Source: Gloeomargarita lithophora Alchichica-D10
GTDB lineage: Bacteria; Cyanobacteriota; Cyanobacteriia; Gloeomargaritales; Gloeomargaritaceae
Assembly (NCBI RefSeq): GCF_001870225.1
Contig: NZ_CP017675.1
Coordinates: forward strand, 2,936,106 to 2,979,010
Direction: 5' to 3'
Length of the DNA stretch: 42,905 nt
Shown: positions 1 through 42,905 of the stretch, piece by piece
Position numbering within the stretch: position 1 is the first letter of the stretch
Layout: each line of letters opens with the position of its first letter
Notes under the pieces: generated by a model
The model's input: the letters and a program-made list of their open reading frames with translations, nothing else
Database searches by the model: none
What the model was told of the DNA's origin: nothing
Program-made: the position numbers and the translations under genes

Positions 1-1
1 A

Positions 2-916
2 AAAGTAAGTGAATCTGATGCTGATATTCCCACTATTCAACCAACTATAAATGAAATAACGCCTACTCAAGAAACTTCTACACCAATTACAACAGAATCA
101 ACTATTCAACAAGTGAGTGAATCTAATAATGTAGAAACCAATTTACTAGATAATACTACTGAGCCAACTGTTGCCCAATTACTATTATCAGATACTCCAT
201 TACCTCAAATCTCGACCACCCTGACCTCCATATCAACAATTAGTAATCCTGAGCAGAATTCAAGCCCAATTGATTTTAACGATACTCATGCTTCTAACAC
301 CAACAATAATCAATCATTCTCAATCCAAAAAGCAAGTAATGATATGGAATTCACTCAAGTCATTCAATCGTCAGACCAACCAACCCCCGATTCTTGGTCA
401 AATATTTCGGAACTCATCGCATCGCCAACCCAACAGACAACAACTCCCATTCAATCGTTCATGCCAGGAAGCGATACACCTACATTCGACACCTATGACA
501 GTCTCGATAATAATGGAATTGATGAATTTTTATTGCAAGACCTATCGGAACAAGAACAAACTGACAATCAATCTTTGCGAAAGATATTACAATTATTATC
601 GCAACCAGAGCAAAGAATGGATGTTCTGGTGGATGATATTCTGGATAATGAACAGCGGGATGAACAGTTACTGCAATCGCTACATCAACGTCTCACCAGT
701 CTGGATGCTATTTTTTTAGAAGAATTGCATACGGTTTTTGCAGACAATAATTTGCGGATTGAATTGGAGCAGATTTCTCAGTCGCTACCAGTCCAAGAGA
801 ATGAATGGGATTTTGAGCAAAATCTGGAAATTCTGGCTCGGATGATTTACAATTCCCTTAGGTATCGTTTAGAACTGGACTGGGAACGCCGGGGTGGTTC
901 GGCCTACTATTATTAG
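2..916 (+). CDS. Low-complexity protein of a contractile injection system operon (5' end outside window)
   Basis: The reading frame is open from base 2, so the gene starts before the window; the GTG at 113 is probably internal. The visible part has about 170 residues rich in Ser, Thr, Gln, Asn and Pro, in which a VSES-containing segment occurs twice (around codons 2 and 38). A charged, helical C-terminal part of about 135 residues follows, ending with an LARMIYNSLRYRLELDWERRG motif and a Tyr tail. It lies 37 bases ahead of a CIS tube-domain gene on the same strand, so it is probably part of the same injection-system operon. I do not recognise the family. The long disordered segment would suit a linker or a protein filling part of the particle, but that is inference. 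The AT-richer, Asn/Gln-rich composition differs from the housekeeping genes downstream. Confidence 0.75.
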   Translation, partial: KVSESDADIPTIQPTINEITPTQETSTPITTESTIQQVSESNNVETNLLDNTTEPTVAQLLLSDTPLPQISTTLTSISTISNPEQNSSPIDFNDTHASNTNNNQSFSIQKASNDMEFTQVIQSSDQPTPDSWSNISELIASPTQQTTTPIQSFMPGSDTPTFDTYDSLDNNGIDEFLLQDLSEQEQTDNQSLRKILQLLSQPEQRMDVLVDDILDNEQRDEQLLQSLHQRLTSLDAIFLEELHTVFADNNLRIELEQISQSLPVQENEWDFEQNLEILARMIYNSLRYRLELDWERRGGSAYYY

Positions 917-953
917 TCAAATAGTGTCGAAAAGTATTCGTTAGGGGTAAAAA

Positions 954-1730
954 ATGTCTCAACTACAAAAAGCTCGATTATTTGCCCTGGATAATAATAG
1001 TTTCGATTTTGAATTTATGTTCAACCCGGATGTGCTGAGTTTTAAGCACGCTGTCAAGGTGAAAGATGCGGAAGGTGCCCGCACCATGCAGGGGACTCCT
1101 AAGGTGAGTTTTGAATATCCTCAAGCCCGTACATTGACCTTGGAAAAACTGATGTTTGATACCTATGAAGATGGCTCTAGTGTGATGGAAAAATATATTA
1201 ACCAACTTGTTAAATCTGTTAAATTCTGGGGCTTTATCCAGGGTACAAATTCAACGTCTCGACCACCGATTTATATGTTTGTTTGGGGTGGACAAAATTA
1301 TATTCGTTGCTTTGTGGAAACGCTGAGTTATAAACTCACCCTATTTCTGCCCGATGGTATGCCAGTACGGGCGGAAGCATCTCTGAGTTTGAAAGAAATT
1401 GATGCCTCTAATACTCAAACCGGTACTCGCACCTATGATCCCAGTCAATTTGGTGACCGGGATAAACGTACCCAACCTACCCAACCCGTTGAGTTAAATT
1501 CTGACCTGCCCAAACGTGCCCAAGAGAAACAAAAACAATGTGACCAAATGCGGGCAGAGCAAAAACAACTGTACGAAAAAAGTCAACAATGGTGGATATA
1601 CAGTGCAGAACAGCGTCAGCAGTTTACGCAACAAGCCCAACAGAAAGGGCAACAGGCGCAACCGGTCTGTGACGAAGCCACCGCTTTGACCAAAATTTCC
1701 CTACAAAATTCAATTAATAATTCAGGTTAA
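954..1730 (+). CDS. Contractile injection system tube-domain protein (Afp7/gp53-like baseplate-tube adaptor)
   Basis: This 258-residue protein matches the CIS tube protein N-terminal domain family: a short N-terminus with FMFNPDVLSF, then an aromatic-rich beta domain (about residues 15-155) containing PPIYMFVWG and a SYKLTLFLPDGMPVRAEASLSLKE segment. In eCIS and T4-like particles such proteins join the inner tube to the spike complex. Family members often end in a LysM domain. None is visible here; instead residues 180-245 are Gln/Lys-rich and probably helical. An AGGGG-type ribosome site lies just before the ATG. The VgrG-like spike gene follows after 24 bases, the expected Afp7-Afp8 order. 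The family is recognised from memory of the domain pattern. Confidence 0.85.
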   Translation: MSQLQKARLFALDNNSFDFEFMFNPDVLSFKHAVKVKDAEGARTMQGTPKVSFEYPQARTLTLEKLMFDTYEDGSSVMEKYINQLVKSVKFWGFIQGTNSTSRPPIYMFVWGGQNYIRCFVETLSYKLTLFLPDGMPVRAEASLSLKEIDASNTQTGTRTYDPSQFGDRDKRTQPTQPVELNSDLPKRAQEKQKQCDQMRAEQKQLYEKSQQWWIYSAEQRQQFTQQAQQKGQQAQPVCDEATALTKISLQNSINNSG

Positions 1731-1754
1731 AAAACAAAAAGAGAGAATTATCCT

Positions 1755-3587
1755 ATGACCAATGCCACTTACGTTGCGGTACCACTATTACAAATTGGCG
1801 GCCAAAATGCGCCGGATAATTTGATGGAAGATATTTTGCAAATTTCCGTGGAAGAAAGTCTGCATTTACCAGGAATGTTTACTCTGGTGATTTATAATCC
1901 TTATCTACCTGGACGGCAGGAGGATAAACCCTGGCGTTACGATGATTTACTGCGGGTGGGACAAAAGGTAAAAATTGGATTTCAATCCAGTACAACTATG
2001 GCGAGTGAGTTTGCCGAATTGCATCAGGATTATGTCATGGATGGGGAAATTACGGCTTTAGAAAGTCATTTTACCAGTGATTCCCAAGCTCCCGTGATTG
2101 TGCGGGGCTATGATATTTCCCACCGCCTGCATCGGGGGCGGTATAATCGTTCATTTCAAAATTATACTGATACTGATGTGGTGCGAGAAATTGCTGGACA
2201 AATGGGGATTTCCCTGGGGCAATTGGATGCCAGTGGTGAGGTGCATGATTATATTTTTCAAGAGAATCAAACCAATATGGAATTTCTGCGTCAAAGGGCG
2301 ACCCGGATTGGCTTTGAATTGTTTGTCCAAAATGGTCAACTTTATTTCCGCAAACCCAGCACCAATGGCACCTTACAACTGAAATGGTTGCAGGATATTC
2401 ATAGTTTTCGGGTGCGGGTGACGACGGCGGAACAGGTGAGTGGCGTGGAGGTGCGGGCGTGGGATTACAGCCAGAAACAGGCGATTGTCGCTAGTAAACA
2501 GTCGGGGCAGGTGCTTACCCAAACGGATCAGGGTGCGGGGGTGAATGTGTCCCAGACGGCGGGGTTTAACCAGGATTCTCCCAAGTTATTGGTGGTGGAT
2601 CAACCGTTGTTTCAGGCCAAACAGGTGGAGCAGATGGCGCAGGCTTTGTCCGATGGGTTGGCGGGGGAGTTTGTGCAGGCGGATGCCCGTGGTGAGGGCG
2701 ATCCCCGCATTCGTCCCGGTCGAGTGGTGGAATTGAAAGACATGGGCAAGTACAGCGGTCGTTATTACATTACCGAAACCCGGCACCTATATCACCAACG
2801 GCGATTTTTAACTGAATTTAGTGTGCGGGGCTTGCAGGGGCGGGATATTTTGGCTTTTCTCAGTCCGCCCACCCATCTCAAACCGGGGCAGACTTTTTTG
2901 GTGGGGCTGGTGACCAATAATAAAGACCCCAAGGGCTGGGGGCGGGTGAAGGTGAAATTTCCTACGCTGACCCCCCAGGAGGACGGCAGTGCCCATGAAA
3001 GCAACTGGGCCAGGGTGGTGGCGGTGGGTGCCGGGGCGGAACGGGGTTTTGATTGCCTACCGGAGGTGAACGACGAGGTGCTGGTGGGGTTTGAGCATGG
3101 GGATATTCATCGTCCCTATATTCTGGGCAATGTTTGGAATGGCAAGGATAAACCGCCGGTGCCGGTGGCGGAGAGCATCGAGCAGGGCAAAGTCCGTTTG
3201 CGTACTTTTCGCACCCGCAAAGGTCATCAGGTGCAATTTATTGAGGAGGATAAAAACAACAGCCAGCAGGGTATCCGGGTGGAAACTGCCAAGGGGCATC
3301 GGATTATTTGTAATGATAGTGCCAATACAATTGAAATCCATACCCAGGGGGGACAGAAAATTATCCTGGATGACCGCCAGGGCAAGATCATCCTGCAAGC
3401 GACGGGGCCGGTGGAGGTGAACGCCCACCAGGGCATCAAGTTGCAGACGGGCGGGCAAATCGAACTGACGGGCAATCAGGGGATTAAATTACAAACCGGC
3501 GGCACCATCCAAGTCACCGGCAATCAGGGGGTACAGCTACAATCCGGGGGGGCGATCGGTGCCAATGGCCGGGTTTTGAACACCTGA
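1755..3587 (+). CDS. VgrG-like spike / baseplate hub protein of contractile injection system
   Basis: This 610-residue protein has the gp27-gp5 architecture. A phage late-control D / gp27-like hub spans about residues 8-365. A gp5-type OB-fold follows (about 380-470) with the sequence pattern GWGRVKVKFPTL, an acidic-aromatic stretch, EVLVGFEHGD and RPYILGNVWNG. The C-terminal needle has imperfect 16-18-residue repeats of the form GNQGIKLQTGGxIxxT, expected to form a beta-helical trimer. No C-terminal effector domain is fused to the needle. In eCIS (Afp8/Pvc8-like) the trimer forms the membrane-piercing tip. It is the last recognisable CIS gene here; gp25, PAAR, gp6-like and ATPase genes are not downstream and must lie upstream if the system is complete. 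Confidence 0.92.
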   Translation: MTNATYVAVPLLQIGGQNAPDNLMEDILQISVEESLHLPGMFTLVIYNPYLPGRQEDKPWRYDDLLRVGQKVKIGFQSSTTMASEFAELHQDYVMDGEITALESHFTSDSQAPVIVRGYDISHRLHRGRYNRSFQNYTDTDVVREIAGQMGISLGQLDASGEVHDYIFQENQTNMEFLRQRATRIGFELFVQNGQLYFRKPSTNGTLQLKWLQDIHSFRVRVTTAEQVSGVEVRAWDYSQKQAIVASKQSGQVLTQTDQGAGVNVSQTAGFNQDSPKLLVVDQPLFQAKQVEQMAQALSDGLAGEFVQADARGEGDPRIRPGRVVELKDMGKYSGRYYITETRHLYHQRRFLTEFSVRGLQGRDILAFLSPPTHLKPGQTFLVGLVTNNKDPKGWGRVKVKFPTLTPQEDGSAHESNWARVVAVGAGAERGFDCLPEVNDEVLVGFEHGDIHRPYILGNVWNGKDKPPVPVAESIEQGKVRLRTFRTRKGHQVQFIEEDKNNSQQGIRVETAKGHRIICNDSANTIEIHTQGGQKIILDDRQGKIILQATGPVEVNAHQGIKLQTGGQIELTGNQGIKLQTGGTIQVTGNQGVQLQSGGAIGANGRVLNT

Positions 3588-3623
3588 GCGGTTCACCCGC
3601 CGTCACTAGCTTTGGATGATATA

Positions 3624-3743
3624 TAGCAATCCTAATTGAGTATGGCTACGCCACGCTAACGCTATGGGAATAGCGGTCGCAGGGGGGCACCCCCCGCACT
3701 TGGTTCTTCTAAATTTCTGTTCGTAAATCGAGTGGGATTGCTA
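3624..3743. mobile_element. MITE-like element, family A (copy A1)
   Basis: A 120-bp non-coding element with terminal inverted repeats TAGCAATCC / GGATTGCTA, flanked on both sides by TA (3622-3623 and 3744-3745), the pattern expected of Tc1/IS630-type TA insertion. It contains the GC-rich hairpin core shared with families B and E (opposite orientation: GAACCAAG, a G run, a C run, TGCGACC). It encodes no protein. Only four bases separate its right TA from the left TA of element B1. Confidence 0.8.
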
Positions 3744-3749
3744 TAGATA

Positions 3750-3851
3750 TAGCTAAGCAGGTAAAGGTTGACATAATAACATGGGTCGCAGGGCACCGCC
3801 CCGCATTGGTTTTCCGAAATCTTGAGACGACAATCTTACTCTACTTAGCTA
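3750..3851. mobile_element. MITE-like element, family B (copy B1)
   Basis: A 102-bp element with ends TAGCTAAG / CTTAGCTA and flanking TA on both sides (3748-3749 and 3852-3853). It matches the element inside the DUF6155 gene at 32539-32637 in reverse orientation, including the AGGTTGACATAATA segment, GGGTCGCAGGGC, the CCCCGCATTGGTT core half and ATCTTGAG. No coding capacity. Confidence 0.82.
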
Positions 3852-3990
3852 TAGTACAACATACAGTCAGGTTCAGTGGTTTGTTATGTGGTCTTCTTAA
3901 GAATTTTGTCATATTCCTTATGTGCTCCGATCCAAAACCAAACTATCCCCTCAGTTTCTGCAAATCCCAATGCTCTAAAGTCTTTACTAA

Positions 3991-4171
3991 TGGGACTTTG
4001 AGAGAAACTGGCTCCTAAACGGCCTCAGACCTAGACACAGCAATTGTTTTACCTCGATCAGCATATTTTCTTGATGCGACTGGGTTCCAGCCATTATTAC
4101 CTTGCCGATGTGTTTTGCCTGTCTTGCTTGAGCTTGAGCCTGTTTTAGGGCTTAAAACTTATAAAGTCCCA
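3991..4171. mobile_element. Mini-element, family D, in the toxin gene
   Basis: A 181-bp insert with terminal inverted repeats TGGGACTTT / AAAGTCCCA and a perfect 4-base target duplication CTAA (3987-3990 and 4172-4175). Its removal rejoins the toxin frame between VRVS and KDFRAL. No convincing transposase; the inner part has short open stretches only. It could be the shrunken remnant of an IS with 4-bp duplications, but the parent family is not identified. Confidence 0.82.
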
Positions 4172-4241
4172 CTAACCCTAACTGACCACAACTCCCCAAC
4201 TTTCTTAAAGTGTAGCGATGGATGTCTAGGATTAGATTTTA

Positions 4242-4362
4242 GGCTCTCCTGGGTTTGTGGTTAAAACTGTATAGCAAGATACACTTTGTCCTCGCCAAGG
4301 GGGCTGAAACCCTTGCCAGGCTTAGTATAAACTCTACTTATCACCAAATACTTAGGAGAGCC
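4242..4362. mobile_element. Mini-element, family C (copy C1), in the toxin gene
   Basis: A 121-bp insert with ends GGCTCTCC / GGAGAGCC and a perfect 8-base target duplication AGATTTTA (4234-4241 and 4363-4370). It closely matches copy C2 (4694-4814) over its whole length. The GGCTCT terminus with 8-bp duplications recalls ISL3-family ends; that assignment is inference. Removal rejoins the toxin frame at LLKS-NPRHPS. Confidence 0.87.
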
Positions 4363-4457
4363 AGATTTTAAGAGGTTGTAACTCTTATCTGCTAAGTTTT
4401 GAATATCTTCAGGTAGCTGAGCATAAAACATCCAAAACCTTGAAGTAGTGAAATGTT

Positions 4458-4655
4458 TTATATCTGCTGACACTTCCCTTCTCTAAATTCTTTCTTTGCT
4501 TCTGAAATTAAGTGATCCAGCTTTCCTAGTTGCATATCTTCTTCAATTTGTTTGTCCCAAATAGCTTCCCGATAATCATCTAACCAATCCAAAAAATCCC
4601 TCAATTCACTTCTTGAAAGGCTCTGTACTGCTTCTTTTATTTCTAGGCTACTCAT
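4458..4655 (-). CDS. Antitoxin of a RelE-like toxin-antitoxin pair
   Basis: A 65-residue acidic protein, MSSLEIKEAVQSLSRSELRDFL followed by WLDDYREAIWDKQIEEDMQLGKLDHLISEAKKEF. This matches the small antitoxins paired with RelE/ParE-like toxins in cyanobacteria (pattern: L-S-xx-EL-xx-Fxx-W-xxx-Yxx-xxWDxQIExDxxxGKLdxLixEAxxexxxGK). The N-terminus is probably a dimerising DNA-binding helix bundle and the C-terminus wraps the toxin. The gene is intact although its partner toxin, overlapping by 16 bases, is disrupted, so it may now be an orphan antitoxin. Confidence 0.78.
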   Translation of the reverse strand: MSSLEIKEAVQSLSRSELRDFLDWLDDYREAIWDKQIEEDMQLGKLDHLISEAKKEFREGKCQQI

Positions 4656-4693
4656 TTTTTGGGCAGTTAAGTTTGAAACTACTTAAATTATTT

Positions 4694-4814
4694 GGCTCTC
4701 CTGGGTTTGTGGTTGAAACTGTATAGAAAGATACACTTTATTCTCGCCAAGGGGGCTGAAACCCGTGCCAGACTTAGTATAAACTCTACTTATCACCAAA
4801 TACTGAGGAGAGCC
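4694..4814. mobile_element. Mini-element, family C (copy C2)
   Basis: A 121-bp element with ends GGCTCTCC / GGAGAGCC and a perfect 8-base duplication AATTATTT (4686-4693 and 4815-4822). It is nearly identical to C1, in the same orientation, about 450 bp away, upstream of the antitoxin. Different target duplications show two separate insertion events, not a tandem duplication. Confidence 0.87.
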
Positions 4815-4840
4815 AATTATTTTAACTATTTTTGCACACA

Positions 4841-4999
4841 TAGCAATATGACCCGATTTATGTTGGCCTGCGTGCCGTAGGCATACAGAAATTCCGTAGA
4901 ACTCGAGACGGTGCCCCTGCGACCACTATTCTTATAGCGTTAGTGACCGCTGTTCCCATAGCGTTAGCGTGGCGTAGCCATACCCAATTAGGATTGCTA
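4841..4999. mobile_element. MITE-like element, family A (copy A2)
   Basis: About 159 bp between TAGCAATATG and GGATTGCTA. It contains the shared core (GAACTCGAGACGGTGCCCCTGCGACC) and an internal near-duplication of the ATAGCGTTAG segment. Flanking bases are CA and TG, so the TA duplication is not preserved. It ends just past the 3' end of the small gene at 5006-5188. Confidence 0.65.
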
Positions 5000-5005
5000 T
5001 GGCTT

Positions 5006-5188
5006 TTATCCGGTCGGGTGCAGCGACTGGTTATGCGGATGGCGAAGAGGTTGAGAAATGATTTTTCTACCACTTGCTGCTTGTCGTTTCCGCAAATCAC
5101 TGCAAATAGCCTTCAAATCATAATTGAATGCTTTTGCGTGCTCCTCTCGAATTCTATAGATTTCCTCTAAAACCTCATCTCTCCACAT
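5006..5188 (-). CDS. Small putative antitoxin-like protein next to a PIN remnant
   Basis: A 60-residue protein, MWRDEVLEEIYRIREEHAKAF followed by NYDLKAICSDLRKRQAASGRKIIS. Proteins of this type (MWxDxxxEExxxxRxExxxxxNxDLxAIxxxLRxxQxxSGRKxxS) are common in cyanobacteria, often beside PIN-domain genes. The ATG lies two bases after the stop of the PIN remnant, so they were one transcript. The C-terminal 15 residues (PLRHPHNQSLHPTG) look non-native and lie next to element A2, so the end may have been altered. Function unproven. Confidence 0.6.
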   Translation of the reverse strand: MWRDEVLEEIYRIREEHAKAFNYDLKAICSDLRKRQAASGRKIISQPLRHPHNQSLHPTG

Positions 5189-5190
5189 TT

Positions 5191-5388
5191 CTAATCTCCC
5201 ATTAATTCGTAGGGTGTACAGATTGTTGGCAACTCGTACCCAGCATTAAAACTAATCTGAGCTAACTTTTTCTGGATTTGAGCATTTGCGATATGTTTAC
5301 AGTTCCATGTTAGCAAGTAGTCCAAGCCGTAAACTGTAGCGACTGCAATATGAAGAGCATCATCAGCGGCTTTGGGTGGAATCCGCAT
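5191..5388 (-). pseudogene. 5'-truncated PIN-domain (VapC-like) nuclease remnant
   Basis: The frame encodes only the C-terminal half of a PIN protein: KAADDALHIAVATVYGLDYLLTWN, then HIANAQI and a CTPYELMGD end. This contains a conserved acidic residue and the LLTWNCKHIANA strand-helix of the family. A TAG lies 18 bases upstream of the only ATG, and the upstream DNA is the tail of the CapA-like gene, so the N-terminal half with the first catalytic aspartate is missing. It is almost certainly non-functional. Confidence 0.75.
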
Positions 5389-5410
5389 GACTACGGGGGG
5401 AAGCTAACGG

Positions 5411-6811
5411 TTAGTTCCGAGGGCGCATTACCCCATCATTGCCCAAAACCCAGGTGCTCCCTGGCGTATCCAAACGGTTCAATTCCTGGATGAGTTTAAT
5501 GGTGCGGTTTTGGCGATCGGGCACCGGAATCCCCTCCCCCTGGATAATCACCGGGATCACCCGTGCCCCCATCAAACTTCCATCGGCGGCCAACTGGGTT
5601 TCCAAAATTAGCGAATAGCCCAACTCCGCCTGACTGCCCAGGGTGCGGTAGCCGATAAAATTGCCCAGGGAATAGGCAATCAGCTTGCCCCGATAAACCT
5701 CGATGGCGCGGGGAACGTGGGGGCCATGCCCCAGCACCAAATCCGCCCCGCTGTCAATCATCCGGCGGCTGAATTGGATGGGATTGCCCCGGTCTTCCCC
5801 GAAAAATACCTCGTTTTGGTTGCGGGTACGCAAAGCCCCGGTGCCCTCTGCCCCCATGTGGCTAGAAATAATCACCAAATCCGCCTGGGTGCGGGCCTGT
5901 TGCACCAGTTTTTGGGCGGTTGTTAGCTCTAGCACCGAATTGTGATAATCGTAGGGGCTAAACCCAATCCAGGCCAAGCGCACCCCCCGCACGGTTTGGT
6001 AGAAAATTTCCCCCCGCTTGCCAAAGGACGGCATCCCGGCGTTTTGTAAATGACGTGCCGTGTCCCGCAGGCCAATGTCACCAAAATCGCCGCTGTGATT
6101 ATTTGCCAAACTAAAAATCGTAAACCCCGCCGAGCGCAAAATCTGGGCATAACTGGGGGGCATCCGAAAGGCAAACACCGAGCGACCATTGACATTTTTA
6201 CTGCTGTAGGGATGGTCGGTAATCGTGGTTTCCAAATTGCCAAATACCACATCCGCCCCCCCCAAATCCGCCTGCACCTGTTGCAACAATTGGCGGGGCT
6301 GGGGATGCAAACGATTATCCGGGAAATTGCTCCCCAGGATCACATCCCCCACCGCTTTAATCGTGATCACCGTGGGGGTCGGGAGTGGGGTGGCCGCCGG
6401 GGTAATTTTAGTTTCCGGGACATCCTGGGCAATGGTCGCCGGAGGTTGCCACTGGTAGGCCAACCAGCCCCCCAACACCAGGGAACCCGCCCCCACCAGC
6501 CCCAACGCATAGGGCAACCAAGTAGGGCTCGGCGGTACCCTGACCCCCAAATTCACCACCACCTGCCAATCGCCGCCATCCAGCCAGACGGGTTGCCGAG
6601 ATTGGTACTGCAACCGCCCCAAGCCCCGTTGGATAAACCGCGTCCATCCCTGCGCCGGAATTCTTGCGGGGGAATCACAATGGATCACCAACTGCCGCCA
6701 CCGCTGTTGCACCCGCACCCGCAAACCCTGGGGTTTTAGGGCTTGATTGATTAAAATTTCTAACGCCTGAGCCTGCCCCCGTTGCGCCTGCCGCCACAAT
6801 GAACGTTCCAT
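5411..6811 (-). CDS. CapA/PgsA-like metallophosphoesterase-fold protein with N-terminal membrane anchor
   Basis: A 466-residue protein. Residues 1-95 form a small cyanobacterial N-terminal domain of unknown role. One membrane segment follows (about 98-120), then a Pro/Thr linker, then a CapA domain (about 150-445). This carries the expected motifs: GDVILG, DVVFGNLETTIT, FSLANNHSGDFG, VIISSHMGAEG and a GHGPHVPRAIE stretch, with metal-binding Asp, Glu, Asn and His residues. CapA proteins are linked to poly-gamma-glutamate or capsule synthesis and occur widely as envelope enzymes. The catalytic domain probably faces the periplasm. It lies upstream of a cell-wall amidase on the same strand order. 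Confidence 0.88.
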   Translation of the reverse strand: MERSLWRQAQRGQAQALEILINQALKPQGLRVRVQQRWRQLVIHCDSPARIPAQGWTRFIQRGLGRLQYQSRQPVWLDGGDWQVVVNLGVRVPPSPTWLPYALGLVGAGSLVLGGWLAYQWQPPATIAQDVPETKITPAATPLPTPTVITIKAVGDVILGSNFPDNRLHPQPRQLLQQVQADLGGADVVFGNLETTITDHPYSSKNVNGRSVFAFRMPPSYAQILRSAGFTIFSLANNHSGDFGDIGLRDTARHLQNAGMPSFGKRGEIFYQTVRGVRLAWIGFSPYDYHNSVLELTTAQKLVQQARTQADLVIISSHMGAEGTGALRTRNQNEVFFGEDRGNPIQFSRRMIDSGADLVLGHGPHVPRAIEVYRGKLIAYSLGNFIGYRTLGSQAELGYSLILETQLAADGSLMGARVIPVIIQGEGIPVPDRQNRTIKLIQELNRLDTPGSTWVLGNDGVMRPRN

Positions 6812-6920
6812 GGATTCCTCGCCACCACAGTGGATGAATGGGCGGTGAGGAAATGAACCCCGGTCACATTATTCAAAAGTGACGTTAGGATAAAATAAGG
6901 CGAATATATTTATATTATAC

Positions 6921-8273
6921 TTACTTTTTTGCTAAATTGTCCAGATAGCGAATAATTCCTTGGGCAATCCCCTGGGCGACCTTTTGCCGATAACTGCTAG
7001 AGGCCAAACGGGGGGCATCCTGGGCACCGGTGACATAGCCGACTTCCACCAGGGTCGCCCGCATGGAACTGCGGCGTAGGACATAGAACCGGGCTTGGCG
7101 CACCCCTCGGTCGGGGGCGTTGGTGGTTTGCCGGAGGTTTTGGTGAATACTGCGCGCCAGCCATTGGCCATTTTGGTAGTAGTAGGTTTCCAGCCCATTG
7201 ACTTCGGGACGGCTCATGCTAATGGCATTGGCGTGGATGCTGACAAAAAGCGTGGCATTCACCCGCTCCGCCAGGGCAACCCGGGGTTCCAGGTCTAAAT
7301 CCACGTCCTGAGTCCGGGAAAGCACCGCCCGTACCCCTTGGGCTTCCAGCAGACGTGCCACCCGCCGGGAAATATCCAGCACGATTTCTTTTTCCTGAAT
7401 GCCGCCCCGGCCAATGGCACCGGGGTCAGGGCCGCCATGTCCGGGGTCAATCAGCACCGTGTAGCGGGTTTTGTTGGCTGTGCGAGGCGGTGGGCTACTG
7501 GGACGGGTAGCCGTGGGGGGAATAGATTTGGGTGTGGTGGTTTTCGGGCGGGATGGGGGTGTTGTCCGCGCAATGCTGGGGGCTGAAGTGGGGCGGGCCA
7601 ACAGCAGACCTTGGGGGGTGGCACGCAGTTGCCAGTCTGGGTCGCTGGTTTTGACTTCTAAGGCCAAGCGTAAATTGCCCGTTAGCCCCGGTTCTACCCG
7701 CAGGTTGTAGGGGCGGGTTTGATTTTGAAAACTCCCGCTTACCGCCGTATTTGGCAGGTCAATGTATAGCCATTGTTTATCTTTAGAGCGCAACACCCGT
7801 CCCACTACGCCGGGGGTACTCAAGCGCAAAAGAATCCCTGGGCTTTGCCATTGGGCGGCCTGGAGCATGGTTTTGGCCTGGGTTGCAGTGCCCCACACCA
7901 CCGTCCAACCCTGATGGCCTTGGGGTTGTAACCGCACCTGCGCCGGGTTAATGGCCTCCGGTACCGCCAGTACCAAACGCGCCACATCCGGCTGGTATTG
8001 GGCAACCCGCACCTGGGTAGTGCCAAAATTCTGTTGGGATTGGGGCTGAGGCCAGCGGGTATCCGGCAGGTCAATCACCACCCGCTGAGCACCAATCACC
8101 TGCACCTGGGGCTGGGTCGGGCGATCCGTGCGAAATTCCAGCCGCTGGCCTTGGGGGTCGTACTGCCAAGCCTGTAACGTTGCCCGTGCCCAGACCGGGG
8201 TGGCCACCGTTACACAACTAATACAGGCGATACTTGCGCCAACGATACCCATGCAAAAAAAACGATTCAACAA
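6921..8273 (-). CDS. amiC: N-acetylmuramoyl-L-alanine amidase with AMIN domain (AmiC type)
   Basis: A periplasmic cell-wall hydrolase that cleaves the bond between MurNAc and L-Ala. After a signal peptide ending near ATPVWARA there is a long AMIN region (roughly 200 residues), then a Pro/Thr/Ser-rich linker. The C-terminal Amidase_3 domain has the zinc motifs DPGHGG, KEIVLDISR (Glu), SIHANA and the catalytic VEVGYVTG Glu. The frame can be extended to a TTG at 8318. I prefer the TTG at 8273, which follows a GAGG-like ribosome site and gives a normal signal peptide; the ATG at 8252 is an alternative. AMIN-amidases act in septal splitting and cell-cell communication in cyanobacteria. Confidence 0.9.
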   Translation of the reverse strand: MLNRFFCMGIVGASIACISCVTVATPVWARATLQAWQYDPQGQRLEFRTDRPTQPQVQVIGAQRVVIDLPDTRWPQPQSQQNFGTTQVRVAQYQPDVARLVLAVPEAINPAQVRLQPQGHQGWTVVWGTATQAKTMLQAAQWQSPGILLRLSTPGVVGRVLRSKDKQWLYIDLPNTAVSGSFQNQTRPYNLRVEPGLTGNLRLALEVKTSDPDWQLRATPQGLLLARPTSAPSIARTTPPSRPKTTTPKSIPPTATRPSSPPPRTANKTRYTVLIDPGHGGPDPGAIGRGGIQEKEIVLDISRRVARLLEAQGVRAVLSRTQDVDLDLEPRVALAERVNATLFVSIHANAISMSRPEVNGLETYYYQNGQWLARSIHQNLRQTTNAPDRGVRQARFYVLRRSSMRATLVEVGYVTGAQDAPRLASSSYRQKVAQGIAQGIIRYLDNLAKK

Positions 8274-8459
8274 ATGATATACCTCACACCCTGGGATAAG
8301 GGGTTGCCACTGGAACAATATTTTGCCGCTGGGAGCGATAGATGGCGGTCTTACTTACAGTAAGATAGGGACGGTGGGGCAAATGTTCCAGACCGGGGGG
8401 CTTAAATTTTCAGTCAGCAGGCTATTTGTGTCAGTTATTTGTTCTTAGCGAGGAGCATT

Positions 8460-9194
8460 ATGGAAGCCGAAGAACTCCTGGAGCTTTATGCACAAGGGGA
8501 GCGCAATTTTAGCCGGGTGAATTTGAGTGGGGTGGATTTGTCCGGGGTTGACCTGCGGGGCATTGACCTGACGGCGGCCAAATTGAGTGGTGCCTATCTC
8601 ACCAATGCCAACCTGGATGGGGCGATTTTGAACCAGGCAATCCTGCGAGAAACCGATTTGAGTGGGGCTTCCCTGCGGGGGGCGGGGTTGATGATTGCCA
8701 AACTGAGCGGGGCGATTCTCTGGCAAACCGACCTCACCCAGGCGGATTTGGGGGGTGCCAACCTGCTCCAGGGCGACCTTAGCCATGCCAAATTGGTGGA
8801 GGCGGATTTGAGTCGGGCTTTGTTGGGGGGTGCCAATTTGACCCAGGCCAATCTCAGCCAGGCCAACCTGTGGGATGCGGATTTGAGTCGGGCGAATTTG
8901 CGCCAAGCCGATCTAACCGAGGCTTCCCTGCGGGGGGCGGATTTATCGCGAGCCGTCCTGCAAGGGGCGGTGCTGAGTCGGGCCAAACTATCCAGTGCGA
9001 TTCTGAATGGTGCCAATTTGCGGGAGGCCAAACTGGACGGGGCGAATCTCACCCAGTGCGACCTGAGCAGTGCCAATTTGCGGGAGGCCAATTTCAGCGA
9101 AGCCGACCTGACCGGCACGATTTTCAACCGGGCAATTTTGACCGGCACCATCTTACCGGCGACCCATGCCCCGGAAGCCGTCCCCCACGCTTAA
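8460..9194 (+). CDS. Pentapeptide-repeat protein
   Basis: A 244-residue protein made almost entirely of tandem A(D/N)Lxx pentapeptides from about residue 18 to 235, forming a right-handed quadrilateral beta-helix. The ATG at 8460 has a clear AGGAG site at 8452-8456; the upstream TTG at 8441 is unlikely. No membrane segment or other domain. Such proteins are numerous in cyanobacteria with mostly unknown roles. The last 29 bases overlap the start of the YraN gene. Confidence 0.92.
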   Translation: MEAEELLELYAQGERNFSRVNLSGVDLSGVDLRGIDLTAAKLSGAYLTNANLDGAILNQAILRETDLSGASLRGAGLMIAKLSGAILWQTDLTQADLGGANLLQGDLSHAKLVEADLSRALLGGANLTQANLSQANLWDADLSRANLRQADLTEASLRGADLSRAVLQGAVLSRAKLSSAILNGANLREAKLDGANLTQCDLSSANLREANFSEADLTGTIFNRAILTGTILPATHAPEAVPHA

Positions 9195-9543
9195 AACCGG
9201 GCAAATGGGCGAAGACTGGGTTGCCGAGTGGTTAACCCAACAGGGTTGGCAAGTGATCGCCCGCCGCTGGCGTTGTCCCTGGGGCGAACTTGACCTGGTG
9301 ATGCAAACGGCGGCCACTCTGGTATTTATTGAAGTCAAAACCCGCAGTCAGGGCAATTGGGACGGGGATGGGGTGCAGGCCATTACCCCCCAAAAACAAG
9401 AGCGAGTGCGCCAAGCGGCAACCATGTTTTTAGGTCACCATCCCCACTGGCAAGCGGCTCCCTGTCGCTTCGATGTCGCCCTGGTGCGGTGCCAGGGCAC
9501 CCATTACCAACTCCAGTCCTACCTGGTGGGTGCCTTTGAATAG
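9166..9543 (+). CDS. yraN: YraN/UPF0102 family nuclease-like protein
   Basis: A 125-residue protein with a restriction-endonuclease-like fold. The core MGEDWVAEWL, ARRWRCPWGELDLV and VFIEVKTRS carries the PD-(D/E)xK-type signature (GELDLV ... FIEVK). The family is widespread and of uncertain function, possibly in DNA processing. It starts at ATG 9166, inside the pentapeptide gene end. Its last codons are part of a perfect 17-bp tandem duplication (9526-9542 and 9543-9559) that leaves the protein unchanged. Confidence 0.88.
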   Translation: MPRKPSPTLKTGQMGEDWVAEWLTQQGWQVIARRWRCPWGELDLVMQTAATLVFIEVKTRSQGNWDGDGVQAITPQKQERVRQAATMFLGHHPHWQAAPCRFDVALVRCQGTHYQLQSYLVGAFE

Positions 9544-9625
9544 TGGGTGCCTTTGAATAACCGCTTGCTTTCGCTAGTGATTTAGAATATGATTTAAGAC
9601 CGTCATGTTTTGAGTTTTACCCGTC

Positions 9626-9820
9626 ATGGCCAAAAGCAAAGGCGTTCGCCTGGTGATCACCCTCGAATGTACCGAATGTCGTACCAATCTGAACAAACGT
9701 TCAGCGGGGGTTTCCCGGTACACCACCATGAAAAATCGGCGCAATACCACCGGGCGCATGGAACTCAAAAAGTTCTGTCCCAACTGTAATCGGCACACCA
9801 TCCACAAAGAGACGAAGTGA
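9626..9820 (+). CDS. rpmG: 50S ribosomal protein L33
   Basis: A 64-residue protein of normal length: [20 protein letters not shown], then [24 protein letters not shown]. Two CxxC pairs (CTEC and CPNC) make it a zinc-binding type. Its TGA overlaps the ATG of rpsR (ATGA), so the two are translationally coupled, a common cyanobacterial arrangement. Confidence 0.97.
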
Positions 9821-10035
9821 TGACTTTTTATCGGCGGCGGGTTTCCCCCCTCAAACCCAGCGAACCCATTGACTACAAAGACATTGACCTCCTGCGGAAA
9901 TTTATCAGTGAACAGGGAAAAATCCTGCCCCGGCGGGTGACGGGCTTAACCGCCAAACAACAACGGCGGATTACCTTAGCGATCAAGCAGGCTCGGGTGC
10001 TTGCCCTACTGCCCTTTGTCAACCGGGAAAATTAA
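9820..10035 (+). CDS. rpsR: 30S ribosomal protein S18
   Basis: A 71-residue protein with the S18 core [23 protein letters not shown] and [26 protein letters not shown]. The start is ATG 9820, overlapping the rpmG stop; the in-frame GTG at 9817 is one codon earlier and less likely. Binds S6 and 16S rRNA in the small subunit platform. Confidence 0.97.
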
Positions 10036-10124
10036 CATTCCTACGCATCCTTGGGCAAATCCGGGGGCATCGGTTAAAATTTTAGCTATCTTGACCCATA
10101 TCACTACCCTTTACCGCTGACTTC

Positions 10125-10667
10125 GTGACCGCTACCCCCCCACCCCGTCGTCCCACCAATCGCACTTTACCCAATATCAATGAGCGGATTCGCTTCCCCA
10201 AGGTGCGTTTGATTGATGCGGATGGCACCCAATTGGGCATCATGTCTCCCCGGGAAGCCCTGACGTTAGCGCAGGAGCGGGAACTGGATTTGGTGGTGAT
10301 CAGTGAAAAGGCCGACCCGCCCGTGTGTCGGATTATGGACTACGGCAAGTACAAATTTCAGCAGGAAAAAAAAGCCCGGGAAGCCAAGAAAAAACAGCAG
10401 ACCGTGGAAGTCAAAGAAGTAAAAATGCGTTACAAAATTGACGAACACGACTACCAGGTGCGGGTCAGTCAAGCGAAACGATTTTTGAAGGACGGGGACA
10501 AGGTGAAAGCCACCATCACCTTCCGGGGACGGGAAGCCCAGCACAGCGAACTGGCAGAAGTTTTACTCAAACGGTTGGCGACGGATTTGCATGACGTGGG
10601 GGAAGTGCAACAACTCCCCCTGAGAGAAGGCCGCAATATGATTATGATCGTGGTGCCCAAGAAGTAG
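10125..10667 (+). CDS. infC: Translation initiation factor IF-3
   Basis: A 180-residue protein with both IF-3 domains. The N-domain has [20 protein letters not shown] and [18 protein letters not shown], a Lys-rich linker follows, and the C-domain has [18 protein letters not shown] and [12 protein letters not shown]. It starts at GTG 10125; rare start codons are a known regulatory feature of infC, which senses its own fidelity function. It lies 89 bases after rpsR, possibly in the same transcript. Confidence 0.96.
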
Positions 10668-10681
10668 GCACCCAAAAGTCA

Positions 10682-11965
10682 TCAACGCCCCTGCAGTTGC
10701 CAGCCAATATCGTCCCGGTAGTAGGCATCCGTAAAACCCACCTGTTTTACCCCCAAATAGCTCTGCTCCAGAGCCTCAGCCAAGGTGGCACCACAACCGG
10801 TGATATGCACCACCCGCCCCCCATCGGTAAAAGTCTGGTTGCGCTCCCGGCGGGTACCCCCGTGGAATACCAAAGCCCCAGTTGCTTCCGCCAAATCCAG
10901 CCCCCGCACCGGGTAGCCTTTGATGAATTCCCCCGGATAGCCCCCGGAAGCGATGACCACCGTCGCCGCCCATCCCGATTGCCACACCGGCACTGGCACC
11001 TGCCCCAACCGCCCCTCCGCACAGGCCAAACTCAACTCCAGCAAACAGGAATCCAGCAGGGGCAAAATCACCTGGGTTTCCGGGTCGCCAAAACGACAGT
11101 TAAATTCCATCACGAACGGGTCGCCCTCCGGGGTGATCATCAATCCGGCGTAAATCACCCCCCGATAATCAATCCCCCGGCGTTTCAGACCCGCCAATAG
11201 GGGCGTAAAAATTTCCCGCTCCACCCGCCCCACCAATTCCCCCGTCATCCAGGGCACCGGCGCACAGGCTCCCATCCCACCCGTATTTGGCCCCGTGTCC
11301 CCCGCCCCCAAGCGTTTGTAATCCTGGGTGGGCACCAGCGGGTACAGGGTGTCCCCATCCGTCAGGGCCAACAGGGAAACCTCCTCCCCCACCAAAAACG
11401 CTTCCACCAACACCTGCTGTCCCGCTGAACCAAACTTGCCCCCCAAAGCCGCCTCCACCGCCTGGATCGCCTCCGCGTGGGTGTGCGCCACCGTTACCCC
11501 TTTGCCGCCCGCCAACCCATCCACCTTCACCACCACCGGCAAAGGCTGTTGCTCAAGATAACTTTGCGCCGGTGCCAACTCCCGAAATACCTGCGCTGGC
11601 GCGGTAGGAATCCCCTCCGCCTGCATGAGTTCCTTAGCCCAGACCTTGCTAGATTCCAATTGCGCCCCGGTCTGTCCTGGCCCCAGCACCCGTAAACCCT
11701 GCTCCCGCATCTGATCCGCCATCCCCAACGCCAGAGGGGTTTCCGGCCCAATCACCACCAAACCCACCCCCTGCACCAGGGCAAACCGGGTAATGCCACT
11801 CACATCCACCGGTAACATGGGCATATTGGCAGATTTCGCCAGGGTCGCCGTGCCACCATTCCCCGGCACACAAAACACCCGGGTCACCAGGGGCGACTGC
11901 GCCAATTTCCAGGCCAGGGCATGTTCCCGACCGCCCCCACCCACCACCATTACCTTCACGGACAC
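10682..11965 (-). CDS. purD: Phosphoribosylamine-glycine ligase
   Basis: A 427-residue ATP-grasp enzyme that joins glycine to phosphoribosylamine in purine synthesis. Seen are the N-terminal GGGGREHALAWKLAQS motif, PVVVKVDGLAGGKGV for ATP binding, NTGGMGACAPVPW, and the C-terminal EFNCRFGDPETQVILPLL metal/ATP motif. Normal length. Starts at GTG 11965. Convergent with infC, with only 14 bases between the stops. Confidence 0.97.
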   Translation of the reverse strand: MSVKVMVVGGGGREHALAWKLAQSPLVTRVFCVPGNGGTATLAKSANMPMLPVDVSGITRFALVQGVGLVVIGPETPLALGMADQMREQGLRVLGPGQTGAQLESSKVWAKELMQAEGIPTAPAQVFRELAPAQSYLEQQPLPVVVKVDGLAGGKGVTVAHTHAEAIQAVEAALGGKFGSAGQQVLVEAFLVGEEVSLLALTDGDTLYPLVPTQDYKRLGAGDTGPNTGGMGACAPVPWMTGELVGRVEREIFTPLLAGLKRRGIDYRGVIYAGLMITPEGDPFVMEFNCRFGDPETQVILPLLDSCLLELSLACAEGRLGQVPVPVWQSGWAATVVIASGGYPGEFIKGYPVRGLDLAEATGALVFHGGTRRERNQTFTDGGRVVHITGCGATLAEALEQSYLGVKQVGFTDAYYRDDIGWQLQGR

Positions 11966-11990
11966 AACTCCCTGATATTCATAGCGATCA

Positions 11991-12656
11991 CTAAGGACGC
12001 TTCCACGCCAAAGTTACCCCATCCGCCAAAGGTAACATGGTTAATGTAATGCGTTCGTCCTGATAAAGTTTTTGGTTAAACTGCCGAATCGCTTGGGTTG
12101 ACCTATCTTGAACCGCTGGATTGACCACCGCTCCGCCCCACAACACATTATCCACCACAATTAAACCACCGGGGCGTACCAATTGCAGACATTGTTCATA
12201 ATAAATCAAGTAATTTTCCTTGTCCGCATCAATAAAAGCCAAGTCATAATGATTTGCTTCTCCCTGGGCAAGCAACGTTGCCAGCGTATCGGTGGCCACC
12301 GCCAAACGCAGGTCAATTTTGTGGGCAACCCCAGCTTTTTCCCAGTAGCGGCGGGCAATTTGCGTTGTGTCTGGGTTAATGTCACAGGCGACCATCTGCC
12401 CATCCGGGGGCAAGGCCAAGGCCACCGCCAAACTGCTATACCCGGTAAATACGCCAATTTCCAAGGTACGATGCGCCCCGATGACCTGCACCAGAAAAGC
12501 CAAAAACTGCCCTTGTTCTGGGGAGATTTGCATCTGGGCAGCGGACAACGCCTGGGTTTCTTGACGCAGTTGTTGCAGTATGTCTGGTTCCCGCAGGGAA
12601 TGATCTTGTAGGTAGCCGTAGAGGTCGGCGGTGAGATGCAGGGTTTGGGGGGACAT
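11991..12656 (-). CDS. Class I SAM-dependent O-methyltransferase (CCoAOMT-like)
   Basis: A 221-residue protein of the catechol/caffeoyl-CoA O-methyltransferase family. The core has RTLEIGVFTGYSSLAVALAL (SAM motif I), MVACDINPD, DLAFIDADKENY (metal-binding Asp region) and GGLIVVDNVLWGG. The frame extends to 12872, but family homology starts at MSPQTLHLTADLYGYL (ATG 12656); the upstream part overlaps the divergent glycosyltransferase promoter region and gene. Substrate unknown. Confidence 0.9.
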   Translation of the reverse strand: MSPQTLHLTADLYGYLQDHSLREPDILQQLRQETQALSAAQMQISPEQGQFLAFLVQVIGAHRTLEIGVFTGYSSLAVALALPPDGQMVACDINPDTTQIARRYWEKAGVAHKIDLRLAVATDTLATLLAQGEANHYDLAFIDADKENYLIYYEQCLQLVRPGGLIVVDNVLWGGAVVNPAVQDRSTQAIRQFNQKLYQDERITLTMLPLADGVTLAWKRP

Positions 12657-12728
12657 GGAACCGAGGGAGGGAACTGCCTCTATCATGCCAGTTTTCCGTA
12701 CACTGGGAAAACAAAACCGAGGGGCAGT

Positions 12729-13724
12729 ATGCGAAAACTGTATTTTCTGGTACCGGGAACCACCAAAGCCTATCACTGTGGCGGCCTGTGGGCGGAATTG
12801 AAGCTGTTGGAATTGGCGCAATCGGTGGGTGCCGCCACCCTGGTCACCTATCAACAGCGGGAACCGGGGCATTTATTTTTGGGAGATTGCCTGAGCCAAC
12901 CCCCATCCCCAGGCATTTTTGTCGTCAGTTGGGGGTTTCATGTAGCAAAGTTAATCCCCCGTCTCAAACCCTATCCGGTAATCTATCACGCCCACAGCAC
13001 CGGCTATGGATTTGGCCTGCCGGTGGGGGTACCGGTGGTCACGGTGAGTCGCAACAGCATGGGATATTGGGGACAAAAAGCCCCCCATGCTCCCATTTAT
13101 TATCTACCCAATGTGATTAGTGATGAATTTGATCATCAGGGTAAAAACCGGGATATTGATGTATTGATTATGGCGCGTAAATCTTCGGCCTATTTACTCC
13201 AGCATTTGGCACCCCAATTACAAAAACACTGCCGGGTGGAAGTGGTGGATTATTTTGTTCCGAGTTTGGCGGATTTGTTTAATCGCAGTCGGGTTTATCT
13301 CTACGATTCGGCTTTATATTGGGCAGTACAAGGGGTGAGCGAAGGGTTTGGTCTGCAACCTTTGGAAGCGATGGCCTGCGGTTGTCACGTTTTTTCTAGC
13401 GTTAATGGCGGCTTAGCGGACTACCTTGACCCAGGGGTAAATTGTGAGCAAATTGGTTGTTATGATTCCGGTTATGATCTAGTAAAAATTTTACGGGCAT
13501 TAAATAAACCCACCCCGCCCATTTCCTTAGAATTTCTCCAGGAATATCGTGCCCCGCAGGTGAAACAAAAACTGGGATTGATTTGGCAAGCATTGGACGA
13601 ATTTTTTGATTATCAGCAAGCTCACGGGTCGGATATTGCACCTGTAACTCGCCGCCGGATTTGGCACCTCAGAATCCAACAATGGGGGCGCAAGGCTGGC
13701 AAACTATTAAAAAAATCCAAATGA
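12729..13724 (+). CDS. Glycosyltransferase family 4-like protein
   Basis: A 331-residue protein with a Rossmann-like N-terminal acceptor domain (about 1-150) and a C-terminal GT-B domain with the EGFGLQPLEAMACG motif (retaining GT4 signature E-x7-E). The true start is MRKLYFLVPG at ATG 12729, not the earlier frame opening at 12636, which would overlap the divergent methyltransferase. The usual nucleotide-binding Gly-rich region is weak. Probably acts in polysaccharide synthesis; donor and acceptor unknown. Confidence 0.82.
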   Translation: MRKLYFLVPGTTKAYHCGGLWAELKLLELAQSVGAATLVTYQQREPGHLFLGDCLSQPPSPGIFVVSWGFHVAKLIPRLKPYPVIYHAHSTGYGFGLPVGVPVVTVSRNSMGYWGQKAPHAPIYYLPNVISDEFDHQGKNRDIDVLIMARKSSAYLLQHLAPQLQKHCRVEVVDYFVPSLADLFNRSRVYLYDSALYWAVQGVSEGFGLQPLEAMACGCHVFSSVNGGLADYLDPGVNCEQIGCYDSGYDLVKILRALNKPTPPISLEFLQEYRAPQVKQKLGLIWQALDEFFDYQQAHGSDIAPVTRRRIWHLRIQQWGRKAGKLLKKSK

Positions 13725-13784
13725 TTGGGGATAACCAGGAAATTCTTGGGTATTTTAAGGGCGAGGACGTTGTCTGAGGTCGGT

Positions 13785-13916
13785 ATGAATGATATGAACC
13801 GGGGTTCGATGCGGTTTGACGAGGCGGATAACCCCCTCATGGTCGTAGCGGGGGCGTTTTTGATCCTGGGCGGCGTGGCGGCCTTGGTGATTTTGGCCCT
13901 CAAGTACGCCTACTAG
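13785..13916 (+). CDS. Small single-span membrane protein
   Basis: A 43-residue protein, MNDMNRGSMRFDEADNPLM, then a hydrophobic span GAFLILGGVAALVILALKYAY. The ATG at 13785 is preceded by a GAGGT ribosome site (about 13776). The frame extends to TTG 13725 but that region looks non-coding. One helix, short charged N-terminus, no known domain. Probably a real cyanobacterial small membrane protein by its conserved-looking N-terminal box, function unknown. Confidence 0.6.
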   Translation: MNDMNRGSMRFDEADNPLMVVAGAFLILGGVAALVILALKYAY

Positions 13917-13973
13917 GCGAAACGAGTTATTGGGTGTTGACGGGGAATAACCTGACGGTGGGGGTTATTCCTA

Positions 13974-14104
13974 CAGCAATCCCACCCAATCGCTTGCGTG
14001 GCGATAGCGCAGTGTAGAGTCATTTGGCGAAGAAATACGCTCCAGAACCAAGGACGGAGGGTGTTCCCCGGCGACTATTGTTCTCAACTTGTTTAGAATT
14101 GCGA
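13974..14104. mobile_element. MITE-like element, family A (copy A3, diverged)
   Basis: About 131 bp from CAGCAATCCC to GAATTGCGA, flanked by TA at 13972-13973 and 14105-14106. The core (CAGAACCAAGGACGGAGGGTGTTCCCC) is present with several changes, so this is an older copy. It ends 10 bases beyond the stop of the GST-like pseudogene. Confidence 0.65.
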
Positions 14105-14114
14105 TACAAAATAC

Positions 14115-15425
14115 TTAATCTCTAACCCCCGTGGCGATAAACTGCGCCGGGTCTTGATCCCGGCGATGTTGGGTGGAAATTGGTGTCCCTTGCCGGTTTC
14201 CCACGAGAGTTGCCGTTGCTTCCAAGGCTGTCCGCAGGCGTTTGGCGGCATAAATACTCATATCCCTGGGCACGCTAATCCGATCCCGCAGGTAGCGCAA
14301 AGCCGCATCCGCCCCGGTGGGGGGTTGGGACAGTTCCCCGGTCGCCAAATAGGTTAGGGCACACCGCAGAGCCAGTTCCATCAACTCATCGGGGGCGGGA
14401 TTCACCCGGATGATATTCCGCCGGTGCTTGAGTACCCGATGCAACGCTTCTTGGCTGCTGGTGGCCGGTTCCGGGTATCGGGCATCGGGCAAATCCAACC
14501 AAGCCCCCTGATCCACCCGTACTTGATTCGCCTGGGTTAGCGGGTTGTCATTGGCCCAACATCCACCCATTTGGGGCGGCAAATCATGGGCATGGGTATG
14601 AAAATCACTCTGCGTTCCCCGATAGGTCAACCGGGTTTCCATCGCATCAAACCAAGCGGCTAAGCCCGGATTTTGTGCTCGCAATCCGTACCCTTTATAA
14701 TATAGCAATATGACACGAGTTACGAACGGAAATTCCGCAGAACCAAGGGCGGGGGATGCCCCCCTGCGACCGCTGTTCTAAATTCAAATAAGATTGCTAT
14801 AGTAAAGGCTGGCGTGCATTCGCTCCACATAAGGCGTAAAAATCACATCAATGGCACTAAAATCATCCAAAAAATAAGCCCCAGGAGTACGATTTAATGC
14901 CTCTTCTACCTGGTCAACCACCCGTTGAAATTGCTCTTGATTGGCCTGCTCTTGGCGCATAGAAAAACTGGGTTGACACAACCAGGTACACCAGGCTCGA
15001 AATAGCAACCGTTCCAACCGGCGTAAAGGCATTGCCGCCGGTGTTTCTAACCCAATTTCCAACGCCCCAAAGACCTGCTCCAGAGCAATCAAAATATCAT
15101 CACTTTCCGTAATCAACCGCCCATCCAATTCGATTGCAGGTAACATTCCCGAACGCACCTTGCGCGTGTACCAAGCCTCTTTTTGGCCGTAGCAAAACAT
15201 GGTCACCTTGACAATCCGGTAGGGAATGCACTTTTCCTCCAACCACAGCCACACCTTCTGGCAATAAGGGCACCAGGCATGGTGATCCCGGTACAAGGTT
15301 ACCCGGACTTCCGCTTCACTTTGTCCAAACAAACGCAGGTGTGCCTGAGCATTGGTTGAGCCGTTTACCCGGTCAACAGACCAGTGATCCAACGCTGCCA
15401 ATTCCGGCCAAGTCAGGGGAGTCAT
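14115..15425 (-). pseudogene. Glutathione S-transferase-like gene split by a family A element
   Basis: The first part (from ATG 15425) has a thioredoxin-fold GST N-domain with [15 protein letters not shown] and [18 protein letters not shown], then a helical domain up to ERMHASLYY. The frame then enters element A4 and hits a stop at 14784. The second part resumes in the same frame as [22 protein letters not shown] and continues to the stop at 14115. Removing element A4 plus one TA (99 bases) gives one 403-codon frame reading [11 protein letters not shown] across the joint, the pattern I expect in intact cyanobacterial homologues. Truncated product: about 213 residues. It follows the MBL-fold gene on the same strand by about 12 bases. 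Confidence 0.88.
14703..14799. mobile_element. MITE-like element, family A (copy A4), inside the GST-like gene
   Basis: A compact 97-bp copy with ends TAGCAAT / ATTGCTA and TA on both sides (14701-14702 and 14800-14801). The core GCAGAACCAAGGGCGGGGG with the complementary C run and CTGCGACC is intact. The length plus one TA is a multiple of three, but the element carries a stop in the host frame. Confidence 0.88.
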
Positions 15426-15437
15426 GGGGGAAAACAA

Positions 15438-16880
15438 TTACTTTGTCACCAGTATATCGGGGGCAGGCGGTCGGGAACGGTACAATTCTTCCACCGGCAA
15501 GGAACGCCCCCGCCAACGCCAGACCAGCCGCCCCGCCTCGACAAATTCCCGCCAGCGACGCAACCAAATTCCCAAATAACGGGGTCGGAGATGGTTCCAC
15601 AGGGGTAAATATTCATTTTCCCAGGCATCTAAAAGGGACAAAAATACCCGCACCTCCACCCAGGATGCCCCTTGCCCTAAGCGAATCCGTAACCGTTTGG
15701 AAGGCCCCCAAGTCGAAAACATCCGTTTGCGGCAGCAGTCATTGATCACTAAAGCAGGAATTTTAATCGTTAAAGTCGCCTCGATTGGTTCTGTTAAGGT
15801 GACAGTTTTGCGATGATGAAAATCCAATAACCAGTAATGATGATAATTATTATCCTGTTGATAAATATGAAATAAAACCGTCATCCGAGAGATTTTGGGT
15901 AGTCCGGGTGGGAGCGCCCGAAATAAAGCCGTAAAGTAGCGTTCAAATGCCCGATAATCCGGTTTTACTTGCGCTTCTTTAGTATATTGTTTCTCTAAAG
16001 TGAGGTGATATTTTTCCTGCAAATGGGCAATATAGGCATCCGCCTGTTGATAATCAAATTCCCGCAGATTAAACCCTTGGGTGTCTGACCAAGAACTCCC
16101 CGGCGGCATTAACACACATTGACTTGATGATCCCCGCACTTGACTGGTTTGATTACAATACTGCGCCACCGCTGTCGGAGAAACCGCTGTTGGATTAAAT
16201 TCCTGAGTTTCCCGGTGCAAAAAACAATGATTACTGGCGAAGGGAATGGCGTATTTTGCCCCTACCGTTAAACTAAATTCGGTAAATTCTTGGATGTATT
16301 GTGCCGCCGAACGAAATTCCCCAAACCGTTGCTGATAATCTTCAATGCAGTAGGGAATGGCCGAGGCACTCGAAAAACTCCGAAACACAAAATCTATCTG
16401 GGGAAATCGCTTTTTAATCTGTTGTAAGGGCAAACCAAATAACTTACAATCATTGGCATTAAATAAGGTAGTTTCTCCATTGGTAATTACGATAGCTGAA
16501 TCTACGGTAATGCCAAATTGAAATGAATATAAAAATAAATTGTTCCCTAGTTTGATTTTGCCGCCGTGGGGGATTTCCATGATATTTCTAAACCCCAAAT
16601 CCTGTAAGTCTTTGACCATGCGCCGGGTATGCACCAGCGGGACTAACATCTGGGTTTCTCGGTCAAAATGACGCAAAGATGGCCCATGAAAATGATCCCA
16701 ATGGAGATGGGTAAGATAGATATAATCCGGTTGTAGATTGGCAATCAATTCGGGGGGGGCTTCGGGAAAATTCCACCAACTGCGCCAGTAGCAGGAACCC
16801 CGCAACCAAGGATCGCTCACCAGCGATACCCCTTGATCCTGCACCAACAAGCCCGCATGGCTAAGGATGGTAAATTGCAT
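15438..16880 (-). CDS. Metallo-beta-lactamase-fold hydrolase
   Basis: A 480-residue protein. The N-terminal part (about 1-250) is an MBL fold with ILSHAGLLVQ, SDPWLRGSCYW and the metal motif THLHWDHFHG, then FNANDCKLFGLP and a late PFASNHCFLHRE. The C-terminal 200 residues are a separate domain rich in aromatic and basic residues, of no known function. It resembles UlaG/CMP-sialate-hydroxylase-like MBL proteins found in surface polysaccharide loci. The GST-like gene follows immediately. The substrate cannot be told. Confidence 0.82.
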   Translation of the reverse strand: MQFTILSHAGLLVQDQGVSLVSDPWLRGSCYWRSWWNFPEAPPELIANLQPDYIYLTHLHWDHFHGPSLRHFDRETQMLVPLVHTRRMVKDLQDLGFRNIMEIPHGGKIKLGNNLFLYSFQFGITVDSAIVITNGETTLFNANDCKLFGLPLQQIKKRFPQIDFVFRSFSSASAIPYCIEDYQQRFGEFRSAAQYIQEFTEFSLTVGAKYAIPFASNHCFLHRETQEFNPTAVSPTAVAQYCNQTSQVRGSSSQCVLMPPGSSWSDTQGFNLREFDYQQADAYIAHLQEKYHLTLEKQYTKEAQVKPDYRAFERYFTALFRALPPGLPKISRMTVLFHIYQQDNNYHHYWLLDFHHRKTVTLTEPIEATLTIKIPALVINDCCRKRMFSTWGPSKRLRIRLGQGASWVEVRVFLSLLDAWENEYLPLWNHLRPRYLGIWLRRWREFVEAGRLVWRWRGRSLPVEELYRSRPPAPDILVTK

Positions 16881-16987
16881 GACGACCTCAATGCACCCTG
16901 ATTTAGGTTAGCGTTGGGGGCAGGGCGTTGCCCAGGCCAACTGATGTACAAAGTTGTCGCCCGACTATGGCATAATAGTAAATCCTT

Positions 16988-17071
16988 GGGCGGATGGCGG
17001 AACTGGTAGACGCAGCAGACTCAAAATCTGCCGGTAGCAATACCTTGCGAGTTCGATTCTCGCTCTGCCCA
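16988..17071 (+). tRNA. tRNA-Leu (anticodon CAA)
   Basis: An 84-base class II tRNA. The acceptor stem GGGCGGA pairs with TCTGCCC (one G-T). The D-arm contains GGCGGAACTGGTAGACGC. The anticodon arm GCAGA-CTCAAAA-TCTGC shows anticodon CAA. A long variable arm is followed by the T-arm GCGAGTTCGATTCTCGC. The discriminator is A and no CCA is encoded. A CATAAT -10-like box lies at 16971-16976. Confidence 0.95.
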
Positions 17072-17098
17072 TGATTCAGTAGCTGGTTGTATTGATCT

Positions 17099-17212
17099 TA
17101 AGGACATCTCTATCTATTTGAACTAACCAAAAATCTCATCGCTGGAATGCAGAGATTACGGAGAACCAAGGGCGGGGGGTGCCCCCTGCGACCTGTTTTT
17201 AGGGGTGGCTTA
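17099..17212. mobile_element. MITE-like element, family E (copy E1)
   Basis: About 114 bp from TAAGGACATCTCTA to a matching TTTTAGGGGTGGCTTA (imperfect inverted ends). It includes ATCTCATCGCTGGAAT and the shared core GAGAACCAAGGGCGGGGGGTGCCCC. Compared with E2 at 27635 and the right half of the hybrid at 42379. Confidence 0.6.
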
Positions 17213-17255
17213 TATTTTTTCATAATATAAATAATCTCCAGTTGCTTGGCCACCC

Positions 17256-17933
17256 ATGTCCTTACCGCAAACTTTACCCGCAGCCATTGCCCAAGCCCAA
17301 ACCGCTACCCAGGCGGCTCTTGCCCAGGGGGAAACCCGCCTATTAGTGGAATTGTGGCTTCCAGAGGTGAAACCCATGCCCCTGGTGCGGGAATTTTTAC
17401 CGGCATTTATCGCCTGGGGGCAAACCGGGCGAGTCGTATTTAGTGATGCGGGGGGGGCAGCCCTGGCACGGCGAGATTGGGGGACAGTGCCCTGGCGAGT
17501 GGAAACCCTGCGAGAACCCCATCAACCGGGTGACCAAGGGGTGGTGGTGGTGGCTCCCGACCCGGCGGAAGTGGCTCAGGTGCGGACGTTGGTGGAAACC
17601 GCTATCTGTCCGGTGGTTTTGCTCAACCCTCGGTTGGAGGATGCGGGTACGGTGGGGATTGGCTACGCAGGGCGACGACTGCGGCAGGAATTTCTCCAAA
17701 CCCTAGTCACGGCCTACCATCTGCGCCCGGTGGAGGGAGGGGCGGTGCTGAGGATTTACCCGCATCCCTGGCAAATCTGGCGGGAAGACTCCGCAGGAAA
17801 CTACACCTTGGCGGGGGAACTCCCCCATGCTCCCGATGGGGAAACCATTAGTGATACCCTTAACCCTCGCCCAACCGGGGGGGGGGATTTTTGGCGGGGG
17901 TTGGGGCAGTTGTTGCGAGCCTTACGCGCCTAA
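17256..17933 (+). CDS. DUF1995 family protein
   Basis: A 225-residue cyanobacterial/plastid-type protein. Residues 1-30 are Ala/Gln-rich helical; the core has RLLVELWLPEVKPMPLVREFLPAF, VVFSDAGGAALARRDW, VVVVAPDPAEVAQV and VVLLNPRLEDAGTVGIGYAGRRLRQEFLQTL, typical of DUF1995. Plant relatives include the LPA3-type photosystem II assembly factor; whether this one acts in photosystem assembly is inference. It converges with the next gene, the stops overlapping by four bases. Confidence 0.83.
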   Translation: MSLPQTLPAAIAQAQTATQAALAQGETRLLVELWLPEVKPMPLVREFLPAFIAWGQTGRVVFSDAGGAALARRDWGTVPWRVETLREPHQPGDQGVVVVAPDPAEVAQVRTLVETAICPVVLLNPRLEDAGTVGIGYAGRRLRQEFLQTLVTAYHLRPVEGGAVLRIYPHPWQIWREDSAGNYTLAGELPHAPDGETISDTLNPRPTGGGDFWRGLGQLLRALRA

Positions 17934-18220
17934 TCTTCCCGAATTTGCTCCGCTTCTGGGCAATCATCCGACACCAGCGGTTCCATATCGCCCCGGGGCA
18001 CCGAGGCCAATTTTTGGGTGATGGCACCGATGCTTTCAATGCGAATCAGTTCTTCCCAGGCGCAGGTTTCGTCCTCTTCTTCGGTTTCATAACGCAAAGT
18101 CACCAGGTCGCCTTCGATGTCAATGATGCGCGCCCGCTCAAGCATCCGTTGTTGATCCTTGAGATAAATCCACACTTCCCGACCGTCGCAACAGATTTGA
18201 TAAAGCTTGCGGTGTAGCAT
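17930..18220 (-). CDS. Cyanobacterial conserved small protein (DUF6679-like)
   Basis: A 96-residue acidic protein, MLHRKLYQICCDGREVWIYL followed by KDQQRMLERARIIDIEGDLVTLRYETEEEDE and an acidic C-terminus. I recognise it as a family restricted to cyanobacteria, probably DUF6679. It looks like a small beta-rich fold (the DIEGDLVTLRYE strand pair). No known function. Confidence 0.78.
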   Translation of the reverse strand: MLHRKLYQICCDGREVWIYLKDQQRMLERARIIDIEGDLVTLRYETEEEDETCAWEELIRIESIGAITQKLASVPRGDMEPLVSDDCPEAEQIRED

Positions 18221-18330
18221 CGGCGGTCTCCTTGCGCGAAACAGTTACCCAAAAAACCTGGCTTGTTACCCACAGGTTTCTTATATTTTCTAACATGGTG
18301 ATCATTCTAACAATAGTTTTGCGCCATTGA

Positions 18331-19020
18331 ATGATGAATCAGCGGGCGATAGTCCTTTTATCGGGGGGGTTGGATTCGGCCACCGTTTTGTATCACGCCC
18401 AGGCGGCGGGGGATGAATGCTACGCCCTTTCCTTTGATTATCAACAACGGCACCGGCGGGAACTGCACTCGGCGCAGGCGATTGCCCACAGTGCCGCCGT
18501 ACATGGGCATGAAATTATCCCCCTGGATTTGGGACGTTGGGGCGGGTCGGCGTTGACCCAACGGGATTTAGACCTACCCCGCCAGCGGCATCCGGCGGCG
18601 ATGACCCAGGGGATTCCCATCACCTATGTACCGGCGCGGAATACGATTTTCCTGAGTTTGGCGCTGGCCTGGGCGGAGGTGTTGGGGGCAAAGCGGGTCT
18701 ATTTGGGGGCGAATGCCCTGGACTATTCGGGCTACCCGGACTGTCGAGAGGATTACCTGCTGGCAATGCAACAGGTTTATACCTTGGGAACCAAACGGGG
18801 GCGGGAGGGGCAACCCATTGAATTGGCGGCACCTTTGTTGCATTTACATAAAGGGGAAATTATTCAGTTGGGGCAGGAGTTGGGTGTCCCCTGGGAACTC
18901 ACCTGGTCTTGTTATCAGGGGGAAGAAATGGCCTGCGGGATGTGTGATAGCTGTATTCTGCGGCGGGAGGGATTTCGCCAAGCGGGTATTGAAGACCCTC
19001 TGCCCTATGCGGGGACGTGA
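18331..19020 (+). CDS. queC: 7-cyano-7-deazaguanine synthase
   Basis: A 229-residue PP-loop ATPase that makes preQ0 from carboxydeazaguanine in queuosine synthesis. Motifs seen: VLLSGGLDSATVLYHA (PP-loop), FDYQQRHRREL, RNTIFLSLALAWAE, and the C-terminal zinc site SCYQGEEMACGMCDSCILR. Starts at ATG 18331 (an adjacent ATG at 18334 is possible). No other queuosine genes are nearby. Confidence 0.96.
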   Translation: MMNQRAIVLLSGGLDSATVLYHAQAAGDECYALSFDYQQRHRRELHSAQAIAHSAAVHGHEIIPLDLGRWGGSALTQRDLDLPRQRHPAAMTQGIPITYVPARNTIFLSLALAWAEVLGAKRVYLGANALDYSGYPDCREDYLLAMQQVYTLGTKRGREGQPIELAAPLLHLHKGEIIQLGQELGVPWELTWSCYQGEEMACGMCDSCILRREGFRQAGIEDPLPYAGT

Positions 19021-19060
19021 ATTGTGGTAAAGTTGTTGCGACAATATATGCGAGAACGAA

Positions 19061-19861
19061 ATGTTAGATGAAGTTCTTAGACGAGAGCGAGAATTTCACG
19101 ATGCCTGGGCAAAAGCCATTGATGCGGAAGGGATTCATGTGCCCGATTATTTTGAAGCCTGTACTGCGCCAGAGAATCGTTTTATTATTAAGCACTTAGG
19201 AGATATGCGAGGGAAATATATTTTAGATTTGGGCTGTGGGGCGGGGGAAAATAGTGTTTATTTTGCCATGCGGGGAGCGGAATGTGTGGCGGGAGATTAT
19301 TCCCCAGAAATGGTACAATTAGCGCAAGAATTGGCGACCAAATATGGTATGCAGATTACGGGTAAAGTGATTAACGCTATGGCGATTGACTTTCCCGACC
19401 ATACCTTTGATATTGTTTATGCGGCCAACTTGCTCCACCATATTCCTGACCCGTTAGTGGCACTCCGGGAAATGCAACGGGTGGTCAAACCGGGCGGTCA
19501 AGTCTGTTTCTGGGATCCCCTAATTCACAATCCGGTGATCAATATCTACCGCCGGATGGCGACCCAGGTGCGGACGACCGATGAAACCCCGCTCAATATC
19601 CAAATTATTCGTCAAATACGGCCTCTATTTACTGAAATACAATGGGATACATTTTGGCTGGCAAGTCTGTGGATTTTTCTGCAATTTTATCTGATTGAGA
19701 AAGTCCACCCCAATCAAGAACGATACTGGAAGAAAATTATCATTGAACACCAACGTTTACGGCCAATGTATTTATTTTTAGAACGATTTGATCGCCTATT
19801 GAAGCACCTTCCGGGGATGAAACGCTTGGCCTGGAATTTGGCAGTTGTCGCTCGCAAATGA
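19061..19861 (+). CDS. Class I SAM-dependent methyltransferase
   Basis: A 266-residue protein. The SAM motif ILDLGCGAGENSVYFAMRG is near residue 55, followed by VAGDYSPEMV, the motif FDIVYAANLLHHIPDP and VVKPGGQVCFWDPL. The C-terminal 90 residues are hydrophobic-aromatic and may bind a lipid-like substrate. It resembles methyltransferase type 11 proteins; the acceptor is unknown. It follows queC by 40 bases on the same strand. Confidence 0.85.
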   Translation: MLDEVLRREREFHDAWAKAIDAEGIHVPDYFEACTAPENRFIIKHLGDMRGKYILDLGCGAGENSVYFAMRGAECVAGDYSPEMVQLAQELATKYGMQITGKVINAMAIDFPDHTFDIVYAANLLHHIPDPLVALREMQRVVKPGGQVCFWDPLIHNPVINIYRRMATQVRTTDETPLNIQIIRQIRPLFTEIQWDTFWLASLWIFLQFYLIEKVHPNQERYWKKIIIEHQRLRPMYLFLERFDRLLKHLPGMKRLAWNLAVVARK

Positions 19862-19947
19862 ACTATGCAAAGATGCAGGAGCTTAGTCGTATTTTGCTAT
19901 AATTTTAACAGCAATAATCATAATAACTTGGGCAGGTGAGTATAGAG

Positions 19948-20571
19948 ATGAAAAACTGGATTATGGTTAGCCTTCTGTGGCTAGGGCTGGGAGGAATTGT
20001 CAATCCTGCCCGTGCGGATTCTCCGATTACCTCTACGCCGATTGCCGATGTTTATTTAGATATTCCTTTAGTCAAAACCGCTCGGAAAACTGGTACACTC
20101 ACCCCAGAAATGGCGCAATTTTTATCGAGTAATCAGCATCCAATAGACCAAAAAGCGGCGTTAATCAATGCCCTATCCTGGCGGGTGGAGGGTAAACAAA
20201 ATGCCCGGATTTATGAAAATTTTTTACGCTCTCGTTACGGGGAATTAAACCTAAAAAAATTAACTCCCCATGAGCTATTTGGGTTGGCTTACTTAACCGT
20301 AATGGATGATTATTTCAACCCAGAACGGGCGATGCCCCTATTCGACCAAGCATTACTCCGCAACCGGCAAAGTTTAACCGTGGGTTTAATTCGCATTCTG
20401 AATCGAGCGCAAATTGTCATGGCTCAACCGGGAGAATGGTGTCGGGTGTGGCGTTTGGCGGATGGCACCAATCGGAATCGCACCCTAAGGACGGATTTGC
20501 GCCCCGCCGCTCGCCAAATCATCCTCGACTACATGGTTTTGTACCGGGACAGTTGCCCCCGTAACCTTTGA
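19948..20571 (+). CDS. Exported protein of unknown function
   Basis: A 207-residue protein with a signal peptide MKNWIMVSLLWLGLGGIVNP ending at ARA-DS. The mature part is all-helical looking, with LFGLAYLTVMDDYFNPERAM and two Cys. ATG 19948 follows AGGTGAG at a good distance; the GTG at 19936 is inside that site. Probably a periplasmic or thylakoid-lumen protein in a cyanobacterium. No domain recognised. Confidence 0.7.
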   Translation: MKNWIMVSLLWLGLGGIVNPARADSPITSTPIADVYLDIPLVKTARKTGTLTPEMAQFLSSNQHPIDQKAALINALSWRVEGKQNARIYENFLRSRYGELNLKKLTPHELFGLAYLTVMDDYFNPERAMPLFDQALLRNRQSLTVGLIRILNRAQIVMAQPGEWCRVWRLADGTNRNRTLRTDLRPAARQIILDYMVLYRDSCPRNL

Positions 20572-20622
20572 TACGCCCCAAATCGTGTACCCTGATGCCA
20601 GGTTGTTTGTTTGCGAGTCCCC

Positions 20623-23600
20623 ATGCCCCGCCGCCAAGATATTAAGAAAATTCTCCTGATTGGTTCCGGCCCGATTGTGATTGGCCAAGCCTGTGAGTTT
20701 GATTATTCCGGCACCCAAGCCTGCAAAGCCCTGCGGGAAGAGGGTTACACGGTGGTGCTGGTGAATTCCAACCCGGCGACGATCATGACCGACCCGGAAC
20801 TGGCCGACCGCACTTATATTGAACCGTTGACGGTGGAAACCCTCGGTCAAATTATTGCCCAGGAACGTCCCCAGGCGTTGTTACCGACCATGGGCGGACA
20901 AACGGCATTGAATTTAGCAGTGCGCTTAGCCAAATCGGGAATTTTAGCCCAGTATAATGTGGAATTGATTGGAGCCAAATTAGCCGCTATTGAAAAGGCA
21001 GAGGATCGCAAACTATTCAAACAAGCAATGGAAAAAATTGGGGTCGGGGTCTGCCCTTCCGGTTTGGCGGAAACCTGGGAAGAAGCGCAACATATTGGCC
21101 AACAAATTGGTTCCTATCCCCTGATTATTCGCCCCGCATTTACCTTGGGCGGCACCGGGGGCGGCATTGCCTACAACCAGGAAGAATTTGAACAAATTGC
21201 CCGTTCTGGGTTGGAAGCCAGTCCCGTTTCTCAGATTTTGGTTGAGCAATCTTTGCTCGGTTGGAAAGAATTTGAACTGGAAGTCATGCGGGATTTGGCT
21301 GATAATGTGGTAATCATTTGTTCGATTGAAAATTTTGACCCGATGGGCGTACACACGGGGGATTCGATCACTGTTGCCCCCGCCCAAACCTTAACCGATA
21401 AGGAATACCAACGCCTGCGGGATACTGCGATGCGGATTATTCGGGAAATTGGGGTCGAAACCGGGGGTTCTAACATTCAATTTGCGATCAATCCTTTAGA
21501 TGGCGAAGTTGTGGTGATTGAGATGAATCCCCGGGTATCGCGCAGTTCGGCTTTGGCATCCAAAGCCACCGGGTTTCCGATTGCTAAATTTGCCGCCAAA
21601 TTAGCGGTAGGTTATACCCTGCCCGAACTCACCAATGATATTACCAAAAAAACGCCCGCTTGTTTTGAACCGAGCATTGATTATGTGGTCACCAAAATCC
21701 CCCGTTTTACCTTTGAAAAATTTCCGGGAGCCACCCCCTATCTAACCACTCAAATGAAATCCGTTGGGGAGGTAATGGCGATTGGTCGTACCTTCCAGGA
21801 ATCATTTCAAAAAGCCATTCGTTCTCTAGAAACCGGGCGGGCGGGTTGGGGTTGTGACCGTTCAGAAATTTTGCCTACCCTAGAGCAAGTGCGTGCCAAT
21901 TTACGCACCCCAAATCCCGAACGGATTTTTCATTTACGCCACGCTTTGTTGTTGGGAATTACTGTGGATGAATTGTATGAACTAACAGCAATTGATCCCT
22001 GGTTTCTAAGGGAATTAGAAGACCTACTGCGGGTCGAACGTTACCTAAAAATCACGCCTTTTGACCAGATCAGCGTGGCGGACTGGTGGTTAATCAAACA
22101 AAAGGGATTTAGTGACCGCCAAATTGCCTTTGCCACCCGCAAAACCGAAGCAGAAATTCGAGCCTATCGTCAACAAATCGAGGTAATGCCCGTTTATAAA
22201 ACCGTAGATACCTGTGCAGCTGAATTTGAAGCCGATACCCCCTATCACTATTCTACCTACGAACAGGAAACAGAAATTCGCCCCATAGATAAACCCAAGG
22301 TAGTCATTTTAGGGAGTGGACCCAATCGGATTGGGCAGGGAATTGAGTTTGATTATTGCTGTTGTCATGCCGCTTTTGCCCTCAAAGAACAGGGCTATGA
22401 AACGATTATGATCAATTCTAATCCAGAGACGGTTTCTACAGACTATGATACCAGTGATCGCTTATATTTTGAACCCCTCACCCTGGAGGATATTCTGCAT
22501 ATTTTAGAAGTAGAAAAACCTGTCGGTATTATTGTACAATTCGGGGGACAAACCCCATTGAAACTCGCCCTACCGCTCCATAATATTCTGAATAATCAAG
22601 ATGAAATTCCTACCCAAATTTGGGGAACTTCCCCCATTTCCATTGATATTGCCGAAGACCGGGAAAAGTTTGAACAAATTCTACGGGAATTGGATATTAA
22701 GCAACCCCCCAATGGCATTGCTCGTGATGAGCAGGAAGCCTTAACGATTGCTCGCAGAATTGGTTATCCGGTGGTGGTGCGTCCCAGCTATGTTCTGGGG
22801 GGGCGGGCGATGGAAATTGTTTATTCCGATAGCGATTTAGAACGCTATATCAAAACTGCGGTGCAAATTGAACCAGATCATCCCATTTTGGTAGATAAAT
22901 TCCTAGAAAATGCCATTGAAGTAGATGTGGATGCCCTTCGAGATCAGTCGGGTCTAATTATCATTGGGGGAATTTTAGAACATATTGAACAGGCGGGGAT
23001 TCATTCTGGGGATTCGGCCTGTGTATTGCCGACCTACTCTTTGTCGGATAAAATTTTAGCGCAAATTCGGACCTGGACAAAAGCCCTGGCGGAACGCTTA
23101 GAAGTCATTGGCTTAATAAACGTGCAATTTGCCATTCAAGGGGAGCAAGTTTACATTTTAGAAGCCAATCCCAGAGCATCCCGAACCGTACCTTTTATTG
23201 CCAAAGCAACGGGAGTTCCCTTAGCAAAATTAGCCGCCCGTGTCATGGCCGGGGAACGCTTGGTTGATATGGGAATTATCCAAGAAGTTATTCCTAGTTA
23301 TTATTCGGTGAAAGAAGTAGTCTTACCTTTTGAAAAATTCCCTGGTACCGATACAATTTTAGGCCCAGAAATGCGCTCTACTGGGGAAGTTATGGGGATT
23401 GCCACGGAGTTTGGCCGTGCCTTTGCCAAATCGCAAATTGCCGCCGGTCAAAATCTTCCCCTCGCCGGTCGGGTTTTTGCCTCATTTAATAACCGGGATA
23501 AGCAAATTGCCGTCCCGATTATTCAAGAGTTAATTGAGCTAGGATTTCAGATTGTTGCCACCCAGGGAACCCGGCAGATATTACTCGAAAATGGTTTGAC

Positions 23601-23871
23601 AGTTGAGAAGGTATTAAAGCTCCATGAGGGTCGCCCCCACGTGATTGATTGGATCAAAAATGACCAAATCCAACTTATCTTAAATACACCTTCCGGTGAG
23701 GATGCCCAAGCGGATGGTCAGTTGATTCGTCGTACTGCTTTAGCCTATAAAATTCCTTTGGTGACCACGATTGCGGGTGCAAGGGCAACCCTAGCGGCAA
23801 TTCGGGCATTACAGGCGGGAATACCTGCTCCCAAAACCATCCAGGATTACTATCAGTTACTCCAGCGGTAG
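20623..23871 (+). CDS. carB: Carbamoyl-phosphate synthase large subunit
   Basis: A 1082-residue enzyme making carbamoyl phosphate for arginine and pyrimidines, with two homologous halves. Seen: the N-half [22 protein letters not shown] and [20 protein letters not shown]; the C-half [20 protein letters not shown] and [19 protein letters not shown]; and a C-terminal MGS-like allosteric domain (about 945-1082). Full length. The start is ATG 20623 ([10 protein letters not shown]). The folC gene follows after 3 bases. Confidence 0.98.
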
Positions 23872-23874
23872 ATC

Positions 23875-25125
23875 GTGGTGACTGAACCGGAAATTTATTT
23901 ATTTTTTCAGCAGTTACAACGCTTTGGTATTACCCTGGGTTTGGAGCGTATAGAAAGGTTATTAACGCATCTGGGACAACCGCAAAATCAAGTCCCTGTA
24001 ATTCATGTTACCGGTACGAATGGGAAAGGCTCTGTTTGTGCTTATCTAGCGAGTATATTAACCGCCTGTGGCTATCGGACAGGACTTTACATTTCACCCC
24101 ATTTAATTCATTATCAAGAGCGCATTCAAATTGATGGTAAGCCAATTCAAATAGCAGATTGGTGGCGGATTTTGGGTCAAATAAAACAGGTGGTTGCCAG
24201 CGATAGTATTCCAGTGACTGAATTTGAAGTGATTACCGCTTTGATGTGGCTTTATTTTGTAGAAATAAAAGTAGATATTGCTGTGATAGAAGTGGGGTTA
24301 GGGGGGCGATTGGATGCTACCAATGTAATTAGTAATCCCCTGATTACTGTGATTACTTCTATTGGCTTAGACCATCAGGAACGCTTGGGTTCTGAATTGA
24401 CGGATATTGCGCGGGAAAAGGCCGGGATTCTCAAGCCCTATCGTCCTCTGGTGCGAGGGTTGGTTTCCCCACCCGCCGCTCAGGTAATTGATACCCAAGC
24501 CCATGCCTTAAATTGCCCAGTGATCACGATTGAACCGCCTATTCATGCAAAGCAATTACTTCATTTTCAAGGGCATGATTATCGAATACCATTGGCCGGA
24601 GCGCATCAATTTTTGAATGCTGAAATTGCCCTAGAAGCTATTACAGAATTAAGAAAGCAAGGATGGAATTTGCCAATAGATAAAGTCCAAAAGGGCATAG
24701 CAAATACCCGGTGGCCAGGACGTTTACAATGGGTGCATTGGCAGGGTAAAAAGATACTATTAGATGGGGCGCATAATCCCGAAGCCGCTCAGATTTTACG
24801 TCAGTATATTGACCAGCAAAATCTTAAACCGGTGCATTGGATTTTGGGTTTATTACAAACCAAAGATGCGGTGGCAGTCCTCAAAAATCTATTACATCCT
24901 GGCGACCGGGTGAGTTTTGTCCCCATTCCCGGACATAATTACCATGAACCCAGCCGACTCTGCCATTTGGCTACACATCATTGCCCTGGAATTGTCGCCC
25001 ATGCTGAGGTAAATGTATCTGATGTTTGTGGGGTGATTTCTGAGCAATATACGCCGGTAATCTGTGGTTCTTTATATCTCATTGGTCAGGTTCTTCAATC
25101 CATCACAACCACCACAGTACCCTAA
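23875..25125 (+). CDS. folC: Bifunctional folylpolyglutamate / dihydrofolate synthase
   Basis: A 416-residue Mur-ligase-family protein that adds glutamate to folates. Seen: P-loop HVTGTNGKGSVCAYLASIL (about 44-62), YISPHLIHYQERI, VIEVGLGGRLDATNV, ITSIGLDHQERLG, and the C-terminal LLDGAHNPEAAQILRQY. Starts at GTG 23875 or 23878, 3 bases after carB, suggesting coupled expression. Converges with the next gene, the stops overlapping by 4 bases. Confidence 0.96.
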   Translation: MVTEPEIYLFFQQLQRFGITLGLERIERLLTHLGQPQNQVPVIHVTGTNGKGSVCAYLASILTACGYRTGLYISPHLIHYQERIQIDGKPIQIADWWRILGQIKQVVASDSIPVTEFEVITALMWLYFVEIKVDIAVIEVGLGGRLDATNVISNPLITVITSIGLDHQERLGSELTDIAREKAGILKPYRPLVRGLVSPPAAQVIDTQAHALNCPVITIEPPIHAKQLLHFQGHDYRIPLAGAHQFLNAEIALEAITELRKQGWNLPIDKVQKGIANTRWPGRLQWVHWQGKKILLDGAHNPEAAQILRQYIDQQNLKPVHWILGLLQTKDAVAVLKNLLHPGDRVSFVPIPGHNYHEPSRLCHLATHHCPGIVAHAEVNVSDVCGVISEQYTPVICGSLYLIGQVLQSITTTTVP

Positions 25126-25562
25126 AAATGTTTTTGCAATGCTCGTATATGTACCGCCCGTCCCACAATTCTGACTTGTTTTTTTTGGACTAAGACTCGA
25201 ATTTTTCCCATAAACAGAGCTTGAAGTGACCGGGGAGTGTATATGCGTATCATTTCCTGTTGTTGGGATTGAGTAAATCCCATTTCATTTAATTTATTTT
25301 CTAAATTTACCAGCAGTTTTTCTGGCTGATCACTTGTTAATTCTAGGGTTATTGAACGATTAAAATAAGTACCCCAAATCCCGCCCATTACTCCGAATAT
25401 AAAAGCATATTGATAGGGAGTTGATGCGCCTAAATCCAGATGTAAAAACTCGGCGATCGGCCAACTCACAATCAAGCTGGTCAGACCAAAATAGTACATA
25501 AATGTAATGAACCCATTTGGACCCGATGGCAGTAATTCAGGTGCAGGTAATGGGGATGACAT
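25122..25562 (-). CDS. Two-span membrane protein, cyanobacterial conserved hypothetical
   Basis: A 146-residue protein. Two hydrophobic stretches (about 18-40, FITFMYYFGLTSLIVSWPIA, and 50-66) are followed by a soluble domain (about 70-146) with a beta-helix-like LELTSDQPEKLLVNLENKL and a basic end, QVRIVGRAVHIRALQKHF. No family assigned with certainty. It lies 3 bases downstream of the cysteine synthase gene, so they may be cotranscribed. Confidence 0.72.
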   Translation of the reverse strand: MSSPLPAPELLPSGPNGFITFMYYFGLTSLIVSWPIAEFLHLDLGASTPYQYAFIFGVMGGIWGTYFNRSITLELTSDQPEKLLVNLENKLNEMGFTQSQQQEMIRIYTPRSLQALFMGKIRVLVQKKQVRIVGRAVHIRALQKHF

Positions 25563-25565
25563 GGT

Positions 25566-26549
25566 TTAATTAAACTCCTCTGGCCAGAGTCCTTTTTGTT
25601 GCAACCAGGTCTGATTAAATAAACGGGATTGGTAGCGGGCGCCCCCATCACAGAGAATAGTAACAATGGTATGTCCTGCCCCCAGTTGTTGTGCTAACTG
25701 CACCGCCGCCGCCACATTAATCCCCGTAGAACTCCCCAGAAATAATCCCTCTTTTTTGAGTAAATGATAAACCATTTTAACACAGGCTAAATCCGTAATT
25801 TGTAGGGCATCATCCAGCGGCACTTGCTCCAAATTGCCCGTAATTCGGGAGTTGCCAATACCTTCGGTGATGGAACTACCTGCGCTTTTTAATTCCCCGG
25901 TTTTCACATAACTAAAATAGGCACTTCCCAGTGGATCAGCTACGACACAATAAATCTGGGGATTTTGCTCTTTCAAGTACAAAGAAACCCCCGCAAACGT
26001 GCCGCCAGTGCCAATTGCCGCTACCCAGGCATTGATTTTCCCCGCCGTTTGTTGCCAGATTTCTGGTCCAGTGGTGGTGTAATGCGCCTGACGGTTGGCC
26101 AAATTATCAAATTGATTTGCCCAAATCGCATTATCCATTTCTTGAGCCAAGCGAGCCGAAACTTTGATATAGTTATTTGGGTCACGGTAGGGCACGGCAG
26201 GAACCAATTTGACTTCTGCGCCCAGCAATCTCAACAAATCAATTTTTTCCTGGGATTGGGTGTCGGGAATCACAATTAAACAACGATAGCCGCGGGCATT
26301 GCAAATGTGAGCTAAACCAATCCCCGTGTTCCCCGCCGTACCCTCAACGACCGTGCCGCCGGGTCGCAATAACCCCCGTTGTTCCGCATCCCGAATGATG
26401 GACAAGGCCGCCCGATCCTTGACCGAGCCGCCCGGATTGAGAAATTCCGCTTTGCCCAAAATTTCACAGCCCGTCTCGTCACTCAAAGCATTCAAGCGGA
26501 TCAAAGGGGTCTGGCCAATGGTTTCAACAAATCCGTTGCGGATGTCCAT
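25566..26549 (-). CDS. cysK: Cysteine synthase A-like PLP enzyme
   Basis: A 327-residue fold-type II PLP enzyme that makes cysteine from O-acetylserine and sulfide. The PLP lysine lies in NPGGSVKDRAALSI (about residue 44); the phosphate loop is GTGGTFAG and the substrate loop is EGTAGNTGIGLAH, with TAGN in place of the common TSGN, a variant I recall in one cyanobacterial cysteine synthase clade. The start is MDIRNGFVETIGQTPL (ATG 26549); the longer frame to 26681 has a non-homologous Gly-rich start. Confidence 0.93.
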   Translation of the reverse strand: MDIRNGFVETIGQTPLIRLNALSDETGCEILGKAEFLNPGGSVKDRAALSIIRDAEQRGLLRPGGTVVEGTAGNTGIGLAHICNARGYRCLIVIPDTQSQEKIDLLRLLGAEVKLVPAVPYRDPNNYIKVSARLAQEMDNAIWANQFDNLANRQAHYTTTGPEIWQQTAGKINAWVAAIGTGGTFAGVSLYLKEQNPQIYCVVADPLGSAYFSYVKTGELKSAGSSITEGIGNSRITGNLEQVPLDDALQITDLACVKMVYHLLKKEGLFLGSSTGINVAAAVQLAQQLGAGHTIVTILCDGGARYQSRLFNQTWLQQKGLWPEEFN

Positions 26550-26643
26550 ACCGTGTATCTGTGTATTTACACTTAGATTTGCCCATTTTAGAGCCACTGG
26601 CAGAAATGATACACTAAAAAATATCATCTCACCCCCAACTCCC

Positions 26644-26913
26644 GTGTCTGCCCCAGAACCATTACCGAATGAGCCGGACAAAGAAGGGTTTATTTATGCC
26701 CGTTCCACCTATCGGGGAGAGTTTACCCCGGAAAAGCTGATTTTCAATGCCAATTTGCAGGAATTTGCCCAAAGAATTGGGATTATTTGCGGTCTGGAAA
26801 CTGGCGGCAAAATCACTAGCGAAGAAGCCTACAGTGAAGTCAAAAAGTTGTGGAAATCCCTCAAGGGAAGTTGGAAAAACTTGGGGTTTCATGAGGAACA
26901 GGATAATTTCTAA
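26644..26913 (+). CDS. DUF7219-like cyanobacterial small protein
   Basis: An 89-residue protein in a plus-strand frame open from 26326. The conserved segment is GFIYARSTYRGEFTPEKLIFNANLQEFAQRIGIICGLETGGKI, then SEEAYSEVKKLWKSLKGS. I recall this as a cyanobacteria-restricted family (DUF7219). The most likely start is GTG 26644; no strong ribosome site is seen. It is divergent from cysK, with about 94 bases between their starts, so both promoters must lie there. Confidence 0.72.
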   Translation: MSAPEPLPNEPDKEGFIYARSTYRGEFTPEKLIFNANLQEFAQRIGIICGLETGGKITSEEAYSEVKKLWKSLKGSWKNLGFHEEQDNF

Positions 26914-26931
26914 TTTTAGAATGATGTGGTG

Positions 26932-27516
26932 ATGGATGTAATCCCCCTCGACCGGGATATTTTATGGATTCCGGGGGTATTTGATCCTGCCATTTGTCAA
27001 CATATTATTGAAATTGTCAATTCTCGAGAACTCTTGGCGGCGGGTATTTTGTTAGATACGGTGGATACTCAAATCCGCTCCAGCGATATTCTTAACTTAG
27101 GCGGGGTACAACCATTGCTTAAGTCCACCAATGAACTTCTGGTGACCTGTCTATTGCCGGTGCAAAAACTGCTCCACCGTTACTATGGCATTGGGTTTTA
27201 TGATATGGAATCTATCTCCATTTTGCGTTATCAACCGGGGCAATTTTATCAACGCCATGTGGATAATGTTCTCCTCAGCAGTCGGCGGGCGGAAGTGGCG
27301 CAGGGGATTCCGACCCGTGACTTAGGAATTGTGGGTTATTTGAATGGGGATTTTACCGGCGGGGAAACCTATTTTGACCGGCAGAATGTAACGGTTAAGC
27401 CTGAACCGGGGGCGGTGGTGGTCTTTCCCGCCTATTACACCCATCCCCACCAATCCCTGCCGGTGCAATCGGGGGTAAAATACGCCCTGACCACTTGGCT
27501 GTTCCATCGTCACTAG
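26932..27516 (+). CDS. 2-oxoglutarate/Fe(II)-dependent prolyl-hydroxylase-like oxygenase
   Basis: A 194-residue protein. The double-stranded beta-helix core carries the iron triad: H109-x-D111 in QFYQRHVDN and H173 in YTHPHQSLP, with K183 in GVKYALTTW as the 2-oxoglutarate anchor. It also has GGETYFDR and PGAVVVFPAYY. It resembles P4Hc-type oxygenases; the substrate is unknown. ATG 26932 chosen (GTGs at 26926 and 26929 precede it). Immediately after the DUF7219-like gene. Confidence 0.88.
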   Translation: MDVIPLDRDILWIPGVFDPAICQHIIEIVNSRELLAAGILLDTVDTQIRSSDILNLGGVQPLLKSTNELLVTCLLPVQKLLHRYYGIGFYDMESISILRYQPGQFYQRHVDNVLLSSRRAEVAQGIPTRDLGIVGYLNGDFTGGETYFDRQNVTVKPEPGAVVVFPAYYTHPHQSLPVQSGVKYALTTWLFHRH

Positions 27517-27634
27517 GTCATCGTTTATCCTGGGGACACAAGATATTAATTTGGGAACCCGAACGATATGGCAATGAATTGGGAAGATGGCTATGTGACC
27601 GAAATTCCCTATACTCAAGGTTTTTATCATCACT

Positions 27635-27853
27635 TAAGGACACCTCTATAGCAATCCTAATTGGGTATGGCTACGTCACGCTATCGCTAACGCTATGAGA
27701 ATAGCGGTCGCAGGGGGGCACCCCCCGTACTTGGTTCTTCTGAATATCTGTTCGCTAAATGGCTTTGCCACACAAGCTATCGAGTGGGATTGCTATATTT
27801 ATTTGTAATAGCAGAAAGTTATCTCGCTGGAATCCCGGTATTACTGAGAACCA
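27635..27853. mobile_element. Family E element (copy E2) carrying a nested family A element
   Basis: The left end TAAGGACACCTCTA is at 27635-27648, interrupted by element A5. The E sequence then resumes as TATTTATTTG ... ATCTCGCTGGAAT ... GAGAACCA, matching E1 at 17099. The right half past about 27853 is diverged or lost. The intergenic stretch 27517-27993 holds only this composite and no gene. Confidence 0.6.
27649..27795. mobile_element. MITE-like element, family A (copy A5), nested in E2
   Basis: 147 bp with ends TAGCAATCC / GGATTGCTA and flanking TA at 27647-27648 and 27796-27797. Removing it plus one TA restores the E sequence CACCTCTATTTATTTG, which aligns to ATCTCTATCTATTTG in E1. Confidence 0.82.
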
Positions 27854-27993
27854 TACACCGCAGGTGCTTTTGGTACGGGGGCGGTGCCCTTGGGTATTGC
27901 TTGCGGAAATGGCATCACGGCTGATGCTCCTCCCAGAGCCAAGGGGTTACGGTTCGGTTAGAATATAGATCGCATTTTTAATCATTTTGCCCT

Positions 27994-28332
27994 ATGAGTA
28001 TTGTCACCCTGGTGGAAGCGATTTGGCTATTTAGTGCAGTGGCGTTGGTGATTTTGATCCTACTGCACAGTCCCAAGGGGGATGGAATTGCGGCCATCGG
28101 CGGTCAGGCGCAGTTGTTCAGCAGTACCCGCAGTGCCGAAACTACCCTCAATCGGGTCACCTGGAGTTTGGCAGTGGTGTTTATGAGTGCCACGGTGGTA
28201 CTGTCCGCAGGCTGGCTCCCTGGCAGTACAATCAATACTCCGGCTCCCGCCCCGGTTACGTCACCCCAGGCGGCTCCCATCCCCTCAGAGTTACCGCTTG
28301 TCCCGACTGAGCCGACACCTGCAACGCCGTAG
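27994..28332 (+). CDS. secG: Protein translocase subunit SecG
   Basis: A 112-residue SecG with two membrane helices (about 6-24 and 53-73) and the signature LLHSPKGDGIAAIGG plus a FSSTRSAETTLNRVT loop. Acts with SecYE in protein export. The C-terminal tail is longer and Pro/Thr-rich (about 78-112). Its last 77 bases overlap the 3' end of the convergent bvdR gene, so the tail may have grown by read-through into antisense DNA. Confidence 0.94.
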   Translation: MSIVTLVEAIWLFSAVALVILILLHSPKGDGIAAIGGQAQLFSSTRSAETTLNRVTWSLAVVFMSATVVLSAGWLPGSTINTPAPAPVTSPQAAPIPSELPLVPTEPTPATP

Positions 28333-29257
28333 CTACCCGCAGGGCTTCTAGGCTTTGTTCAACCGGGAGATAAAGGGGTTGTCCCTGGAGGAGATGATTC
28401 AGCACATTGTCCATATCTTGATGGAACAATCCCCGGCGACTGGCTAAGGTTAAGGGTTGCTGTTGGTGGGGGGTGATCCATGCGCCCTGATCGCCATTGA
28501 AAATTACGCCGCCTTGGGTGCCATACAAACTAAAATGCCGTTGATTTTCCCAAATATGTTCCCCTTTACCATAGGTGAGTTCGACCAACGTTCCTTGGGT
28601 GAAATGCAACTGGGCACTCGCGTAACAACTGCGGTAATAGCCTTTGTTTATTCCATCCATTAACCCATCCATTTGAAAGATGCAAAAGACCCGCTCTACT
28701 GCGCCGAGCAAATCCAGCAAACGGCTCACCCGAGCCAATCCGGCGATAAAGGGAAAACCAAATAAATCCCGATGATAAGTCCATTTTTGGGGGGCGGGAT
28801 GCTGGGCAACTAAATTCACCGAACGCCCGGATTGAATTTTACCCAATTTTGGTAAAACTTCCCGTAGTACCTGATGAATGGGACTCAGCAATTCGATATG
28901 TTCCACGTGGAGAAATAACCCCTTTTGGCGGGCAAAATTTACCAAATCCTTAGCCTCGGCATAATCTAACGATAGGGGATATTCCACCACCACCCCTTTG
29001 CCCTGCGCTAAAGCCTGGGTTGCCACCTCCCCATGCCAAGTATTAACCCCAGCAATGATCACCACCTCGACATCGGGATGGGCAATCACTTCCCGCCAAT
29101 CCCCACAGGCCACCGCTGGATAAGTGCTGGTCAATTGCTGTACCTTTGCCCAGGTGTGTCCCGCCACCGCCACCAACCGCCCCCGCTGATCCTGCGCCAG
29201 AAATTCCGCCCTGCGGGTGGCCGCAAAACCGGTGCCAATGAGGCCAAATCCCACCAT
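28256..29257 (-). CDS. bvdR: Biliverdin reductase (Gfo/Idh/MocA family)
   Basis: A 333-residue NAD(P)-binding protein. Rossmann motif GFGLIGTGFAATRRAEFLA; then EYPLSLDYAEAKDLV, FLHVEHIELLSPIHQVLRE, PAPQKWTYHRDLFGFPF, YGKGEHIWENQRHFSLYG and RRGLFHQDMD. These match cyanobacterial BvdR (as in Synechocystis slr1784, from memory), which reduces biliverdin to bilirubin and affects phycobilisome pigments. The start is ATG 29257, 2 bases after the wecA-like stop; the frame opening at 29389 has a Gly-rich start inside that gene. Confidence 0.88.
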   Translation of the reverse strand: MVGFGLIGTGFAATRRAEFLAQDQRGRLVAVAGHTWAKVQQLTSTYPAVACGDWREVIAHPDVEVVIIAGVNTWHGEVATQALAQGKGVVVEYPLSLDYAEAKDLVNFARQKGLFLHVEHIELLSPIHQVLREVLPKLGKIQSGRSVNLVAQHPAPQKWTYHRDLFGFPFIAGLARVSRLLDLLGAVERVFCIFQMDGLMDGINKGYYRSCYASAQLHFTQGTLVELTYGKGEHIWENQRHFSLYGTQGGVIFNGDQGAWITPHQQQPLTLASRRGLFHQDMDNVLNHLLQGQPLYLPVEQSLEALRVATALQVSAQSGQAVTLRGWEPPGVT

Positions 29258-29259
29258 GG

Positions 29260-30318
29260 TCAAGAACCCCGCCGGGACATCCGTTGCCACACCCCCCAGC
29301 CCACCCCCCCCAGCAGGAGCGTCGCAATGGCCGCATACACCGGTGCCCCCGGAAACCGCGCCAGTACCAGAGCCACACTCCCCGCCCACAGGGTCAGGGT
29401 ATAAATTACCGCCACCGTCCCCCGCTGGGAAAGCCCGGCTTGCAATAACCGATGGTGCAAATGGCGTTTATCCGGGAAAAAAGGGGACTTACCCCGGCGC
29501 AGGCGGTCAATCACCACCAAAGTCATGTCCAGCAAAGGTACAGCCAAAATAATGTAGGGCAAAATCACCGCCACCGTCGTCACCCGCTTCACCATGCCAA
29601 TTGTGCCAATGGCCGCCAGGGTAAACCCCATGAAATAAGCACCCCCATCCCCCATAAAAATCTGCGCCGGGTTGAAGTTGTAGCGCAAAAAACCCAAACA
29701 CGCCCCCGCCAAGGCCGCCGCCACCAACGCCGCAGCCGGTTGCCCCATAAACTGACTGACAATCAGCAGCACCACCGCAGCAATTCCCGACACCCCGGCG
29801 GCCAGACCATCCACCCCATCCACCATATTGATGGCATTGGTCATCCCCACCAGCCAAATTAAGGTTAACGGCAAGCTCAACACCCCCAAGGGCACCAACC
29901 CCACCCCCGGTATGGTGACAAAATCAATGCTCACCCCGGCGGCCCACACCGCCCCCGCCACCGCCATCTGCATCGCCAAACGCGACCAGGGGGATAGGGA
30001 AAAAAAATCATCCGCCAGCCCAATCAAGAAAAAGCACATTCCCCCCAGGGTTGTCGCCCAAATCTGGGCATCCGCCGCCGCTTTTAAGGGGTTACCCGCC
30101 GCATCCACAAAACCCCCCGCCCACCAGACCACCAACAGCGCCACCAAATAGCCCGCAAAGATAGACACGCCGCCAATGCGGACAATCGGTTGCCGGTGAA
30201 TTTTCCGCTCATCGGGCACATCCACCTGCCCCCCCTGCAAACCCCAAGACCTGACGATGGGGGTCGTCCACAGCACCACCCCGGTGGCAAGTAAAAAGGC
30301 CAGCAGGTGAAAGGGCAT
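29260..30318 (-). CDS. wecA: WecA/TagO-type undecaprenyl-phosphate sugar-1-phosphate transferase
   Basis: A 352-residue polytopic membrane enzyme (about 10-11 helices) that loads a UDP-sugar, usually GlcNAc, onto undecaprenyl phosphate. Motifs: PDERKIHRQP, GLADDFFSLSPWSRL (Asp pair), NAINMVDGVDGLAAG, MGDGGAYFMG and PDKRHLHHRL. WecA-like rather than MraY by the HLHHRL box. The start is ATG 30318, 4 bases after the glyA stop; bvdR follows after 2 bases, giving a tight glyA-wecA-bvdR operon. Confidence 0.9.
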   Translation of the reverse strand: MPFHLLAFLLATGVVLWTTPIVRSWGLQGGQVDVPDERKIHRQPIVRIGGVSIFAGYLVALLVVWWAGGFVDAAGNPLKAAADAQIWATTLGGMCFFLIGLADDFFSLSPWSRLAMQMAVAGAVWAAGVSIDFVTIPGVGLVPLGVLSLPLTLIWLVGMTNAINMVDGVDGLAAGVSGIAAVVLLIVSQFMGQPAAALVAAALAGACLGFLRYNFNPAQIFMGDGGAYFMGFTLAAIGTIGMVKRVTTVAVILPYIILAVPLLDMTLVVIDRLRRGKSPFFPDKRHLHHRLLQAGLSQRGTVAVIYTLTLWAGSVALVLARFPGAPVYAAIATLLLGGVGWGVWQRMSRRGS

Positions 30319-30322
30319 CCGT

Positions 30323-31585
30323 CTAAACCGGCAGGGGCTCCCGTTGTGGCAAATGGCGATACAGGGGGAATGCCCCACACAACTGGGCTACCCGTTGCCG
30401 CCCCGAATTATCCTGCGGGTGGTAGAGCCGGTCAGCAATAATCTGCGCCACCTGGGTAAACTCCGCCTCCCGAAAACCCCGGGTGGTCATGGCGGGTGTG
30501 CCCAAACGGATGCCACTGGTGACAAAGGGGGATTGGGGGTCAAAGGGAATCGTATTTTTATTCACCGTGACGTTGATCTCCCCCAGCAGGGCATCGGCGG
30601 CTTTCCCCGTCAAACCCGCTGGCCGCACATCCACCAACACCAGATGATTTTCCGTCCCGCCGCTGATGATGGCAAAACCCCGCTCCTGCAATGCCTCGGC
30701 TAACACCTGGGCATTACCCACCACCTGCTGAATGTAGGTGCCAAAATCCGGGCGCAGGGCTTCCCCAAAGGCCACCGCCTTGGCGGCAATCACGTGCTCC
30801 AACGGCCCCCCCTGCAAACCGGGAAACACCGCCTTATCCAGTTTTTTCCCCAACTCCGGGTCATTGCTCAAAATCAATCCCCCCCTGGGTCCCCGCAGGG
30901 TTTTGTGGGTCGTGGTCGTCACCACATGGCAATGGGGAATCGGGCTGGGATGGGCACCCGCAGCCACCAATCCGGCAATATGCGCCATATCCGCCAGCAC
31001 ATAGGCTCCCACCTCATCGGCAATTTCTCGGAAGCGGGCAAAATCAATCGGGCGAGGATAAGCCGAATAACCGCAGATAATGAGCTTAGGCCGGTGTTGC
31101 CGTGCCAAATCCCGAATCTGGTCGTAGTCCAACCGGTGGGTTTCCGGGTGTACCCCGTAATGCACCGCCCGGAACCACAGCCCCGACAGATTCACCGGCG
31201 ACCCGTGGGTAAGATGCCCCCCGTGGCTCAAATCCATGCTGAGAATCGTATCCCCCGGCGACAGCAGCGCCAAAAACACCGCCTGATTCGCCTGCGCCCC
31301 GGAGTGGGGTTGCACGTTGGCGTGTTGGGCTTGAAATAATTCCTTCGCCCGGTCAATCGCCAACTGCTCAATGGCATCAATCACCCCACAGCCACCGTAG
31401 TAGCGTTTCCCCGGCAGACCCTCGGCGTATTTATTCGTCAATACCGAACCCTGGGCCGCCATCACCGCCGGGGAAGCAAAATTCTCACTGGCAATCAGTT
31501 CCAAATGTTGCCGCTGCCGTTGCAATTCCTGGGCAAGCAAGTCCGCAATCATGCCATCGGTTGCCGCCAACTGAGCCATCGTCAT
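30323..31585 (-). CDS. glyA: Serine hydroxymethyltransferase
   Basis: A 420-residue PLP enzyme interconverting serine and glycine with tetrahydrofolate. Seen: [51 protein letters not shown], the PLP-lysine motif [14 protein letters not shown], and [19 protein letters not shown] 31585 follows an AAGGTGA ribosome site; the TTG at 31606 is less likely. Confidence 0.97.
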
Positions 31586-31700
31586 ATCCGTCACCTTTTC
31601 CCCCAACCGCAGGTTTCACGTTACACTGGAAGATGGGCAAATTAACCCACGCCCCTGTCTATCATAGCCTGATTCCCTAGTCGGTTTGCGGAGAACATCA

Positions 31701-31943
31701 ATGGTAGAAACCCTGGCCTTAACGACTGACAATGTAGAGCAAGTCCTGGACGAAATGCGCCCCTACCTGATCGCCGACGGGGGCAACGTGGAACTGGTGG
31801 AAATTGACGGCCCAGTGGTGCGCCTGCGGTTGCAGGGAGCCTGTGGTTCCTGCCCCAGTTCGACCATGACCCTGCGGATGGGGATCGAGCGCCGTCTGCG
31901 GGAATTTATCCCGGAAATTGCCGAGGTAGAACAGGTTTTTTAA
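31701..31943 (+). CDS. Nfu/CnfU-type iron-sulfur scaffold protein
   Basis: An 80-residue single NifU C-terminal domain: [26 protein letters not shown], then the cluster-binding CGSCPSS and [15 protein letters not shown]. It carries [4Fe-4S] or [2Fe-2S] clusters to apoproteins such as photosystem I, as for cyanobacterial NfuA/CnfU. ATG 31701 has GGAG at 31690-31693. Divergent from glyA. Confidence 0.93.
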
Positions 31944-32201
31944 GCTTTTTTGATCCCCATGAGGGTCAATCTCGCAAAAAATTAACCCCAGTGCCCATGA
32001 TTGGGGTACCTTGGAATGATTTGGGAATTGCCATCGTAATCCCAACCTAGCTGTGCATAGGAATTGGCGAGGTGCTACATCCTTCATTTTCTAAAATATC
32101 TTTTACTAAATGCTTACGCCATGCAAACTATCTGCTACTCTTTCCATAGCTTTTGGAACCTTAGTAATTCCATCACATTAAAACTAACTTAGTTACTTAA
32201 T

Positions 32202-32839
32202 ATGGCACAGCCCAGACCCAAACTTACTGCTTTGAAGCAATACTTAAACCAACTTTCTAAAGAAGAACTGATTAGTGACATATCAGAATTTTTTCAAAAA
32301 TTTGATATGGTTAAAGACTACTACCAAATCAAACTTTATTCTGAAGAGATTGACCAAGTGAGGGAGAAATATAAAAAGATTATTGAAAATGAATTTTTCC
32401 CAGGCCGAGGTTTTGGGAAAGCACGAATTTCAGTTGCCAAAAAAGCAGTCAATGACTATCAAAAAATCGCTGAAGCTCCCATTGGCGTAGCAGATATTAT
32501 GCTTTTTTATGTAGAGCAAGGTGTAAAATTTACTGATATAGCTAAGTAGGGTAAGGTTGTCGCCTCAAGATACTGGGGAACCAATGCGGGGCTGCGCCCT
32601 GCGACCCATATTATGTCAACCTTTGCGTGTTTAGCTATACCTATGGTGATATTAATGAGGCTTTTTACTCCAGTATGGAGGGTATGTATGGAAAAGCAGT
32701 GGCATGGATTGTTAAATATGGAATACAAGAAATTTTTAAGGCACGTTGTGAGAAAATTGTGAGCGATACAGCGGACATGGGTTGGGGCTTTCATGATGTC
32801 CTTGCTGATATATTTAGTTCTGCATTCGCTCATCGGTAA
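32202..32839 (+). pseudogene. DUF6155 family gene split by a family B element
   Basis: The first part encodes MAQPRPKLTALKQYLNQLSK to VEQGVKFTD, then enters element B2 and stops at 32547-32549. The second part resumes in another frame (from 32642) as YGDINEAFYSSMEGMYGKAV to CEKIVSDTADMGWGFHDVLAD. Deleting the 99-bp element plus one TA (101 bases) restores one 178-codon frame reading KFTDTYGDINEAFY across the joint, matching the family as I remember it (usually about 170-180 residues). Composition is AT-richer than the neighbours, suggesting acquisition. Confidence 0.88.
32539..32637. mobile_element. MITE-like element, family B (copy B2), inside the DUF6155 gene
   Basis: 99 bp with ends TAGCTAAG / TTTAGCTA and TA at 32537-32538 and 32638-32639. 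It is the reverse complement match of B1 (3750-3851). The core GGGAACCAATGCGGGGCTGCGCCCTGCGACC is present. Confidence 0.9.
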
Positions 32840-32925
32840 CGCTACGACCAACCAAACCCTTTGAGGGCAATATACCTGTGCGAATTGTATTCAGTTAGCT
32901 ATGGAGTTAGGGAAATATCTTTCCT

Positions 32926-34317
32926 TTAAGACTCCACTTCTACCGGCTCAAAATGTAACCCCGGTGCCAATTCCCCCAGCACCACCGCATCGGGCACCAC
33001 CGCAGGCGGTAAATGAACTCCGGGGGTACTACTGGCCGTGTGTTCCGGGAGCCAATTTAACAAGGGAAGCGGCAGGAGCGTACTCAGGTTGGTAATCGTC
33101 ACCAACAACCAGAGCCGGTCGAAGTGGGTTTCCGTAATGCCTAGAACATGGGTCAGCAACGCCCCCAACTCATGCGCCACCCCCCCGGCCAGATTCAGCA
33201 CCGACATTAACAAGGCAAACAAAGTCGCTTCAATCCCCGCTGGGCAGAGGCGGGCGGCCAACACCAGCACCGGCATAAAGGCCAATTCCCCCATCACCGT
33301 CAAAATCGCACTATCCCCCAAGCTAAACCAACGGTCGGGAATCCCCAACAGGCGATTGGTGTGGGTGACCAACAGCAAACTGGTTAAACCCAAGCCACTC
33401 GACAGCAGGGTTGTCCAGAGCAACATCCGGCGGATCGGCACCTCCCGCAGATAGCGCTGAAACACCCACACCCCCACCAAAGCGGCCACACTGGTCACCA
33501 GGCGCACCCGCCCCAAAAATTCCGGGGGAAATTGCAACTCATTGGTGACAAAAAAGAAAAAAGCCGTATCCGAGTTGGGGGTCGCCTGCCAAAGGAATAA
33601 AAACAGCGTTGGCAATAAAATCGCCCGTTGCTTCATGGCCTGCCACACCTGTTGCACCTGGGTCACCACCCCCGCCGCCGTGATTTGGGTTTCCTGCACC
33701 CAAAATGCCCCCAAACTCACCAGCATCGGGAACAACGCCGTAATCCCAAACACCGCCCGGGTGCCCAAATGTTGTAGCAATGCCCCGCTAAAATAGGCCG
33801 TCACCAAGCCCCCCACCGCACTCGTCCCCCAGCAAAGCGATTGCAAAGAACCCGTCTGGCTCTGGGTTGCTCCCCGCACCCGCTCCACCACCAGGGAATC
33901 CGCAATCACATCCCCCATCGCCGTCGCCAAAGAAGCTAAAGTAATCGCCGTCACCGCCTGCCAGGGCTTCTGCACCCAAACCGCTAACAACCCCCAGGCC
34001 ACCGCCCCCAGGATGCCCGAAAGGATTAGATAAGAACGCCGCCGGTAACCCCACAGGGGCAGGCCATCGGCAATCAAGCCAAACAGGGGTTTGACCATCC
34101 AGGGTAGGGCAGCAATCCCGGTCAAAGCCGCCACCGTCGCCGGGGATAAGCCCAATTCATCCTTGAGGAAAAAACTCACCGCCAAGCGGGCAAGACCAAT
34201 CACCCCCTGGACAAAATACACCAACAAAATACCCAGCAGTTCCGGGGTCGGCTCCCAACCCAGAAACAATCTGCGCTGTACCCAAGCCCGCCACGGGGGA
34301 GAAATCATTACCTGCAT
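32926..34317 (-). CDS. Folate-biopterin transporter family membrane protein
   Basis: A 463-residue MFS-type carrier with about 12 helices. Motifs of the FBT family are visible: WMVKPLFGLIADGLPLWGYRRRSYL, ATAMGDVIADSLVVERVR, QSLCWGTSAVGG and the late EATLFALLMSVLNLAGG. The cyanobacterial relative (slr0642 type) transports folates. The ATG at 34317 has a strong AGGAGG site. The C-terminal 35 residues are Pro/Val/Glu-rich and cytoplasmic. Confidence 0.88.
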   Translation of the reverse strand: MQVMISPPWRAWVQRRLFLGWEPTPELLGILLVYFVQGVIGLARLAVSFFLKDELGLSPATVAALTGIAALPWMVKPLFGLIADGLPLWGYRRRSYLILSGILGAVAWGLLAVWVQKPWQAVTAITLASLATAMGDVIADSLVVERVRGATQSQTGSLQSLCWGTSAVGGLVTAYFSGALLQHLGTRAVFGITALFPMLVSLGAFWVQETQITAAGVVTQVQQVWQAMKQRAILLPTLFLFLWQATPNSDTAFFFFVTNELQFPPEFLGRVRLVTSVAALVGVWVFQRYLREVPIRRMLLWTTLLSSGLGLTSLLLVTHTNRLLGIPDRWFSLGDSAILTVMGELAFMPVLVLAARLCPAGIEATLFALLMSVLNLAGGVAHELGALLTHVLGITETHFDRLWLLVTITNLSTLLPLPLLNWLPEHTASSTPGVHLPPAVVPDAVVLGELAPGLHFEPVEVES

Positions 34318-34495
34318 AGCACCTCCTCAGGGGCAGACCGGAAACACACCGATATTACAAATTTTTTCAATTCTAGGCGTTTTGACGAATTTTGCCGGGT
34401 GCGGATACCCACCTCCATGTCTCAAAAAAAGAAAAAAACCGGCCACAGGACAACCCATGACCGCACTTCACCTCACATCTTTTCAGGGAGTGATA

Positions 34496-35950
34496 CTAAC
34501 GTTGTCCTGACAGCAACGCCATCGGATTCACCGGCCCTCGATCCCGTTTGCGGATTTCAAAATGGACGTGCGGTCCGGTACTAAAGCCGGTACTGCCCAT
34601 TTCCGCAATCAACTGTCCCTGCTCCACCTGTTGGTTTTCCCGCACCAGCAGCCGATTGTTGTGGGCGTAAAAGGTCACACTGCCGTTGTCGTGCCAGATT
34701 TTTACCAGGTTGCCGTAGCCACCGGAGTTCCAGCCCGCAAAAATCACTGTCCCCCCCGCCGAAGCTACCACCGGTGTGCCCACGGGAGCGGCAATGTCAA
34801 TCCCCTGGTGCATCCGTCCCCACCGACGGCCAAACCCAGAGGTCATCACCCCCCGCGCCGGCCACACATACCCCTTGAAAAAAGTGGGGTCTTTGGGTAG
34901 AAATGTCTCCGCTTCGCCCATCGGCGGCAGGCTCAGGGCTTGGATGCTGTCATTGCTGGGATTTCCCTCACTCAAGGCCGGGGGAAACACCCTGGGCAGA
35001 ATGGCGGCCAAATTTTGCACCCCTGGCTGGCGGCGCAGTTGATCCGTATTTACCAGCGGAGCCGTGCCCAATTCACCCAGGGCATCTGTCCCCAGCAAAG
35101 GATTCACCGGCAATCGAGGCAAATCAATCCCCGGCGCTCGCAGGGTTTGGGGCTGGGGAGTGGGAGGCTTCAGCGCAGACAAACGGGGGGCGGTTAAACG
35201 CGCCAAAACCTGGGGTACTGGGCGTTGGGCGGTGGCACTGGCGGGATTGCTATTACTCATCCCCGGCACCCGCAGGGTTTGCCCCACCTGCAACAGATTG
35301 GGGTTCGCCAAACGATTCACCTTCGCCAACTGAGACAGCGACACCCGGAACCGGCGGGCAATAGCGGTCAAGGTATCCCCAGGCTGTACCTGGTACTGTC
35401 CCGCTTTTTTGGGGGAAACTTCCTGCGCTCCGTGATCCACCAAGCTCGGACTGTTCATCATCGCCGCCGCATCCGCAGGTAAACGGCCTTCCCGCACTAA
35501 AGCCTGTTGCCGCACCCGTGCCAATAAATTTTCCACCCGATTGGGAACCGCTTCGGGGGAACGGGGAGGAATTTTCAAGACCTGCCCCACCACCAAAACC
35601 TGCTCCGGGCGCAGGCCATTCTGCTGGGCAATTTCTTCGATGGTGACTTGATACAAATGGGATAACTGCCACAGGGTTTCCCCCGCCCGTACCCGGTGTT
35701 CCACCACCAGCGCATCGGGAACCGCCGCCACCACCCCTTCCTGGCGGGAAGCGGGCAGTTCGGGAGCCAGTGCTGGGTTTGCTACGGCCACCCCCTGACC
35801 AACACTGGCGAGGGCACCCACAGCGGCCAATCCGGTCATCAGCGGATGGATAGCGTTAGGACTAGAAGCATTACCAGCGGCCAAATTGGATAACTGCTGG
35901 GACACTTGTACGGGCTGCCAATCAAAACTGGCAAAATCATGCTGTTGCAA
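34496..35950 (-). CDS. LysM-containing M23 family peptidase
   Basis: A 484-residue cell-wall endopeptidase. An N-terminal hydrophobic stretch (about 38-58, LMTGLAAVGALASVGQGVAV) may be a membrane segment. Two LysM domains (about 84-128 and 186-229) bind peptidoglycan, then a Pro-rich linker. The C-terminal M23 domain has zinc motifs MHQGIDIAAPVGTPV (H, D) and GPHVHFEIR (HxH). The start is TTG 35950 with a strong AGGAGGT site 6-8 bases upstream. A 290-base structured leader precedes it. M23-LysM proteins of this type often serve in septal or divisome roles. Confidence 0.92.
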   Translation of the reverse strand: MQQHDFASFDWQPVQVSQQLSNLAAGNASSPNAIHPLMTGLAAVGALASVGQGVAVANPALAPELPASRQEGVVAAVPDALVVEHRVRAGETLWQLSHLYQVTIEEIAQQNGLRPEQVLVVGQVLKIPPRSPEAVPNRVENLLARVRQQALVREGRLPADAAAMMNSPSLVDHGAQEVSPKKAGQYQVQPGDTLTAIARRFRVSLSQLAKVNRLANPNLLQVGQTLRVPGMSNSNPASATAQRPVPQVLARLTAPRLSALKPPTPQPQTLRAPGIDLPRLPVNPLLGTDALGELGTAPLVNTDQLRRQPGVQNLAAILPRVFPPALSEGNPSNDSIQALSLPPMGEAETFLPKDPTFFKGYVWPARGVMTSGFGRRWGRMHQGIDIAAPVGTPVVASAGGTVIFAGWNSGGYGNLVKIWHDNGSVTFYAHNNRLLVRENQQVEQGQLIAEMGSTGFSTGPHVHFEIRKRDRGPVNPMALLSGQR

Positions 35951-36240
35951 GGGTCACCTCCTAAAACGGGTGTGAGGGAAAGACAAGACACTGAAGGAGC
36001 GAATTTACTCCGGGCAACCCGCGTGCCGGTCGTCACCTAACACCCGCATCACCCCTCAACCACAGGGGCAGACCTGGAACCGAATTCCAGTAGCCCTTGT
36101 CCTGTATTTAGCTGGTCATACCGGGGAATCGTAAACCCCAGATGATAAATCGTTATGGCTGATAAGCCCGATGTCACCGTCTAACTCCAAAAATTAAATT
36201 AAAAAAAACTTATATGTATCGCAGAAAACATACAAAATGT
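35951..36240 (-). promoter_or_regulatory. Long structured 5' leader of the M23-LysM gene
   Basis: Read on the minus strand, this non-coding stretch has an extended hairpin: ACAGG pairs with CCTGT, GGGC with GCCC, and CTGGAA with TTCCAG around a TTCGG loop (about 36066-36110). Nearer the gene, GCGGGTGT (about 36040-36048) can pair with ACACCCGT (about 35961-35968), next to the AGGAGGT ribosome site. This fits a regulatory leader, possibly a riboswitch, but no known class is recognised. Confidence 0.45.
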
Positions 36241-36243
36241 CAC

Positions 36244-36726
36244 TTAATGTGCTATCTGCCGTTGGGCTTCAAACAAACCCACCGCCACACTCACGGAGAG
36301 GTTCAAACTCCGCACCCCCGCTGACCGCATCGGAATCCGCAGTTGTGTATGACAAGCTGTGAGGCAAAAGTCCGGCAAACCAGTGGTTTCACTGCCAAAG
36401 AACAACCAATCCCCCGGTTGAAATTGAAAGTCCCACAGACCGGTTTGCCCCTGGGAAGTGAAGGCCAGCCAGCGGCCAGGGGACTGGGTATTAGTGCTGA
36501 CAAACCCCTGCCAATTGGGGTAAGTGCGCCAGATCACATGGGGCCAGTAATCCAAGCCCGCCCGTTTCAGATAGCGGTCGCTCAATTCAAATCCCAGGGG
36601 GCCGATCAGGTGTAAGGGGGTGCGGGTGGCGGCACAGGTGCGGGCGATATTTCCCGTGTTGGGCGGGATTTGCGGCTGTACCAAAACCACGTGCAGGGGG
36701 AAATCCGTAGCGCAAAAGTCGTCCAT
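36244..36726 (-). CDS. trmL: tRNA (cytidine/uridine-34-2'-O)-methyltransferase TrmL
   Basis: A 160-residue SPOUT methyltransferase acting on the wobble base of tRNA-Leu. Seen: VVLVQPQIPPNTGNIARTCAAT, LHLIGPLGFEL, WLFFGSETTGLP, and the knot motif IPMRSAGVRSLNLSVSVAVGLFEAQRQ. The frame opens at 36867 but the family start corresponds to ATG 36726 (MDDFCATDFPLHVV); ATG 36741 is an alternative. Confidence 0.9.
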   Translation of the reverse strand: MDDFCATDFPLHVVLVQPQIPPNTGNIARTCAATRTPLHLIGPLGFELSDRYLKRAGLDYWPHVIWRTYPNWQGFVSTNTQSPGRWLAFTSQGQTGLWDFQFQPGDWLFFGSETTGLPDFCLTACHTQLRIPMRSAGVRSLNLSVSVAVGLFEAQRQIAH

Positions 36727-36905
36727 GCCGGTGATTAGCATCTTTAAAGTTATTTTAACTTTTGGGCTGACATCAGGAATTGTAATCATTGCCCAGGGCA
36801 ACCCGATTTCGGTAAACCCCAAGCCCATCACCATTTTTGGCGGATAAAGGGGGGGACTACCCCGCACCGGCTACAATAGCTCTGGCTGATTTAGCGAGGT
36901 GAACG

Positions 36906-37347
36906 ATGGCTCTGAGTCCCGGTACGGTTGCCCCGGCGTTTCAAGCAATAGATACCCAAGGCCGCTCGGTGGCTTTGGCGGATTTGGCGGGAAAAACGGT
37001 GGTTTTGTACTTTTACCCCAAGTGATGATACCCCAGGTTGCACCAAAGAAGCCTGTGGGTTTCGGGATCAGTACGCCATTTATCAGGACAAGGATGTGGT
37101 GGTGTTGGGGGTGAGTCGGGATGACCAGACGGCCCACCAAGCCTTTACCCAGAAGTACAATTTGCCTTTTCCCCTGCTGGTGGATACGGATGGTGCCATT
37201 AGCAAAGCCTACGATGCCGATGGGGGGGGGTATAGCCAGCGGGTGACCTATGTGATTGACCCCCAGGGGCAGATTGCCCGGGTTTATACCAGTGTCAAAA
37301 CCGATAGCCACGCCCAGGATATTTTGGCGGATTTGGGTTTGGGGTAA
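36906..37347 (+). pseudogene. bcp: Peroxiredoxin (Bcp/PrxQ type) gene with a one-base frameshift
   Basis: From ATG 36906 the frame reads MALSPGTVAPAFQAIDTQGR to VVLYFYPK and then meets TGA TGA at 37023. One extra base there, after the AAG codon 37020-37022, restores DDTPGCTKEACGFRDQYAIYQ in the next frame, with the peroxidatic Cys, then VVVLGVSRDD to the end at 37347. With the extra T removed the product is 146 residues, normal for PrxQ. It is either a recent frameshift mutation, a sequencing error, or a recoding site. The rest of the coding sequence looks intact. It sits ahead of an RsuA-type gene. Confidence 0.85.
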
Positions 37348-37372
37348 GGGACACGCAAAGGAAATTCACCCA

Positions 37373-38101
37373 ATGGAGCGGTTGCAAAAAATTTTGGCTC
37401 AGCGAGGGGTAGCGGCACGCCGTCAGGCGGAGGACTTGATCCGCAGGGGGCAGGTGCGGGTGAATGGCTCCCTGGCGCAGTTGGGGCAAAAATGCAACCC
37501 CCAGGTGGATGAAATTACCATCCGGGGCCAGCCCTTACCCCCGGCACCGGCATTGTTTTACTACCTGCTCCATAAACCGTTGGGGGTGGTGAGTACCTGC
37601 GCCGACCCCCAGGGACGACCGACGGTGCGGGATTTTTTGCCCCCGGCCTGCCCGCCTTTGCATCCCGTGGGTCGCCTGGATTGCGATAGCAGTGGGGCAT
37701 TGCTCCTCACCAACGATGGGGAACTGACCCTGGCCTTGACCCATCCCCGTCATCCGGTGTGGAAAACCTACCGGGTGTGGGTCAAGGGGCAACCCACGGC
37801 GGTTGATCTCAGCCAATGGCGCCGGGGGATGGATTTGGATGGGCAGCCAACCCTGCCAGCGCAGGTGCGAATTTTACAAAAAACCGCCCACCAGACCCTC
37901 CTGGAAATCCATCTGCGGGAGGGGCGCAACCGGCAAATTCGGCGGGTGGCGGCGCAGTTGGGCTATCCGGTACTGCGGTTGCATCGGCAGGCGATTGGGG
38001 AAATTCAACTCGGTGCTTTGCCCCTGGGTCACCTGCGCCCCCTCACGCCCCCGGAGCAGGCATTTTGTCAAGCGGTGCGAGGCCATATCGTACTAAACTG
38101 A
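37373..38101 (+). CDS. RsuA/RluB-type pseudouridine synthase
   Basis: A 242-residue rRNA-modifying enzyme. S4 RNA-binding domain (about 1-60): RLQKILAQRGVAARRQAEDLI, RRGQVRVNG. Catalytic domain: YLLHKPLGVVSTCADPQGRPTVRDFLP, the catalytic Asp in HPVGRLDCDSSGALLLTNDG, and RNRQIRRVAAQLGYPVLRLHR. Starts at ATG 37373; the frame extends further upstream over the peroxiredoxin end. Confidence 0.93.
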   Translation: MERLQKILAQRGVAARRQAEDLIRRGQVRVNGSLAQLGQKCNPQVDEITIRGQPLPPAPALFYYLLHKPLGVVSTCADPQGRPTVRDFLPPACPPLHPVGRLDCDSSGALLLTNDGELTLALTHPRHPVWKTYRVWVKGQPTAVDLSQWRRGMDLDGQPTLPAQVRILQKTAHQTLLEIHLREGRNRQIRRVAAQLGYPVLRLHRQAIGEIQLGALPLGHLRPLTPPEQAFCQAVRGHIVLN

Positions 38102-38173
38102 AGGATAGGGGTTGCAACATACCGGCGGTAGCTGGGTCATTATTGTTTAAGGATTGTTTCCGGTAATGGGGAT

Positions 38174-38977
38174 ATGACCGTGAGTGCCTACAGTGCCACC
38201 CAGGTGGCTCGCCTGAGAGAACTTGGTCAATACCTGCGCCAGGTGCGGGAAGAGCGGCAATTATCTTTAGAAGATGTCTCTGCCCGTACCCGCATCCAGA
38301 CCCGGTTACTGCGGGCGTTGGAAGCAGGGCAGGTGGGGGAATTGCCGGAACCGATTTATGTCCAGGGGTTTTTACGCCAGTATGCCAACCTACTACAACT
38401 GGGCGAATTGGATTTAAGTGAATTGGATTTAGCCCCCCGGGTGACCACCCCCCCCACCGTGCGGGGGGGACAAGGTGCTACGACCCTACGGCCTTTTCAT
38501 CTATATCTCACCTACTTTGTTTTGATTTTGGGAGCGATTGGGGTTTTATCCTACGTCCTGCGCCCGTCTAGTTCTGTCTCCCCTGAACCCAGTCCCACCC
38601 CGACATCCGCCAGTTCCCCTCCCCCGGTGGCGGTTTCCCCGTCCCCCCAGGTTAGCCCCACCAACCTGCCCACCAACCTGCCGCCAACCCCGGCTCTGAC
38701 GGAATTGCGAGTGCAAGTGGACTTGACGGGGCAATCCTGGTTGCAGGTGGTGGCGGATGGGGAGGTCGTGTTTGAGGGCATTTTGAATCCGGGGGCAACG
38801 GATCGCTGGACGGCCAAAAAATCCCTAGTGCTGGCCGCGGGCAACGCCGGGGAGGTACAGGTGCGGGTGAATGACAGTGCCCCCCAACCCCTAGGCGCAC
38901 CGGGTGAAGTCAAAGAAGTGACCCTGACCCTCGAAAATCCCACCCTGCCGACCCCACGTCCCACCCCGACACCCTAA
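38174..38977 (+). CDS. rodZ: RodZ-like helix-turn-helix membrane protein
   Basis: A 267-residue protein. Helix-turn-helix region (about 12-75): LGQYLRQVREERQLSLEDVS, ARTRIQTRLLRALEAG, LPEPIYVQGFLRQYANLL. One membrane helix (about 110-129), a Pro/Ser linker, then a DUF4115-type beta domain (about 170-255) with SWLQVVADGEVVFEG. RodZ links MreB to the cell-shape machinery. Its TAA overlaps the next gene's ATG by one base. Confidence 0.9.
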   Translation: MTVSAYSATQVARLRELGQYLRQVREERQLSLEDVSARTRIQTRLLRALEAGQVGELPEPIYVQGFLRQYANLLQLGELDLSELDLAPRVTTPPTVRGGQGATTLRPFHLYLTYFVLILGAIGVLSYVLRPSSSVSPEPSPTPTSASSPPPVAVSPSPQVSPTNLPTNLPPTPALTELRVQVDLTGQSWLQVVADGEVVFEGILNPGATDRWTAKKSLVLAAGNAGEVQVRVNDSAPQPLGAPGEVKEVTLTLENPTLPTPRPTPTP

Positions 38978-39534
38978 TGGTTTTGGTTTTGGCTTGGGAA
39001 TGGTTGCCCCCTAGTCTTCTGTCGCCCCAAGGGGTGATGGTGCTTCTCTTGGTGGGGTACGGCACCGCCCTGTGGCTGTTTTTGCGGGGTGCCCCCAAAA
39101 TCTACACGGTGATGGCCTCCGATCTGGAACTGGCTCGCTGGCTCTATGAAGAAGATTTGGGCTTGGAACGGGCGGAAGTGCCATTACATTATTATTACAA
39201 CTACGAACAGGCATTGGGGCTAACTGACCCGTTAATGTCCACCCAACGCCTGGGGAAGACCGCCCCCGCCGGTTTTTGGTACCAACTACGCAAAAACACC
39301 CAGTTGCATCTCATCGGCGGTGCCAGACCCGCCGAGCAGGGCTGGGTACGGCTGGTGTGTTTTGACCGGGATTGTTTGGACTGGTTGCTCCTGCGGGGGC
39401 AAATGCGCGCCCTGCCTACCAAAATTTTGCAGGAGCGTCCCTTGCGCTATCTCCTGCGGGGCAGTGAGGGGCAGACCCTAGAGTTTGTGGAAGTGGCACG
39501 GGTGAACCCCCCCGCCCGTCTGCCCATCGGATAA
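38977..39534 (+). CDS. Cyanobacterial conserved membrane-anchored protein
   Basis: A 185-residue protein coupled to rodZ (TAATG overlap). A hydrophobic N-terminal segment (about 20-38, VMVLLLVGYGTALWLFLRG) is followed by a soluble domain with VMASDLELARWLYEEDLGLE, a Tyr-rich HYYYNYEQALGL and DRDCLDWLLLRGQM. I do not know the function. Its coupling to rodZ suggests a cell-shape or envelope role by association only. Confidence 0.75.
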   Translation: MVLVLAWEWLPPSLLSPQGVMVLLLVGYGTALWLFLRGAPKIYTVMASDLELARWLYEEDLGLERAEVPLHYYYNYEQALGLTDPLMSTQRLGKTAPAGFWYQLRKNTQLHLIGGARPAEQGWVRLVCFDRDCLDWLLLRGQMRALPTKILQERPLRYLLRGSEGQTLEFVEVARVNPPARLPIG

Positions 39535-39650
39535 AGGAATCTGGAAGCTAAACGGTATATTTTGTAGCGGTTTTTACAAATAGCTTCCGATTATCCTAAT
39601 TGTAAGCCCCGAATTTTGGGTAATCTCTTCGGGTAATGTTGTGGTTCCTC

Positions 39651-41279
39651 ATGGCAGATGATGCACCCATTTGGTTGACGCAGGTTTGTCCCTGGCAGGC
39701 TACGGTTTGGCAACGGGCTTTGGCTTCGCAAAATGTGTCAGTGCAATGGCAGTCCGAGGGGGATTGGCAGAGGGTATGGACTGATAACCCCCGCCTGTGG
39801 TTGTTGGATGTGGCGGTCACGGCGCAGGATTTAGCCATTTATTGTGAATGGTGGCAGGGTCATTGTGCCCATATTCCTTTGGGGTTGCTGGATTCCCGAC
39901 AGAGGCAGGTGCCGGAGTCGCAACAAATCCAGGCGCAACAGTGGGGGGCGTTGGGGGTACTGCCCGGTTTTGACCGGGAGCATCTCACCCGCTCGGTAGC
40001 GGCCAATTTGCGGCAGGTCTTGGCCTGGTTGGGGGTGGGGGAATTGGATAAAGCCCGCCTGGTGCCGGTGTTGGTGGCCTTACCGGAACTGGCTCTGGAG
40101 GCACCCGCCCCGGTGACCCACAAGCAGGAATCTCGTCCCAATCTGGCACCCCCAACCCCCCAACCCACGACCAACTCGCCAATATCCCCGGTGACTGCTC
40201 ATCCTCCGGTGGCCAAAGGGGTGCGCCGGTATCGGGGGGTAGAGGTGTCCCCCCCCAGTCAGGAACCGCTATCACCGTCCTCCCAACCGGGTGTGCGTTA
40301 CCGGGGGGTTGAAGTTGCACCGACCAGCCGGGAATTGGTCAAACCACCATCCCAGACCGGCGTGCGTTATCGGGGGGTGGATATGCCGCCGACTGCACCC
40401 GCCGTATCCCCCCCGCCGGTGGAAATCCCTGCTGTCCGGTCAGAGGCATTGAAACCACCCCCCCCGCCCAAACCCTGCCTGGGAGGGCGTTACCAAATCC
40501 TCTATCCCTTGGGGGTGGGGGGCTTTTGCCAAACCCTGTTGGCCTTGGATATGCAACGTCCCGGCCATCCCCAATGTGTGGTCAAACAACTCCGCCCCAG
40601 CCAGGAGGATGCCCAACATCTGGCGATTGCCCGCCGGTTGTTTCGTGCAGAGGCGGAAACCCTGGAAAAGTTGGGACAACATCCCCAAATTCCCCGTTTG
40701 TTGGCCTATTTCGAGCAGGAAGAGCAGTTTTATCTGGTGCAGGAGTATATCCAGGGGAATTTACTGCACGAAAAGCTGATCCCCGGCCAAGCCCTCCCGG
40801 AGCAGGAAGTGGTGCAGATGTTGTGGGAATTGCTGGAAATTTTAAGATTTGTGCATGGGCAAGGGGTGATTCACCGGGATATTAAACCCACGAATATCAT
40901 CCGCCGTCAAGAGGATAACCAGCTGGTCTTGATTGATTTTGGGGCGGTGAAAACCATTGGTCAAACAATGACGGCGGCGCGCACGGTGGCGGTGGGTACC
41001 CAGGGCTATGCCCCCCTCGAACAATGCCTGGGGCAACCGGTGTGGGGCAGTGACCTCTACGCCCTGGGGATGGTCGCCATCCAAGCCTTGACCGGCCAAG
41101 CTCCCCAAATCCTCACGGTGGATGGGAAAACCGGGGAATGGCAATGGCGACCCGGATGGGTGAGTGCCCCCTTTGCCAATATTCTGACCAAGCTGGTGCG
41201 GCGGGACTGGATGCACCGTTATCGCACCACGGGGGAAGTGATGGAAGCCCTGCACCCCCTCACGGATTGGTTGCGTTAG
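39651..41279 (+). CDS. Serine/threonine protein kinase with repeated RYRGVEV linker
   Basis: A 542-residue protein. Residues 1-140 form an unrecognised domain with conserved-looking Trp residues (WLTQVCPWQATVWQRAL). Residues 150-275 are a Pro/Ser/Gln-rich linker containing RYRGVEV three times at a fixed 23-residue spacing (about 193, 216, 239). The kinase domain (about 279-540) has LGVGGFCQTLLALD (Gly loop), CVVKQL (Lys), HRDIKPTNII (catalytic loop), DFGAVKTIG (DFG) and GTQGYAPLEQ. All catalytic residues are present. No membrane helix is seen, so it is probably soluble. ATG 39651 chosen; ATG 39636 is also in frame. Confidence 0.92.
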   Translation: MADDAPIWLTQVCPWQATVWQRALASQNVSVQWQSEGDWQRVWTDNPRLWLLDVAVTAQDLAIYCEWWQGHCAHIPLGLLDSRQRQVPESQQIQAQQWGALGVLPGFDREHLTRSVAANLRQVLAWLGVGELDKARLVPVLVALPELALEAPAPVTHKQESRPNLAPPTPQPTTNSPISPVTAHPPVAKGVRRYRGVEVSPPSQEPLSPSSQPGVRYRGVEVAPTSRELVKPPSQTGVRYRGVDMPPTAPAVSPPPVEIPAVRSEALKPPPPPKPCLGGRYQILYPLGVGGFCQTLLALDMQRPGHPQCVVKQLRPSQEDAQHLAIARRLFRAEAETLEKLGQHPQIPRLLAYFEQEEQFYLVQEYIQGNLLHEKLIPGQALPEQEVVQMLWELLEILRFVHGQGVIHRDIKPTNIIRRQEDNQLVLIDFGAVKTIGQTMTAARTVAVGTQGYAPLEQCLGQPVWGSDLYALGMVAIQALTGQAPQILTVDGKTGEWQWRPGWVSAPFANILTKLVRRDWMHRYRTTGEVMEALHPLTDWLR

Positions 41280-41327
41280 AACCCATTTCCGGGCAAAGTA
41301 TTAACCAGTGTTTTCCGGTTAATCTGC

Positions 41328-42317
41328 ATGGTGACTCAGGTTGGGGGATGTCGGTGGGATTGGCAAATTGCCCAAGTGCAAGCCATTTATGAACAACCGC
41401 TGTTGGATTTAATCCACCAGGCCGCCACCGTCCATCGCCAATACCATCCCCCTGCGGAAATCCAGGTGTGTAAATTGGTTTCCATCAAAACCGGGGGCTG
41501 TGTGGAAGATTGCGGCTATTGCGCCCAATCCGCCCACCACGACACCGGCATTGCCCCCCAGCCGCTGATGGCGGTGGATGAGGTTTTGGCGGTTGCCCAG
41601 CGTGCCCAAGCCCAGGGGGTGAGTCGGGTCTGTTTGGGAGCCGCTTGGCGTGAAGTCCGACCGGGGAAACAATTTGACCAGGTATTGGACATGATTCGCC
41701 AGATTACCGCCCTGGGGTTAGAAGTATGTTGTACATTAGGAATGCTAACTTCGGAACAGGCTGAACGCTTGGACGAGGCGGGTTTATACGCCTATAACCA
41801 TAACTTGGACACCTCCCGCAGTTATTATCCGCAAGTGATCCGCACCCGCAGTTATGATGACCGTCTGCATACCCTGGCTCAGGTGCGCCAAACGCCGATG
41901 ACCGTGTGTTGTGGTGGGATTTTGGGTTTGGGGGAAACCCACGGCGACCGGATGGAGTTATTAACCACCCTGGCGAACCTGCAACCCCACCCGGAATCCG
42001 TACCCATCAACATTCTTTCCCAGGTGGCGGGCACTCCCTTGGCCGGACAAAACCCTGTCCCCATCTGGGATGTGCTGCGGGTTGTGGCTACTGCCCGTAT
42101 CCTGATGCCCAAGAGTGATCTGCGATTGGCCGCTGGGCGAGCCAAACTAAGTCCCACGGAGCAAGCCCTTTGTTTTTTGGCGGGGGTAAATTCGATTTTT
42201 TCCAGCGATGATGGGCAAATGCTTACCCGCACCACTCCCTGCCCAGATTATCACCAGGATCAGGAATTGCTCAATCAACTGGGGCTGATGCCCCGCCCCG
42301 CCCGGTCGAGGGTTTAG
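41328..42317 (+). CDS. bioB: Biotin synthase
   Basis: A 329-residue radical SAM enzyme that inserts sulfur into dethiobiotin. The radical SAM cluster motif CxxxCxxC is in [16 protein letters not shown]; also [38 protein letters not shown] and the C-terminal [22 protein letters not shown]. Normal length. Starts at ATG 41328, 48 bases after the kinase stop. Confidence 0.97.
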
Positions 42318-42378
42318 CGGGACTACTTATAGCAATCCGGCGTTGCTGAATCTGGGTTTGATAATCAAAAATCACATA

Positions 42379-42489
42379 TAGCAATCCCACCCGATAGCCT
42401 GCGTGGCGTAGCCATTTAACGAACAGAAATTCCACAGAACCAGGGACGGGGGCGGTGCCCCTGCGACCGATTTTTAGAGGTGTCCTTTA
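42379..42489. mobile_element. Hybrid mini-element: family A left end, family E right end
   Basis: The left end TAGCAATCCC (after TA at 42377-42378), GCGTGGCGTAGCCATTTAACGA and ACAGAAATTCC resemble family A. The core CAGAACCAGGGACGGGGGC with CTGCGACCGA is shared. The right end TTTTTAGAGGTGTCCTTTA is that of family E. A second TAGCAATCC end, with its own small hairpin, is at 42330. Confidence 0.6.
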
Positions 42490-42543
42490 GTCGATCTCAC
42501 CAAAGAAGAGCGAGTAGCTTTACCCAAAATGGGCGATAAAAGC

Positions 42544-42760
42544 CGAGCGTTTGACCTCCGGGGATGATCATTGGAGCTTTGACCTCCATCCTTTGAGGTT
42601 TAGGCTGGAAAACTTGAGCTTAGACGTGGACTGTTTGACCTCTGAGCTTGATCAGCCGAGCTTGAACCTGCAAACTTTGAGCTTTGACCGGCAACTGTCG
42701 AGCTTTGACTTGCAACTGTCGAGCTTTGAGCTATAACCTTTGACCTCTGAGCTTGATGAT
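42544..42760. repeat. Degenerate short repeat array based on GAGCTTTGAC / TTTGACCTCTGAGCTTGA
   Basis: A low-complexity stretch built from GAGCTT-, TTTGACC- and CTCTGAGCTTGA-type words. The cleanest part is three near-identical 21-base units at 42658-42678, 42679-42699 and 42700-42720, plus a partial fourth to 42730. Both strands are open in one frame because 21 is a multiple of three (7-residue repeats such as SFDLQLS). The remaining sequence to the right edge (42761-42905) shows no gene. Confidence 0.7.
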
Positions 42761-42905
42761 TTGACCTTTGGGCTGGAGCGATCGCCGCTAAAGCTGTGCT
42801 GGTTGTTTTAGGCGATCTCGATTTGCTGGTGCTTAAAGAATTTGTTGGCATTCCAATCCTGACCCCTGCTGATTTTTAGATGTATTTCTTCTGATCTATA
42901 AATTG

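Follow-up and report, generated by a model that had tools for sequence, protein, structure and literature searches.

Three YRG words in the linker of a cyanobacterial pseudo-receiver and kinase fusion protein are probable copies of a docking motif

A Ser/Thr kinase gene of Gloeomargarita lithophora Alchichica-D10 carries three RYRGV words in the linker that precedes its kinase domain, and this arrangement raises the question of what such an array does. The gene lies in the window, by which we mean the whole stretch of 42,905 nucleotides that was analysed, and the genome is a single contig of 3.05 Mb. An earlier sequence-only reading had proposed that the linker could be a docking or self-phosphorylation array feeding the adjacent kinase, and had likened the RYRGV word to the short motif of the cyanobacterial DUF4278 proteins. 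The comparisons described here indicate that the gene is most likely a lineage-specific kinase fusion bearing three copies of a cyanobacterial docking word. Its features are as follows.

39636..41279, + strand: gene for a receiver-like domain, a YRG-word linker and a Hanks-type Ser/Thr kinase (547 aa)
39651..40040, + strand: putative pseudo-receiver (REC-like) domain, from AlphaFold and Foldseek
40083..40478, + strand: Pro/Ser-rich linker; low model confidence in the part covered (pLDDT about 46-68)
40221..40247, + strand: word 1, VRRYRGVEV, with Arg two residues before the Tyr (position -2)
40290..40316, + strand: word 2, GVRYRGVEV, with Val at position -2
40359..40385, + strand: word 3, GVRYRGVDM, with Val at position -2
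40491..41105, + strand: PF00069 protein kinase domain with HRDIKPTN and DFG motifs

The open reading frame (ORF) at 39636-41279 contains a further in-frame ATG at 39651. The kinase domain (residues 286-490) scored 110.2 bits against the PF00069 cut-off of 31.7 bits, and both the HRD and DFG motifs were present, as in the Hanks-type Ser/Thr kinases (Spk) of other cyanobacteria. The AlphaFold model of the N-terminal domain, which was of high confidence across most of the domain, revealed five strands alternating with five helices, and the Foldseek matches to this model were receiver domains (e.g., 5e3j, 4nic and the CikA pseudo-receiver 5jyu), which places the domain in the receiver fold. The window protein showed no match to the Pfam family Response_reg at E ≤ 1, and all four kinase-free relatives tested matched this family below its cut-off. 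Receiver domains are marked by an acidic pair after strand 1 and a Lys after strand 5. Because both hallmarks were absent from the alignment, the N-terminal domain is best described as a probable pseudo-receiver.

Translation confirmed that the words recur at an exact period of 23 residues, or 69 nucleotides: the Tyr residues are at positions 199, 222 and 245 (codons at 40230, 40299 and 40368), and two of the words read RYRGVEV and the third RYRGVDM. The sequence between them was also as rich in Ser and Pro as had been claimed, with 32 Pro in the 131 residues of the linker (residues 151-281), which contains no Trp. Three RYRGV words were not obtained by chance in any of 200,000 shuffles of this linker. 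The pairwise identities of the 69-nucleotide units were 41/69, 31/69 and 37/69, and the array was absent from the Tandem Repeats Finder list at a score of 30; these two results ruled out a recent tandem DNA duplication as its origin, and the low identity of the units indicates that the pattern is made by the words rather than by a recent DNA copy. A lone RYRG is common; what is unusual is the array. The DNA pattern for RYRG was found at 36 places in the genome, and was thus rarer than its reversed control (76 places); of the 30 places that were read, 15 lay in frames of at least 100 aa, several of which were recognizable ordinary enzymes.

Among the matches listed, the closest orthologue was that of genome G049 (79% identity), which had the same neighbours as the window gene, namely a RodZ-like gene, a gene of about 185 aa and a biotin-synthase-like gene; these identities were taken from Pfam for the window genes, and gene order and protein starts were compared for G049. 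A further copy was found in G096 (L034, contig C155), a draft assembly of about 170 contigs, where the linker/kinase ORF was out of frame with the receiver-like ORF; this gene is probably broken or mis-assembled. The number of words in the window, G049 and G096 was 3, 2 and 2, and the step between them 23, 24 and 22, respectively, so that an exact step of 23 was found in the window gene alone. In G063, which belongs to another genus of the same family, a receiver-like ORF contained two words 25 residues apart (RRYRGVVV and RYRGSSY), and the contig ended within this ORF. Among these four genomes, the presence of the words was conserved, but their exact number and spacing were not. The comparison of repeat number in orthologues that the sequence-only reading had suggested did not refute it: the two orthologues found both keep the words, though in different number and spacing. 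Among the matches listed, the kinase fusion was confined to the genus of the window (the window gene, G049 and the probably broken G096 copy), and four other genomes of this genus (G016, G035, G074 and G085) showed no match to the N-terminal domain.

The N-terminal domain was far more widespread than the fusion. When the first 255 residues of the protein were used as the query, matches were found in at least 116 of the 388 genomes searched in the class, with E-values of 1.3e-21 to G063, 2.0e-16 to G007 and 6.9e-15 to G179. At E < 1e-15, loci that were not chosen by motif yielded 71 distinct ORFs. Of these, 63 were standalone proteins (<360 aa), and 35 of the 63 carried the word within their last 14 residues; the family profile behind these three counts included the window's own sequence, whereas the search of 388 genomes was independent of the profile. 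Tails were highly uniform among the 35 word-bearing relatives, as 31 ended exactly in [YF]RGxxY-stop and 32 had a basic residue two positions before the Tyr (R in 30 and K in 2). The remaining 28 standalone relatives had no word, and the domain therefore works there without it. Tail conservation in the family alignment was not used as evidence, since 5 of its 11 sequences had been chosen by motif. A profile search of genome contigs was made with a first alignment that was too diverse and then with a tighter one, which gave 5 loci.

These kinase-free proteins resemble the window protein in having a homologous N-terminal domain, followed by a linker with the word at its end; they differ in that they have no kinase and the word forms their C-terminus, whereas in the window protein the words are internal and the kinase lies downstream. 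The retention of the word on relatives without a kinase is as expected of a docking motif, and on this point the earlier proposal was supported. Among the matches listed, the N-terminal domain also occurred in longer proteins of different make-up, in ORFs of up to about 1,250 aa. Reading the neighbours of eight family loci by eye, without a family search, revealed no conserved neighbour. In a single case (L175), the surroundings of a gene with the tail included two ORFs of note, both recognized by eye, one having a C-terminal stretch that resembles a kinase and the other being DnaJ-like.

When 145 genomes were searched for the tail itself, with RxYRGxxY-stop expressed as a DNA pattern, enrichment was weak, at 30 matches compared with 22 for the reversed control. 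The signal of the word is in which ORFs bear it and where, and not in raw enrichment of the pattern. Twenty-one of the matches were in ORFs of at least 100 aa ending in the tail, comprising 16 members of the receiver family, 2 carbonic anhydrases (Pro_CA) and 3 others, and the other nine fell in ORFs of fewer than 70 codons. The searches covered genomes within the phylum. In 68 sampled genomes of the phylum outside the class, the pattern gave 2 matches, both in ORFs of fewer than 20 codons, and the tail is therefore taken to be absent from these genomes. Several YRG-like words were also observed in two further ORFs, L281 (170 aa, minus strand) and L119:829-1524, which end in RIYRGLKY or RRQYRGAAY; L119 scored 20.3 bits against DUF4278, below the cut-off.

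To compare the linker with DUF4278, we used the Pfam profile (PF14105), which aligned in register with residues 199-248 at 14.7 bits (E = 0.041; cut-off, 25.3 bits). DUF4278 consists of three YRG words. In the 29 instances read from the 30 best-scoring loci, the steps were 23/24 in 21 and 23/23 in 3, the latter all of one family; the 23, 23 steps of the linker thus agree with the spacing seen in 24 of the 29. All invariant columns of DUF4278 in 27 sequences were within the words, and in synthetic arrays of varied step the profile score was highest at steps of 23-25. Shuffling the spacers of the linker did not lower the score, as the mean was 16.5 bits compared with 13.7 for the real linker, and 1495 of 2000 shuffles scored at least as high as the real sequence; by this control, the linker contains no conserved DUF4278 spacer sequence. 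Full membership of DUF4278 was ruled out by the sub-cut-off score and by spacers that contribute nothing. As far as sequence comparison can tell, the linker and DUF4278 have words and spacing in common and no demonstrable homology. The comparison with DUF4278 made by the sequence-only reading was thus apt for the architecture, three YRG words mostly 23/24 apart, but not for membership of the family. DUF4278 was found in 36 of the 49 genomes sampled from the class and in none of 68 genomes of the phylum outside it, and among 14 named control genomes only in Synechococcus elongatus. The DUF4278 protein encoded in the window's genome has FLG as its first word, and in its AlphaFold model, which is weak (pLDDT 62.9, pTM 0.22), every word lies at the turn between two paired strands. 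A search for a solved DUF4278 structure found none (best E, 0.36).

The carbonic anhydrases among the tail-pattern matches led us to consider CcaA. The tail of S. elongatus CcaA docks on CcmM, as demonstrated by a crystal structure and mutants (PMC8580825). According to that report, the last 17 residues (the C2 peptide, GWLAPEQQQRIYRGNAS) bind each protomer of the CcmM trimer with a KD of about 2 uM. R265, two residues before the Tyr, forms two salt bridges, and condensates fail to form in the R265D mutant; Y267 contacts L81 of CcmM, W257A halves condensate formation, and a 15-residue peptide without GW does not bind (PMC8580825). In CcaA-like loci (L127-L156), the tail read RIYRG in 27 of 30, although the structural description names no contact for the R and G after the Tyr (PMC8580825), which hints at a second reader of the tail. 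We found no other published ligand with a YRG word besides this CcaA tail (RIYRG) in the open-access literature. A search of the same literature for the C-terminal motif of Hfq/PilB as a related word gave nothing, and PirA, a small P-II partner, was set aside as a further YRG protein, as the available text of its paper contains neither 'YRG' nor 'DUF' (PMC8092223).

CcmM is encoded in the window's genome with four Rubisco-small-subunit-like modules, and seven of the eight published contact residues of its pocket are identical (the equivalents of F123, N124, R126, D141, E143, Q159 and D163); the equivalent of L81 is T. When 116 genomes were searched at E ≤ 1e-40, neither the window's genome nor six relatives of the same genus showed a CcaA match. 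All 16 of the CcaA-less genomes that were read retained the seven pocket residues, and one of seven CcaA-bearing genomes has N at 141, in a table that holds 23 of 30 loci, seven having been dropped for want of a matching ORF, and in which presence flags were entered by hand. Conservation of the pocket did not track the presence of the N-terminal domain. None of the nine f2 genomes in the sample gave a CcmM match, and all nine have DUF4278.

The YRG word is probably a docking tag, because several cyanobacterial proteins that are unrelated to each other bear it, and one of them is known to dock by it on the carboxysome scaffold. We consider it likely that the three words are copies of a cyanobacterial short linear docking motif, x-Y-R-G-x-x-[Y/V/I], which in the pseudo-receiver and kinase fusion would tether the protein to a partner. 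That the array instead feeds the kinase domain next to it was the part of the earlier proposal that was not supported. The Ser/Pro-rich spacers do adjoin the kinase, but the word contains no conserved Ser or Thr, it is present on kinase-free relatives, and linker words were found in only 2 of 46 kinase ORFs examined (the window kinase and its G049 orthologue), a set in which at least one gene is counted twice and many loci extend just 1,500 bases past the match. The pseudo-receiver and YRG-word linker thus set the window kinase and its orthologues apart from the other cyanobacterial Hanks-type kinases in this set, and the absence of linker YRG words from 44 of the 46 ruled out a kinase-specific array. 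In five of these 44 rows, of which L200 and L241 are one gene, an LNYRG that is unrelated to the words occurs upstream, within a region that we take to be CHASE2-like. Among the N-domain loci, a kinase catalytic motif was found in the window gene, the orthologue and one adjacent separate gene only. An array for self-phosphorylation by, or substrate docking to, its own kinase domain is very improbable. The array probably did not originate as a kinase device, and the simplest history is that the word arrived with the receiver protein and that the kinase joined later in the window's genus. Even less credit is given to mimicry of P-II, in which the words would act as a pseudosubstrate or competitor of the P-II (GlnB) T-loop (RYRGSEY, in which Ser49 is the phosphosite) and the kinase would regulate, or be regulated by, P-II partners. 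The P-II of the window's genome (L073; PF00543, 109.6 bits) has the T-loop ERYRGSEY, and words 1 and 2 share RYRG-x-E with it. The kinase specific for P-II is described as not yet identified (PMC11863333), with SpkB named as a promising candidate (PMC10651672). The pseudosubstrate reading is attractive, but a match this short is easily a coincidence, given that this genome encodes several unrelated enzymes that also contain RYRG; moreover, the T-loop is a loop within a folded protein, the tails of the relatives have R or K rather than E at position -2 and no kinase, and the work in Synechocystis implicates SpkB and not a kinase of the window's architecture (PMC10651672). This makes P-II mimicry highly improbable.

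The remaining two alternatives name a more specific role for the word. The linker might be a degenerate DUF4278 that acts as DUF4278 does, as a stabilising or partner-binding module like the N-terminus of the glutamine synthetase inactivating factor IF17 (GifB); DUF4278 has been associated with IF17 and glutamine riboswitches (PMC6316151). The in-register profile match, the spacing, the score peak at steps of 23-25 and the shared YRGV word all point in this direction. Against it, the score is below the cut-off, the spacers are unrelated and add nothing, position -2 in DUF4278 is mostly L or G and not R, the orthologues have their words at other steps, and 191 of 2000 arrays with random word spacing still reached the real score, so that we regard a degenerate DUF4278 as decidedly unlikely. 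The boldest candidate, and the only partner with a published precedent, is trimeric CcmM: the words might dock on its gamma-carbonic-anhydrase domain, in the pocket that holds RIYRG of CcaA, and the kinase would then be a client of the carboxysome or pre-carboxysome condensate, its three words matching the trimer. The RxYRG core that word 1 shares with CcaA, the position at the end of an unstructured tail, multivalency towards a trimer, and a pocket that is preserved in the window's genome and in genomes without CcaA are consistent with this possibility, and CcmM of Synechocystis is a Ser/Thr phosphoprotein that is less phosphorylated in an spkB mutant (PMC10651672). The likeness is incomplete, however. 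CcaA has a Trp and a Gln-rich, two-turn helix running up to R-I-Y, which it needs for docking, whereas the kinase linker is Trp-free with Pro-rich flanks; its words are internal and tripled, and the R-x-Y-R-G core with the essential Arg at -2 is found in word 1 and is absent from words 2 and 3. The R and G after the Tyr, for which no contact is named, count against CcmM as well, as do the phosphosites of Synechocystis CcmM, which two other species do not share and whose role in condensate formation is doubted (PMC10651672). As DUF4278 words occur in the f2 genomes without a CcmM match, CcmM cannot read every such word. In view of the missing Arg, Trp and helix, the DUF4278 words of the f2 genomes and the pattern of pocket conservation, docking in general is the likely function of the words, and CcmM as the partner is a minority bet that we consider unlikely. 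It would be bolder still to propose that RxYRGxxY is a general tag of carboxysome clients in CcmM-bearing cyanobacteria, and that CcaA-less lineages keep the pocket for the pseudo-receiver proteins and for the trimer-matched three-word kinase of this lineage, which would regulate carboxysome assembly by phosphorylation; this extended proposal is quite unlikely.

Under the docking reading, a pseudo-receiver 'adaptor' protein with kinase-free relatives that often end in RxYRGxxY-stop would have been fused to a Hanks-type kinase, and the words would tether the fusion to a partner. We infer that three copies about 23 residues apart could provide avidity for a multimeric partner, that the pseudo-receiver might modulate the tethering, and that the kinase might act on the partner or on whatever the partner gathers. 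In the open-access literature, we found no published link joining CcaA, DUF4278, the pseudo-receiver family and the kinase. One short word unites CcaA, with its known docking on CcmM, DUF4278, with its link to the control of glutamine synthetase, a pseudo-receiver family that is widespread, and the kinase of one lineage. If a shared reader of this word were found, it would suggest functions for at least two poorly characterised families and would show how kinase signalling gets to a defined complex such as the carboxysome.

Two other repeats were observed in the window. At 42657-42729, downstream of the biotin-synthase-like gene, Tandem Repeats Finder identified a 21-base tandem repeat of 3.5 copies. 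A 75-base tandem repeat of 1.9 copies is located at 8748-8893, and its unit, read by eye, would resemble a pentapeptide repeat.
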